This document shows positions 1-64,000 of a stretch of DNA of 64,000 nt, one piece after another. The notes under the pieces are model-generated. The model worked only from the letters and a program-made list of their open reading frames with translations, was not told the origin of the DNA and made no database searches. Location: assembly GCA_007922225.1 (NCBI GenBank), contig ML680086.1, positions 7,138,065-7,202,064 on the forward strand. The letters run 5' to 3'. This DNA comes from Emydura subglobosa (lineage: Eukaryota; Chordata; Testudines; Chelidae). The position numbers and the translations under genes were made by a program. Within the stretch, counting starts at the first letter, position 1; every line of letters begins with the position of its first letter.

Positions 1-505
1 CCTTTTCAGTTGCTTCCAGTAGCTAAATAATATTGTGTCAATGTTTGTAGTATCCCTTATATTTAGCTACAAATACTGAAGTGATACTAGTTAGTTGCTG
101 AAGGGCAATCACTGTAAGACCAGGCCCCAGAAAGATTGAGAGCAGTACAGTGCTATAAGGAATTGTTTGTAAATAGACCATCTTCCATCGTTTTCATGCA
201 ACTTTGATGGCTCTCTATGTATTAAGATAAAAATTAATCCCAATGTAAATAAATGAAATACTAACAGTCATGATTAGAATGATTTTTTTTAAAACATGGA
301 ATGATAAATGTGAAATTCTGGTATGGGAAGACTTGTTGGATTAAGTTTTTTATATTTTTTGTCATTTAATTCTGTAATAGGAATTTGTTACTTAATTCCT
401 GTGCATAACTTATTTAATGTACTGTATAAAGGAACCCAAACTGTTACAGATGTATTTAGTTTGTTCTACTCAAAGTAGTCAATAAAAAGACTATATTCAT
501 CTTAC
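1..505 (+). other. Probable 3' UTR end of a plus-strand gene (CBFA2T2 by synteny)
   Basis: This is an AT-rich, non-coding stretch with stops in all frames. It ends in a canonical AATAAA at 481-486, followed by a T-rich stretch around 500-525, as expected at a vertebrate cleavage site. The sequence after it becomes less AT-rich. No coding exon is visible. In human 20q11.22, CBFA2T2 lies tail-to-tail with NECAB3, and NECAB3 is on the minus strand of this window, so a plus-strand 3' end here fits CBFA2T2. The UTR character is seen; the gene identity is inferred only from position. Confidence 0.45.
481..486 (+). promoter_or_regulatory. Polyadenylation signal AATAAA
   Basis: Canonical hexamer at the end of the AT-rich 3'-UTR-like segment, with a pyrimidine-rich stretch about 20-40 bases downstream. 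Confidence 0.5.
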
Positions 506-1084
506 AACTCCTTTATCTCTCTTCAAGGGAATAGAATTTTACCATGATGCACACAACAGGCTGATTCCTTGAGGTTTCTCTAGGAGAAGCGATTATAAAG
601 TCATGGCTAACAAGGATTGTGGGAAATGAAAGCAGTATGTCCACTTCAAACTGCTGAGATGCCAAGGCAGCTATGCCAATCTTCTGGCACATGCACGGAG
701 CCCACAATAAATCCCCAAAGTCAAATACAAATGCTGAGATCCAACCTCAGTCATGTGCCGTGTGACTTTTAGCATGGTTTTATTTTGGTACTCAGCCCAA
801 TATGGCACGAATTGCGATTGGTTTCTATGAGATGAACACCATTTTCAGGCACTTTCGTTTCATAGTTTGACATTTCTCGTGTAAATAATTACCAGAAACA
901 AGAGAGAGCGGATGCCAGATTTCTGCTGGGGTGAGGTCAGTTTTTACCCAAAAGAAGGGAGTAGCAAATCACATCATCTTGCTGGTCCTCATCTTTGACT
1001 ACAGTGAGATGCCGCAGAGAGCTTTGCCAAGGGCTGCTTCGCTAGTATGATTCTTGCTTTGGGTGCAAGAGATCCTGGATTTCA
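506..1084. other. Unassigned non-coding stretch
   Basis: I see no conserved frame, splice pattern or repeat that I recognise here. Confidence 0.4.
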
Positions 1085-1290
1085 AATCCCAGATGAGCCT
1101 AGTTAACCATTGGAACGATTTACCAAGGTTTGTGGTGGATTCTGTAACACTTTTTAAATCTAGATGGAATGTTTTTTCTAAAAGCCCTGCTCTAGGAATG
1201 ATTGTGAGGCTGTTCTCTGGCCTGTGTTATATAGGAGGTCAGCCGAGATCATCACTACAGTTCCTTGTGGTCTCGGAATCTGTGACTGTT
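1085..1290 (+). mobile_element. CR1-like LINE 3'-end fragment
   Basis: A short frame (residues NHWNDLPRFVVDS, then LFKSRWN) resembles the C-terminal end of CR1 ORF2. It is followed by the CR1 3'-tail style 'ctggcctgtgttatataggaggtcag' region and a diverged 'gatcatcactacagttcctt' stretch. Reading frame and tail are degraded, so this is an old 5'-truncated copy. Confidence 0.6.
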
Positions 1291-1339
1291 CTGTTTGTAT
1301 GTGCCATCCCCTTTTTTCCCACAAGTTTGACTGCCCTGT

Positions 1340-1412
1340 CTATTTAGAATATAGGCTCTTGAGGGCAAGGATTGTCTCTCACTGTGTATGTACAGTGCTT
1401 TGCATGCTGGGA
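1340..1412 (+). repeat. MIR-like SINE tail
   Basis: Contains the 'gagggcaaggattgtctctcac' and 'tgtacagtgctttgcatgctgg' blocks seen at the 3' ends of CORE/MIR-type SINEs. A close relative is at 4,283-4,345. Confidence 0.45.
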
Positions 1413-1419
1413 AGCTGAT

Positions 1420-2799
1420 CTTGGTTGGGGTGTCTAGAAGCTACTGTAAATAATTACAATAAATATGTGCATTTCAGAACGGGATGCGGCTGCAAGGTGA
1501 TGGGACGTTTCAGGTAAATAATTCCTTACATTACAGTCTTATTGTCAGAAGACCTGGTCCCCATGGACTGTGTACTGCAGATGGAGTACATCGCCTCTGA
1601 AATGTGATTGCCTCTAGGGTGGAACACATCTAACAGTGCACCTCTAACAATGGCGAACTACTCTTTAGGACAGGAAGTGAACAATAACTTCTCTAGCTCA
1701 TACTACAGGAGGGGATTTGGGAGGCCACAATCCTCACCTTTGTGTGCTGTGTCTTGGCATGTGTTCCAGCCATGACTGAGGCTGTCTGGAGGAGATTTGG
1801 ATAGCTGTCTGCTGTTCTTACATGCTGCCTAGTCCCAGGATTTCAGCCTCCAGGACTCTGTCAGACAATTTTTACAAACAATTCATCTGTTTAAATGAAA
1901 TTCTAAATGTGGGGGGAAACGTGTAGTTATATATGGCAGCTAGTGTTTTACCCTGCTGGGCAGACAGCATTTTAATACATTATTCACCAGGGTAAAATCT
2001 TAGACCATAATTTGCTCTAATCACAGATTCTCAGTGTGAATTTGCATCTATTCTTGGATCGAGTCAGCATGTTAATCCATTGCATTCTCTAGAATAAGTG
2101 CAGTGTTCATTGCTGCTGCAGTCTCTCTCTCAGAGATAGTTGTGAGGCAACCCAAATTGTCAAAAGAGCAAACAAACCAACAACAAATCTCCGACCTAGC
2201 CTGCTATACCTTCTCTCACCACTGTGTGTCCTCTGGGACGCACATTTCTTCTAGGCCTTTAGCATAAAGGCGCTGGCTTCTGCTGTGCATGATTCGATCT
2301 GTGCAGCTGTTTACGCATTGAACCCTACGAATGTCAGAGACCTTTTCTCACCCAGCCAGAAGCTGCATGACAGTGTCCTCAAGCTTACTGACCGTCCCTG
2401 TGTCTGGTGGAGGGTGGGGAGTCCAGCCATTCCCAGTGCTGAGCCAGACACTGCAGCTTACTCCTTCCCCATCCTGCTGCCTTGGCCTGCAGGGTCAGAA
2501 TGTGTTGATTTTTGGACACTCGACAGAGCCTTTCTATTTTAGGGTTGCTGAGTGGGTGAATGAGCGGCCCTGTGTTAGGTTTGTTGGGGTGGGAATTTGG
2601 CGAATGCTGCCATCTCTGCTGTACAGTCAGCGCACTTTGCTCCTGGGATGGATTCATTTTTTAAAAAAATCCTAAATCGGGCTGTACGTTCGCATCTCTG
2701 TCCCTCGCAGATCCCTTTCTGTTTATTGCAGTGTCTCTAGGAATCCCGGCTGTTCGATGCCGTTTAGAATGTCATCAACATCACGGCAAATCCCAAAGG
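1420..2799. other. Unassigned non-coding stretch
   Basis: Several short open frames on both strands, none with recognisable protein similarity or splice context. No repeat recognised with confidence. Confidence 0.4.
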
Positions 2800-3200
2800 G
2801 CCAAGCGTCACCCAGAGCACTCTCTACTTAGGTCCCGAAAGTGGAGATTCAGTTTGTGCATCACTGGCAAACTTAGCACATCACTACAGCTTTTGGCAAC
2901 CACATGTTCACCGGCTGTGTAGCGGCGTCCCTGGGTAAACACCGTTGTAATTTGTTGGTCTTCCATTCTCATATGTCCATACCAATAAAACGGCCAAAAC
3001 CAGTGCTGCTGGAGGCAGTTACGGGTTCTGCTACAACTATCTTCATTGCTGATCTTGTCCTCCTGCTTGATAGGGAGCAGCTGACGAAGACAAGAATAAA
3101 AAACGTCCATCGGCCACTCTTCAGCCTTTCTCAGTGCCCATGCTCCATTGCCATACAATAAAGAGAGCTGACAAAACTGGTTCTGTAGGTCTGCAGCTTT
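2800..3200 (-). mobile_element. Degraded non-LTR retrotransposon ORF2 C-terminal fragment (RTE/L1-like)
   Basis: On the minus strand a frame reads LLYGNGAWALRKAEEWPMD and further on FYWYGHMRMEDQQ. This matches the general pattern of LINE ORF2 ends, where an 'LLYG.E.W.L.K' block is followed by 'FGH..R' before the C-terminus. Frames break several times, so it is an old dead copy. The exact clade (RTE, L1 or Tx1) cannot be told from this piece. Confidence 0.45.
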
Positions 3201-4110
3201 GTAGCAAGCCTGTTGTCACAATGGCTCCACGGAGGCTGCTGAAGGGCCTGAAACATGGCAGCAGCTGCTGCTAGATGAGCATCCACCTCTTTTGAGAATC
3301 CTCCAGTTTAGAATGACACATAGTAAAAAGTGGAGCTGGACCCATTTCAACAGGGAATTTCCTAACCCATTGCAAATATAATTCCCTCCTCCGTTTGCCC
3401 ACCGTCTCACTTCCAGTGTGAAAGTGACTCGGGTCTCCTGCCTGTCAGATTTCAAGCTACGCAGGTGCAAACCTGTCCAGTTCTCACATGGGATCTTATC
3501 CATCCACAGGCTTCCTCTATTCCAGCTACCATACTCAAATCCTGCCATCTCTAGGGTTTAAAGTCCAGTTCAATCTCCCTTGCATGTGTGGTCCTTAGCC
3601 TCTGCAGACACAATCCAAGAATCACAAGTGCCGTGATGGTTGGGTGAGGTATTCGGCTCAGCTCATTTCACCCAGGCTGCCAACCGCATGACAGTGTTTG
3701 GGACCAGAACTGCACACTCGCTTACCTAGACCATCTTCAGGTCCTCTAAACCTCATCGCTGTGTAAGTGGAAAAGCTCATCTCTTTCACCAGCAGGAGCT
3801 GGTCCCGTTAAAGATATCACCTCCCCCACCCTGAATTTCTGGCCATAATCATGTTAGCTAGTCCTGTGTTTGTGCACAGCTCCGAAAATCTGGTGCTAAA
3901 TTGCTCCTGAGCTGGGCATGATGGGATCGGCGTACATCTCCCTACGTGACCACTGGATCTAGTCAGCAGCAGCAAGTTTTCCTAGCAGCAGTTGTATTCT
4001 GACCATAACAGCCTTTCATCTTTCTCATACCCTCCCTTCCTTTTGACTGTGCCCATAGAAATCACACTGCAGGTTGTTGTTGGCTTTGGCTCCACCCCCA
4101 GGGAGAGGCT
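3201..4110. other. Unassigned non-coding stretch
   Basis: The first part may be more of the degraded LINE at 2,800-3,200. The rest shows nothing I recognise. Confidence 0.35.
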
Positions 4111-4112
4111 GG

Positions 4113-4385
4113 ACATGTGGTTTGAGCACTGAACTGGGACACCAGAGTTCTGGGTTTGGTTCTGGACCTTGGTGCCAGCTTCCTGGTGACCTAGGGCAAG
4201 TCACTTACCCTTTGTGTGCCTCAGTTTCCCCATATATAAAATGGAGAGAATAATACTGCTTTAGTCTGTCCTGCCTATTTAGAGCGTAAGCTCTCTGGGG
4301 GGCAAACTGCGGTTGACTGTGTGTCTGTACAGCGCCTAGCACTGTGGAGTCCTGTTCACCCTTGGAGCATCCAGGCAGTACAGTA
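4113..4385 (+). repeat. MIR-type (CORE) SINE
   Basis: Carries the MIR hallmarks in order: 'ctgggtttggttctgg', 'ggtgacctagggcaagtcac', 'gtgcctcagtttcccc', then 'aaaatggagagaataatact', and a tail with 'gtctgtacagcgcctagcac'. Moderately diverged. Confidence 0.7.
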
Positions 4386-4387
4386 CG

Positions 4388-4560
4388 GATTGTCCAGCAG
4401 TTAGGGTGGCAGTCAACATGAGACCTGCAGTTGGGTCCCTGCTCCATTACAGACTTTCTGTGTGACTTTGGGCGTATCATTAGTCTTTCTGGGCCTCAGT
4501 TCTCCATCTGTACAATGGGGGTCATAGCACTTCCCTGCCTCCAGGGGGCGCTGTGGGGAA
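4388..4560 (+). repeat. Second MIR-type SINE, directly downstream
   Basis: Repeats the same order as the preceding copy: 'gtgtgactttgggcgtatca', 'gggcctcagttctccatctg', 'acaatgggggtcatagcac'. Two adjacent same-strand copies suggest independent insertions or a tandem duplication. Confidence 0.6.
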
Positions 4561-4564
4561 AAAA

Positions 4565-5060
4565 CAATTATAGATTCATAGATTATGAGGCCAGAAGGAT
4601 CCATGGTGTTCCCCTAGTGCAGTGTTTCTCAATTTTATTCCCCCCACCCCCCGAACCTTTGCGCGCCTGTGCCATATCCCAGGAACCCTTGCGCGCCCAT
4701 GCCATACCCTCCACCGAAAAGTCAAGAAAATCTTCCTCTTTTTGGCATCACGGTGTAGGCTTGATTCGGCAGCGCGCTCTCTGAGCCGTTTTCGGCGGCC
4801 CCATCAGCTGTTTGACGGCGCGCGAACAGCTGTTCGGTGGCCCATCAGCTGTTCCGCGGCGCCCGATTTTTTTTAAATTCGGCGGCGCGGTTCCGCATCT
4901 TCTCAGAACCCTTGAACTCAGCCTGCGGAACCCTGGGGTTCCGCGGAACACCATTTGAGAAACACTGCCCTAGTGTAACCTGGCTAGCACATGTCCCTGA
5001 AATAACGCCTGTGTGAGTTGCAGCATACAAGTATCTTAGATTGCAAATACAAGGAATTAG
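4565..5060 (-). mobile_element. CR1-like 3'-end fragment, split by a hAT insertion
   Basis: The 'tagattcatagattatgagg' and 'ccagaaggatccatgg' blocks at 4,570-4,605 are the reverse complement of a CR1 3' end. The copy resumes after 4,975 ('gtaacctggctagcac...aataacgcctgtgtgag'). The interruption is the hAT MITE at 4,620-4,967, so the CR1 is older than the hAT. Confidence 0.55.
4620..4967. mobile_element. Non-autonomous hAT-type transposon (MITE) with intact ends
   Basis: The ends are inverted repeats: 'cagtgtttctcaa' on the left and 'ttgagaaacactg' on the right, 13 bp and perfect. They are flanked by an exact 8-bp target duplication, ccctagtg, at 4,612-4,619 and 4,968-4,975. The 8-bp duplication with a CAGTG terminus and TAG core is diagnostic of hAT elements. 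The 348-bp interior is GC-rich (gcgcgcc, gcggcgc) and has no transposase frame, so the copy is non-autonomous. Perfect TIRs and target duplication suggest a fairly young insertion. Confidence 0.85.
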
Positions 5061-7900
5061 CAACTAGGAAGAACTATGGCTCAATGGTCACCGCACCGGC
5101 TGTTTCTGAGGCAAATCTCTCGTGAGGAATGTGTGTAATACATGTTGAGAGCCAGGGCGGCAGTTTGTTAAAACAAGTTCTGCGTGTTTATTACCAAGCT
5201 ATCTCTTAAGTAATCCCAGACCGAGGTGGCTTTTGAAATGATATGCACGGTGTCTGCTGTACATAAAGCAGCTGTTCGGCTCCCCCGCTTTAATCAGGCT
5301 GCCTGCTTTCCAGAGTAAAACCCTCCTGATTTGAATTTTTTGAATGCAACAGTTTACGCACAGGGAAAGTTTTACTCTTGGCAAACACCAGTAATGAATG
5401 TAATCAAGTCTCTGCTCCAGCCCCTTGGAGCACCTTCCAATTGTGCGGCCTGCCCATTGTTAGGGCACTTCTGAAGGTGATTACAGACCCAGCTCTCTGG
5501 TTGCTCCTATCAGATCAACAGCGACCACCTTGAGTTCTCAACGCTTTCCTTCCCACCTCCCTCCTCTCTGCTCACAAAGCCACTGGGGCCTAATTGTTCC
5601 CAGGGGCTCGTTCAGCCAAAGGCAGAAGGCTCCGCACCCTGTTGTCCAAAGGCCCTGTTGTGCAACCTGGCGATATAAAGGGGCCTTAACAGGCTGGAAA
5701 TGGCCCCTGACATTCCTGGCTGGGGAAGAGCTGCTGGAAGGTTTCTTCATGGGCTTCATGCTTTGGAGGGATGTTTTTGGGGCATATCAAGGCAGGTGAC
5801 AGGGAGGAGGAGTGAGGGGGCATGGCCAGCGCACTCCTGCCTTCTAGCTCTGTTTAGCTGCCCAGAAAGGGCCCATGGGCAACTGAGTAAAATGTAGAGC
5901 AACTCTACGGCTGCTGGAACATGCAGCATGACCCGAGCTGGCCCCTGTACTCCGGCCTTCCCCCTTCCTATAGAATTTACAGTGCGGTTCAATGACTCCC
6001 AGCACACCCACTACACAAATTATTCCAGCACCCCTGGAAGCGGGTGCTGTCTAAACGCTACAGCTAAGGAGGCAGTGGGGGAAATTAGCTGTGGCTACGT
6101 ATTTGAATACAGTATGACTTTTGCTTTGCCTCCTGCCCCAAGGCACGCTTAAAGCGCCAATGCTTGTGAGTTCACCCAAGCCAACTCCAGACTGTGCCAT
6201 AGACTGGGATGTTAAATTGGCAATAGGCACTATTGGTTTGTTACATATGTTAGCCAGTCAGGGAACAGAATCAGCACCACATGGCTTAGATCACCCGCAG
6301 GAATTCTGAATGTCCACATCAGACTGTTCACAAATGGTCAACTCCCCGGCTGAAGAAATTTGCAAGTACTTTTGGATGACTGATATGTCCAAGAATTTGG
6401 CAATTTGTTTGTGAGCAATTATCCAAAAGCGCAGTAAGTGAAGTTCCTGGGAAAAATGATTAGTTGTGAATTGTTTGTTGATCTCTAGCAAATCTCAATG
6501 GAGATTAGACAGACGGGATAGAATTGGAATAAAACTTCTTTAACCCTAACTGAAGCTGCAGTCTCACGTCAGCGTTTTGTTGGGTTTAATTCATGTTCAT
6601 AGTGTACTTGTGACTAGAGATCAACCAGGCCTGCCCCCCACTGTCCCAGATGCTGTACAAACATAGGACAGTCCCTGTCCCAAGGAACCTACAGCCTAGA
6701 AGACAAGACATAGGAGCTGGATGAGACAGACAAGGGAGCACAACGGGGCTCATGGGGCAATAAAAATAAATGGGCATGAGCAATTCTTAGCCAGTCAGGG
6801 CAATGGTCACAGTTCACCTTTATCTGCTGTGGATTCTCTCAGTACTGCAACAGGGATGGAGTTAATATTTAATGCATAGTTCTGACACTGGAGGCCATCC
6901 TCATCTCCCAGCTGGGCTCCTAACACAGCTCATTCAATGCAGCTTTGTTCCGTGACTTTCCCCCTGGGTTTCTCCATTTGCATTATTGCCCTGGCAGTGC
7001 TGGGGTAATGGCCCCATGGGCAGTCCTGACAGCAAAATGTGTCTCCTCCTTCCCTCCAGCTGGCAGCATGCACTCCCCAATCACTGCAAATCCTAGGACC
7101 TGAAACCTGCTGTCTTCTGGTCTCCCAACTTGCCTGATTTGGATTCGGTCTGTATAAAGCATCAGCGTCCCATGCAGCAAATTATCGCCTCCGAAGTGAA
7201 ATCAGCAAATAGCAACAAAATTAGATAAAGCATCTTGAATCAGCTGCTGGGAGATTGGTCCCCCCATGCACAAAGGGGTCAGACTGAGCTTGTGAGTTTT
7301 TCAACATGGAGGTTGTGTTTGCCTTATTTCCTGCAGGGGGATAGAGTTTTTTTATTGTCTAAGCAGAGCGTTATCGAAAGCGGGTGTTTCACCTGGTTAA
7401 ATAGAAGAACACCGCTTCTTCATTGTTTCTCTGTATGTTGTATCTGTGGATAGTCTGCCTGTTCCCATCTTTATCTCATATAACCACAGTAATAACATTT
7501 TCCATCTCCATAGCATTTTCAGCATAAAGGATGCTTTGCAAAGCGTAAACAAAATTCCCCATCATCTCCTGCTGAAATGCAGCCACCTCTTGCATGAAGC
7601 GCAGTGCACAGTGCGGATGCAGCTTAAGCCAGGAAAAGGAGAAAAATAGTGTATCCAATTAAAAACACAAAGGCAATTTAGATAGGAGGTGTGCAGTCAT
7701 CCCAGCAGGAATCTGGCTAGAACACTGGGTTACTCACGTATTCTTTCTTAAAATCCCATGATCTCACTGATGATTATCAGTGGGTCAGGGCCTCAGTGTT
7801 ACAGATCAGCTGAACAAGACGCCCTCCAGTAACAGAGCTGGAGCCATGGTTTATTACTGACTCAAAGGGTGTACAGAGAGATAGGGGCAATCTCTTGGGC
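5061..7900. other. Unassigned non-coding stretch
   Basis: No exon with conserved protein signature and flanking splice sites could be found. Open frames here are short and overlap on opposite strands. Confidence 0.35.
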
Positions 7901-8250
7901 GTATAATACATTTGCTGAAAAATGCATTTTGGAGGTGGCAGAATTTTTCAGGTTGGAGTCAGGAAACGGCTTCAGCTGAAAAACCAGAAAAAAGAATTTG
8001 GAAACATTTCAGAATGAAACGTTTTGACTTTTTGTTTGCCAGGGCACCTTTCTTTAGAAACCAGGCTAAATTTTTAAAACCAAGAAGGGTGAAAAACAGT
8101 TGAAAAATGACCCAAAACTAAATGAAAAACAAATAAACAAAAAGCTGCATCTACTTTCTGATCGAACTAAAACACATAAATAAAAGAAGTCAGTTTTGGT
8201 TTGAACCGAGATGAATTTTGGGGGATTTTCCAGTTTGGCCCCTGCACTGA
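7900..8250. repeat. AT-rich interspersed repeat (three related stretches in the window)
   Basis: A-rich motifs such as 'gctgaaaaatgcatttt', 'cagaatttttcaggttgg' and 'ggaaacatttcagaatgaaa' recur in style at 48,690-48,880 and 49,550-49,790. They look like diverged copies of one AT-rich family; no ends are visible. Confidence 0.3.
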
Positions 8251-9439
8251 AAGGCCATTGTTCTCTCAGCACCAGACAGCACCACCCCCTCCACACACCC
8301 CCAGGTACCTGCCCTCAATAGGCCCAACGCTGCTGGGCTTGCAAGGTAGGTGCATCTGGCACGGACCCAGGAATAAGAGGAGCCTGCAGCCCAGATTAGA
8401 CATGCAGCTTGATGCTCTCTGGAGACCGTGCCACCTGAAGGGAAGGGAGAGATGTTCACAGACTTTCCCAGGGCCGGAATTGGAGCTGTGCACAGGAGAG
8501 GGCAGGGGGCTAACAGTTAAAACAAGCTTCCAGGTGTGTTGCACCCACGGACTCCTTTGTTCGCCATGTCCCCAGGGGGTGAGTCTGGAGGTTCCCAGAC
8601 TCTGGTATCAGATGGCCGGGTTTATGGCCCCTGTGCCTACGTGACAGGCAGCTAGGCTTGGCTCCAGGGTCAGTTAACTAGGTGAATACAGCCGCACTCC
8701 GGCACCATACATTGCTGGAGGCCATAGAGTCAGCAGGGCCTCTCTGACCTCGTATATTGCACCATTCGCTTGCCAGCCCTCTGTGGGAGCCTTTTGCAAC
8801 TCGCTTCCTGCTCTGCTACCTCCCACGCGGATTCCTGTGGGTTTAATGCCTGTGCTTGTAACAAACCTGCCTCCCCTTGGGAAGCCTGTACAGCAGGGCT
8901 ACAGCCGCCTCGCTCTGCGCTAATGAATTCCTTTCCTGGCCCAGCCGTTCTGCTTTCCCCATCTCCTTCCCATTTCTTCTGCCCCTCAGTGCGGCTGTGC
9001 TGGGATGGCATAGGGCAGTCCCTGCTCTGCCTGGGGAGGGGAGCTAGGCCTCGCCCGTGGTCTGGAATCCTCCAGGGCACACCCAGCCTGCACCACTTCC
9101 CAAGCCAGCTCTGCAGCTCTCAGCTGTGGTTCGCTGAGCCTGGCACCTGCCGTCCCAGCCTCTCCAGACTCCGGCGCTGCCCCTCCCTGAGCTGCCGGTT
9201 ATGAGCCACGATAAACACCAGCAGTGAGGGAGCTCTGTCCTACCGTCTCTGGGGTGCTGGGCAGTCGCTTGGCAGCACCGCCCTGCTGAGGACAGGCTGG
9301 TATCTACCTCTCCCAGCGCCTGGCTGAAACTGGCATTATAGGTGAGCCGGCTGTCCCGGTCTCGCTGTGAGCAAGGTGGGCGCGATGCGGGAGAGTTGGG
9401 GGGATATGGGAAGGGGCGGGGGGGGCTCCTGCTGCCATC
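8251..9439. other. GC-rich unassigned stretch
   Basis: Open frames up to about 147 residues occur on both strands as a by-product of high GC. None has a recognisable domain. Confidence 0.35.
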
Positions 9440-9447
9440 ATCTAGTG

Positions 9448-9614
9448 CAGTGGGTCTCACCCTGTGGCTGCTCGCGGCCCAATCAGCACACAGCTGCAGC
9501 CCTTGTGACATCCTCAGGACCATACAGGCAGTCTGTATGTTGTGTGGATGCGGCCCATGTAACCCTGAGCGCTGCATACACGGCCCAGGATGGCGCAGAG
9601 GTTGAGAACCCCTG
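9448..9614. mobile_element. Short hAT-type MITE, diverged
   Basis: Begins 'cagtgggtctcac' and ends 'gttgagaacccctg', imperfect inverted ends of the hAT type. Flanks are atctagtg (9,440-9,447) and ctctagca (9,615-9,622), sharing the tctag core of an 8-bp hAT duplication. Interior 'ggcccaatcagcacacagctgc' carries no transposase. Confidence 0.55.
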
Positions 9615-9622
9615 CTCTAGCA

Positions 9623-12600
9623 GCGCAGCTTGCCCTGGATCTGAGGCTTGCATGTCAGGGGGTGACCTTGGAGCCCTGCCTGCTCTTGGAGGCTCCAGCA
9701 GTGTCTGACCAAGAGCATCCCTCTTCTTTCAGTCTAGACTGAGGTGATGGATTTGAGCCCCGCCCCCGCCCACCCTTGCCCCTGCTCTGAGGATCTATGC
9801 CATCTCTCACCAGCATCAAGTTCACCGGAGGAGGAGTTCCCAGCTGCTGTGATCACCGGGGCTTGGCTTTCAGCGTGTGCCAGCTCCCCAAAGCCGATGC
9901 TGCCCGGCAGCCACCCAGTCAGTGTCGCACCACCGGCTTTAATGCATTTACTCCTAAATACTGCAATGGAGACAGTGATTCCCTCCGAGCCTGACCCAGG
10001 TTAATGATCTGCGACACCGCAGCAGCTGGGAGAGGGGCTAACTGGCTGCCTCACTCATGCCTTCCATGGGAGCGTGATGGGAATGAATAAAAACAGCTCC
10101 GGAGGCCTTGTGACCAGCGCAGAGCAGGGCCCTGGGACAGCTCTGCCACCCCCTAAGCCAGCAGGAGATGGGCCAGCCCTAATGGTGCCCAGGGGAGTGA
10201 GAGCACCTGGGAACTCCAGACAGGCTATGTGACAGCTGCCCCCCTGCTTAGGTGGGTTTCTGGCAGGGAGCAGGTGGCACTTGAGCTTCGGAGCCTAGCT
10301 TCCAATGTGCTCCTGAGTGCAACGCAAGGAGGAGTTTTTCTTGGTTCTCTAGAGCTCTCTCTGGTTTCCATCCATACGCTGGGAGCTGGGAAGCTCTCAC
10401 TACCAGCCCCCCCACCCCCTTGCACGCTGGAGGATTGTGGGCAGCGGGTGCTCACTGGTGGCCTCTCAGCTCTGCTCCCCCGGGGGCCAGTCACAGCTCC
10501 AGTGTGGGGCTGTTGCCTGTGGATTCTGTCTGGCTAGCTGGAAATCCTGGCAGGCCGTGCGCATGGCCCCAGAGTGCTCTGCTTGGAGCCGAGTCTGCTC
10601 AGCGGCCGTTCCCTTTCAGGAGGGTTGTAAATGCATCCTGGGGACAGGGCTTTCCATACCAGTAGACCCATAAAACCAGTGCCACCACAGCAACCCCCCT
10701 GGCCAGTCGAGGAGCTGGGGCTATGGGGAGCTTAGCTAAAAGGTGGCTGGCCTGGATGAGGCTGTGAGCTAGCAGAGACGAGGGGACCCTTTTGGAGCCC
10801 CCTCCTGCTGCCCCAGAATAAACCACCCATTAATGTGACTCTTTATCGAACACCCCCCTGTCACATGGGGGCAGCAGAAAACTTGCCTCTGCTCCGTGGG
10901 CTTCCTGCAGATAAATGGCTCCGTGTGAGATGGCTAAGAGTGTTTATTTAGGCCAGAGTCCAGGCTGTTCTCCGCCCTCCCTGGGTGGGTTTGCTCGGGG
11001 ACCAGAAGGGAAGGTTTTATCTATGGAAAATGATCATTCACCATAAAGGGAAACAACAATTAGGGCCAAATGGCTTTATTGGCCATGGCGTGATCTGTCA
11101 GGCTGTGGAATGCTCTCCAAAGGCAGAAAGTGCTGGAAAATATCCCTACGGAACAATCCTGCCCCAGACCCCAAGGGAAGGAATAATTGTGACCTAACAA
11201 CACCTGTGGAGTGGCCTGACTTGTCTGGAGTGACTGTCACACACACCTGCTCCGTTGTGACATACAGTAATTCACGGTGCTAGCCTTTCAGCTCTGTTAT
11301 CTTAAGTCCGGTTCGATCACACGAAGAACTGATGGGCTGGGACTCGCCTGTGTGTTTTGCCCTGCTCAGAAGCATCCCCCAGCCACCGGGTCAGTTCTGT
11401 GTTATCTTGTGACCCAACACAGCATCCCAAAGGAGCACTAGTGAGTCACTGCCCAGGGCAGTTTTGCAGTCCTGTGTGGTGTCACATAACACTGGGAGAG
11501 GTCACCCCTCTGAGGGAGAGGGGCCAGGGGCCTGAATATGGGATTAGCCATCAGGAAGGTCTGGGTTCCAGTGCTGGCTCTGGCCTGAGGAAAGTCACTG
11601 TCAGTGTCAGGCCCCTGCACATGCAGTTCCCTAACACGGAACTGGGCTCTACGAAGTGCAGGGTTGACGCTGCAGCCTGTGATTCCCGGCCTGGTGAAGC
11701 TGGTGGAAGGGACAGACGTGAAAAACGCCCCCAGGACTAATGGCTCATAATGCAAACCCCATGATTGACCAGTTGGCACAACAACATAGGGTAGAGATGG
11801 GAGGCTCCCACTAACCGATGGCTCCATGGCCGCTGGCATGTAGGCAGGGTGTGAGGAGCAACAGTGAAATGGGAGGAAGGAAGGTGTGATTGGGGACATA
11901 ATGTGGAAGCTGCCAAACTGGCTTCCCCCCTCCACGCTACACCACATGGAAAGCAGAATGCCCTATTGGGATTGTACCACAATGCTCGCCCCTTGGGAAA
12001 GGGTCTGGGATCCCCAGAGGGCACAGGCAGAGCCTGATATACCTCATGTTATAAAGGGGGGAAATCTCACTGTCTTTTTAATTCGGAGATGAAGCTCTCA
12101 GTAAAACGAGGCAGTAGTGTCTGTGAACCAAGGCATGCATTTGTCAGGGGACTGCTCCGCCACCATGCCAGCGGCCTGCTGCTTTACCGTCCCTGTGGCA
12201 GCGAGTGTGCTGCTGTGCGGGAGTGTGCACCCCACACCAGCCTGGAAGGGGTTAATGAGGCTGAGACATGCCCAATTCAACAGCTAGGCCTCAGCTGAGG
12301 GGAATTAGGTAGCCTAAATAACCCCTGAATGATGACAGCACCCAGCTGAGAAGGAGCAGGCAAGGCTCAGATAAAGCCAGGAAGAGGGGAGCAGAAAGGG
12401 GCTGCAGTGAAGGAGTTTGTAGCTATTCTCTGGACCTCAGAGAGAGAAGGAAGAGAAACCTAGGGGAGAGGATGCAGGAAAAGGCTCAGGGAAACAGCAG
12501 AAAGGTTTAGGATGGTGCAGACCTTGGCTGCTGTGTAAAGGGTGCCAGAGCTGTGAGGGTGAGCCTGGGTTCCCCTGCCAGTCCCTGGGGAAGTGGCACC

Positions 12601-14090
12601 ATCTGGGTAGTGAATGGGAAGACTGCTTGGGGCAGTTTGTACAGAAAGACTTTGTTACCTGGAGGGCCATGAAGGCAGAGTGCCTGGTGACTCCGAGAGA
12701 GGCAGCAAGGCACACAACGAGCGGCAGAAGGGGGTATCGGAGCTGGAAAGAGCTAATTGGCAGAGCAACCAGGAGGAGGTGCCCTTGTGGTGAGTGTACC
12801 CTGTGGCAGCTGCCTTCTCTCTGTAGAGGGCCGTCCTTAGGCCCCTGTGAGCCCCCAACTACACTGATCAGCCTCTAACTGCATGCACAAAACGCCTTCC
12901 CATGGCACATGAAAGCTCTGCAGTATTTTGGTACAATATCACTACTTCCCCCTGAGGGCCAGTTCCATCCAAACCGAGAGGAATCACCCTGCAGTGATGG
13001 AGGGTCTCCCATCTCCAGATTCTCCCCATCCAGAGCCTCCTGGTGATAAAGACAATGACACAAAATTGCACCTGAGGATAAGGCAGTAAGGACTGGGCAA
13101 TGAGCTGAGAGCAAGCTGATGAAAAGCAGCTCAAGCTTCATATTTGTAATTAAACACGCTGCCCAAAGGGGATTCGGGTGTCTCGAGCTTTGTAGCTTCT
13201 GTGTAATTAGAGCCCAAACATTTTACTGAGCCTGCGATAGGATGAGGCCTGTTCTTACTGATGGCTGGACACCCCCATTACTGCATAAGCCTGGATGATG
13301 GTCTAAATACTCCCCTCTTCTAAGCCTGAAAAGCAGGCTGGGCTTCTCCTGCTATTGCATCGCTTCTGTTCCTGGCCAGGCGGTAGCCTAGAAATGCTGG
13401 GGTAGTGTGACCATGAAAAATGAGGAAGCCTCAGCGAGGTGGTTTGTGAACTTCTACAAGAGCTTGGCTGGGGTAACAGCAAGGGCTCCTTATTGCTCTT
13501 AAATGATGCCCCCCACCCCACCCATTACTGGCTACGTCTCTGCTGAGAGAACCTGTTTCAGAGAGGGAGAACCTGAATGTCACCAGCAGTCGCCAGAGAA
13601 AATTAAAGCCCCGTCCACCCCACAAATACCACTGCAGGTTTTAACCAGTTCGCATCTGCCCTGGGTGCAACACACCTGGTGGAGTTGTAGACACAGCCGC
13701 TTCAGCCACCAGCTATTCTCTTGAGTTCCCACCCAGCATGATGCCTGAGTCTGCTTGCACTAGGGCACTGTGGGGAAAAATGTGGGCAGCTATCCCATAG
13801 TACCTCCACAGGAGAGATGCATACAGAGCGGCGCCAGCAGCACGTGGTACTGCGCGTTCTTGGCTGTCCTGCGCGACAGCGTGCTGAGTGGGTGACACTA
13901 GCCATGTCAGCTACATGGCTGGGAAAGGAAGCGTGGCGTTGCCTGTGACCAGACTGCAGCCTCTCGCCGGCCTCCGCCTTGGGCAGGGGTGAGGTGCCAG
14001 AAGCCTTAGCTAAACAAAGCATGGCTACAGCTAGTTACAAACTCAGTGAGACATTGTGGCCACCAATAATGAGGCACCGAAGCAAGGTGA
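9623..14090. other. Unassigned stretch downstream of the IL-17-like gene
   Basis: Contains a MIR-like piece at about 11,535-11,640 ('gtctgggttccagtgctggctc'). The 12,250-12,880 segment is purine-rich and may be an LTR-like repeat. No exon is supported. Longer frames, for example near 11,438-11,947, overlap on both strands and show no domain. Confidence 0.3.
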
Positions 14091-14096
14091 GTAACA

Positions 14097-14102
14097 TTTA
14101 TT
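14097..14102 (-). promoter_or_regulatory. Polyadenylation signal of the IL-17-like gene (AATAAA, minus strand)
   Basis: TTTATT on the plus strand reads AATAAA on the minus strand, about 1 kb after the IL-17-like stop codon. It is the first canonical hexamer I noticed in that direction, so the 3' UTR would be about 990 bases. Confidence 0.4.
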
Positions 14103-15089
14103 AGCGGAGAGGACTAGCAATAAGATCTTCCCTGGGCTGATGTTACCTCACAGCCCAGTTCTGTGGACACCTGCCATGGGGGGAAATGAGTTCACCCTGG
14201 ATAGGAAGCCATCTCCCCCTCCTGCCTTCTGGCAGCCTCCAAGGACAGAGCGGCAGGACTGCAGCTAGGGCCAGGGCGTGACGCTATCTCTTCCCTTACT
14301 AAAGACCAACCAATGGTGCTGCTGCTTTGAAGCGCACTTATGCCAAACGCACCAGCTCACTGCGGCCACGCAGCAGGGTTTGCATGGACTGCTGCCACGC
14401 ACAGCGGGTTTGTCTTTTAAACCAGCGCACAAGGGTTTACGTGGCTGCTAATGGGGCCTCGTCCGTTCACATCTGACTATGAATCGAGCATTCCCAAAGG
14501 CCGGGATGTTGCTAACCGACTAGTGCACCTCAGCCCACTTGCTCCACTTCTCTCCAGGCTGCAAAGACATTTCCGACAACGGCACCGCTACAGTCCGAAG
14601 TGGAATCTGCTGCTCGTGTCCATCCCAGCAAAGGATCTCCCTTCTCTGCAGAACCCGTGAGAAGCAAAAGGGGGCATGTTGCTATCGGTGTCCTCTGAAG
14701 CTGTGTGTGACCATGAACTGGGGCACTCAACCATTGCCTGGGCGAGGGCCACGTGGGCAGCCTGCCCTGTGGAGAAGTCACTCAGGAGAAAACCAGGTTA
14801 GCAATGGGACTGGCCACTGGAAAGGCCCCTGTAGAGTGCGCTACAGGTGAGCGGCTGTAGCGGAGGGTGTGGTGCATGTGCTGGCCCTTAGATGGGTATC
14901 CATGAGATCGCCGTGGTACTTCCTCTGTCTCTCTCCAGGGACACTACCCGAGCCAGCCCTGGGTCCTGGGGCTCCAGCGTTCATTCTGCTCCCCCGTGTA
15001 ATGACTGTGGCAGTGCTGTGTTGGCAGGGGCAGTGACACAGGCTGCAGCGTGATGGCCACGGGCGAAAGCATTTTGCAGCTGTTGCCTG

Positions 15090-15312
15090 TCAAGGAAAAC
15101 TGCAAATGCAAAACTGAGCGACTTGCAGGAGGCTGGGCTGGTAAACGTACTGACCTGCCTCACACTGGCCGGATTTCTGCAGCACCGGCACCTCCTGGTA
15201 AAAGGGCTCGCTCCGCACAGACCTGTCCTCCTTCTGGTCTATCAGGCAGCCCTCACATAGGCAGTACGCTTCCACCATCCTCCGGGGATACCGGCGGGGG
15301 TCTTCGTTGACT
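15090..15312 (-). CDS. IL-17-like gene, terminal coding exon (cystine-knot region)
   Basis: Acceptor 'ctcaacag' precedes 15,312. The exon gives one base to the split Arg codon, then 73 residues and a TGA at 15,090-15,092. It encodes NEDPRRYP, the CLCEGC block, a conserved-looking SEPFYQEVPVL strand and the closing FCICSFP. Human IL-17A has the matching blocks NEDPERYP, C....C and VGCTCV. The frame stays open across a GTCAGT at 15,149-15,154 that could be mistaken for a donor; the cysteines beyond it show it is not used. Confidence 0.92.
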
Positions 15313-16351
15313 CTGTTGAGACAAAGGGGATTAATGAGGTCACCTAATAAAATAGAGCGGTGGCACTTGAGCTAGGGGTGGAAAGGGTTAATAGTGCTGC
15401 TCCTCCCTCCCACCCCTGCCATGTGTGGCGCTGCACTGACATTCAGGAGCTGATTGGTGGTGGCTGGGCAGTGTTCGACTGAGCTCACAGGTGGGAAACT
15501 GAGGCACAGAGTGGGACAAATGCCACAGTGTCACTAACCAGTCAGCACTACCATGGTGCCTGCGGTGCATGGCAGTCCGGTCCCCGCTGCCGTGTTCAGC
15601 ACGACCTGTGATTAAAAAATGGCCCTATGAACCTGAGCCAGCAACAGCTCGATGGGGTGTAGGCTGTAGCTATTGGCAGCACTCCCATGTCTTGGTTAGT
15701 TTCCTTCCCCGGGGTGTCCGACTGCGAAGTGCAGTATGCCCCTGGAATGTGTCGAGATGCTTTTAAGAGGGACATGTTCTAGATGTGCCACGGAGAGTGA
15801 TAATTAATCCTGCAGAACCAGCCATCCACCCTCTCGAGGGGAGGAGGTGGGTCAGAGAAAGGAAATGCCGTGCCACCCTGGAGAGAGATGGGGGTGGGGT
15901 GTTTCCACGTTCTGAAGCCCAGCGGCAGTGCCTGAACCCAGACGCCCTTTGCTCCTCTGTCCGCGGCTTACCTGTACGCCCACGGTGAGGTGCTCACATC
16001 CTGGAAGCGGGACGAGGTCTGGCTGACGTTTACCGGGCATGACTTCAGGGCCTGGCCGGGTAAAACAGCCTCCGTTGGAGCCAGTAAGCCAACACCTGGA
16101 GCAAGATGGCGGCTGAGCATGGATTGTAGTTCTGCATCGGAGGGTTCCTGGCAGGGAATGTGGGCACCGAGCGTCTGGCCGACAGCTAAGCACAGCAGGA
16201 TCTGGGCAGCCAATTCCACCTGCTGAACAAATACATGGTGGAAAGTGACTTCGCTTGGACACGATCAGATAAGGTCCACGGGAGCTGCTTTGTTCAGCAG
16301 CCAGGCAGGGGCCTGCTGCATCACCTGAAGGTGCTCTCCCTTCCTGGGCAT
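15090..16351 (-). CDS. IL-17 family cytokine gene (IL-17A/F-like with B/D-like cysteine pattern)
   Basis: This gene encodes a small secreted cytokine. IL-17 proteins act outside the cell as dimers on IL-17 receptors and switch on NF-kB and MAPK-driven inflammatory and epithelial defence genes. Counting from the GTG codon at 16,219 the product has 156 residues. Residues 5-19 are a hydrophobic leader, and an N-V-S glycosylation site is at 64. The family block STSPWAYR is at 76-83, NEDPRRYP at 85-92 and CLCEGC at 100-105. The terminal CIC is at 151-153. The knot cysteines C100, C105, C151 and C153 are all present, with extra C61, C102 and C133. Exon 15,972-16,219 ends AG|gtaagc and joins 15,312 (acag|AGTC), rebuilding the Arg codon exactly. 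The GTG is not a usual animal start, so a short first exon is needed; the ATG at 16,349-16,351 is the best candidate. Which IL-17 paralogue this is cannot be decided by eye. Confidence 0.9.
15475..15560 (-). repeat. MIR-like SINE in the IL-17-like intron
   Basis: 'gtgggaaactgaggcacaga' and 'gccacagtgtcactaaccag' are the reverse complement of the MIR 'cctcagtttcc' and 'tgtgac...' region. It lies inside the 659-bp intron between 15,312 and 15,972. Confidence 0.5.
15972..16219 (-). CDS. IL-17-like gene, middle coding exon (signal peptide to SPW block)
   Basis: 82 codons plus AG, ending in the donor GTAAGC. It encodes the hydrophobic leader (ILLCLAVGQTLGA), a variable N-terminal arm with C61 and the N64 glycosylation site, and the STSPWAYR block at the exon border. 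An intron right after SPW-x-x-R is typical of IL-17 genes. The 5' border is a good acceptor (ttgttcagcag) directly before GTG, in phase 0. Confidence 0.88.
16325..16351 (-). CDS. Candidate first coding exon of the IL-17-like gene
   Basis: ATG followed by eight codons (MPRKGEHLQ) ends at CAG|GTGATG. A 105-bp intron (16,220-16,324) would then join it in phase 0 to the GTG at 16,219, giving a 165-residue product. Human IL17A also splits its leader after about nine residues (MTPGKTSLV), which is why I propose it. The donor and the ATG context are weak and the intron is very short. A more distant first exon is possible. Confidence 0.35.
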
Positions 16352-16421
16352 TCAGGAGCTTTTGAGGATCTAAACTACAGTCTCCTTAGGCTCCTAGCAA
16401 ACAGCCACGGGGAATCTTGCT

Positions 16422-16436
16422 CCTAAGTCACTTAGG
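16422..16436. promoter_or_regulatory. Perfect 15-bp palindrome with an AP-1-like core
   Basis: CCTAAGTCACTTAGG reads the same on both strands around its central base. It contains TGACTTA, one base from the AP-1 site TGACTCA. It lies about 70 bases upstream of the candidate ATG of the IL-17-like gene, where a promoter-proximal element could be. Function is inference only. Confidence 0.25.
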
Positions 16437-17157
16437 CACGTTTGAAAGTGTTGCCTACACTGAGCTGCAGTGGAGGGCAGGAAGGGGTAGGTTGCCCTGG
16501 CCAGGTCTCGGCTAAGATGGGGTACAGAGAGCTGTGGGCGTTCTTTGCCCCTAGGCTGCCATCTGCAAATGCAACCTCCTGTTCATCCTCCGGCTGTCTA
16601 ATAAATAGCTTGATCCACACAGGTCCTCGGACCCCCTCCCAGCCTTGGGCCACGATGACAACTGGCCATTTAGTCCCCCACTGCAGAAGTGGCTGTGGCT
16701 TTACACAGAGATAGCAAATGCCTGTTGGTTGGCTGGCTGATGTGATTTTTTTTTTTGTTTTTTTTTGTTTGGTTTCCATAAATTTTTCAGTGGGCCTCTG
16801 GGTGTTTCATTTTCATAATGAAACCAGGCCAGTTTCAGCCGGTGTCAGGTTTGGCTCCGGAAACTCGGCCTGGCTCTGGCTGATCTGACCCGACTTGACA
16901 AGTTATAGGCCTGGGCCATGTTAGCTGGGAGAGCTCCCTAACACGAACGGGGATGGGTGCTTCTGGTCCCACAGGGACCTGACCAAGCCAAGGTGCTGAT
17001 CAAAATGAAACTTAATTGGAGGAGAGGGAGGTGAACCCCTGCTTTACTTAAACAAGTGGAGCGGGAACGAGCAAAGATCCCAGTGCGGGCCGGGTCTTGT
17101 GTGCGGTGACGATCAGCTGTACGAGCACTCGTGTGACACTACCAGATCACTGCTTGC
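16437..17157. other. Region upstream of the IL-17-like gene, no exon seen
   Basis: Holds a T-rich tract at about 16,746-16,769. On the minus strand a TATTTATT lies near 16,597-16,606, roughly 250 bases before the candidate ATG; it is a weak TATA candidate. No further exon or clear repeat was found. Confidence 0.3.
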
Positions 17158-18480
17158 TTTCCACTGCACATGTCCCAAGTAGCAATTGTGACGCTGTCTG
17201 GATGAGGGGGACCATTTATGATATTATTTAACATCAACATTTCAAAATTACAATAATTCAGACGGGATAGACCATGTCAGGTACCATTAGAAAGGTTAGA
17301 ATTTGCTAAGGATGATGATATTGTTTGTGTTTGGGTCATATTTGTATTGGAAGTACGGGTATGTTTGATGTATCGGTATTTCAACTTGTGCTGTGTTTCT
17401 GGGCGACTCCCCAGACAGGATGGCAGCAGCAATAAACTGCTTAATGGCCCATTAGGGGAACCCAAAGTTACAATAAACCCAGGGAAAGAACCCAGGGGCC
17501 ACACCTTATGAGTCACCAGGACTTGCCCAGGTGACCCTGGAGTTCCATTTTATTTCTGTAAAAACGAGAGTTGTGTGTCACTTTAAAGATTAACAAATGT
17601 AATTGTTGTAGGCATAAGCTTTTGTGAGACTCAGCTTTTAAAAATAAAAGAAAGCTTATGCCTACAAAAATTACATTTGTTAGTCTTTAAAGTGACACAC
17701 AACTCTCGTTGTTTTTACTGTATACAGACTAACACGGCTACCCCTCTGGAACCATTTTATTTCTGTAAATTTCCACAAGCAGCCTGGCAAAGGAACAGAA
17801 ACAGCAGCTGCACCCCCAGCCACCCATATTGTCTTCAGTCTTCTTCCTGCTTCCCACCTAAGGCTCAATATCAACTCAGCTGCTACTGAAGCCATAATTG
17901 TGAAACAAAGGACTGAGAGACCCATCCAGGTGGGATTGGATGTACACCAGAGGGACTGTACAAGCCTGCAAACTCCATGATTCTACTGAACACTTGGTAC
18001 ATATGGACTTACAAATCATTTGTATGTATGTGATTGCTTTAATCACTTAACACCTCTCACCTACTTTATTTCTTGCCTTTTATAATAAATCTTTAGTTTT
18101 AGTTACTGATTGGCTGGCAGCGTGGTATTTTGGGTAAGATCCAAATTCATATTGAGCTGTTAATGTGGCTGACTCTGTGGGGTCAGGAGAACTTTTTGGT
18201 AAAGAGCATAGAGTTTTAAATAACTGGTCTCTTTACTGGACCTAGTGGCTGATTGAGAGTCAGACTGAAATGCAATAAAGGGGGCTGTGTATACTTTTGT
18301 GTTAGCTTCTTGACAACCAGTATAGGGAATCAGAAGCACTGTTTGTAGCTGGTTGGGAAGTCTGACTTCAGTGTCACCCACCAGTGCTGGGTGAATCTGC
18401 TCTCCTTTTGCAGCTTGCCCTGACCGTGGCATTTTCAGGTGGTCTACCCTAGGCATGGACAGGTCACAGCAGTAAAGAGG
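17158..18480. repeat. Probable interspersed repeat, split by a SINE insertion
   Basis: The stretch from 'acgctgtctggatgagg' onward ('cagacgggatagaccatg', 'tggcagcagcaataaactgc') to about 18,480 looks like a long non-coding reptile repeat of LTR or DNA type. I know the style but not the name. It is interrupted at 17,563-17,751 by a SINE with a clear target duplication. Ends are not defined. Confidence 0.35.
17563..17751. mobile_element. Inverted-duplicate SINE with 18-bp target site duplication
   Basis: Two copies of the same SINE tail face each other: 'gagttgtgtgtcactttaaa' on the left (from 17,568) and its reverse complement on the right (to about 17,708). The arms are about 60 bp with only two or three mismatches and a roughly 30-bp spacer. 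The right side ends in 'agactaacacggctacccct'. The whole is flanked by the 18-bp direct repeat ccattttatttctgtaaa at 17,545-17,562 and 17,752-17,769. The target duplication shows it entered as one unit, and the RNA would fold into a long hairpin. Confidence 0.75.
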
Positions 18481-21400
18481 GGACAGAAATACAGATGAGC
18501 TGTGCTAGGGAGGGGGATTTTCCTTAGCTAAATACAAGTGTCTCAGTGTTTTGTGGCATCTGTGTGTCTATAAAGGCAGGCAGTGCGAGGGGATGGGCAG
18601 AGAGGCCCTTTTGTCTGAGCACAGAAGGGGGTTTCCTCAGTTGATCCAGGCACAGAGCAGATCAGATAGCACTGGGGGGAGGGGGAGAGACGCTGCAGGG
18701 CATTTCCTTATCGCAGTGCAGTGAACTGGTCCGGCTCTGAATGGAATTTGCATGTCCAAAGTGTATTTCCTGGAATCGGAACAGGTTGCAGGTGGCTTGT
18801 CAGTTGCATTAATTTCTCTACCTCTGCTCTACGGGTCTGATCTTGCCCTCTCTTTAAGTCAATGTGAGGTTTGCATTGATTTTGGTTGAAGCAGTATTTA
18901 CAGGCAGGGGGGAAGAGGAGGCTAGCACACGAGGGATATTGAGGAGGTAACTTTGTTCAAGGGCTGCAGTGGGGGCCAGCCCCTGGATAGGGGATGAAAG
19001 GCAGGATGGGCTGGCTGCAAGTTGCCCCTCCATTAATAATCCGGGTGGTCCAGTGATGAGGGGAGTAGTTCTCAGGAGATGTAGGGGGTTAGCCCTGGCT
19101 TTGCCACTGGCTTGCTGGGGGACTGTGGGCAAGTCCCTTCTACACCCCAGGCCTCTAGGGGGCTAATGATCCTGGCCTTTGAAACTTCCAAGTGACTGTG
19201 CTGTGTGAGAGAGAGGGATTATAAAGAAGGCATTTGCCCCAGTGGCTGTGCTGCTGGGGAAGCTGATGGATGAGCTGCATTCATCTTCCTCCCTCTAGGG
19301 GAAGGTTCTCAGTGGGGCTCTGCTCTCTTCTGGACAAACTGCCCATTGACACTTGGAGGAATCACACGCCTACGGAGGGGACAAGAGCTCTGTCGGTAAT
19401 TCCCAGCCTTCACTGGCCGGCCGGCCGGCCTTTGATGGCGAGGCACCAGATGCTGAAGCTGGCATGTGTCACTGCTGCAGAAAGATGCGGCCGTTTTCTC
19501 AGCCAGCCTTCATGGTGAGATCCAGGGCTGCAGAGCTGGGATGGGCCCTTCGCCGTCTGCTGTGCCCGCTTCATTGGATCTGCCTGCCTGCCTAGCCAAC
19601 GGGGCAGCAGCCCAGTCCTGCGCTGTACTTTTCACCACACGGGGCATCTACTAGTAGGAGAGGTTTCCCACTCGCTGAGCCCGCAGGGTCATGTTGGCTG
19701 AATTCACTGAGCGGCTTGAATTCCAATCTTGCACTTCATCAGCTGGGCTGCAAATTCCTGCTGGTGAATTCCCCTGGGCTTCGCCCACTTGGGTCCCATT
19801 TCATGGTCAGGAAGGCTGTGTAATGGGCTGGAGCGGCAGCTTCACTTATGAATCTCATTCATGCAGCATTTGCTGAGTCACCTGCTGAATTGCTGTGCGA
19901 AGCGTTGCGTGTTCCCATACCTGTGTGCCTCGCTTTGTGGCCCTCGGGCGTGGCGGGTTCAAACCCCAGGGTGGGATTTTGGCTTGTATCCATAACCACA
20001 CCCCGATCAAGCCTTGTGCCATGCTGGGGGAAATGATGCATCGCTAAAGGTTCTGCCCTTCAGAGCATAGCCCAGTGATGAATCTTCTCCCCCCCCCCAG
20101 TGGCAGCTGTCTCTAGCAGAGCAGCTAACTTACACTGCAGGACACAGAAAACAAAGCTGCAAGAGTTGCACAGCGGCATGCACTCTGAGAGGCATCCCTA
20201 TTGTTTCATTCTGACCTTAACTATTATTTTCATAAGCCCCCCTCCATAACTACACAAGCAACCAGCAAGGTGGTGCTGTCCCAGCTCCGTGCAATGATTG
20301 CTGCTCTGGGGTGGGTGACTTGCTAAGGCATTAGGCTGCCTAGTTTCACCAGCTGATGGCTGCTGATCTTATTTGCCAGCTGAGGCAGCCATGTTCTAGC
20401 AGCTGTGTGAGGGAGGATCCCTCTGGAGACAGTTCGTAGGAGACAATGTTTTAGGCTGAAGTTTCAAAGCAGACTAAGGGAGTCAAGCACCCAAATCCTG
20501 TTGAAAGTCCGTGGGTAATTAACTCTCCTAGGGCCCCTCTGAAAATCCCAACTCTAAAGAATAATTCCATTTGCATTTGCTGTGGTGTTCTATACACACT
20601 CGCCTCCACGCATTTCACCTGTGCACTGTTTCACACTACATTCACTCTGTGCTCTGGTTCACACACTATGCCCACCATGTGAACTGGCTATTTGCGCTCT
20701 GACTTAGATTAGCAAGGGGCAGTGGTATTTACTGGTTTAAAAGTTGCAAAGAAAACCCCCCCATCTCAACTTGTCATTCCTGTGGTGCTTGAGGTCTGCT
20801 AGAATTAGAATTAACAGAGCAATAGTTCACAACCTAGACACCCCTGGGAACCCATTGATCTGCTTCTCCTTCTCCCAGGGGGAAGGGGAGTGTCACAGAA
20901 ATGGGATGAAAGTGACCCATGACAGCTGCTCAGGACACAAAGATAATATGTGGGATAAATGTGAGATCTCCTAGGGTGAGAGATCCTCAAAGGCATCACA
21001 CATCTGTACAGCACTTCCTTTGCCCCCTCACCTTTGGGGTGAAAGGCAGCAGAATCGCTCATTCCTGCAGCGTTATGGGGAATGCTGCCATTCATTACAT
21101 TGGCAGCTGGCTCAGGGCTTTGCAGCAATGGCAAAATGACCCCAGAGTTGAGGAAAGAAAGTGAAGAAGAATGTCAAATGCCAGTGGAAATGCCAAGGGT
21201 GTCTCAGGTCAGAGAGTAACTCTCCAGGTTGCAGGGACAGTCAGAGAGAGCAACTCTTCACCCAGGGCCAGCCTCTGAGCCCCCTCCCTTACTCTGAGTA
21301 GCACCTTATCTCATGAAAGTCAGTGGGCAATTTGTGGGCTAAGCACTACTCCACTGGACTAAAGGGGCCAGAATCTGCCTGATGGGCCTTCCTGTTCTTT

Positions 21401-22200
21401 ACACCTGCTACCTGAAAAGGACACTAGCTCCATGGGCCCTGACCTCTGCTGATAATGATCTCCCCATTAAATGGAAAGCTCTGACCAGCAAAGTCAGGGG
21501 AGTTTCCCTCTATCTTATCTTCCCTAGGGGCTATTTCACTCTTCAATGCACCCTATTAAGGCTGGCTTATTAATAGGAAAACAACACCAGTGCTCCTGCC
21601 ATGTGGGAGAGAACAGGGGGACCCTGGAATGAGGGTAGGGGGGCTCCCAGAGCCTCAGCAGAGGGGAGAGGGAGAAGGTGGAAATGCAGGGAAGGGGAGA
21701 CACTCTTATTCCTAAACACTTACCCCATCCCTTTTGGAGCTGAAGTTTAGTGGGTGGGAATGTCAGTGTAATTTGCAAAGATTTCGGATGATGCAGTGCA
21801 GGGGATCCCAGCTACTCACCTTTAGCTGCATGATTGTTTCCAGCTTAGTCGATTTCACACGGACGTGGGAGGGGGGGAAGGGTTCCTCTGTCCCTCTGAG
21901 AGACTGGTCAACAGAAGGCCAGGAGCACCGGGACGTTGTGAAGGTGACCCCACCGGGCTAGGCTGGAATGAGACGTTCAGAAGGTGAGGAGGCTGAAAAG
22001 AAAATCTCTTTGCTGATTTCTTTGTGTCCTTCCCCTTGGGAGCCCTGCCCTCAAACAGGTTCTCACTGCACGTCAGACACGCCTCTCTCTCTGCAGATAC
22101 CTGGCACTGCAACCTGGAACCAGCCATTCATCAGTGGGACTCAATTACTCATTGCTGGGGAATGTGTGTGGATGCCATGGGGCAAAGGGTTAGGGCTGGA
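18481..22200. other. Unassigned stretch with a MIR and low-complexity GGCC repeat
   Basis: A MIR-like SINE is at about 19,045-19,165 ('ctggctttgccactggc', 'ctgtgggcaagtccctt'). A CCGG/GGCC run is at 19,419-19,432, and a fragment related to the 50.9-kb Harbinger-like family is near 20,455-20,570. No exon is supported. Confidence 0.3.
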
Positions 22201-22204
22201 CTGA

Positions 22205-22335
22205 GCAGTTGTCCTGGTATAATCATGTAGGTTAGAGACATGTTTTTGCTTTAACCAAAACAGTTATACCAGTACAGCCGCCCATGTGGATGCAGTCGTG
22301 CCGGTATCAAGGTATCTTATACTGGTATAGATTCC
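22205..22335. repeat. Short DNA-transposon-like repeat
   Basis: Inverted blocks 'cctggtataatcatgtagg' and 'gtatcttatactggtataga' surround a short spacer, in the style of small palindromic MITEs. Family not identified. Confidence 0.35.
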
Positions 22336-22642
22336 GAAGGTGGCCACTCAGGTGTTCCCGGAATACCAGGCATTCCAGCACTTCTGGGAACAGCGTGACC
22401 CCACCCCACCGCCAGCATGAACTCACACACATGCAGTGCGAGGTCACGCTGGGGCGGCTGGAGTGTCACACTCTTCCAAAGGGCATCCACCGGCCGATCC
22501 CGGACAAAACCACAGCCAGTTTCATCCCAATAGCGGGCTGGGAACAAAGCAGCTAAAAAGAGGCCCCTCTGGTATAAAACCAGACAAATGGCATCCTAGT
22601 GATTCCCTGTCCCACTGTTCGGGATGCACCTGGGAGAACTGC

Positions 22643-23174
22643 GGGTGTGGCTACACTGCAAAAAAACCCACAGCAGCAAGTCTCAGAGCCTGGGTCAACT
22701 GACTCAGGCCCATGGGGCTCATGCTGTGGGGCTAAAAATAGCAGTGTAGAGGTTCCTGCTTGGAGCACAGCCCAGGCTCTGAGGCCCTAGCATGGCCTCC
22801 TGTCCCTTATTCCAAGGAATGGCCCTGGACCCTTTAAACGTTATATCGATGGTGATGATAATTGCGTTGTACACTTGAGGGCAGCAGAAACGTGCGCTTG
22901 AGAGAAACAGACGTGTTCTGCTAAGGGAAATGGTGTTTCCCTAAAAACTCCCTTAAAAGAAAGCGTTGTCCCTTATTTTTCATTTTGTTTTCCCTTATTT
23001 CCATCCAACAAGGTGGTCACCTTACTTACTCCCTGGCACGGTCTCAGAGCCCAGCTCCAGCCTGAGTGAGAACGTCCACACTGCTATTTTTACCCCCGTC
23101 ATGTGAGCCTGATTCAGTTGACCTGAGCTCCGAGGCTCACGTCTGTGGGATGTGTTTGGCAGTGTAGACACATC
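22643..23174. mobile_element. Palindromic MITE with a nested insertion in its centre
   Basis: Ends 'gggtgtggctacactgc' and 'ggcagtgtagacacatcc' are inverted. The arms (22,685-22,790 and about 23,040-23,150) mirror each other: 'gctaaaaatagcagtgtaga' faces 'ccacactgctatttttaccc'. Between them about 240 bases (22,795-23,035) are unrelated, with several 'cccttatt' motifs, and look like a later insertion at the hairpin tip. Confidence 0.6.
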
Positions 23175-24485
23175 CTGCCTCTCACTAGTGGGGTTGTACC
23201 CGGTTCACGACACAAGTGGAATGGAAGCAGGGTCCCGCGGGTGTGTAGACAGAATCTTCATTTGTAAAGTGCAGCTACTGCAGGGGCAGCTCTGCTTTGC
23301 TGAGGGCCATTCTGGCACCTTGCCCAGAAGCTGAGGGCCGCACCTGTTAGTTTGTATGTCACAGAGCAGATTGTAAAGTCACTTGTCTTCCGCAGAAAGG
23401 CGTGGACTGTGGCCTGGACAGGTCCCAGCCTGCAATGCACCTGCTCAGAAGCCTCCCATCAGGTCAGGCTGAAACCCTGAATGCTGGGACCTACATGCAC
23501 CCGGTGTGATGGGGTGTACCAGTTCAAATCCGGGGTCAAAGCAAGAATCAGATTGATAATATCCTCTAGGTTTCCCCACCTTGCCTGCTCCCTTGATTCC
23601 TCCCAGAGCTGGGAGTGTTCCAGATGTTACAGATTCACGGGGTCTCTGACATCCTCAGTGCTTTGCTTCTGCAAACCCTGGTTTGTGAGTCGCTACTACC
23701 TTCCGCTGCTGTATCATCCTTCCTTTCTTCAGGATCCCTGACCTGGCTCTCTCTGCTTTGGAACTGGCTTTTCTGGCAGCAGCGAGCTCGTCTCAGGGGC
23801 AATCCAGTGCACAGGGCCATGCGGCGTCCATGCACCACTGAAATCTGATTCTGAGGGCTTATGTGAGGCCTTGTGCTGACCATCTGTCCTGGGGTGAACA
23901 TCACCCATTGCCTTTATCCACCCTCCTGGCTCCTCCAGGTTCTCCAGGGCAAGGACTGGCTAAGTGAGTTTGCGTCTAGCGCCTAACCACCATGTTCCCA
24001 TGCATGGGTGAAAGAGGTAAAGAGGCAAAATGTTGGGCAGATTCATCTTTCCAGACCCGGGAACCCCCACCTGAGTTATCCTGGGCACGACACGCAAATT
24101 TAAGCAGATCAACCTTCTCTTTCTCTTTCCCTGCAGCTGCAGCCCCAGCTGGAGCATTTGGCAGTATCCCGTGTGATCTCCCGGCTCCCCATCAGTAACT
24201 GAGCGGTCCTTTCAAGTGGCATATGGGTAAGTGCTGGTCTGGCCCCACGCACTAAACCTTCAAGACCAGGATGTTTTCTAACCTTACTAACCCTGCCCTA
24301 CCCTGGTGACTACCCCTTAGGGAACCCTCCTTGTCCCAGCAGTGTGGACAGAGAAATCTCCAGAAGTAGCTGCTCTAACAGCCCTCTGTGTTGTGTGTAT
24401 GTGTGTTTGTGCGCCCACACGCATTGTGTGTATACATAGCACCGCTCTGCCTTCTAGTGGATAGACTCAGAACTGCCCAGAGCTG
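23175..24485. other. Unassigned non-coding stretch
   Basis: No conserved frame or named repeat seen. Confidence 0.35.
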
Positions 24486-24493
24486 CTCTAGGG

Positions 24494-25026
24494 CAGTGGT
24501 TCCCAATCTTTCTAGCTGGAGGGCCACAGATATCATTTTTACAACCTGAAGGACCACCAGTCCCTGCCAGCAGGCCCCTCCCCCTGCCCCCACACCCCTT
24601 GCAGCCAGACGGAAGGAGTTCAGCTAGGAGGCTGCCTTTTCGCTGATCTCCCATCCCCCTGGCAGCAGCAGGGAAACAGCACTCGTCCTGTAGCCCCGTG
24701 TGCTCCACCTGGGACCCTAGGCAGTGGCTCCCTTCTGCAGCCAGGGGGATGGAGGATCAGTGCTCTCCTGCCTCTGGCTCCAGCAGGGACCCCAGCACCT
24801 AGGCACCCAGAAGCAGCACTTTTCTGTGCTCCCTGCTCCAGCCAGGGGGAGGGCAATGCTGATCTCCCGTCCCCTTGCCTGCAGCCAAGAGCCTGCACTG
24901 ATCTTGTAGCCCTGTGGCAACGCGCTCCGCCTGGGTCTTTAGGCAGCGGCTCCTTTCTGCAGCCAGCAAAAAGGGAGTGGCAGGCCACTTTGAAAGCCCC
25001 CACGGGCCACAGGTTGGGAACCACTG
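24494..25026. mobile_element. hAT-type non-autonomous transposon
   Basis: Begins 'cagtggttcccaatc' and ends 'ggttgggaaccactg', good inverted ends. Flanks ctctaggg (24,486-24,493) and ggctagta (25,027-25,034) share the ctag core of a decayed 8-bp duplication. The interior holds degenerate repeats of the 'cagccagggggatgg'-type unit and overlapping chance frames but no transposase. Confidence 0.65.
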
Positions 25027-25034
25027 GGCTAGTA

Positions 25035-26880
25035 CAGTCAGTGTGTTGGGGGCCTCCGTTTAGCTCAAACAGTAGGGCCTGGGCTTTCCCAGCAGGCAGG
25101 TGTGAGTGCTGGCTCACGGGTGCTCTGCCAAGTCTCTCTGGCCCAAGGACTCGGTTAGCACGAGGTTTGTGTTGTTTATGCGGCGGTTGCCGGGTGCCGA
25201 AGTGGACGATAAAGAACCCCCAGGAAGGAGGCTGCTGACGTAAGAATCAGCTCAACAGTTTTCTTGTCACTGCGATGTCACGAGTGACTTACATCATGTC
25301 GTTATAAAACTTCCTGGGACCGTCAGGACCCGCCCAGCCCATGGTGCTGAGTGCAGCATAAGAACCTATATGATTAAATAGCACGTGAAGACAAGGAATG
25401 TCTCTGTTCCGGGGTCCCAGCTGGGCAGCTGTGGAGGCTGATGCTGCGTGTCTATTTTAAGATCTAAGCCAAAATGTGCTGTATTTGAATCAGCTGCTTA
25501 GCTTACAAATCACGACTCTGCTGCTCAACCACCTCTGCCAAGCCGCCCCCGGGCCGTCCCATCTCGCCCACGCGGAGCTGAGCGTTCGCCAGCGTGGATG
25601 GGACAGGAGTATAGTTTCTCCTTAGCGAAGTGACCTTTCAGGTTTCAACTGCGACTGCAGTAGCTGATTTTGCCGAGCACTCGGGGACAGGCGCAGGGAC
25701 TGCAGTGCGGCAGTGAGGGTGACACCTGTCCACTCCTGAGGTTACTGCATCTCTGACCCCTTGGGGCCTCCTTGAGGGCACCCCCTTAGGTCTCAGGCCT
25801 CTAGCAATCACCTTCCTTGGGGAGGTCCCATGACTTGCGCTCTAGACAGGGGACGTAGGCTGCAGTTCACGTGATCCTCTCTGCAGGCCAGACTTTCGTT
25901 CAGCGCTTGCTCTCAGGGGCAGTGCCAGGGTTAACCAGGGACCAGCCAGCCTGCAGACAGCAAAGGATTGGTCAACTCAGAACAAAAGCATCACAGAGAG
26001 ACCAGAGTCTGAAAACACTGGACAGTTTATATGCATGCCCAGCTTCCCAGTGGTCACCTATCCGCCACCTCGAGGGCCTGGCAGGTTTCCAAAATCTTAC
26101 AGGCCTCTCACAGGGCCTGTCCCTCTGCATAGTGCCATGTCTGTCAGTTTTTGTGGGTGTGATCTCTCCCTCCCACCCCAGTGTCAGGCGGGGCACTTTC
26201 TACTGGTCTCACGTCTCTGTTTGCCAGGCCAAACCAGTTGGGGGGGTTCAGGCTTCTCCAGATTTGTTTCCAGCCTGTGGATTTGCACTGATTACCCTCT
26301 CACTTCCCGGAGACTTTAGTTCCTGCAGGGAACCCTGTAACGCCCCGGGATCACAATCCCTAGCCCACAGAGACACAGATAATTTGCACAAAGCTGACTC
26401 GATACGTGTCTACAGTATCTGTCACAGCCCACCAGCAGCAGAGCTCCAGGGAAAATGCTCCTCCTGCTACTTTCCCCGTTCCCAGAACTACACAGCTTAG
26501 GTCCATGTATCATTTCCCACGCTGGCCTCCAAGGGACTGGTGGCTTCAGACCCAGAGATTCGTACACGTGTGGGAACTCACACGCAGCCTTTGGACTGTG
26601 GGCAGCTCTAGGGGGGTGGAGGGGTGAATGCCATGCCCAAGGAGTGGGTTTGTGGGGGAGAGAGGGGAGGGAAAAGAAATGCACATGTTCTGGGAGATGG
26701 AAGGAATGCCAAAGGGTGAGGGGGAAGGGCACAGTTCCAGGGAGGAGGAGAGCGCAATGCATGTGGCAAAGGGGTGGCACTGGGAGGTGGAGCCATGAGG
26801 CAGGGAAAGCGGAGAGGAAAGCCGCCTATTAGGGAGGGGTGATGCATTGAGAAACAGGCTCCTCCAGGTGTGCCCTGGCT
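25035..26880. other. Unassigned stretch
   Basis: A 209-codon plus-strand frame at 25,871-26,500 and opposing frames are present. None has a recognisable domain, codon pattern or splice context, so I do not call a gene. Confidence 0.3.
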
Positions 26881-27351
26881 CTTGAACTTCTGAAGATCGT
26901 CGTATGCAGCTTGGAGGGTCAGGACATTTGACCACTCCTGGAATAGATCTTCTTGGCCTACCACTCCATCTGAGGCCATCCTTGAATCCGCCTTCAACAA
27001 CCATTTTCTGATCTGGGCCAAGTAAATTAGCTGCCACATCGCACCATGAATCTGACAAAAAATGTTACCAGACTGGCTTTATTCTTGGAATTTCCAGTGA
27101 ACTTACTGTGCTGGGACGGGCGCATTGGGATCATGAATTTGGATTTCATTGCTTTAAGAGGATTGCCTTAGTGCATGCTCAAAAGCTTTAATTACATCTT
27201 TGACAATATATCGACCAAAGACACAATCTACACTTCTGCAGCTCTCATAGCTCTGTAGAGGTTGGCATACTATTCTGAAGCCTGGTTCAGCAAGTTCTGC
27301 AAAGTTAGTTGCTCCTACTTGCCTGACTATTGTATAACAGCTGTGCCATCC

Positions 27352-27505
27352 ACTAGGAATGGGTGATGGGATGGATCACTTGAGGATTAGCTGTTCTCAT
27401 CATTCCCTCTGAAGCACCTGGCATTGGCCACTGTCAGAAGACAGGATACTGGGCTAGATGGACCATTGGTCTGACCCAGTACGGCCGTTCTTATGTTCTT
27501 ATCTA
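27352..27505 (+). mobile_element. CR1 3'-end fragment inserted in the decayed element
   Basis: Carries 'tcactgaggattagctg'-like sequence, 'ggcattggccactgtcagaa', 'gggctagatggaccattggt' and 'ctgacccagtacggccgttc'. The same tail closes the CR1 at 34,070-35,213. Only the last ~150 bases are present. Confidence 0.75.
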
Positions 27506-28879
27506 AGCTGTGGGCATGTTGGATGCTGGCAGCTGATACACTGACTCTGTTTCTTTTTCTAATTCATGCAATATTTTGCTCTTTGCAGTTTTATTCAGGG
27601 TATTGTCAGAACATGCTAGGGCACATGAAACTATAGAAAGCTCATGTGTGAATTTCCTTCAGATCAATCTCTCTTGTTCGTGCAGCCACTACAAGATAGC
27701 TAAAAAACTTCCTGTCTGCACTGATAGTCACTTTCTTATTGCGACTAACTTTTGATTTGATTTTGTTGCTTAGAAATGCAAATGTCTTGATGTTGTGCTT
27801 GGGCAAGTGGTTCAAAGAATCCTGCAGTGTTTGAATTTAATCTGTCTTCCACACACTGTTTCAATGCTCTGATTCCTGCGTCATTTGCAGTAACAAGCTT
27901 GGTGGCAACTCCGTTGCAATGTTGGTGAGGGCTAACAAGTCAGCATTCAAATCAAATGGGTTTGCCATGGATTCGGTGATGGGGTGAACAAACTTACTCA
28001 CGTCTCCTGCGTCGTGCTGCATGCAACATGGCACAGCCTCCTTGCGTAGCCTGGTGAGTCTACCATGTCGCACAGTCCCTTCATGGAAGCTGTGAGATCT
28101 GAGTGCTGATGAGCAGTGAAGAACTATTTAGCCGAGGCTCCTGGTTTCAAAATGAAACCCCCTTTACGATCACAGTTCACTGTTCGATCAAGTGCCACAT
28201 CTGTCCAGGCTTGGCTGAATAGTTCTAGACTAAGCCACAGCGTGATTTCCTTGCACAAACTGCTCATGAACTTCAAGGGAATAACCTGCCAGCCATATCA
28301 CTGATGTACACAGATACCCAGTGGACATAGTTGGTCCAGTCAAAGACAAAAGAGAGTGGTAGCATCGCTACAGCCTCCGCAAGATACAGGTTCTGATTGC
28401 TTTTATGTTCTGCTCTAATGAAAGACGTTAGGATGTCAACCATTTTGATCTAATCATCTCACAATGTAAAGGTGTGGGAAGCTGCTGTTCCAAAATCGCG
28501 GAATGTGTGCCATACCTGAGGGCATCGCTGAGCTGGGAAAGCCTTGCTGTGAGACTTGTTCCACCATTGCTTGAGAACCACATTTTGACATTCCTGCAGC
28601 TTGCTTGCCCTTGGTGAGGTTTACATCACAGTCAATCTTCTTCTCTTGTACCCATTTACAGAATGCTTGCCACCACAGTCCAGACAGCGGGGCCTTCACT
28701 TCACGCTTGCATGATTTGTGTTTAAGTTGATTGTTTGCCGTATTGCTACCGTATACCTGAGATTCCATGACACTTCCTTCCAGACCACTCTACTCGTATG
28801 TCTTTCCAATTACAGCCAGAAATGTCTCTGCTATGTAGATACCACCCATTCTCAAGGCAGGTTTCTGAAATTCTTCTGA

Positions 28880-30017
28880 GGTGTTACCCACACACTAGGG
28901 CACCCTGCCTTTACCCCAATCCATAGGGCTCAAGGCATAACCCAGTTAATTTAGGCACTCCCCCCCTTTCCCAGTTCATACCTTAAGGCTCAAAGGCACC
29001 CCTCCACCCTTTCCTAATCCATAGGGCTCCAGGGGGAGAAGGCACCTACCCTTATTCAATTCACACTTTAGGGCTCAGGGTCACTCATTCCCAGTCCATA
29101 GGACTCCAGGTGAAACTAATATAAGTACCCACACCCTTTCCCAAATGTGTAGCGCTCTAGGTGTATGCTACTGTGGGTTTGCAGGATCTTTTACCAGTGA
29201 AGGAGCCTTACACAGTAATCTCCTTATCCACTATTTATGAACAACTACCAAAACAGAATACACACACTAAGCATACAATGCTCACCACTCCCAATAAGGC
29301 AGACAAACTTCTCCTGGTGGCCAATCAGGATTAGATCATTTGGGGACTCCGGCTTCTGCACAGTGTGGTTGGCAGGGTGTTGAGGTCTGGCAGCTCTGAT
29401 CTTCTTGGGCTCTGTCCTTGTCCTGGTCCTGGAATTAGGTTCCAAAACACTTCCTTTTGGACCTTAGTTTATATAGTTAAAACTTGGGTCCTTCTTAGCT
29501 GTACCTTAACCAATCATTTAAACTAAGGTACTACGAAACACCAATCCTAGCCCATTACGAAACAGTTCTTTAACCAATCATATCCCACCACCTTAATTGA
29601 TTTGAATAGTGCACAGTTAGTTATGCAACAGACAGAATCAATCAAAGAACCAGACAGAAATCATTCAGATAAACAATAGAGAATTGGGGACCATAAAGGC
29701 AAAACAATAAGAAGTGTAGATTTTACAACCACAACTGTTGATAAGTGATTTCTTTCCAGACAGAATGCTATCCAACAAAGTTTTCTTTAAGCATTTTAAT
29801 ATCTGTTTCTTTATCTGGTGGTGGTAGATACTATTAAGACAGTAGCACCTTCTTAACAGCCTGATATTACATTGTTTTGAAGTAATTTCAGGAATGTGAA
29901 GATGTGACTACATGCCACTTAGACTAAGCAGTAGCAGTCATATCAGGAACAGCAGCAGCCATGAGGTAAGAACAAGGCCTAAGCTTAGTCAAAAACAAGG
30001 CTTCAGACCTTACAGAG
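28880..30017 (-). mobile_element. LTR-like insertion, possible solo LTR
   Basis: The host element's frame is cut between IQWR (about 30,020) and EFQKPALRMGG (about 28,875), which defines an insert of about 1.1 kb. On the minus strand it begins TGTAAGG and ends ACACCTCA, fitting TG...CA LTR ends. It holds a TATATAAA-type box near 29,470-29,480 but no coding sequence. No target duplication was confirmed, so a solo LTR of an endogenous retrovirus is a hypothesis. Confidence 0.4.
28900..29165. repeat. Degenerate tandem repeat inside the LTR-like insert
   Basis: About five imperfect units of roughly 45-65 bases each carry 'ttccca(g)tccatagggctc(a)gg' followed by 'gcac/ccc' runs. Examples start near 28,915, 28,970, 29,010, 29,060 and 29,090. 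Confidence 0.5.
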
Positions 30018-30317
30018 GACCTCCACTGAATCTTGTTGCAATATGTAGCCCCATCAAATGTCAAGACACTGTAATCTTGGCCGAGTGTCCTAGACATCTT
30101 GCTGACATTCCTCAATACAGCGCAAACTGAACTCCAGTCAGTCAGTGATGCTGGCAGCTCTGGACCATAGCCAGTAAGTGTTCCTGTTCGTATGGTAGAT
30201 GAGATCGTCATATTAAAAGCCATCCATCCTGGTACTTGCTGAGCATTCACCTTGTCAAACTCAGTCTCAAATAGCTTGTTGGGCAGCATCTTCGCATTAT
30301 CCATTGCAGATCAAGAC

Positions 30318-33120
30318 TGGTGGCTTGTTCGCAAACCACAACATCAGTATACCAGTTCAACGAAGCTTAGCTGAAGAGACAGTTTATCATAAGGGGAGCA
30401 AATAACACCCAGGTGGAACTGAGAACAAATGCACACACATGCACCACCTCTTGGGCACCCTACTCTTAGCACCGAGTAACCACACCGGCACTAAAATAAG
30501 CCTTGTGATGCGACAGACACGGCCTGGATAATCCAATGTTCAGTACCCATGCCCGGGGTCCGATTTTCAGAAAAGCTCAGCTCCCAGACCTACCATTGCC
30601 CAGGGAGTCAGGTCCCTCCTGGTCCGGGCTGCTCGCTGACACAGCAAAGACAGCCCTCCACCTGCCAGCTCTGCTTCGACCCAGGCCGACTCAACGCCAG
30701 CCCCTCACACCGCCTGGCTGCGTGCAATTGCAGAACGTCATCTGAGGGAGCCCCCAAGACCTGGAGTGTTTTCCAAACCAGGGGAAATTACAGGAAAAAA
30801 CGTCCATTCCTCAAGCTTCCGAGTGAACCGTTTGGACATTTGATTTTTAAAAAGGCTTCTTAGTAGCCCTTCTGATACACAGTTCAGGAGGATTATGCCC
30901 CTATAAATCAATCCCCCTGCCAGGAATTTCTGCTCAGGATGCAACACCAATGATTAAATTGACAGTCAGAACTGACTTGGTCATCTGCCCCTTCTCCTTA
31001 GCATCTGACATGTCCAGACACCACTGACAATTTTTTTTAACTGAATTTGAATGTGCCTGCTCTGAATGAGGCACTCTGCAAAGTGCACAGTCCCTCGCAC
31101 CTAATCCGGCTCGGGGCATTCTGAGTAACATCATAAAGTACAAACAATAACGGACTCCAAAGGGATCCCTTCAGAGCATCAGAAGAAATGTAGACTGAGA
31201 GCCAGGACGGCAAACAAGCTGCGGCCTGGAGACCTCAGCACTGCTGACCTGTGTAATAATATCACTGGAGAGAGCTGGGAGCAATTTTCAGAAGCAGCCA
31301 GTGCTGGCCTAATTCTGCTCCCTTTGAAGCCGAGAATCCCAGCCCGTGGCCTACATAAGTTCAGCGGCTCAATGCCCTGATGACAAGAAACCCGGGTGAA
31401 TGCCTGGATCAGCTGAGAGCTGAAGGGCTAGCAAAACCTGCACCCAGTGACAGTGAGACGAGTGCCTTTCACACCCGATCCAGCCCAGAGTCCTGAGGCA
31501 AAAATGCAACCCGGGTGCCTGCACCGGGGACCAGATGCCCCTCCCACCCGCAAGACACACGCTACCTAAGGCTCACAACCCCCTCCCCACACAGACACAT
31601 ACACCCTGGACACAAATATACCCAGCATGCCCCACACCCCCTGCAAACCCGCTGCCACACCACATACTTGTACACTAGAGCTCTGGTAAATATTTGCAAA
31701 CCCGCAGGGAGTCCTGGCACCTCCCGTGAGGCTGAAGCCCCAAGATCGTCCTCCTCCAGCCCAGGGGCTGGAGCCCCGAGCCCCCACCCCCACTCTGGGC
31801 CTTGGAGTTTTTATAGCATGCTGGGGGAACATGGGGGCTCTGGGAAATAATCTATGAGAATTTAAGCCCTGCCCCAGAACACACTCTAGCCCAGCCTGTA
31901 ACGGGGTCCCTATTGCATTTCTTGTGTGACTATGCAGATGCTGGGAGGGCTAATGCTAGGATGCGCTGTGGGTGTCTCTATCCTCCCTGCCCTGTCACAA
32001 GCTTCAGCCCACGCTAGGGAGAGAGCGCTTTAACAGCACATTTTGAGGCCTTGGTTGATTTAAAGTTGAACTAGAGATGCCAGTGCTCTGCTCCTGGGGG
32101 AAGGAAATATATGGGCACGAGGCCGAGCATGGGGCGAGGGGATGGGTGACTGGCAAGGGGAAGGCGCTGTTCCTCTCAGCAGCTATTTCTGTGATGGCAG
32201 GATGCTGGAGCCACTGTGTCATTGGCAGTATACACCTGTTTATCTGACATGGCGGGTTTCTTTTTCTGCCCATAGTTCTTGGCGCTACACCTGAGCCCTG
32301 GCGTTCCTAGTGGGGGATGCAGTTCCTGGCCATTTCCCGCCCGAAGCGCATTATCATCCTGCAGTTCATCTTTACTCAGAATCGTTCCATTTCGCAGCGG
32401 AAGCATCATGAGTCATTGGTTGTATTGGGCAGGGCCGAGCGCCTCTCCCTGAGATCAGCCTCCCTCCCGCTGGGTGCTGCATAAACACACCAGGAAAGAC
32501 AGCCTGTGCCCCAGAGAGTTCACATGCTCCATAGAGCAGACGCACAAAGTTTGGGGAAGGAAACGGGCGCAGTGCGGTGAAGTGACTTGGCCAAATGGCA
32601 GAGAAACGTCGGTACCCAGAGGGTTTAGAACCCAGGAGTCCTGGGCTAATGCTCTAGCCACCCAACCATGGCACTTCCTGTAAAGAGCCCGGCTTTGGCT
32701 CTCAACTGACCGCATTGGCATTAAACCCGTTCATCGAGATCCACCAAGAGACACTGAAGGACCAGCTACATTCAATGAGGTGAGTCTGTACCTTGTTTCC
32801 AGAGACAGGGGCTGAGCCACTGCATGCAGATCTGAATTTGGGCCAGGGATATTTGGGTCCTGGGGCTTTGGCCCAGGCTTCTATCAGGTGATGGAGACAC
32901 TCGCTGAATTATCTCTGTCTGGCCAGATCCAGCCCCTCAGCAGATGGGTTCAGGATATTCTCCTGACTTAACTCCTGCCAGCCTTGAATGGTAAGCACAG
33001 ATGGACATGGTGGGAGTCCATAGTCATAGTGTTGTGACTGGACCGGAGGCTTTGGACCATGAAAGTGGGGAGTCCCTGAACTAAGCAACACCAGCTAAGA
33101 AGGGAGCTGGGCCTAAAGTT
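30318..33120. other. Unassigned stretch with a MIR
   Basis: A MIR-like SINE in reverse orientation lies at about 32,560-32,690 ('agtgacttggccaaatggca', 'aacccaggagtcctgggcta'). The rest shows no exon or named repeat. Confidence 0.3.
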
Positions 33121-33129
33121 ACAGTTGTA

Positions 33130-33925
33130 GAGAAAGTCAAAGGTAATGGTTTATAAAGTGCTGTGCTACACTTAGGGAAGAAAAAGCAAATGCACAAATA
33201 CAGAATGGGGGGTAACTGGCCTGGCAGCAGCACAACTGAGAAGGATCTGGGAATTGGGATGGATCACAACCTCCACAAGAGTCAGCAATGCCATGCTGTT
33301 GCAAAAAAAGCAAATGCAATTTTAGATTGCATCAACAGAGGCATAGCGTGCAAGTCATGGGAGGTGATAGCACCGCTCAACTTGGTGCTGGTTAGGCCTC
33401 AGTTGGAGCATTGTGTCCAATCTTCTTCACCAATGTATAGAAAGGATGTAGAGCAACTGAAAGGATCCAGAGGCGAGCAACCAAGATGATGCAAGGGATG
33501 GAAGGCAAGCCACATGAGCAAAGGCTGAAGGAGCTGGGTATATTTAGTTTGGAAAAGAGGAGATTGAGGGGGGACATGATAACAGCCTTCAAATACTTGA
33601 AAGGCTGCCATAAAAAAGATGGAGAAAAGTTGTTCCCTCTTGCCATAGAGGGCAGGACAAGAGGCAATGGGTTCAAACTACAGCAAGGCAAATTTAGATT
33701 AAATCTCAGGGAAAACTTCCTACCTATAAGAACAGTAGGACAATAGAGCAGACTGCCTAGGGAGGTCGTGGAAGCTCCTTCACTGGAGGTTTTCACAAGG
33801 AGGCTGGATAGCCATCTGTCTGGGATGGTTTAGACGCAACTCGTCCTGCATCTTGGCAGGGAGTTAGACCAGACGACCCTTGTGGTCCATTCTGACCCTG
33901 TTGTTCTATGGAAGGGACAAGACTC
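33130..33925 (+). mobile_element. CR1 LINE, 5'-truncated ORF2 C-terminus and 3' tail
   Basis: Two frames (33,163-33,489 and 33,486-33,746) together cover the C-terminal part of a CR1 ORF2: STTEKDLGIGMDHNLHKSQQC, then VRPQLEHCVQ, then FSLEKRRLRGDMITAFKYL. One frameshift lies near 33,470-33,486. The 3' tail is 'cattctgaccctgttgttct'. It lacks the reverse transcriptase core and cannot move by itself. Confidence 0.8.
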
Positions 33926-34069
33926 TGAGGCCTGAAGCCCCGCTCCATGTGCATCAGGTTCTTGGATAGCCCCATCTCTGCAGCTTTGAGCTGTGTCTCC
34001 TCACAATGCTCTGCAGAAGTTGGGAAGTGCTGTCCCCATTTCCCAGATAAGGCACAAGGCAGATGAAAA

Positions 34070-35213
34070 GATAGGAAACGAAGGGTAGGAATAAATGGTT
34101 AGTTTTCAGAATGGAGAGAGGTAAATAGTGGTGTCTCCCAAGGGTCTGTATTGGGAACAGTCCTGTTCAACATATTCATAAATTATCTGCAAAAAGGGGT
34201 AAACAGTGAGGTGGCAAAATTTGCAGATGATACAAAGCTACTCAATTAGTTAAGTCCAAAGCAGACTGCGAAGAGTTGCAAAGGGACCTCACAAAACTGG
34301 GTGACTAGGTAACAAAATGGCAGATGAAATTCAATGTTGATAAATGTAAAGTAACGCACATTGGAAACCATAATCCCAACTATCCATATAGAACGACAGT
34401 CTAAATTAGCTCTTGCCATTCAAGAAAGAAATCTTGGAGTCATTGTGGATAGTGTTCTATAAACATACACTCAGTGTGCAGTGGCAGTCAAAAAAGCTAA
34501 CAGAATTTTGGGAATCATTAGGAAAGGGACATATAATAAGATAGAAAATATCAAATTGCCTCTTTATAAATCTATGGTATGCCCACATCTTGAGTACTGT
34601 GTGCAGATCTGGTCGCCCCATCTCAAAAAAGATATATTGGAATTGGAAAAGGTACAAAAAAGGGCAACAAAAATGATTCAGGGTATGGGAAAGCTTCCAT
34701 ATGGGGAGAGATTAATAAGACTGGGACTTTTCAGCTTGGAAAGGAGACGACTAAGGGGAGGATATGATAGAGGTCTATAAAATCCTGACTGGAGTAGAGA
34801 AAGTAAGCAAGGAAGTGTTATTGATTCCTTCTCATAACACAAGAACTACGAGTCACCAAATGACATTAATAGGCAGCCGGTTTAAAACAAACAAAAGGAA
34901 GTAGTCACACAATGCACAGTTAACCTGTGGAACTCCTTGCTAGGGGATGTTGTGAAGGCCAAGACTATAATGGGATTCAAAAAGAACTAGATAAGTTCAT
35001 GGAAGGCAGGTCCATCAATGGCTATTAGCCAGGATAGGCAGGGATTGCTGTTTGCCAGAAGCTGGGAATGGGCGATAGGGGGTGGATCACTTGATGATTA
35101 CCTGTTCCATTCATTCCTTCTGAAGCAGCTGGCATTGGCCACTCTCAGAAGACAGGGCACTGGGCTAGATGGACCATGGGTCTGACCCAGTATGTCCGTT
35201 CTTATGTAATGAT
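34070..35213 (+). mobile_element. CR1 LINE of a different subfamily, with RT active-site fragment
   Basis: The frame AKFADDTKL at 34,214-34,243 contains the FADD catalytic motif of CR1 reverse transcriptase (34,220-34,231). Downstream, 34,481-34,780 encodes PHLEYCVQIWSPHLKKDI and LFSLERRRLRG from the ORF2 C-terminus. The tail ends 'ctgacccagtatgtccgttc'. Frames are broken several times. It lies only about 150 bases after another CR1, with a different tail. Confidence 0.8.
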
Positions 35214-38200
35214 TTGCCTACGGGAATGGCTATGGCAAAGCAGGACTTGTCACTGGCACTCTGGAAGCTACAGCCTTAACCACAAAGCCACCCTTCCTGC
35301 CTGGGCTGTTCTCTGTCCCCCGCATGGGTAGTGGCCATGTCAGTGTCCCCACACTTCCCAGGGGGATCACTCCCTGGCCTATGCTCTGCTAAGGCTGCCA
35401 AAAAGGGGACCAGCTAGTGCTAGTTGCGCTGGGGAGATCCAGTCGTGAAGCAGACGGACTCAGCAAGACAGTGTGTGACAGGGTGAACGTAGCAGCTGAG
35501 TCCCAGCATTTGACTGCCCCAAACCACAGGGATGTCTGGCTCCCGGGGACAAGTCTGGGGCCGTCTCTCCCGCTCCCAGTGTCCTCGTTATGGGACTGGG
35601 GCCTGTGACACCCCCAAACAGTTTGTGTGTCTGAGAGGTACTCCTGGGAGTGAGGGCTGCAGGAAGCTGATTGTGTCTGTCTGTCTGTCTGGAGTAGGGC
35701 TGCTCAGTGCAGGCACCGTGCTGCCATCTGTGCGAGGCGCCAAGTGGAGCAAAGTCAGTGCTGCCCTCCACCACGTGCAGCCTTTGGCCCTGGCGCACCA
35801 GCCAGCCTGCTCCCTGCCAGTGCGCCAGCAGGGCAAAGCTAGAGGCACAGCACATCCTGCCCATTCCCTGGGGCAGCATGGGGGTAGATGGCCCTGGGTC
35901 TGCTGAGGAGCCCTGCTGTCATTCGAGGGCTGAGGGCCGGCAGCTGCAGCGCACCGTCGCGTGCCCACCTCTGAGCTTTGCCTGCTCCTGCTGTTGCTGA
36001 CCGTTGGGTGTTGTGCTGTTCATGGGGGCGGCGTAGTGATTTCCACGTGACTGATAAAGCCAGGTCGGTGCTTGAGAGCAGCCTGCAGTCACACACCGTC
36101 CGGCGGCCCCACGGGGAGGGGGAACACCAAGGCAAACCGCATCTCCTGACGGACTGGGCCGCGCCCGCAAAGCCACCGGCAGCGTTTCAGCCTCAGAATG
36201 GGGCCCTCAGCGCGCTGCATTCTGGGGACTGCCTTGCTAGGCCTCCTCTCATAAATGGCCCTTGACCACTGTGTCAATGGTGCGCTCACCACCTGGGTGA
36301 GGGAGAAGGCCATCCAGTCACCTCAGCGGGATGTCACCCTATTCGTGCAGCACCTCCCCACTGTAGGGCCCTGGCCTTTGGCCCGCGGGCCTCATCAGGA
36401 CAAAGACCCACAAGCATGTGAAATGAGGCGCTGAGAGGAGTGTGTTGCACTGTCTCACAAGCCAGGTTGGCAGCCGGTTCCGAGGCAGAGGTGAATGCAA
36501 GCCAGAAAACTGAGCTGTGGATTGCAAACCCCGTGTTCGGGGGGCCCGAGCCACTCCAGAGATAGAGATCATCTTCAGACCTGGCTCTGGCCTGTGACCA
36601 GCCCCTCAGTTCGGGGGTGTGGAAGTTGTAGCTTGGGTCCAAGCCCACTTGCGTTTGCATGTGGGCGCAGCTGTAGCCTGCCTAGCCACAGGAGGAACTA
36701 GCATGATCCGCAGCTCCACAATCACAGGCGCAAAGGCCCGAGCCTCTGTTCATTGGTCCTCGCCCTCCGCGGAGACAATCACCAACGGTGCACCCATTCA
36801 CTCTGCGCTGCAGCCCGGCCTCCTTTCCTGGCGGCCCTTGGGCAGCTCTCAGCTCCTACCAGCCCAGCTCAGCTTTGCAGCACTGTGAGCCCCACTGCCC
36901 CAGGGACTCTCGTCCCTGGTTTAACATGCCAAGAGCCATTCACACAGTGCTGGGCTGGCACTTTGCCCTGATGAGGCTCAGGCATGGAGCAGGCCGGCTG
37001 TCTCTCCTGGGCTGGAGAACCTGGGCTCGGTCAGCAGGAAGAGCAGCAGGACCCTGACAGGGCGGCAGCGCTGGAGGCGCAGCAGGGAGATGCCCTGGAG
37101 CCCTGGCTCTTGTGACTTCACTGGCATCGACTCCCTCTCTGCCAGTGGGGACAAGCTCGCGCTCGGCGGGGCTGTGTTCCCTGGCTGTGCCCTCTCCGCT
37201 CGCCTGCCCGGAGCAGCTGTGTGGTCACAATCACAAGGACGCGCTGCTGAGTCAGCCCTGGCGTGCACACTGGTGTGGGGCCAGGGAGCGGGGAGGCCCT
37301 GCCATGGCTGGGCGGGAGGTGGCCATACCACAAGCTGAGAGGTAGGCAAGAGATTTTACAGCGGTCGAAGTCCAGCAGCCATAAGTGGCCTGTTCTCCCT
37401 TGCTCCTTCCATTACAGCTGTCACTGAAACGGCCACAGCAGGAATGGGCCCTTGAGAAGCTTAGCGAGGCAAGGCCTGTGGGACAAATGTAACACTCCTG
37501 GCGCAAATGTCCCAGCTTCAGAAATGACAGCCGCTCTCTGCCTCCAGCTCACTGGCAATTTGTAAAGCAACTGGGTTTGCTGCGGGGACTTCACACACGG
37601 AAACATTCGCGCTGCAATGCACACGCTCATCTCCTGAACCAGCGCGCGTGGAGGGAGGGCAGCGTAGGCTGCTAAGGACAGCGATGTAATGAAAGCCTTT
37701 CGTCCAGGTGGTGAGCTCAGCCCTGCCCAAACACCTGCATCTACCATGTGAAGGCATCACGTCACCCTCCTACTAAAGGGCAGTTCGCTCTGGGGTGGAA
37801 CACAGCAGCACACGGGAAGATTAGACCAGGCCACAGTGGCCATTTGAAACCATAGGGGACATTTTAAGGAACCTGAATCTAATTAGCCACGTTTACATTG
37901 TGCCCAGCACTATGAGACTGACATCCCAGCTCTCATGCCATAGGAGCATTAGTTATCACAGGCAGGCAGGTTCTGGCCTGCTGGAAAGACACATCTTCCA
38001 GCAGCATTGCATCCCCCAGACCCACAATGGTGCATTGGTTCAGTAGTAATAAGCTGTAGGATTTACACAGCGTCTGTAGCAAATGCTCTGATTTGCCGAT
38101 GTAGGAGAGCGTGAACAGTATGAGCAAACACGGCAGGCAACAGGTTTTCACAGAGCCGTTGATTTTTCTGTCTGCCGGATAACTGTGATTCAATAGCCAT

Positions 38201-40040
38201 TATTGTCTTCCAAGAGCTAGCTCTGAGCTGGGTTCATGTGTATTGCAAACAAAGGAGTTAACAAGCTGCAAAACACTAAAGTGTAGCTGAAGACATCAGG
38301 ATAAGAGATCGCTTGTGAGTCAGTGAGAGACTAAGTAAGTCTCTTTAGCACCTGGCTGTCTGTCCAAGCCAACGGTTCTAGTCTGTCTGCAGGTTTGTCT
38401 GGAATGCCGCACATTCCCAAAGCTCGGCAGAAGTACCGGCCAGGCTTCCTCATTCCCCAGAGATGTTACCACAATGGCAGAAACACACAGTTGTGTCCAC
38501 AACCAAGGGCTCCCGGGAAAGCAAGTCAATGCAATTCACACAGCACGTGCACTGCAGGACTGAGAGCTATTTGGAAACCAGACCCAGGATGATAGTTCCC
38601 AGTTTGGAAGCCCACGGTTAGTTTTGTAACAGCCACAAGCGCTGCAGCGTCTTGCGCATGTGTGGGTATTGAACAGGACAGCTTGGAGCGAGGCGAGGAG
38701 GCGAATGCATGTTTACCAAAGAAGGAAATACACATGCAAATATGCACGCCACCGCACAGCCACGCCCACCCACAGCTGTACACACAGACACGGCCCAAAA
38801 CACACGCACAATTACTTGCACTGACACACACATACAAATGGCCAGAGCAGGAGTAGCAGGGTAAGTACATGTTTGAACAAAGCCTGTGCTAAGGACAGGC
38901 ATTCTGCACCCCAGAGACCAGAGATGGCAAAGGGCTTTCAGGCTATTCAGTCTATCGCCAGAACAATGCTGCAGGACATGCCCTACCTGGGAGGGCCTTG
39001 GACCAGTGTAGTTCTGAGCATCACAAGCAAGCGGGGTCCCATTGCTTTTCCTGCGAGATCGGCCTTGTCTCTGCCATGTGGCCCAATCCCTTGTGTAGCT
39101 GCTGGGCCTGGCTGGGTTTTGTGCATCCCTGGGGGCGATACGGGAGTGGGGGTGCGTCAGACGTTCCTCTGGCGCTGTGGGATCTTGCGATGGGCACAGA
39201 GCGCTGCACAAGGCTTGCCGGGAACACGCCAAGGTCAAACACTAAGAGACGCTGCGCTGGCCAGTGCGAGTCAGTGCTGCAGGGCTGGAGGCTTAGGGCG
39301 CTGCCCGGGCCTGGCTGGCTCGCTACAGCAGCGTTTTGCTGCTGTTCCCAGAATCGTGGCAGGGCTGGGTTTTTCGCTGGCCTCCAGGAGCCCTGTGTGC
39401 AGCCACTGTGTCAATCTGCCCTTTGCAGAGAGAGCCCAGATGCCTGGAGCCCTGTCTGGGTCAGCTCCATTCATTCGCGCTTTGCGGAGAGGAAGACAGG
39501 GACTCCCCAGGAACCGGCTCTGTGTGACCTTACTGTAAAGTTGGGCGATGGGAGTGGACGGCAGTGCTGGCCAGGGACTGGAGCCAGAACCCTCTTATTG
39601 CTGCGTGCGTGGTTTTCAATGGGGCTCTCCTAGCCAGCGCCAGCACCAGCCCCAATGCCCCTAGCACTCAGCTAATCCCCCTGCAGCATGCCAGTGGCTA
39701 GTCCCAGTGCCCAACGCTATACTCAGCGCCCTAGCCATGGCCTGCCTCAGCCGTTACGCTCAGTACCCACCCCATATCCTACACACACCCCAAATCCGCA
39801 GCTAAAAAGACACTTGAAAGCTTCAAATTTAGGCTCTGTCAGCACACATGCCTTTGCCTGTGCTGCCATAGGTACCAGCCCAGCTAGAGAAGGGCCACGG
39901 CGCACACTGGAAGGGTCCATGCGGATGAAACACATTCCTTCTGCGTCTGTTATTCAAACAAGGAATGGGTCAAAATTACTCACAAGAGACAACCCCAAAT
40001 CTAAGTACGGCCAGTAAATGCCGTGGGACTCAACGGCCGT
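35214..40040. other. GC-rich unassigned region
   Basis: GC-rich with many overlapping chance frames, the longest 221 and 211 residues at 38,873-39,633 in two plus frames. Neither has a recognisable domain. A (CTGT)n microsatellite is at about 35,677-35,691 and a CA-rich stretch at 38,728-38,835. No exon with splice support was found. Confidence 0.3.
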
Positions 40041-40049
40041 GTGGAACGG

Positions 40050-40055
40050 TTTATT
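40050..40055 (-). promoter_or_regulatory. Possible minus-strand polyadenylation signal
   Basis: TTTATT on the plus strand reads AATAAA on the minus strand, next to a locally AT-rich stretch (40,050-40,250) within GC-rich DNA. That is what a minus-strand 3' UTR end would look like, but no coding exon upstream was found. Confidence 0.2.
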
Positions 40056-40259
40056 CACAGACATGATAATTGGCATACACGGCTACAGTGCAAATACTTA
40101 ATTCAGGTATTTAATACAGGTATGGTCTTGTATATACAGAAACAGAATGATCGCTAAGTATGTGTGCTAAGCAATACGGCTGTTATTCTGTCTCAGGGCT
40201 GCTTTTGCGCTTCTTTTTATACCGCGGCTCTTCCTTTTTACTTTAATGTTTTAACCCCC

Positions 40260-43200
40260 CTGCTTCACAGCATAGAATAGCCAAGTCGCTAACCCCTGGC
40301 TCTGCCACCGAGCGCAGAGACACCATGCGGGGTCCTGGGAGGACATTGCATTTTGATGTTAGACTGCAAGGAATTTTGAAAGACAAAGACCAACCCTGCA
40401 AGAGAGAATACAATTTAGTTCCACCTAGAAGTTGGAACTCAGCCCCATTTCAGTCAGTTGGGGGGGCAGCAGTGGCATCTGGGGGGCTGCAGTGCTTTCA
40501 CGGGCAGGGGACAGTGCTGGTTGTGCACGGGAGTTCACATTCTACATGCCATTGAGTTGTTTTACAGAGGCCATTGTAGCCTGACCAGTCTGCAGCAGAT
40601 GCAGGGCAGGGTCGTTCTGACGGAGGCATGCTACAGAGGGCCTAATGTCCTTTCAACGCCACAGAGGAGCCCAGGCCACACAGCTCTGCCTGCCCTTCAG
40701 AAACAGATCACCCAGACACTCCACGCTGATACTTGGCTCTGCCTGAAGACATGGCTCCCCCAGGACTAGCTGCTATTCTGCTTCTCTACAGGATCCGAAG
40801 TCCAGCCTAGCGTCAAAGTCCAAGGCAGACGATGAGAGCCAAGATCTGCCTTGTGGATCCGAGAGCAGAATTTTGCCTTTCGGCCACCATTCTGCTGGTA
40901 CTGAGCCCCTCTCAGCGCCCATGGATGTTGAAGAGAACAGAGGGTGCTCAGCAGCTTGCAGGATCAGTACACGCAGTGCCTGGAGAGAGAAGACACTCCA
41001 GCAGCAATGTAGCTCAGAACCGCTCCAGCTGGCTGATGGTTATTGCTCTGACTGTACTAAACAACCAGGATCTCTGGCTGGAGTGGGTATTAGCCAGACA
41101 CAAAAAATCCTGCCAACAGCCCTACAACCCCCTCTGCCACATTTAATGGTATGCGAGCTGATGTGTGTTACTCATTGCCGCATTCATGCTACCTGACGCT
41201 TTACAGCTTTCCCACTCCCGTCCTGTCAAGCGCAGTTAGGGCTGGGAACGAAGCAGAGGGCAGGCGTAGAAACTAGAAACACTTACACTGCTGTTCAGGG
41301 AGCTGTCGCGCCCAGATCACTTGGAATTCAGCAAACTCGATGAGCAAAAGCCAGGCTGGCCCTGCAGCCCTGGGGATTAGCAGGGGTCATGTAAAGCAGA
41401 TGCAGTCTTCATGCAAAGGAGGTGCTGTAGACCGAGGTGCAGGGAACAGGTCGTGCTCACTGTCCCGACATACCCATGGGGTTAGGGCTACTGCTCACAC
41501 CCATCTGGCTTACAGGAAGCTACAGCAGTTCAGCTGGGTTGGCTTTGCCAGGAACCTCATCTAAGAAACGCCTTGAGCCTTGGCCGGATCCCAGGAATTG
41601 CTGAGGGTGTAAGGGGGCACCGTGGCAGGGACGAGGGACTCCTTGTGTGGGCTCAGTGCTGGGCAAAGACAGCTCTGCTATGTGAGGCCTACCTGCAGCT
41701 GGGAGCTCCCCGTCCTCCTCTGCTCACCCAGGAGCCCAGCCCCGCCTCCCCTTGCTGCTGGCCAGGAACGGGCAGCTCTGAGACCACAGGAGCCAGGGCA
41801 GGGCAGGGGTGTGAATCCCAGAGCTGAGCTAGTCACCAGGCATCTCTGTACCCGCTTTGGGGGGGAGCGACACATGCCAGAGAGAGGGTGGCAGGATCAC
41901 TGCAGTGGGGGAGTCTTTCCTTCCAGAGTCCCATGGATACAAACAGCCGCTGGCTTCCAACCATTAACGGGATGCTGTCAGGGTAAACCTCACAAGACAA
42001 ATTCTCTGCAGGTGATGCTCCCTGGAAGCCAGCCTCTCTGATACCAGTGGAATTATGTAAGCCAAGAACTGAGCTCTGCATGGCACTGACCCAGGAAGAC
42101 TGTCCTGGCCTCTCTTTATAACCCATCCCAGGTAATTCACACCTCCACACATTGCTTTTCTCTTTGCCAACACCTTTGGTTTCTTTATTCCCTGCTTTTC
42201 TCAGTGAGACGATGCTCGTCAATGGCATCTGTTTTCAGGTCTTATGATGCACTAGCACATCGTACTGCTGGGCACTGGGCTCTTTGTGGATAGTATTGTT
42301 TTATTGGCATTAGATTCTTGCTGTTTCTGGCAGACCATTCTATTTGACGCCCATTGTCCCAAGAACACCGGGATGTAAAGTCAACCTTCAATCCCCCCTT
42401 CCTTCTGTGCAGAAGTTGACCCTTTGAAAGGGACACAAAATTTAAATGTGTATTGAGAGCGAGGGGAGAATGGCTCTTAGCATCATGAATAAAGGTGACC
42501 TTGGGAATTCCAGCCTGTGAACACAGTACTTTGATTTTACCCCAGGAAATTCCATTGCTAAGCAAGGGAGCAGGCTTTCTGTGCTCTGCTTCTTGATGGC
42601 TAGAGCAGAGTATTTTATGGAGTACTTCTAGGGAATGAGGAAATTCTACCTGTGACCAGCTCAGTGCAGCTCCTACTAGCCCAGCCAGATGGAGAGACTC
42701 AGCAGTGCCAGGCCACGGGGCTCTTGGTATAAGCCTTACTCAGAGTCACTTGTAGGACTTTCACCCGGAGAGTGTTTGCTGCTGGCTGGAAGGGGCGGGG
42801 GTTAGTTTGCACAGGTCCATGCCACGGACACAACAAAAGCAATTGTAACCATGAGCTTGTCAGTTACCTTAGAACTGGAGTTTCTTACTTTTGCTGGTAG
42901 ATTGCGAAGGTGATTAAAATGACAAATAAAGGAGATGACCCAAAGCCACCTGTGCCACGTGCTTTATGAAATAAACAAAGGGCCCGCTCCTGCACCCTTT
43001 ATTGCAATAGTTTTGCTATTGAATTCAATGGAAGCTGGATTGGCCTTATGAAAACAATGCAGGGCTGGTTGGTTCTAGACTCCCCACTCCCAGAGGTGTC
43101 TGGATGATCCTCGAGACAGAATTAATGCTGCCCTTAAATAGTAGTTGCCGTTCTGTTCACACCGGCTGAGTTGTGAGTGCTTTGCAAAGGCTGCGTCGCT

Positions 43201-43490
43201 CTTGCACTGACAGCAGTGCAAGAGGCATTGACATGTTCTATACAATAGGCATTCTCCTTGCTCCAAACTGCAGCTGTTCTTTTGGCGGCACAAGAACTTT
43301 CAGTGTAAACTAGAAACACCCGGGTGGGGCTTTCCAGACACCCCGGCCTCCCGCCTATGAAATGTATCACCACCTGGACTCATCCTGGCCCTGCCACACC
43401 TGGGGCTTGAGTCCCCACCGCTTTGTGTGACTGTCATCATCTTGGCTAACACCCAAGAGCCGGAAGCAGGGACCCGCCGGGCTAAACACC
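40260..43490. other. Unassigned non-coding stretch
   Basis: A minus-strand AATAAA (plus-strand TTTATT at 42,998-43,003) is the first one met downstream of the NECAB3 stop, so part of this region could be NECAB3 3' UTR if that is about 2.4 kb long. No exon seen. Confidence 0.3.
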
Positions 43491-43494
43491 TTTA

Positions 43495-43625
43495 GCTGGA
43501 ACTTAAAGCTAAGTCTTTGCAATTGGAGGCTGTCACAATTCACAGGGTGTTGCTGGCCTGTGATATAGAGGCAGCCAGAGTAGATGACTTGCTTGATCCC
43601 TTCTGACCTTAAACTCTATGATGCT
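43495..43625 (+). mobile_element. CR1 3'-end fragment
   Basis: 'gatgacttgcttgatccctt' followed by 'ctgaccttaaactctatgat' is a typical CR1 3' end. Confidence 0.6.
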
Positions 43626-45361
43626 GGGGATTGGTCCAGAGAGGAACCTGTAACCCACCTATGCCCTTTCTGCTGTCATTTGCACGTGTGCACAGTGCGT
43701 GGAATGCCACTGCTGGTGGGCGTGAGAGGCAAATGCTGGGTTGGTAGGACTTGACACCCGCTTGCTACATGTGACTGACTGCATGAGGCGTGAAATGCCT
43801 CTGCCTCCAGGGAGCAGTGTGTCCTGAGCCCGCATTGAGGGAGATTTCCCATTCACACCCGGGGAGCTGTCAGAAGATTAATCAAATAACAATACTCCTG
43901 GTCGGTTTCTCACCTATGGTAACATCTATTGATGTCACTCTGACCAGGGGGTGAGCGGAGGTGCCCGGGTTTTGGCTTCAGCGATTTAAAGGACCATGAG
44001 ATTGGAAATGCAGGAAAATACTTCCTAACTAGCAGTGGCATTAGGGGATAGATTGCCAGGCTGGGAGGCTGAGGTCCTCCAGGCAGCCGCTGGTGTAGTT
44101 ATAATGTGGCTGGGCAGTGTGACCTGCCACACATAGCACCTTGCCCATGGATTTGAATTTCAAGCCCGTGGCCTCCCTGCTAGCAGGGAGCGGGGAGCTC
44201 GGCCTCCAAGGCCTATTCAGTTGTTGGCAGCTCTGCTGGGATGGCCAATGGGGAGGCCAACCAGTGCCAGTTGTGTTGTGGGGCATACCTACATGGGGGC
44301 GGGGGACGGGGTTGCTTTGGGGACGTAGACGTTCGGAAGTGAGTCCATCCAACTCCACACTACAGCATTAAGCCAGCGCTGGCAGTTAGTTATAACTGCT
44401 CCAAGATTAAGGTGAGTCCACAACCAGCCACAGTCTTAAAGGGGCCACGCTGGGGCCGGGAGGACTAAGATTACAGCTAATGGGTGCTGCCGGCCAGCCT
44501 GGGGGCACACTCTGCCATCCTTCTGCTCCCCCTGCCTGCCGCATTGCTGTGCAGAGGCAGAGAGACTGGAGCAAACGGCTTGTCAAGATACTTTAGATCG
44601 GTTGTGGGACCTTTGCAGAGATTTGGATCCGGCCATCCAACACTGATCCCCAGAGGATCACTGGGTTCACTGACCCCTCCCAGAGCACAGATGATCACCC
44701 CACCTCCCCCACTGCTCTCCCCCAAAGGGCCCGTAGTGCAGTGGCTGGACACAGCTTAATCCAGAATCCCTCGCAGCCTTGCCATGAATTCAGCACCAGG
44801 TGGGTGCCAGAGGACAATAAAGGGCTCTTGTCCTCCATGCCCCATCCCGCCCCTCCCCCGGCAACCCGGATCAGGCTCTGCATTGCCGTCTCTGCAGCAC
44901 GCCCAGCCCCACAGGTCAGGCCAACCTGCATTCTGCTCCCCTGCATGTCATCACACGACACTCGCCCTCACGCCAGCTCGAGCTCAAGTATCTTGGTACC
45001 CGCTCCACCCACATGGCGGTTGTGCTTCCCCGTCATTCTTCGAAGATGGTACATTCTGGGGTGGAGTCTCATAGCTGGAAAGGCTGATTGGCTGGCAGCA
45101 ATGTGACATCGCGGTGGAAAGTCACATTATGAGGGGAAAGGGATAAAATACTCCCAGGAAGGACAGCCTGGTGCAGCCGGGAAATGCCTGCAAGAGCAGG
45201 GCAGCCCCATGTGCAGGAGGCCAGGCCTGAGAGGACACTACAAGCGACAGGAAAGGGGAGACTATGGACATGCTCGGAGGGTGGGGGAGGAGCCAGGGTC
45301 GGGAGTGAGGATTCCTGGTCGGTCTGCGTGCCGGCTGCTTTTCGGAGAGGGCAGCAGAGGC
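43626..45361. other. Sequence downstream of the NECAB3 stop codon
   Basis: Immediately 3' of NECAB3 on the minus strand, so it should start with its 3' UTR. No AATAAA on the minus strand was noticed between 43,003 and 45,361. A repeat-like purine-rich stretch lies at 45,110-45,300. Confidence 0.3.
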
Positions 45362-45390
45362 TCAGTTATTGTTCATGATCCACCAGGAGG
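45362..45390 (-). CDS. NECAB3: NECAB3 terminal coding exon
   Basis: Acceptor 'gctttctcag' before 45,390. Two bases complete an Ala codon, then SWWIMNNN and TGA (45,362-45,364). This is the conserved C-terminus of NECAB proteins. Confidence 0.93.
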
Positions 45391-48300
45391 CTGAGAAAGC
45401 AAAGAGGGAAAGTGCATGAGCCACAAATAGCTAAAGGGGACACTAGTCTGTGGTGTAGCACACAGGGGAAAGACAGCACTGGGAGAAGGGCAAGCTGGAC
45501 CCCAGAAACTTCCCCCATGGCCTTGGGCAAGTGGCTGACCCTGTCTGGGCCTCAGTTCCCCTTCTGTAAAATGGGTATAATACCCAGGGTGTAGGGATTA
45601 ATTCACTAATAGTAGTAAGTGCTTTGAGTGCCTTGGGTGATCAGGGCAGGGTAAGGTGGCTGTGGGGCAGGTGTGAGCCCCTCTGCTCACACTCACCCCA
45701 GGGCACACTGCCCCCTGGCTGCAGACATGGGAACCTCATGCCCATCACTGCTCTGGCAAGAAGCTGAGGCCACAGCCCAGCCCTGAGGCTTCCTTCTGGC
45801 TAAATGCCACCAAAGTCACGGAGAGTTGCCTGTGCAAGGACTTGAGGATCAGGCCCAACTGGGTTTCCAACCCCCTGGGTTGTTTCCTCCCCGCCACTAA
45901 ACAAGGCAGAAATATTGGGACTAAAACTCCTTGAGCCGGAGTCCAGAACCAGCTCTCAGCCTCGCCCAGCATGTGGAGCTGCATCAGCTTGACACATGGA
46001 CTCTTAGCTTAGCGACAGCCTCTCCCCACCAAGAACAGCAGATGTGCAAAAGGCAACCTCTCCCCTCCAGAGCAGCACTGGGTGCCCCCAGCAGAGCCAG
46101 GCTTCTGGGCCCTACTTGGAGAGGCCACCTGCTGCCACCATCTCCCCCAGGTCTGTTCTCTCGATGGCCCTGCTGGACGTCAGCCTCCTGGTTTACAGCT
46201 GACTCTCAATGACAGCTCCTAATCACCGCGCCAGCTGTGCCTTCCCCATAGGACAGCGGGGCATGCAGAGCCCTGTGGCAGCTGGCACCAGGAGCAGTGC
46301 AATGGCACTCCAAATCCCAGCCCTCTTAGAGGGAGATGGGTGACAGCGGGGGGCTGCGTCAGCTGGACTGGAGCAAGGAGGAGGTCAAGAATATAAACCA
46401 GCTTAGCCCCAACCTGAGCTCAACTTTGGGTGGGGCTCAGGGGTGATGGATGACCTGGGCTGGGGCTTGTTTTACCTGCCCCTACTTAAGGCTGGCTGAC
46501 ACTCTCAGCTCACCCCGTTGGCTGGATTGCCATTGCACATTTCCAGAAGGCCTGGGCTCCCGGCTAAGTCTGCATTAAAGTGCCTTAAAATGATATTTAG
46601 GCTCAAATATGAGCACTTGCCCCTCGGCCTAACTGACTTGTGCCCCTTACCCAGAACTGGGAACAGAAAAGTGTGATCACAATCTATGTCCACAAATAGG
46701 CGGGAGGTACCCACTAGGGCCACATCTCTGAATATCAGGCTGGGGGCAGGGTGGGATTTCAGGTTTAACAAAAGGAGGCAGCAATTTAAGACAAGAGCCA
46801 GGCTGCTGGCAGAAGGATTTCCCACCTGCTTAGATATTCGTGACCCAGGAAAGGTCAATCAACTCCACCTTAAAGCTGACCAAAATTGCACCCACCCTGC
46901 AGTGTGTATCGAGCTTATCTCCTTTTGTAATAGCACCAGCTGTTCATGAATCATACTCCTCATTGATGTAGCTCTTTACAAACCCTAACTAATTCATTAA
47001 TCCTGCTCATCTTTCTCTTTCTCTCACCTACTTCCTTGCAGTTTACAGAATAAATGTCGCAAGAGCTGCCGTGTTAGCCTCAGGGTTCTGGCCAAATTCA
47101 AATTTGAAGAGTTACATTTTGTCTCCCTAAATTCCCTCTGCAACTACATTTACATCCACACTTCCTGTTTTAAACTGTTGCTCTGTGCTGTTAAACAGCT
47201 ACTGCATTCCACCCCAGAGCTGGCTGCACTGCAGTGGTGGGTGAATGGATTTCTACAGTACTATGTGGGTGTACAGGGTATAGAATGACTTCAGTGGGCA
47301 TTATTCCTGAGTAAAGACTGCAGGATGGAGTCCACAGTTTGCAATTCCTGTTAGCTGCTCAACTCAATAAGCTTCTGCTGAAGAGGACCCCCCACCTGGG
47401 AAGAGCATGGTGGTCATGAGCTCTGGAGACTCCAACAAGTCACTGATGGCCCATTGGAACGTCTTGCTGCAACTGGACTGCAAGTGACTGCAAAGCAATG
47501 TGGAGAGTTATGTGTCAGTGCCAATAGGATTGTGTCAGAGCTCGCCCGCACATTGCTATACTGGGGTGAGGTGGGGGGAGCTGGATTATGACAGCTGTAG
47601 TGTGGGTGTGCAAGAAAGAAAGAATGTGTGTGGACCCTTGCCACCTCTACGCACACCCAGAGCCCAAGCATAATTTTTTCAGGTCCAGTACAAACTTGTA
47701 ACACGGGCCCCCTCCCACTCACATATCCATTGGGGTTGCAGCCTGGGCCAGGAACTCCAGGGCCTTCAGGTCCCAGTAAAGTGTACCCTTCCCCCGCCCC
47801 CATGTGGGGGCCCTGTGCATACCCACAAGAGGGCCTGGGTGGGGGGGCAGTCCTGGCATTCCCAGAGCAGAAGGCCTTCTGTCCTGAATGCACTGCTAAT
47901 GCACCCATCCACACATGGTGGTGGTTAGCACATCTTCAGAATGCAAGTGCCCCCTTGTGGTCATTTGATCCTACCGCCCTGTGCAGACAGGTGTACATTA
48001 CTAGACAGGTCATATCAGGGAGGTGGCAGTCACTGGCAGGGGCAGGAAGAAGTGAAAAAGGGTGAGTGTCCTGAAAAGAAATCCCGCCTTGTTTCTTTCA
48101 CAAGGACTGCGTGGGATGCCACCTTCCCCAACTCTGGCCACCTACAGCCATGAATTGCAATTAGCCTCCAACCTTCTCCACGAAGTCACGTCCTGCCAGA
48201 ACTCGTAGAGGATGAAGCAGGCCTCGCTCATAAGCTTGCAGGAAGACACACTGCAGAGACAATAATGAATGCTCTCAGTACATCAGTACCTGGGATAAAT

Positions 48301-51300
48301 GGGGCCATGCTGGGCAGCCAGCCTGGCTCCGGAGCCTGGGTGATTTATTGGCAGTGACTCACTGATGGGTTTTTCATCTCACAGAAAAAAAAAATTCTTG
48401 TGAGCATCTTAAAGAGCAGCAGTTGCATTTAAATAAATACACAACTTTGCTGCGGCCCCATTAAAGGCGATCGGCATGGATAGCATAGCATCGTCCAGGG
48501 GCCTTGAGCACAGATGGTCTATGCTTCCATAGCATGTGCGCCCACGCAACGTGATGCACTTTGCAAGCATTGGGCCGATGTGCACAGCTGTGCAGATAGC
48601 CAGCCCCTCAGGCTGCCCACTGAGTTGTGCCAGCCCAGCGTGCCGGGGCATCACAGCTAGAGCAGGGCAGAACATGGGTTTCCCATCCTACGGACATTTT
48701 CAAGATTTGGGGACAAAAAGTTAAAATCTTGATAATTGTCACAAATTGAAAATCAGAAAAAAAATCAGTGTGGGTTCATGGAAATGTTTCATTTCAGTGA
48801 TTTCACAATGGTTTGGTTCAGTTTCAACCTTTTTGTTTCTAAAACTTTTTTTTTACTGTAATTAATTTAACATTTGAAACTTGAGTCAAGAGCTGAACAC
48901 ACTGGAGCATGGAACTGGAATGGAAAATAATACGTAGCATAAATGTACACTTTACGTGTTCAAAGCACCATATGGACACATTAACTAATTCATCCTTGCA
49001 GTGCTATTGGTCCCATTTGACAGAGAAAGAAAGTGAGGCAGAAAGAAGCTGGAGGGAAGTGTTCAAGGTCACACCGTCAGAGAGTAGCAGAGATTAGACT
49101 ACAGGCCCCACTGTTTGCTAACCACAGTGGCTTCCACTGGTAGGGTCATGTACGTCAGAGACTAAGCGCCTGACATCTTCACACAGAGGAGCGGGAAGAG
49201 AGAGAGAGGGCGCATATAGATTGTGAAATGCCTAAAGGAGAATTTCCCATTCAACTGTAATGTCATTTCTTTCGACTAGGAGAGGAACATCGACCCAATC
49301 CCCCTAACTCACACCCTGTGGAGCAAATACTACAATCAAAAGAACAAAACAAACAGCAGAATCCAAAACAGTCAGTGCAGTTAACTCCGAGCTGTGCTGG
49401 AGCACATCACAGCTGTTGCGTTCTCAAAGTTACTGACTTACTGGCAATTTCAGATCCCTGGCATGTGACAGGCATCAGAGAAACTTTACGTCTATTCTAG
49501 TGGAACCAGAGCTGCTTAACGTTTTTCATGCGGCCAGCCTTCCGGCAGATAAACATGGTTTCATTGAAACCAACCATTTTCACAGGGAAATGGCAATTCC
49601 GATGAGAAACTACAATGTTCCCCCACAGGAAATGTCAAAACAAACATTTTCCTGTTGTTTAGACTTAAAATGCCATTTTGTTTGGTTTAAATTGGAAATC
49701 TGAAAGGACATTTTAAGTTGCCACAAAATGAACAGTTTCTATTTCCAACCAGTTCGAAACTTCCTACAGGAAAAATAACATCTTTCATCTAAAACAACCG
49801 TAAGCCAACCTTTTGAGACTTGCCTTGGACACCCAGGGAGCCTGGGGCAGATTCAGACACCACCCCCAGCTCTGTGTCATGGCTGCCTTCTTTTTGGAAT
49901 TCAGCCCTTTTGGACTGATGGTGTGAGTGACGCACCTTGGTTTTCAACAGAGGACTTATGTCTCAAGGACTCTCAGCCAGACCCTTTGCATCAGCACTAC
50001 TTTCCCTTTAAAACAAAAGGGGATTGGTGGAACGAGATTGACATTCCCCACCTGACCTGTCCTCCTTTATCTCTCAACTCATGCTATGCCACTGCAACAT
50101 ACTAGGGTCACTTACATCCAGGCACCACAGCTGTGATCCAAGCCAGGACTTTCAGCACCAAAACCACAGGCCTCACTAGCTAGGTGTAAGTAGTAGCTGT
50201 TATAGTTAGGAGCACCCATTAGAGGGAGACGTGGTGATGTGCAATTGGTGGTGTGACTGCAGCTCAGATGGGTGTACCAGTGCCAGTTTTAATCTAGCTA
50301 GCGCAGCTAAAAATAACAGAGAAGACACAGCGACGTGGACCCCGGCACAGGTTGTACAAGCCCGCCCAGGGCGCTGGTATGTACTCACATTGCTAGCTCA
50401 CGCTGGGATCTCTGCTGCCACAACTTCACTGCTAGTTTGCGTCGCACTAGTTAGATTAAAGCTAGCCTACCCAAGCTGCAATCACCCCTCTGACTGCAGT
50501 GCAGACAAACCCTCAGCCAAGATGTTACACCAGTATAATACCAACCCTCCATCCTTCCCCAACCCCTTCCAGCCGAGGCTCTCAGAGGTCTTTGCAAATA
50601 CTAACCATCGGAGTGTCACAACTCCCCTGGCAGGGAGCGATTACCGGGACTATTTTACAGACGGGTAAGCTGAGAGGCAAGCAGGTTAAGCAACATGAAC
50701 ACTCAACAAGTCAGTGACAGTGGAGAATCAGATCCAGGTCTCCTGAGTCTCAGCTCCATGCTGCGTCCACCTGACTATGCGGCCCATAGTTCACCATTCA
50801 CAGCTCTGTGGCATGATCAATGAATTCATCCCCTGGACTGCGCTCCACACCTGACTGTTCACGCTGACAGATACTCCTCTCGGCTCTGGCACTAAGGGCC
50901 AGATTTTCAAAGTTAGTTAGGTGCCTAAAGGGATATTTAACGGTGCTTAAGCAGTTAATATGCCTAAGCCCAGGTGTGCAAAGGTACCTAGATTCTGTTG
51001 ACTTCAATGGGAGTGCGACGCCTCACTTCTTAGAGGTTTTTGTTAATCTCACTGGTGCTGATCTGCAACTTTAGGTGCCTAAATATCTTTGAAAATGTGG
51101 CCCTAATTCCCCAGGGGGAACAGCTGTGGGGAGCACCGCCTTCCTTGCTTGGCAAAGGGAAGAATTTACCAAATTTCCTCCTTCAAGGGAAAAGATCATT
51201 ACAATATTGGGAGAAGGGGACTGGGAATCTAGACTCCTGGCTATTTTTCAGCTCTGCCACTGACTTGTGGGGTAAGATTTTGGCCAAGTTTCTTAGCTTC

Positions 51301-54300
51301 TCTGTTTCCAATCTGTAAGAGGAATCATAATAATTCATAGCTATAATAGTAACACTTCTCTATACGATGCAGGCACCTGGTGTTATAGCATTTCCCTATT
51401 TCCCTGCAGCATTGCGAGGATGGATTAGGCACTCTGCAGCACTGTATGGGTGCTGTTGTTACTTATAGCACTGACTTCATGTGTTGTGAGATTCCTGAAC
51501 GTTTGTACATTTCAGACGAAAGGTGTGTTGCCCTGGGATCAGCAATATTACGGACACCCCTATTTCATCCAGCCAAAAGGTCTGACTCCACAGCTGCTCG
51601 GGAGACTTACTGTAAGCAGCAGCCCTGGCCAGCTGTGAACTGCATGTAGGATCGGAGTGCCTGGTGGAATCCCTCTAAGCCGCTCTCTGTCACCGACAGC
51701 TGTCTCTGAGCCACCAGGATGTACTGCAGGGAGAGAAAGAGCACGCCGCCCTGGGTTAGGACTCCAGGCCAAACCTGCAATGCCTGGCTAGAGGCAAAGG
51801 TGCTGACTCACTGGGAGCATCTGTACTTTTGCTGCAGCAGCTTTCTGGGGCTGCCCTTTGTACTGCAGACTCACCGTCCCCTCTGCTTTCCTCTGCCCAT
51901 CCCACTACATGGTGGCTCATTGGGCCAGGGCCTCTCGTCATGCCAGGCACCCGTGGCAGCTGCTGCATAGGTCCGAGAGGCGCTGTTTCCTCTGCTAATT
52001 AAACAGTAATGAATGAACGGCTGCCACGGCTGCAACTGCAGAACTGCAACTGGCTGCACTAGCTAACGCTGGAGCGAAGAGGGGGAACGCCTGCCCTACC
52101 TGAGCTGCGAAGGGATCCGCAGGGAGCGTGACAACTACGGCCTCTCCCGGTCTCCGCGAGGCTCAGGGCGGGATGAATTAGTGTCTCCTGCTGCCGCCTG
52201 GCCACATCCCCTCCGGTCAACCCGGACTGCTTTGGGGCCCCGTTGGTCCCCTGTGCCCCCTTCCTGGTGTGAGGGAGGACGTGGCTGCTATGCCTGGGGG
52301 CGCACAGTGGACTTCTCACCCCCTGGGTCCTTCCATCCAGGTTTAAACTGGCTCGCTCCCGCATGGATTTGGCTCAGAGTCTCATGGGACTCACGTGCAG
52401 AATGCTACATTCCCTTTGAGCCTGCAGGCTTCATCTCGACTCATTCAGGTGGGGCCCTTTCGTCACACACAGACAGACGTGTGGATGGAAACCCAGAACT
52501 CACACACTAGCCTGCCCACCGAGCTGGGCTGCGAGGCCATCCAACTTCAGAACAAAGCCTGGGGCTCTCCCTGGCTAGTCCAACCAGGAGTGCGCCTGTC
52601 TGTCTCTGCTCAGGCTGTGTGTCAGTGCAGGGATGGGACGCCCATAGCTCTGTGCTGGTGCATGTGGGTGTGAGACACAGAGAGCGAATCTCTGGGTGTC
52701 TCCGTGCTAGCGATCAATGGAAAAGCCACAGGACTAGAACTTACAGCACTTCTCCCTTTGCAAACAACTTCTTCTTTTAAAGGCTCCAGCCTTGGGCTCT
52801 GCATTTACAGAAAAGCAGAATCGTTACTAATACGAGAATTAGATTACAGGGGAAAACAAGTGTGGGGCCTTCATCAACATTAACCCACTGGGCAAACCAG
52901 CCAGTGGCTTGACAGAGCAGCAGTCTGCTCCGGAGAGGCTGAGGACTGGACTAGGCAGGGGGATGGCACCTCAGCAGAGTTCTGTGGGGAAGGAGAGGGG
53001 GCCTGAGACGTCTCAGCAGAGCTGTGTGTGGGGATCCCAGACCTGCTCAGGTCAGGGTTGAGATACCTTAGCAGAGCTGAGAGGGGGCCCAGAGCCAGAA
53101 GAGCCGGGGGTGCTGCAGGTCAGGACTGAGGGGAATCAGTCGAGCTGCCCAGAACTGAAAGAAGAGGAGTGATGGCCGTGAGGACTGCTGCTCTGGCTGA
53201 GATGCAGGGCCCAGGGTCCAGGTCAACTCTTGGAAGGGGGGCTGCGGGGCGGGTTGAGCTGTATGAGCACATGCAGAACAAGTCTGCCCTCTGCCCACGC
53301 ACCTTGCATTGCAGTTTGTCAATGAGCTGCTGTAGTCTGTTAATCTGAGCCACCCACTGGCTGTCAGCTTCGACACAAACACCTAGGGGAACATTGACAG
53401 GGAGATGCCGTTGTTAATCAGGCTCACACGGGGATGGCTCAGCTTCCCCCACACTCACTCTTTAGAGCAACTTGGTCCTTTGGCAATAGGCACAACAGAC
53501 TGAGAAAGTGGAAAGAACCTTTATTGCTGCCTTTTAGCATTTACTGGACAGATATATTTGGCATTTATTGGCTATGCAAGGCAGACAGTATTTGATCCTG
53601 TTTTTGTCTAAATACGCCCTTCCTCGGGGCTGCAGTTAATGTCTGCACTGTCACTGCTAGCAGGATGGGAGCCCTCTGGATCTCCTGTGATTTATGTGAC
53701 TATGATGACCCCGATCCTGATCCCACTTATGTCAATGCCCAAGCACCAGCTGGGGGTCAGCTATGCATCCAGAAGTGCAGGAGCTGACCTGACCTCTCTG
53801 CAGGGACTGCTGGATGGAAGGTGTCGGGTGTGCATGGGGAGGGAAGCAATGAGGCTGTGGGGTGGGATGAATGTGGGGGAGCGGGAGCAGGGCTTAGAAT
53901 CATATGGATATACTTCTGAACATTGGGATCTAAACCAGATCCAAACTCTGATCCTGGCTCTGAATGAGACTGAGAAGCTCCAACTAAATACAGACAGGAT
54001 GGTCCCCTTAACAAAAGCACCGGAGCCCTTCCTAGCTTCAGGACTGCGTACAGAATGATAACCTGATCTTACTTTCTCCATAACATTGTTCCAAAATATC
54101 TCCCCATCCATCAAGCTATGCAAAATCCTGGAAAAGACACACCAGGCTTCCTTGAATTCTGGCACAATAAATCACATCCTGTCAGGAAGGCAGAATAAGA
54201 GCCAGCATTACTACATTTGGTATTCACAGCCTGCCGTGTCTGACTGCAACTCACACTGCCGTCCGATAAAAGCAGCAAAGCTGGTTCAAAAACAAATCCC

Positions 54301-56180
54301 GAGACATAGCGGCAACGGCTTCTCCCGCATCCGCCTGTCCCTGCCAATACCTGTGGTGAGCATCCCGGAACAGGGATCCGTTGGAGACAAGCAGACGTTC
54401 TTCTTAGCTCTGCGTCCACATCTCCTTCCAGATCTTGGGCCAGTGAAGGCTTCGGATTTCTTCACGTCCTTCCTAAAAACAGAAAAGATGTACTCAGTCC
54501 AGCCTGCCAGCTAACGTCCTTCCCTATGGCTGCCATCCTCGGCTTCCCCACAGGAGTGGGGTGTGAGGCACCCCAGCGAGACAATCGTGTTTTCACCAAT
54601 AGAGATACATAGGAGGCCTGGTCCTGAATGTCAGGTGAAACCAGAAGGAAGAAACCAAGACCTTCTGGCTGGGCAAAAGGAGCCCAGGTCCTACACTTTG
54701 GGGTCTGTGCTGCCCAAGCTCTTAGACGTGGTGGACTGGCACAGTCACACCCACTCCAGGGTCTGCACGTGAATGATCAAGCGACAACAGAAAAACAGCT
54801 GAGTCACCCAGGAGCCTCTGAGACCTGATCTGAAGCAGTGCTGAGCACACGTCAACACCCAGTGACCAGCCACTCAGAGTCCCACCGGGGACTGGCCGGC
54901 CAGAGTGGGCGGGACGGGCAGCGCCCGTGCTGGGGACCAGTTGAACTGAAGCAGGTGAGGCAGGCAGTGGCCTGCACAGCTCTCCGGGTCTGGCTACACT
55001 GCACACTCCTTACGGCAGTGTATAGCGTACATACACTGTGCACCCCTTGATGCAGGTATAAATAGTGTGGCTGGTGAGGCATTGCTCATGCGAGTAGAGT
55101 ACAGACACGCCAGAACCTTCGGCTATGTACCTTATATGGCTCTCTGCGTACCCAACCAGCGCCTCTCCCGCCTACACTGCTGTTATAGCAATGTAGCCTC
55201 ATCCTATCTCCCCTCGCCAGAGCCTTTCCAGACACAGTGAAAGGTTCCAGCAGTGGGGAAAGGCTCTGGCTGTTCAGAAAGGCTCCGGCAGTGGGGAGGA
55301 GGCAATGGAGAAAGCAGCTCCCTGCTGCTGGGACCTTTCCCCCCTGCCTCCTCCTTCCCGATCCTTTCCCAGGCATATGTAGCTGCGCAGCGCTGTGTAG
55401 GTGCAGCCCGCCCTTCACTATGGTGTGCAGCTACACATACGTTATAAGCGGCCACCAGCGGCATGTAGTGTAGACATAGCCTCCGAGTCAGACCCAAAGG
55501 AGCGCACGAGACGAACGGGGGCCCAATCCAGAGAGCACAGTAAGAGCAGGGGGGCTGCCTTCCTCATGTCCGAACGCCTCCGGCCCTCGTTGGAGCTGTG
55601 TTTCCTCAGCTCTCTAGTAATGGGACTATTTGCTGGTAACTGAGCTGGCAAAGTGGGCCCCGGGGCTCAGGAACGAAGCCAGCGAGGAGCAGACGATGCA
55701 GCAGCATGTGGGAACAGGAGTTCACCTAGCTGTCTCTGCACCAGTCACTTGGGAAGCGGGGCGGCTGTGTTACCAGGCGGGCACTGGGGGCCGCGATTCG
55801 TAGCATGAACAGGGTGGGCTCTCTTGGGAGGCCACTAGCCAAAGCCAAGCTGGGAACGAAGCACAAATGGATGGGTCCCAAACGCACAGCTCACCGTGCC
55901 TCTGAAAGTCACAGAGGCTTGTGTGACAGCCAGAGGCTCCTCTAAGATCGAGGAGGGATGGAGCTCTGATGGGACAATCCCATGGGAGACATCCTGAGCC
56001 CCCCCAGCCTGCAGGCTGCCCATGCCAGCTGCCTCGGCATTACCTCTCCTGCCCAGCCTGCTCTTCGATAGTGTCCGAGGCACACTCCAGCGAGGCCTGC
56101 AGGGTCTGCAGCTGGTTCCTGGTCTCCCGCAACAGGAAGCGGGTCACAAACTGCTCCATCTTGGAGGAGCTCTCGTACTC
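45362..56180 (-). CDS. NECAB3: NECAB3, C-terminal eight coding exons (gene continues beyond 64,000)
   Basis: NECAB3 is a neuronal EF-hand calcium-binding family protein; human NECAB3 binds APBA2/X11L and affects amyloid precursor processing. The eight exons here sum to 705 bases and encode the last 234 residues, with every splice phase consistent. Residues 1-46 hold the conserved [12 protein letters not shown] segment and a helical stretch. Residues 47-87 are a basic, poorly conserved linker and 90-113 a coiled coil ([15 protein letters not shown]). Residues 114-131 correspond to human PRLEPLREE. Residues 132-234 are the ABM monooxygenase-like domain, with [26 protein letters not shown] and the end SWWIMNNN. 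The RLEPL exon, SDTIEEQ and EFWQD agree better with NECAB3 than with NECAB1 or 2. EF-hand exons were not found up to 64,000. Confidence 0.93.
45391..47395 (-). other. NECAB3 last intron
   Basis: Contains a plus-strand MIR-like SINE at about 45,510-45,640 ('ttgggcaagtggctgaccct', 'gggcctcagttccccttctg', 'aaaatgggtataatacc'). The remainder is unassigned. Confidence 0.6.
47396..47487 (-). CDS. NECAB3: NECAB3 exon, end of ABM domain
   Basis: Acceptor 'attgctttgcag', donor GTGGGG. Encodes [12 protein letters not shown] and [12 protein letters not shown]. It splices with one leading base and one trailing base, matching both neighbours. Family members have SKTFQ and ETPEL...T.L.PASWW here. Confidence 0.93.
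48173..48250 (-). CDS. NECAB3: NECAB3 exon, ABM core (YEFW)
   Basis: Acceptor 'gtctctgcag', donor GTTGGA (weak). Encodes [20 protein letters not shown] and then VTSWR. The YEFW motif is the signature of this domain in the family; human NECAB3 has LYEFWQDEASWRR. Phases: one leading and two trailing bases. Confidence 0.93.
50228..50515. mobile_element. Palindromic MITE
   Basis: Left part 'gctcagatgggtgtaccag' and 'aatctagctagcgcagctaa' is mirrored on the right by 'ctagttagattaaagctagc' and 'ctacccaagctgcaatcacc'. The right side ends near 'cagtgcagacaaaccctc'. Folds on itself like other small sauropsid DNA-transposon MITEs. Confidence 0.55.
50896..51103. mobile_element. Harbinger-like MITE with TAA target duplication
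   Basis: Left end 'gggccagattttcaaagtta' and right end 'atctttgaaaatgtggccc' are inverted repeats. 'ttaggtgcctaa' near the left faces 'ttaggtgcctaaat' near the right. TAA flanks both sides (50,893-50,895 and 51,104-51,106), fitting the 3-bp TWA duplication of PIF/Harbinger elements. 208 bp, non-coding. Confidence 0.6.
51611..51723 (-). CDS. NECAB3: NECAB3 exon, start of ABM domain
   Basis: Acceptor 'tctccctgcag', donor GTAAGT. Encodes [19 protein letters not shown] and [18 protein letters not shown]. Human NECAB3 has LMAQRQVQVAEEGLQDFH and ALRCYVDFTGAQSHCLHV. Starts in phase 0. Confidence 0.94.
52745..52798 (-). CDS. NECAB3: NECAB3 54-base linker exon
   Basis: Acceptor 'tgtaaatgcag', donor GTAAGT. 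Encodes 18 residues, [18 protein letters not shown], phase 0 at both sides, so it could be skipped without a frameshift. Human NECAB3 has PRLEPLREEDLAKG at the same place. Confidence 0.88.
53303..53382 (-). CDS. NECAB3: NECAB3 coiled-coil exon
   Basis: Acceptor 'gttcccctag', donor GTGCGT. Encodes [19 protein letters not shown] and IDKLQCK. Human: [23 protein letters not shown]. Two leading bases complete a Gly codon; ends in phase 0. Confidence 0.93.
54351..54472 (-). CDS. NECAB3: NECAB3 basic linker exon
   Basis: Acceptor 'ctgtttttag', donor GTATTG. Encodes about 40 residues including [20 protein letters not shown] and [18 protein letters not shown]. Human has CGSRRAGRRALRSVSRSS here. Low conservation but exact phase match on both sides. 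Confidence 0.88.
54473..56043 (-). other. NECAB3 intron with a DNA transposon
   Basis: Contains the non-autonomous element at about 54,986-55,482. The rest (55,483-56,043) shows no exon or recognised repeat. Confidence 0.5.
54986..55482. mobile_element. Non-autonomous DNA transposon
   Basis: Ends 'gggtctggctacactgcac' and 'gtagtgtagacatagcctc' are imperfect inverted repeats of the same type as the element at 22,643. The interior has inverted 'gaaaggttccagcag' and 'ctgctgggacctttcc' blocks and no transposase. Confidence 0.55.
56044..56180 (-). CDS. NECAB3: NECAB3 exon, QFVTRFLL region
   Basis: Acceptor 'ttccccacag', donor GTAATG. Encodes [20 protein letters not shown], then [20 protein letters not shown] and QAGQE. 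Human NECAB3: [20 protein letters not shown]. This is the most upstream exon in the window; it starts in phase 0. Confidence 0.95.
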
Positions 56181-58030
56181 CTGTGGGGAAGGAGAGGGAA
56201 GGCATGTCACACCTGTCCCCGGAGTGCGGGTACTCCAGGAGAGCTCTCACCTGGTCTGCAGCCTGCTCTCTGCTCCTCCCCCCTCCCACCCAGCATCTCA
56301 CAGCACTTGGCAGAAGCAGCTCCTGAAAAGTCTGTTCCAGATTTTATACGCAACCCAGAGCAATGTGGGGAGATCAGTTCGTTCTATGCAATGATGGTGC
56401 TCCGGTTGTGACACCTTCCATCCAAAGAGCTCCAAGCTCCGAGGCAGGTTAATGCACCCCCACTTAGCAAGTGGGGAAACTGAGGCACGAGCAGAGACTG
56501 TTCTTGCCTGGGCAGGTGCATAAATGTATACAAATGTTACAGATTTGAATACAGGATTGGCTGTAAAGACCCTAGAGCCTTGAGATAAGTGCTGGGAACA
56601 TCAAAATCTATAAATGCCTGGTCCAAGGTCACTGAGAAAGTCAGTGGCAGAGCTGGGACAAGAACGTAGGAATCTCAGCGCCTGATTGTCTGCCCTAACT
56701 ACTAGCTTGTACTGCTTCTTATGCACAGCAGAGCTCGATATAGGCAAAGCAGCTGTAGCTCTTCACCTCTCCAGTGAGCCGTGGTGTATTAAATGTTTGG
56801 GCGGCTCTAGAAACGATGATGGGATGTGGGGAGAGGGGTGAGCAATTTAAAGCAGAAATCAGATTAAAGGGGAACCCCAGCAGGCCTCTTCTTGCCAGGC
56901 ACAGCCAGCTACAAATTGCAAGGAAGCTAAAGGCATTTTCACAAGTAAAATCTCTTCAGGAGTTCTCATTTCCAGGCTCTCAAAAGCTCTGGATATTGAA
57001 TGCACCACTTTGCAAAGGGGAACCATTTGGCAACAATCAACAGTTCCCTAGTGCAGTGGAAAACTCCATTACTAGTTGGCAGAAGGTATCCCTGTGACAA
57101 AAAGCACATCACAGTGAGCATCAGTGGGCCTTCTCCTGGGCAGCTTCAGGGAAGCCAAGGAGTCAGACTGAATGGGCCAGAGAGAGCAAATACCTCCCCT
57201 CTAGCCCAGACGTAGGCGGGGCAGCGTGGCAAAGCATGACCCGTTGCCATCCTGGTCTGCTTATTGTGAGACCAATAAAAAAGACTTGAGTCCCCAGGGC
57301 AGCCCATCTGGCACCTCCCCCCACTGCCGAATTTACACCCACCTCCCTGAAAGAGAAATGTTTGAAATTGTCATTGCATCAGCAGGGAGTGAACCAGCAG
57401 CTTCTTTCTTCTCAAGCTGAATTCAATGCATTAATGCAACTAACAAGTAGGGGTCAAATTTATTCTTGGTTTAACTCTGCTGATTTCTAAGGAATGACAC
57501 CAGGAAAGAATATGGCCCTCTGTGTACTGGACCACTCACAGTACAATTAAAAGAACCATCAAGCTCGTCCAACAGCCAGGAGATCGGATGTCTCTCTGCC
57601 TTCAAAGATACATACCACTTCGGGCTTGAATTAACCCAGCCTGAACTCTCTGTGAACCAAATTTAGACATTCACCACCTCGACTGGTGACTTGGTGAAAT
57701 CTCTGACCCAGGACGAAACTTTGCCTCATTAGAACTAGAGTTTCCAATTGCAGTTCAAAGTGACCCAAGCAAAAGTTTGAGAATAAAAATACCTCAACAT
57801 TACCATGCTATCAGTGATGAATATTGTCTGTGGAAGGAGGTGAGAAAGATCTCCTATAGCCAGAAGCCTGGGCATCCTGATGGCCAATGTAGGAGAGAAT
57901 TGAAGGGGTATTTTTTAAAACACAGATCAAATCAATTTTTACTCCTAAAACTGGGGATAAAATGTGCCTACCATTAACAGTGAAAATCAGCCACAGATAA
58001 ATATCTGATAACTATAACACAACAGAAATT
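56181..58030 (-). other. NECAB3 intron, first part
   Basis: A reverse MIR-like SINE is at about 56,440-56,720 ('gtggggaaactgaggcacga', 'gaaagtcagtggcagagctg'). The rest is unassigned. No EF-hand exon found. Confidence 0.4.
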
Positions 58031-58076
58031 CTCCTGATCAGGGCCCTGATTCAGTAGTCCATCCCTATTCAGCAGA

Positions 58077-58932
58077 ACATAGAATCATAGAATCATAGAG
58101 TTGGAAGGGACCTCAGGAGGTATCTAGTCCAACCCCCTGCTCAAAGCAGGACTAACCTCAGCTAAATCATCACAGCCAGGGCTTTGTCAAGCCGCAGCTT
58201 AAAAACGTTTAAAGATGGCGATTTCGCCACCTCCCTAGGTAACCCATTCCAATGCTTCACCACGCTCCTAGTGAAAAACTTTTTCCTAATATCCAACCTA
58301 GACCTCCCCCACTGCAACTTGAGACCATTGCTCCTAGTTCTGTCATCTACCACCATTGAGAACAACCTAGCTCCATCCTCCCTGGAACCCCCTTTCAGGT
58401 AGTTAAAGGCTGCTATCAAATCCCCCTCACTCTTCTCTTTTGCAGAGTAAACAAGCCTAGTTCCTTCAGACTCTCCTCATAAGTCTTGTGCCCCAGCCCC
58501 CTAATCATTTTTGTTGCCCTCCGCTGGATTCTCTCCAACTTCTCCACATCCTTTTTGTAGTGGAGAGCCCAAAACTGGACACAATACTCCAAATGCGGCC
58601 TCACCAATGCCGAATAGAGGGGAATAATCATTTCCCTTGATCTGCTGGCAACGCTCCTACTAATGCAGCCCAATATGCTATTAGCCTTCTTGGCAACCAG
58701 GACACACTGCTGACTCTTATCCAGCTTCTTAGCCACTGTAACCCCCAGATCCTTTTCTGCAGATCTACTGCCTAGCCCGTCGGTCCCCAGTCTGTAACTG
58801 TGCATGGGATTCTTCCGTCCTAAGTGCAGGACTCTGCACTTGTCCTTGTTGAACCTCATCAGATTTCTTTTGGCCCAATCCTTCAATTTGTCTAGGTCAC
58901 TCTGTATCCTATCCCTACCTTCCAGGGTATCA
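58077..58932 (-). mobile_element. CR1 LINE, 5'-truncated, inserted in an older repeat
   Basis: On the minus strand, 58,416-58,932 encodes the CR1 ORF2 C-terminal region: DKCRVLHLGRKNPMHSY, SAEKDLGVTVAKKLDKSQQC, RPHLEYCVQFWA. It continues after one frameshift in 58,162-58,419 (AAFNYLKGG, VKHWNGLPREV). The 3' end is the 'agaatcatagaatcatag' microsatellite at 58,080-58,100. It is the best preserved CR1 here. Flanks 'tgattcagtagtccatcc' and 'cacctaatttaggcatttgc' look like two halves of one older repeat. Confidence 0.88.
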
Positions 58933-60540
58933 AGCACTCACCTAATTTAGGCATTTGCTTCAATCCTGTTAAGTCCACTGGAGATTATGCGTGTTCTTAA
59001 GCACTTTGCTGAGCTGAAGCCCAAGACTGAGCATGGTAGAGCAGGAGGGATCACGCTCCTTTCCAAACCCAGATTGTTGCTCGTCTCACATCAATCGACT
59101 CAATACACGTCATCGGCAGGTCGATGTAGAGCTTAACAAAGCGACACATTGTTACCGCGTCTTTACAGGAACTCCTTTGCCATGGCTACTGCTACTTAGT
59201 TACACAGCATCACCCCACATTTGCCATGAGAAGGCCTCTGTCACGCTGCTGGACAAGATCTGTGCGAATAGCGACCTGCCGTTGTACGCAGACCTCTTCA
59301 AACACCCACCAGCTGGCTTGTCTGCTAGACGCCCTTTATGGTCATTTATGCCACCACAGGACATGACGGTGAGATGTGCTTGGTGCATGCACTCTCTGGT
59401 CACTGACCCAGCCATCTGCCCACCAGGTTTTGATCTGCCAAGGCACCTGTGGTCATCTCGGAACCGGTTTCGAAAATGACAGGGCAACTGAACAGCCAAT
59501 CTCTTTAAATGGGGTTTTTCTAATGACCAACGATGCAGCTGCAGTCAACTTCAGACTATGTTGCATATCGTTGTCAAGTGCTCACTGACTTATTTCAACA
59601 GTAGGCTACTGGCTCTCCACCTGGCGGATGATGACACCATTAAATGGCTGGGCACATTGCGCATATGCTGATGAGCAGAGGTGAGCCACACAAGAGATGG
59701 GGCAAGCACCTAACACTTCTTGCTGTGCAGAATGAAGATGAAGCTGGAATGGCCGGGACCCTTTAATAACATCACATGCTTCTCTAGTACTTTGCCCAAG
59801 AATCTCAAAGTATTATGCCTTGTAACAGCCTATCTCATAGACAAATATTTACTACGCCCACTTAACAGTCTCATAGTATCACAGTCCATCTTAAACAGGA
59901 GATGATTAGTAACCCAAACTTCTACAACTACAGTCACAAACCAACAAGCTTTCACCCATCTTGAGTTCCAGCTTTCTTTCTCTTGTTTACCACAGACCAC
60001 GTGCTGTCTGAAATACTATACAGCACACAGAGCCATCCAACAGCTGAATTATATGCTGCAAATAAACATACCATTATAAGCAGATGGAGGAACTGAGATA
60101 CAGAAAGTGACTTGCTTGAAGGTCATACAGCAAATCAATGGGAAGGCTGGGAAGAAATCCCAGGGATCCTGCTTCCCAGTCACCCACTCTAGCTACTAGA
60201 TACTACTTCTCCAACAGACCCTAAGTTAAGGCCACCACCTCCTTCAGGACACGGATATGACAAAAGAGCTTACATCGCCACAGAAAGGGGAAAAACAAAC
60301 ATACAACTTTCCCATGAAGGAACCCGGAGCACTGGGTGCAATGAAGGGAAATATGATTGGACTACTAAGAAGTATGGAGATAGCCAATGAAATTTAGAAA
60401 ATGTTTCATCAAGAAAATCATGTGGCAGTACCAAGGGGAAGAACTGGTACTGGAATTTAGCTTCAGCTAAGGTGACATTCCTGTGACACTTCCTGGGGTT
60501 GCCCTGCATTGTGAGGCACCTTGCTACCACCTGCCTATGA
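58933..60540 (-). other. NECAB3 intron, middle part
   Basis: The remainder of the older repeat runs to about 59,030. A reverse MIR is at about 60,085-60,205 ('gatggaggaactgagataca'). Otherwise unassigned. Confidence 0.35.
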
Positions 60541-61640
60541 AGTCTGTATCACAATGTCCACTCCTTTTTCAAGACTAAGATAAATTTTGTACAAATTATG
60601 CCTTGTCAAGTATCACCTGAAAACTCATGATTTGCTGATCATTACTGTCCTGGTAAAATATGCCTGGCAACAATGTATGTAAAGTTATAAGATTCTATTG
60701 TATGATGTTACTAAGACATATTCCAAATCTGCAGAAGCAGCCACAAACCAGTTCCTCAGAGACAAAAAGCAAACTGATGCCTCAGCCAGGGGTCAATGAA
60801 ATCAAATGGACCATCCCCTCTTAAGCGGCCATTCTTTGGCAGGAAAAAGCGGGTGAGCAAGAAATTTACATCTTGGCAAAGAAACAGCTGGAAGTTTCTG
60901 TCCCACAGACTTTCTGTCTCCAGAACCCCAACTGGAGATAATTCTCAAAAAGAAGGAAAAGCTATAAGAATGGGGAACAGACAGCACAAAATATTCCTCC
61001 CTTTCTCTCTACCCACAGCAGCCACAACACCTGAGGAGCAAAGAAACAGCTTTGGACTGAGGGAAGGATCCTGTCTGAAAGAGATTCAGCCAGTAAGACT
61101 GCTAAAGCATGGGGTGAGAGAGACCTTTGCTTTGAATTCACTTAGCTGGTTAAGTCAAATATTAGTTGCGTTTTACCTTTTATTTCTTTGTAACCAGTTC
61201 TGACTTTTATGCCTCATTACTTGTAAACACTTAAAATCTATATTTCTGTCAGTTAATAAACTTGTTTTATTGTTTTAGCTAAACCAGTGTGCTTGGACTG
61301 AAGTGTTTGGGAAACTCCATTTGAGACAATAGGATTTGTGCATATCAATTTCATTTAATAAAATGATGGACTTCATATGAGCTTCTCATGTTCAGGAGAG
61401 GGTTGGGCAGTACAAGATGCACATTTCTGGGGACAGTCTGGGACTTTGCTGGTGTTGCACTGCAGTGTAATTCATGGGTGGTTGGCCATGGCACTCATAC
61501 TGTATAGCTGGGAGTGATTCACATGCTGGAGGTGGTGTGTAGGCAGACCAGGAGAGGTAACTCTCACAGCGAAGCAGAGTAAAAGGCACCCCAGGTTGGA
61601 GAATTGAGGGGACACGGCTGTCCAACTGACCGGACTGTAC
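60541..61640. repeat. Probable long interspersed repeat (LTR or DNA type)
   Basis: The stretch containing 'ttaataaacttgttttattg', 'ctaaaccagtgtgcttggac' and 'gatggacttcatatgagctt' resembles recurring non-coding repeats of reptile genomes and is similar in build to the one at 17,158-18,480. Family and exact ends unknown. Confidence 0.35.
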
Positions 61641-62199
61641 CCTGAGGAATGTCACACCACCCTTAGTATGAGGAAGCTTTGTCTGTGCCCGCCATGAGTC
61701 AGCTCCCTGACTCCACCAGTCACAGATAACATAAACAACACCTTGAGGCCCCGCTGTTTTCTGCACGTTGGTGATAGGCACGCTCTAGGCCTTGAGCCCT
61801 CTGAGCATCTCCCTGCAGTGCCCAGCCCCTGGGCTGCTGGACGCTCGCTGCTTCCAAAGAAACTGCCCAACCCTGAGTTCACCGCTCTGCTTAACTCACA
61901 GCACTTAGACGCGTTCATGCTGAAATCACACATGCATTTAGCTACCAAAGAACAGAGATTCAAGTGACAGCAAGTAAAAAGTATTGGAAACAAATGGTTA
62001 CATATCCAATAAAATCATAGCACGCATTCTAGAGCCCAGACTTATTTAACAAGATACTCTCAGGTCTAGCTAAGTATTGCTCACCCAAAATCCTTGCAGC
62101 GTTTTACAGGCAGGCTGGCTGTGATCCTGCTTTCACAAGACTTGCAAAGCTCTCAGCTTGCCTCCTCGGTGGAGGGTCAAATGCATTCCTTTCACTCTC
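61641..62199 (-). other. NECAB3 intron, unassigned
   Basis: No exon or named repeat seen. Confidence 0.3.
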
Positions 62200-62207
62200 A
62201 GATATAC

Positions 62208-63283
62208 CCCAGGGGTGTCCAGCCTTTTAGCATGAGGGACCACATTGCAATTTTTTTCTCACTCGGGGACCGATGAGCAAGTTTCAGGTGGAGGGGGGGT
62301 GCTGCTGCTGCGCACGGCTGGCTGGCACGGGACTGCGGGGGAGGGAGGTACAGGTGCCAACTTTTATTTTTGCTTGTGGGTGCTTGTGGGTGCCCGTGCC
62401 TGCGGGGTTTGGAGGAAGGTCGGGGGGGAGGACACATAACTGGTCATGTGACTCACATCTCCCCTTGCCCATGGCCAGTGTGCTGTCCCCACTGCTTGCC
62501 CCACAGGAGGTGGCTCTGTCCTTCTCCCGCTGCACCCCCCAGCACATTTGGCTGCTCTCCCTGGCAGCTGGGCGAGTAGACGGCGATCCACTTCCAACCC
62601 TGGCCCCTTCTGCCTGTGTGGGCTTGGCTGGGGGAAGCGGCTTCCCCTCCCTGCCCTGGGCTGGCTGCCAGACTGGTTCCCAAGTGAACCAATCTGGAAA
62701 CTCCGGGGGAGGGGAGGGAACTAGGAGTTCCGGTTCAGGTGGCCCCTGCTCCCGGCAGCCAGCCTAGACAGGAGGGGAGGCCGTTTCCCCTGGCCAGGCT
62801 CTTGCAGGCAGCTGCCATGCTGCACAGAGCAGCATCTCAGTCAGCCAGGGCTGCTGCAGAGTGTGGGCTCCGGGGTTGTTGGGCTGGCCTGCGAGAGGGG
62901 AGTGGGAAAGCCTCGGGTGGAAGGGGGGGTTAGCCTATCAAGGGGAGGGGACAGGGGAGTTGCACTGCTGCACAGAGCAGCATGCAGTAGAGTCCCCTCC
63001 CAGCCGGAAGTGGCTGATCACACCCACCTCTGCTCCTGAATCCTGGCCGGTGCAGTGGAGCACGGTGCACAGGGCTGGAGCGGAAAGGAGGTGCTGCTCC
63101 TCAGCTCTGGCTGGCTGGGATGGGGCGGGGCTGCTGCTGCTCCCGGCCAGCATGGACTGGAAGGGGGGGGGCGGCCGCCTCTCCTCCTTGGTGGGTGGGG
63201 GGGTCTGCTGCTGCGCTTGGCGGGCTGGATAGCAGCCTTTGGCAGGCTAGATTCTGGCCCATGGGCCGTGGGCTGGACAACCC
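62208..63283. mobile_element. Large GC-rich hAT-like non-autonomous element
   Basis: Left end 'ccaggggtgtccagcc' and right end 'ggctggacaaccc' are inverted. Flanks agatatac (62,200-62,207) and agatataa (63,284-63,291) match at 7 of 8 bases, as in a hAT duplication. The 1.08-kb interior is very GC-rich with repeated 'gctgctgctgc' and 'ggctggctgg' style motifs. It gives many overlapping chance frames but no transposase. Confidence 0.6.
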
Positions 63284-63291
63284 AGATATAA

Positions 63292-64000
63292 CCAAACATT
63301 CTTTGCCTTTACACTTAAAGAGTGCACCTACTGCTGTGTGTTTCTTCCCGGAGCTTTCCTCTCACGTCGCTTTTGCAATCTCTTAATTGGCACCAGGCTC
63401 AGTATGCAAGCAGGCACACAGCGTGGGGCACACACGAAAGAAATGGCCAGACAGGGAGACAAGTGTCCGTTACCTCCTGCCTGAAAGGAACATCTCTGAG
63501 GCACATCGCCTCCTTAATGCCAAGATTTTAAGCACATCATTTTCAGTGTAGCTACGTAACTTCTGCAATATGATCCGTTTCGACGCTGCACAGCGATAAC
63601 AACGCCCAGCTGGTTACTGGCTCTCAGTAGAGACCTCACATGCCACCCTTTGGTGAACTATGATGCATCTATCCAGCCCAGTGGAACCCTGTAACACCCT
63701 ATGCACCTCCTGGGCCTTCCACCCAGGGTCCCTAGGTCACAATTCCACCCTGGGCTTGGAGCCAGCAGAAGGGTGAGGCACCACTCAGGTCCTGCCACAG
63801 CCCTCAGGATCAGATTCTCAGAACCACTCAGCACACTGGGTGCATGTCGGGTACTGCACTTTTGAGGGTGGCCAGCAGTGCCGCAGCAAGAGTTGCTGGG
63901 GGCTGAGCACTTGTTCCGATGTCTCAATGGGAGCTGGGTCTTTTGGAAACCCGGCCCTGCGGGTTCAGTGGGATGTCAGTGGTGCACAGGCCCTCTGCAC
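63292..64000 (-). other. End of window, presumed NECAB3 intron
   Basis: No EF-hand coding sequence is visible. A pseudo-exon-like stretch near 63,474-63,520 was rejected. The gene should continue to the right. Confidence 0.3.

What the first reader, a model, noticed from the sequence alone, without database searches (positions are those of the whole stretch)
15090..16351. IL-17 family gene between a CBFA2T2-like 3' end and NECAB3
A complete-looking IL-17 gene (leader, SPW block, NEDPRRYP, knot cysteines, clean splice) lies on the minus strand about 29 kb from the NECAB3 stop. I know of no IL-17 gene at this position in human; named mammalian members (A-F) lie elsewhere. It may be an IL-17 lineage lost in mammals and kept in reptiles, perhaps related to the fish-described IL17N, or a recent relocated duplicate.
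Basis: partly seen in the sequence, partly recalled or inferred. Interest (0 to 1): 0.9.

Follow-up and report, generated by a model that had tools for sequence, protein, structure and literature searches.

The report
Overlooked IL-17 lineage in turtles
A turtle genome carries a complete gene for an IL-17-type immune messenger that is not the plain counterpart of any named human IL-17; close relatives turned up in turtles, an alligator, amphibians and (less certainly the same gene) sharks and rays but in our listings not in mammals, birds or lizards, so it is likely an old branch of the family that those groups lost.

Summary
On the minus strand lies an intact IL-17 gene with three coding exons (21831-21820, 16219-15972, 15312-15090; 160 aa), between CBFA2T2, whose coding end is just left of the window, and NECAB3. 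The protein differs at 1 of 160 residues from a predicted Emydura macquarii protein named 'interleukin-17D-like'.

It is not the plain orthologue of IL17A/F, B, C, D or IL-25: tests that put the window gene with each are rejected (AU p 0.0001-0.01), and the genome has separate A/F (two), B, C and D loci. It belongs to a clade of turtles, alligator, frogs and caecilians (100/98). Cartilaginous fish join it (98/88, 96/86, 93/89 in three trees; not proven). No mammal, bird, squamate or teleost member was listed, but teleost IL-17N could not be obtained, so that link is untested.

Position suggests an origin in the early vertebrate genome duplications: CBFA2T2-IL17X-NECAB3 mirrors CBFA2T3-IL17C on another chromosome. 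Sequence profiles point instead to IL17D as nearest named relative; the trees do not decide. Function (secreted cystine-knot ligand of SEFIR receptors) is predicted from fold and family, not tested.

The parts
21820..21831 (-). coding exon 1 (MQLK), donor GTGAGT
   Evidence: same first four residues as Emydura P0001
15972..16219 (-). coding exon 2: rest of leader, N-terminal C27..C65, SPW block
15090..15312 (-). coding exon 3: NEDPRRYP, knot cysteines C104, C109, C155, C157, stop TGA
   Evidence: PF06083 match (C156:7153163-7153378)
14097..14102 (-). candidate polyadenylation signal AATAAA, 987 bases after the stop
   Evidence: sequence match only
45365..56180 (-). NECAB3 exon matches (flanking gene that fixes the position)

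Best explanation
This is an intact three-exon IL-17 gene of a lineage of its own (called IL17X here), with relatives in turtles, alligator, amphibians and probably sharks and rays, and its product is predicted to be a secreted cystine-knot cytokine that likely acts through SEFIR-type IL-17 receptors. Shown: open frame, splice sites, IL-17 domain, knot cysteines, the clade, and rejection of the window gene as an orthologue of A/F, B, C, D or 25. Inferred: secretion (hydrophobic first helix), dimer formation, signalling through IL-17R family receptors (five SEFIR loci are in this genome) to NF-kB/MAPK and epithelial defence genes as for other IL-17s. Which receptor chain it uses is open. Its place between CBFA2T2 and NECAB3, mirrored by IL17C near CBFA2T3, suggests that it arose in the early vertebrate genome duplications and was later lost in mammals, birds and squamates.
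Against: No expression, receptor or secretion data. The root and the nearest named sister are unresolved: X+shark+D is in the best tree only at 82/27 and 62/19, X+shark+C and X+shark+A/F are not rejected (p 0.38-0.45). Holding the whole tetrapod clade (not just the window gene) with one family is not rejected for C (0.152), A/F (0.114) or B (0.143), and for D gives 0.183 and 0.0496, so a sister place to any of them stays possible. Profile scores favour D (190) over A/F (135) and C (123) as nearest named family, which does not fit the C-ohnologue reading. Shark+A/F is not rejected (p 0.157 and 0.222). Absence from birds, squamates, mammals and teleosts rests on protein listings (one search showed 120 of 278 hits) with a word filter, not on genomes. 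The position was checked in this genome only.
Confidence: 0.72

Rival explanations
1. The lineage is the sister of IL-17D, from an old duplication before the split of sharks and bony vertebrates, and its place beside CBFA2T2 is a later move; it would act like IL-17D.
For: Profile comparison X-D scores 190 over residues 25-158, including the N-terminal cysteine stretch; the six other pairs compared between different named or shark groups score 101-141. Most named members are called IL-17D or IL-17D-like.
Against: Joint clade X+shark+D has only weak support (82/27, 62/19); X+D without sharks gives p 0.183 and 0.0496; the CBFA2T/IL17 pairing on two chromosomes would then be coincidence (rough chance 0.25%, computed after the pattern was seen).
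Confidence: 0.35
2. It is the tetrapod and shark form of the gene that teleost papers call IL-17N.
For: IL-17N is the one IL-17 described as teleost-specific; one sea bass study relates IL-17N to IL-17D (PMC7178287, passages).
Against: Other papers cluster IL-17N with IL-17A/F (PMC11942210, PMC8187396, PMC4929537, passages). Snakehead IL-17N has two exons, X has three. PMC4517768 lists medaka IL-17N on chromosome 9. No IL-17N sequence was compared here.
Confidence: 0.2
3. A recent relocated duplicate of one of the turtle's own IL-17 genes.
For: None found; named in the finding.
Against: Relatives in alligator, frogs and caecilians, end branch 0.11-0.12, clade tests of the window gene with each named family rejected.
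Confidence: 0.01
4. The shark and ray genes are not orthologues but cartilaginous-fish IL-17A/F relatives, so the lineage is tetrapod only.
For: Five of them are named IL-17A-like; shark profile scores 141 with A/F and 141 with D; shark+A/F not rejected (p 0.222, 0.157). Sharks lack the middle cysteine of CLC.
Against: Shark profile scores 254 with the tetrapod clade end to end, leader included; joint clade 98/88, 96/86, 93/89; shared F/Y-C-x-C ending in place of GCTC.
Confidence: 0.15

Closest known systems
IL-17D
   Same: SPW.YR, EAYCLC.GC, spacing of knot cysteines, N-terminal cysteine stretch; highest profile score of the named families compared (190)
   Different: Separate gene in the same genomes; 160 aa against about 210, lacks the long C-terminal tail; ends QFCIC instead of VGCTC; clade test rejects the window gene as a D
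IL-17C
   Same: Family domain; lies 307 kb from CBFA2T3, the paralogue of X's neighbour CBFA2T2
   Different: Own IL17C exon 2 is present beside CYBA; window gene with C rejected, p 1.3e-4
Fish IL-17N
   Same: An extra IL-17 outside A-F by name
   Different: Described as teleost-only, two exons in snakehead, often grouped with A/F; no sequence compared
IL-17A/F
   Different: Window gene with A/F rejected, p 1.2e-4; X has the middle cysteine of CLC, which the own A/F proteins lack (CRH)

Membership tests
IL-17 cytokine family (PF06083) | IL17 domain over the curated cut-off | tested here: met
   77.3 bits, cut-off 24
IL-17 cytokine family (PF06083) | knot cysteines and SPW block | tested here: met
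   C104, C109, C137, C155, C157, P83, W84 invariant in 62 aligned IL-17s
IL-17 cytokine family (PF06083) | intron after SPW.Y, same phase, as in the own A/F (two), B and C genes | tested here: met
   donor TAC AG|GT in X, L001, L002, L004; TAC CG|GT in IL17C
IL-17 cytokine family (PF06083) | cystine-knot fold | tested here: met
IL-17 cytokine family (PF06083) | secreted, signal peptide | tested here: inconclusive
   hydrophobic helix 3-21 in the model; no signal predictor run
IL-17 cytokine family (PF06083) | dimer that binds an IL-17 receptor | not testable with these tools
   five SEFIR loci exist in the genome, binding unknown
IL-17D orthologue | window gene falls in the IL17D clade | tested here: not met
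   p 0.005, 6e-5; own IL17D on C23
IL-17C orthologue | window gene falls in the IL17C clade | tested here: not met
   p 1.3e-4; own IL17C exon 2 beside CYBA
IL-17A/F orthologue | window gene falls in the A/F clade | tested here: not met
   p 1.2e-4; two own A/F loci on C36
IL-17B orthologue | window gene groups with IL17B | tested here: not met
IL-25 (IL-17E) orthologue | window gene groups with IL-25 | tested here: not met
Teleost IL-17N | groups with fish IL-17N | not tested
   no IL-17N listed; supplements not held
Genome-duplication partner (ohnologue) of IL17C | lies in the paralogous chromosome block | tested here: met
   CBFA2T2/NECAB3 with X on C156; CBFA2T3, IL17C and a distant NECAB2-like exon on C46; this genome only
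Genome-duplication partner (ohnologue) of IL17C | gene tree joins X and C | tested here: inconclusive
   X+shark+C not rejected (p 0.416, 0.447) but not in the best tree

The most novel reading that the evidence does not exclude
A seventh IL-17 subfamily of jawed vertebrates, born with IL17C in the early vertebrate genome duplications (CBFA2T2 block against CBFA2T3 block), still working in sharks, amphibians, turtles and crocodilians, and lost separately in mammals, birds and squamates, where immunology has therefore never met it.
Probability: 0.45. Interest if true: 0.78.

Novelty: new member of a known kind. Interest (0 to 1): 0.62.

Why it matters
IL-17 cytokines are central to mucosal defence and are drug targets, yet the family's history is told from mammals and teleosts. 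A subfamily kept from frogs to turtles (and probably sharks) but missing from mammals, birds and lizards would change the count of ancestral IL-17 genes, explain the scatter of names (D, A-like, B-like, C-like, F-like, 25-like) that databases give these relatives, and give a concrete gene with which to test what IL-17 receptors bound before those groups lost it.

Tried and rejected
Recent relocated copy: rejected by trees and clade tests. Plain IL17D, as annotated: rejected for the window gene.

IL17C lost in this turtle: I first read the C46:5117718 match as the only IL17C and thought that X had replaced it. Fetching the CYBA neighbourhood showed an intact-looking IL17C exon 2 from C46 about 3,776,803 upwards, with exon 3 expected inside a run of N at 3,772,800-3,776,627. 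The idea is dropped; whether IL17C is whole is unknown, and the 5.1 Mb piece is a decayed extra exon-3-like fragment.

IL-17N and earlier description: ten paper searches (searches found no paper) for IL-17N, its neighbours, and a tetrapod or reptile IL-17. Nothing in the listings or passages seen names one at this place. Most's listing was unrelated. Papers seen as passages only: PMC8353272, PMC4517768, PMC7178287, PMC11942210, PMC8187396, PMC6333709, PMC6070626, PMC6795676, PMC4929537; others as search listings. No whole paper was read. Primer tables sit in supplements that are not held. The library holds open-licence papers only.

PF03992 (ABM) search for NECAB genes gave nothing; a protein search did. 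The PDZ search was too broad to use beyond noting a hit at C156:6950551. Composition was not used. dN/dS was not computed: only proteins of the relatives were at hand.

Full report
What is there. The window lies at C156:7138065-7202064 of a 1.93 Gb genome. The minus strand holds an IL-17 gene. The product has 160 residues and equals a predicted Emydura macquarii protein at 159 of 160 (position 76, F for L), so the genome is likely that of a side-necked turtle close to Emydura; the name itself is an inference. A candidate AATAAA lies 987 bases after the stop.

Position. CBFA2T2's last coding exon (MYND finger) ends at C156:7134870 on the plus strand, 3.2 kb left of the window and 18.3 kb from the IL-17 stop. 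NECAB3 exon matches lie at window 56180-45365 on the minus strand, 23.5 kb from exon 1. An E2F-family exon lies at C156:7364942 and a PDZ exon at C156:6950551, which would fit E2F1 and SNTA1 of human 20q11 (recalled order, not tested).

Which IL-17. The first search gave 7 proteins of 38 candidates, all turtles and alligator. A five-sequence profile reached frogs, caecilians and cartilaginous fish and then IL-17D; 278 hits of 2422 candidates, best 120 listed. A 16-sequence domain profile gave 79 hits of 156 candidates; 43 lie at E <= 3.4e-31 and the next at 1.2e-19. Most of the 43 that are named are IL-17D or IL-17D-like; five are IL-17A-like, one IL-17B-like, one IL-17C-like, one IL-25-like, one 'interleukin-17'; a further frog member is called IL-17F-like. 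Names therefore do not define the group. Four members come from unnamed 'lgn' contigs of about 1-2 kb (P0021, P0023, P0046, P0035 only); a whole reading frame on so short a contig, for a gene with a 5.6 kb intron in the turtle, hints at transcripts, but their source is not stated and their own gene structure is unknown.

Trees. With 73 rows (21 tetrapod or unnamed members besides the window, 12 cartilaginous fish, 17 D, 12 A/F, 7 C, 2 B, 1 IL-25) the X clade has 100/98, the cartilaginous-fish clade 100/98, both together 98/88; D, A/F and B are separate starred clades, C 95/67. Domain-only tree: X 100/94, with sharks 96/86. A third set without B and IL-25: 100/98, with sharks 93/89. A fourth with B and IL-25: X 100/98. 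P0001 was left out as a near copy of the window, and not all members were used in any tree. Holding the window gene with D, C, A/F, B or IL-25 is rejected: p 0.005, 1.3e-4, 1.2e-4, 0.0013, 0.0099 and, for D again, 6e-5. Deeper joins are not settled: the whole X clade with D gives p 0.183 (domain) and 0.0496 (full), with C 0.152 and A/F 0.114, with B 0.143 and IL-25 0.035; adding sharks, C 0.416 and 0.447, A/F 0.383 and 0.415; X+shark+D is in the best tree at 82/27 and 62/19; shark+A/F 0.222 and 0.157.

Profiles. Tetrapod X against shark 254, end to end; against D 190; against A/F 135; against C 123. Yardsticks: C-D 128, A/F-D 101, shark-D 141, shark-A/F 141. So D is the nearest named family of the three compared and shares the N-terminal cysteine stretch. 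This speaks against the IL17C-ohnologue reading.

Coexistence. The same genome has A/F twice (C36), B (C34), C (C46) and D (C23). In one search D and X stand on contigs of different length in Carettochelys, Rhinatrema, Discoglossus and Hymenochirus (clusters of one member each), and in Alligator (X cluster of seven members, so less clean). X is not D under another name.

Chromosome blocks. C46 carries CBFA2T3 (TAFH exons 3455087-3455921, MYND exon 3470137), CYBA (3768371-3772526), IL17C exon 2 (about 3776803 upward; exon 3 in a run of N) and, 27 Mb on, a NECAB2-like exon at 30378291. C7 carries a NECAB1-like exon at 68815250 and a weak TAFH match at 69470830. Gene names rest on sequence likeness and recalled human genes. 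IL17C and CBFA2T3 are 307 kb apart; the chance that any of four other IL-17 loci lies so near either of two CBFA2T paralogues is about 0.25% under random placement, computed after the pattern was seen. This is what duplication of a whole CBFA2T-NECAB-IL17 block would leave.

Distribution. Birds, squamates, tuatara and mammals are in the database and appear in the listed rows, but only under A, F, C or D. Ray-finned fish appear there only as D and C. The search needs shared five-residue words and one search listed 120 of 278 hits, so absence is provisional, for teleosts above all: no IL-17N and no teleost A/F came back.

How it would work. By family knowledge (recalled) IL-17s are secreted cystine-knot dimers that bring two SEFIR-domain receptors together and signal through Act1 to NF-kB and MAPK. 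The genome has six SEFIR matches without stops, which I count as five loci: C4:11606282, C35:717710, 735858, 22429205 (with 22426521), 24665676; this fits IL17RA, RE, RC, RD and RB by recalled human gene order. I commit to X as a ligand of that system (about 0.7); the partner chain is unknown.

Literature. Papers call IL-17N teleost-specific or fish-specific (PMC11942210, PMC7178287, passages). Elephant shark is credited with IL-17A/F, B, C and D (PMC6795676, passage); the gene here may be among those under another name. Nothing in the listings and passages of ten searches describes a tetrapod IL-17 at this locus.

Noticed in passing
C46:5117718-5117861 (L006; L014 about 5730-5950): A decayed IL17C exon-3-like fragment 1.35 Mb from CYBA; no SPW exon joined, CLC reads CLI, the frame breaks, GCTC reads GRTC.
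   Followed up: partly
C46:3772800-3776627 (L044 2801-6628): A run of N covers the expected IL17C exon 3 beside an intact-looking IL17C exon 2, so IL17C of this assembly cannot be judged.
   Followed up: partly
C873:7219210-7220337 and C877:6457378-6458507: Two contigs give TAFH matches of equal score in both exons, and one PDZ match of equal score each: perhaps two haplotype copies of one stretch.
   Followed up: no
window 58416-58937 (-) and 33157-33489 (+): Open frames that read like the end of a CR1-type LINE reverse transcriptase; recognised by eye, not searched.
   Followed up: no
window about 17550-17770: By eye, two copies of a short repeat in opposite orientation inside intron 1 of the IL-17 gene, like a turtle SINE pair.
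   Followed up: no
P0007 (Gopherus evgoodei, 128 aa) and P0006 (Eretmochelys, 86 aa): Relatives predicted as fragments: one holds part of exon 3 and then reads on into other sequence, one stops at the end of exon 2.
   Followed up: no
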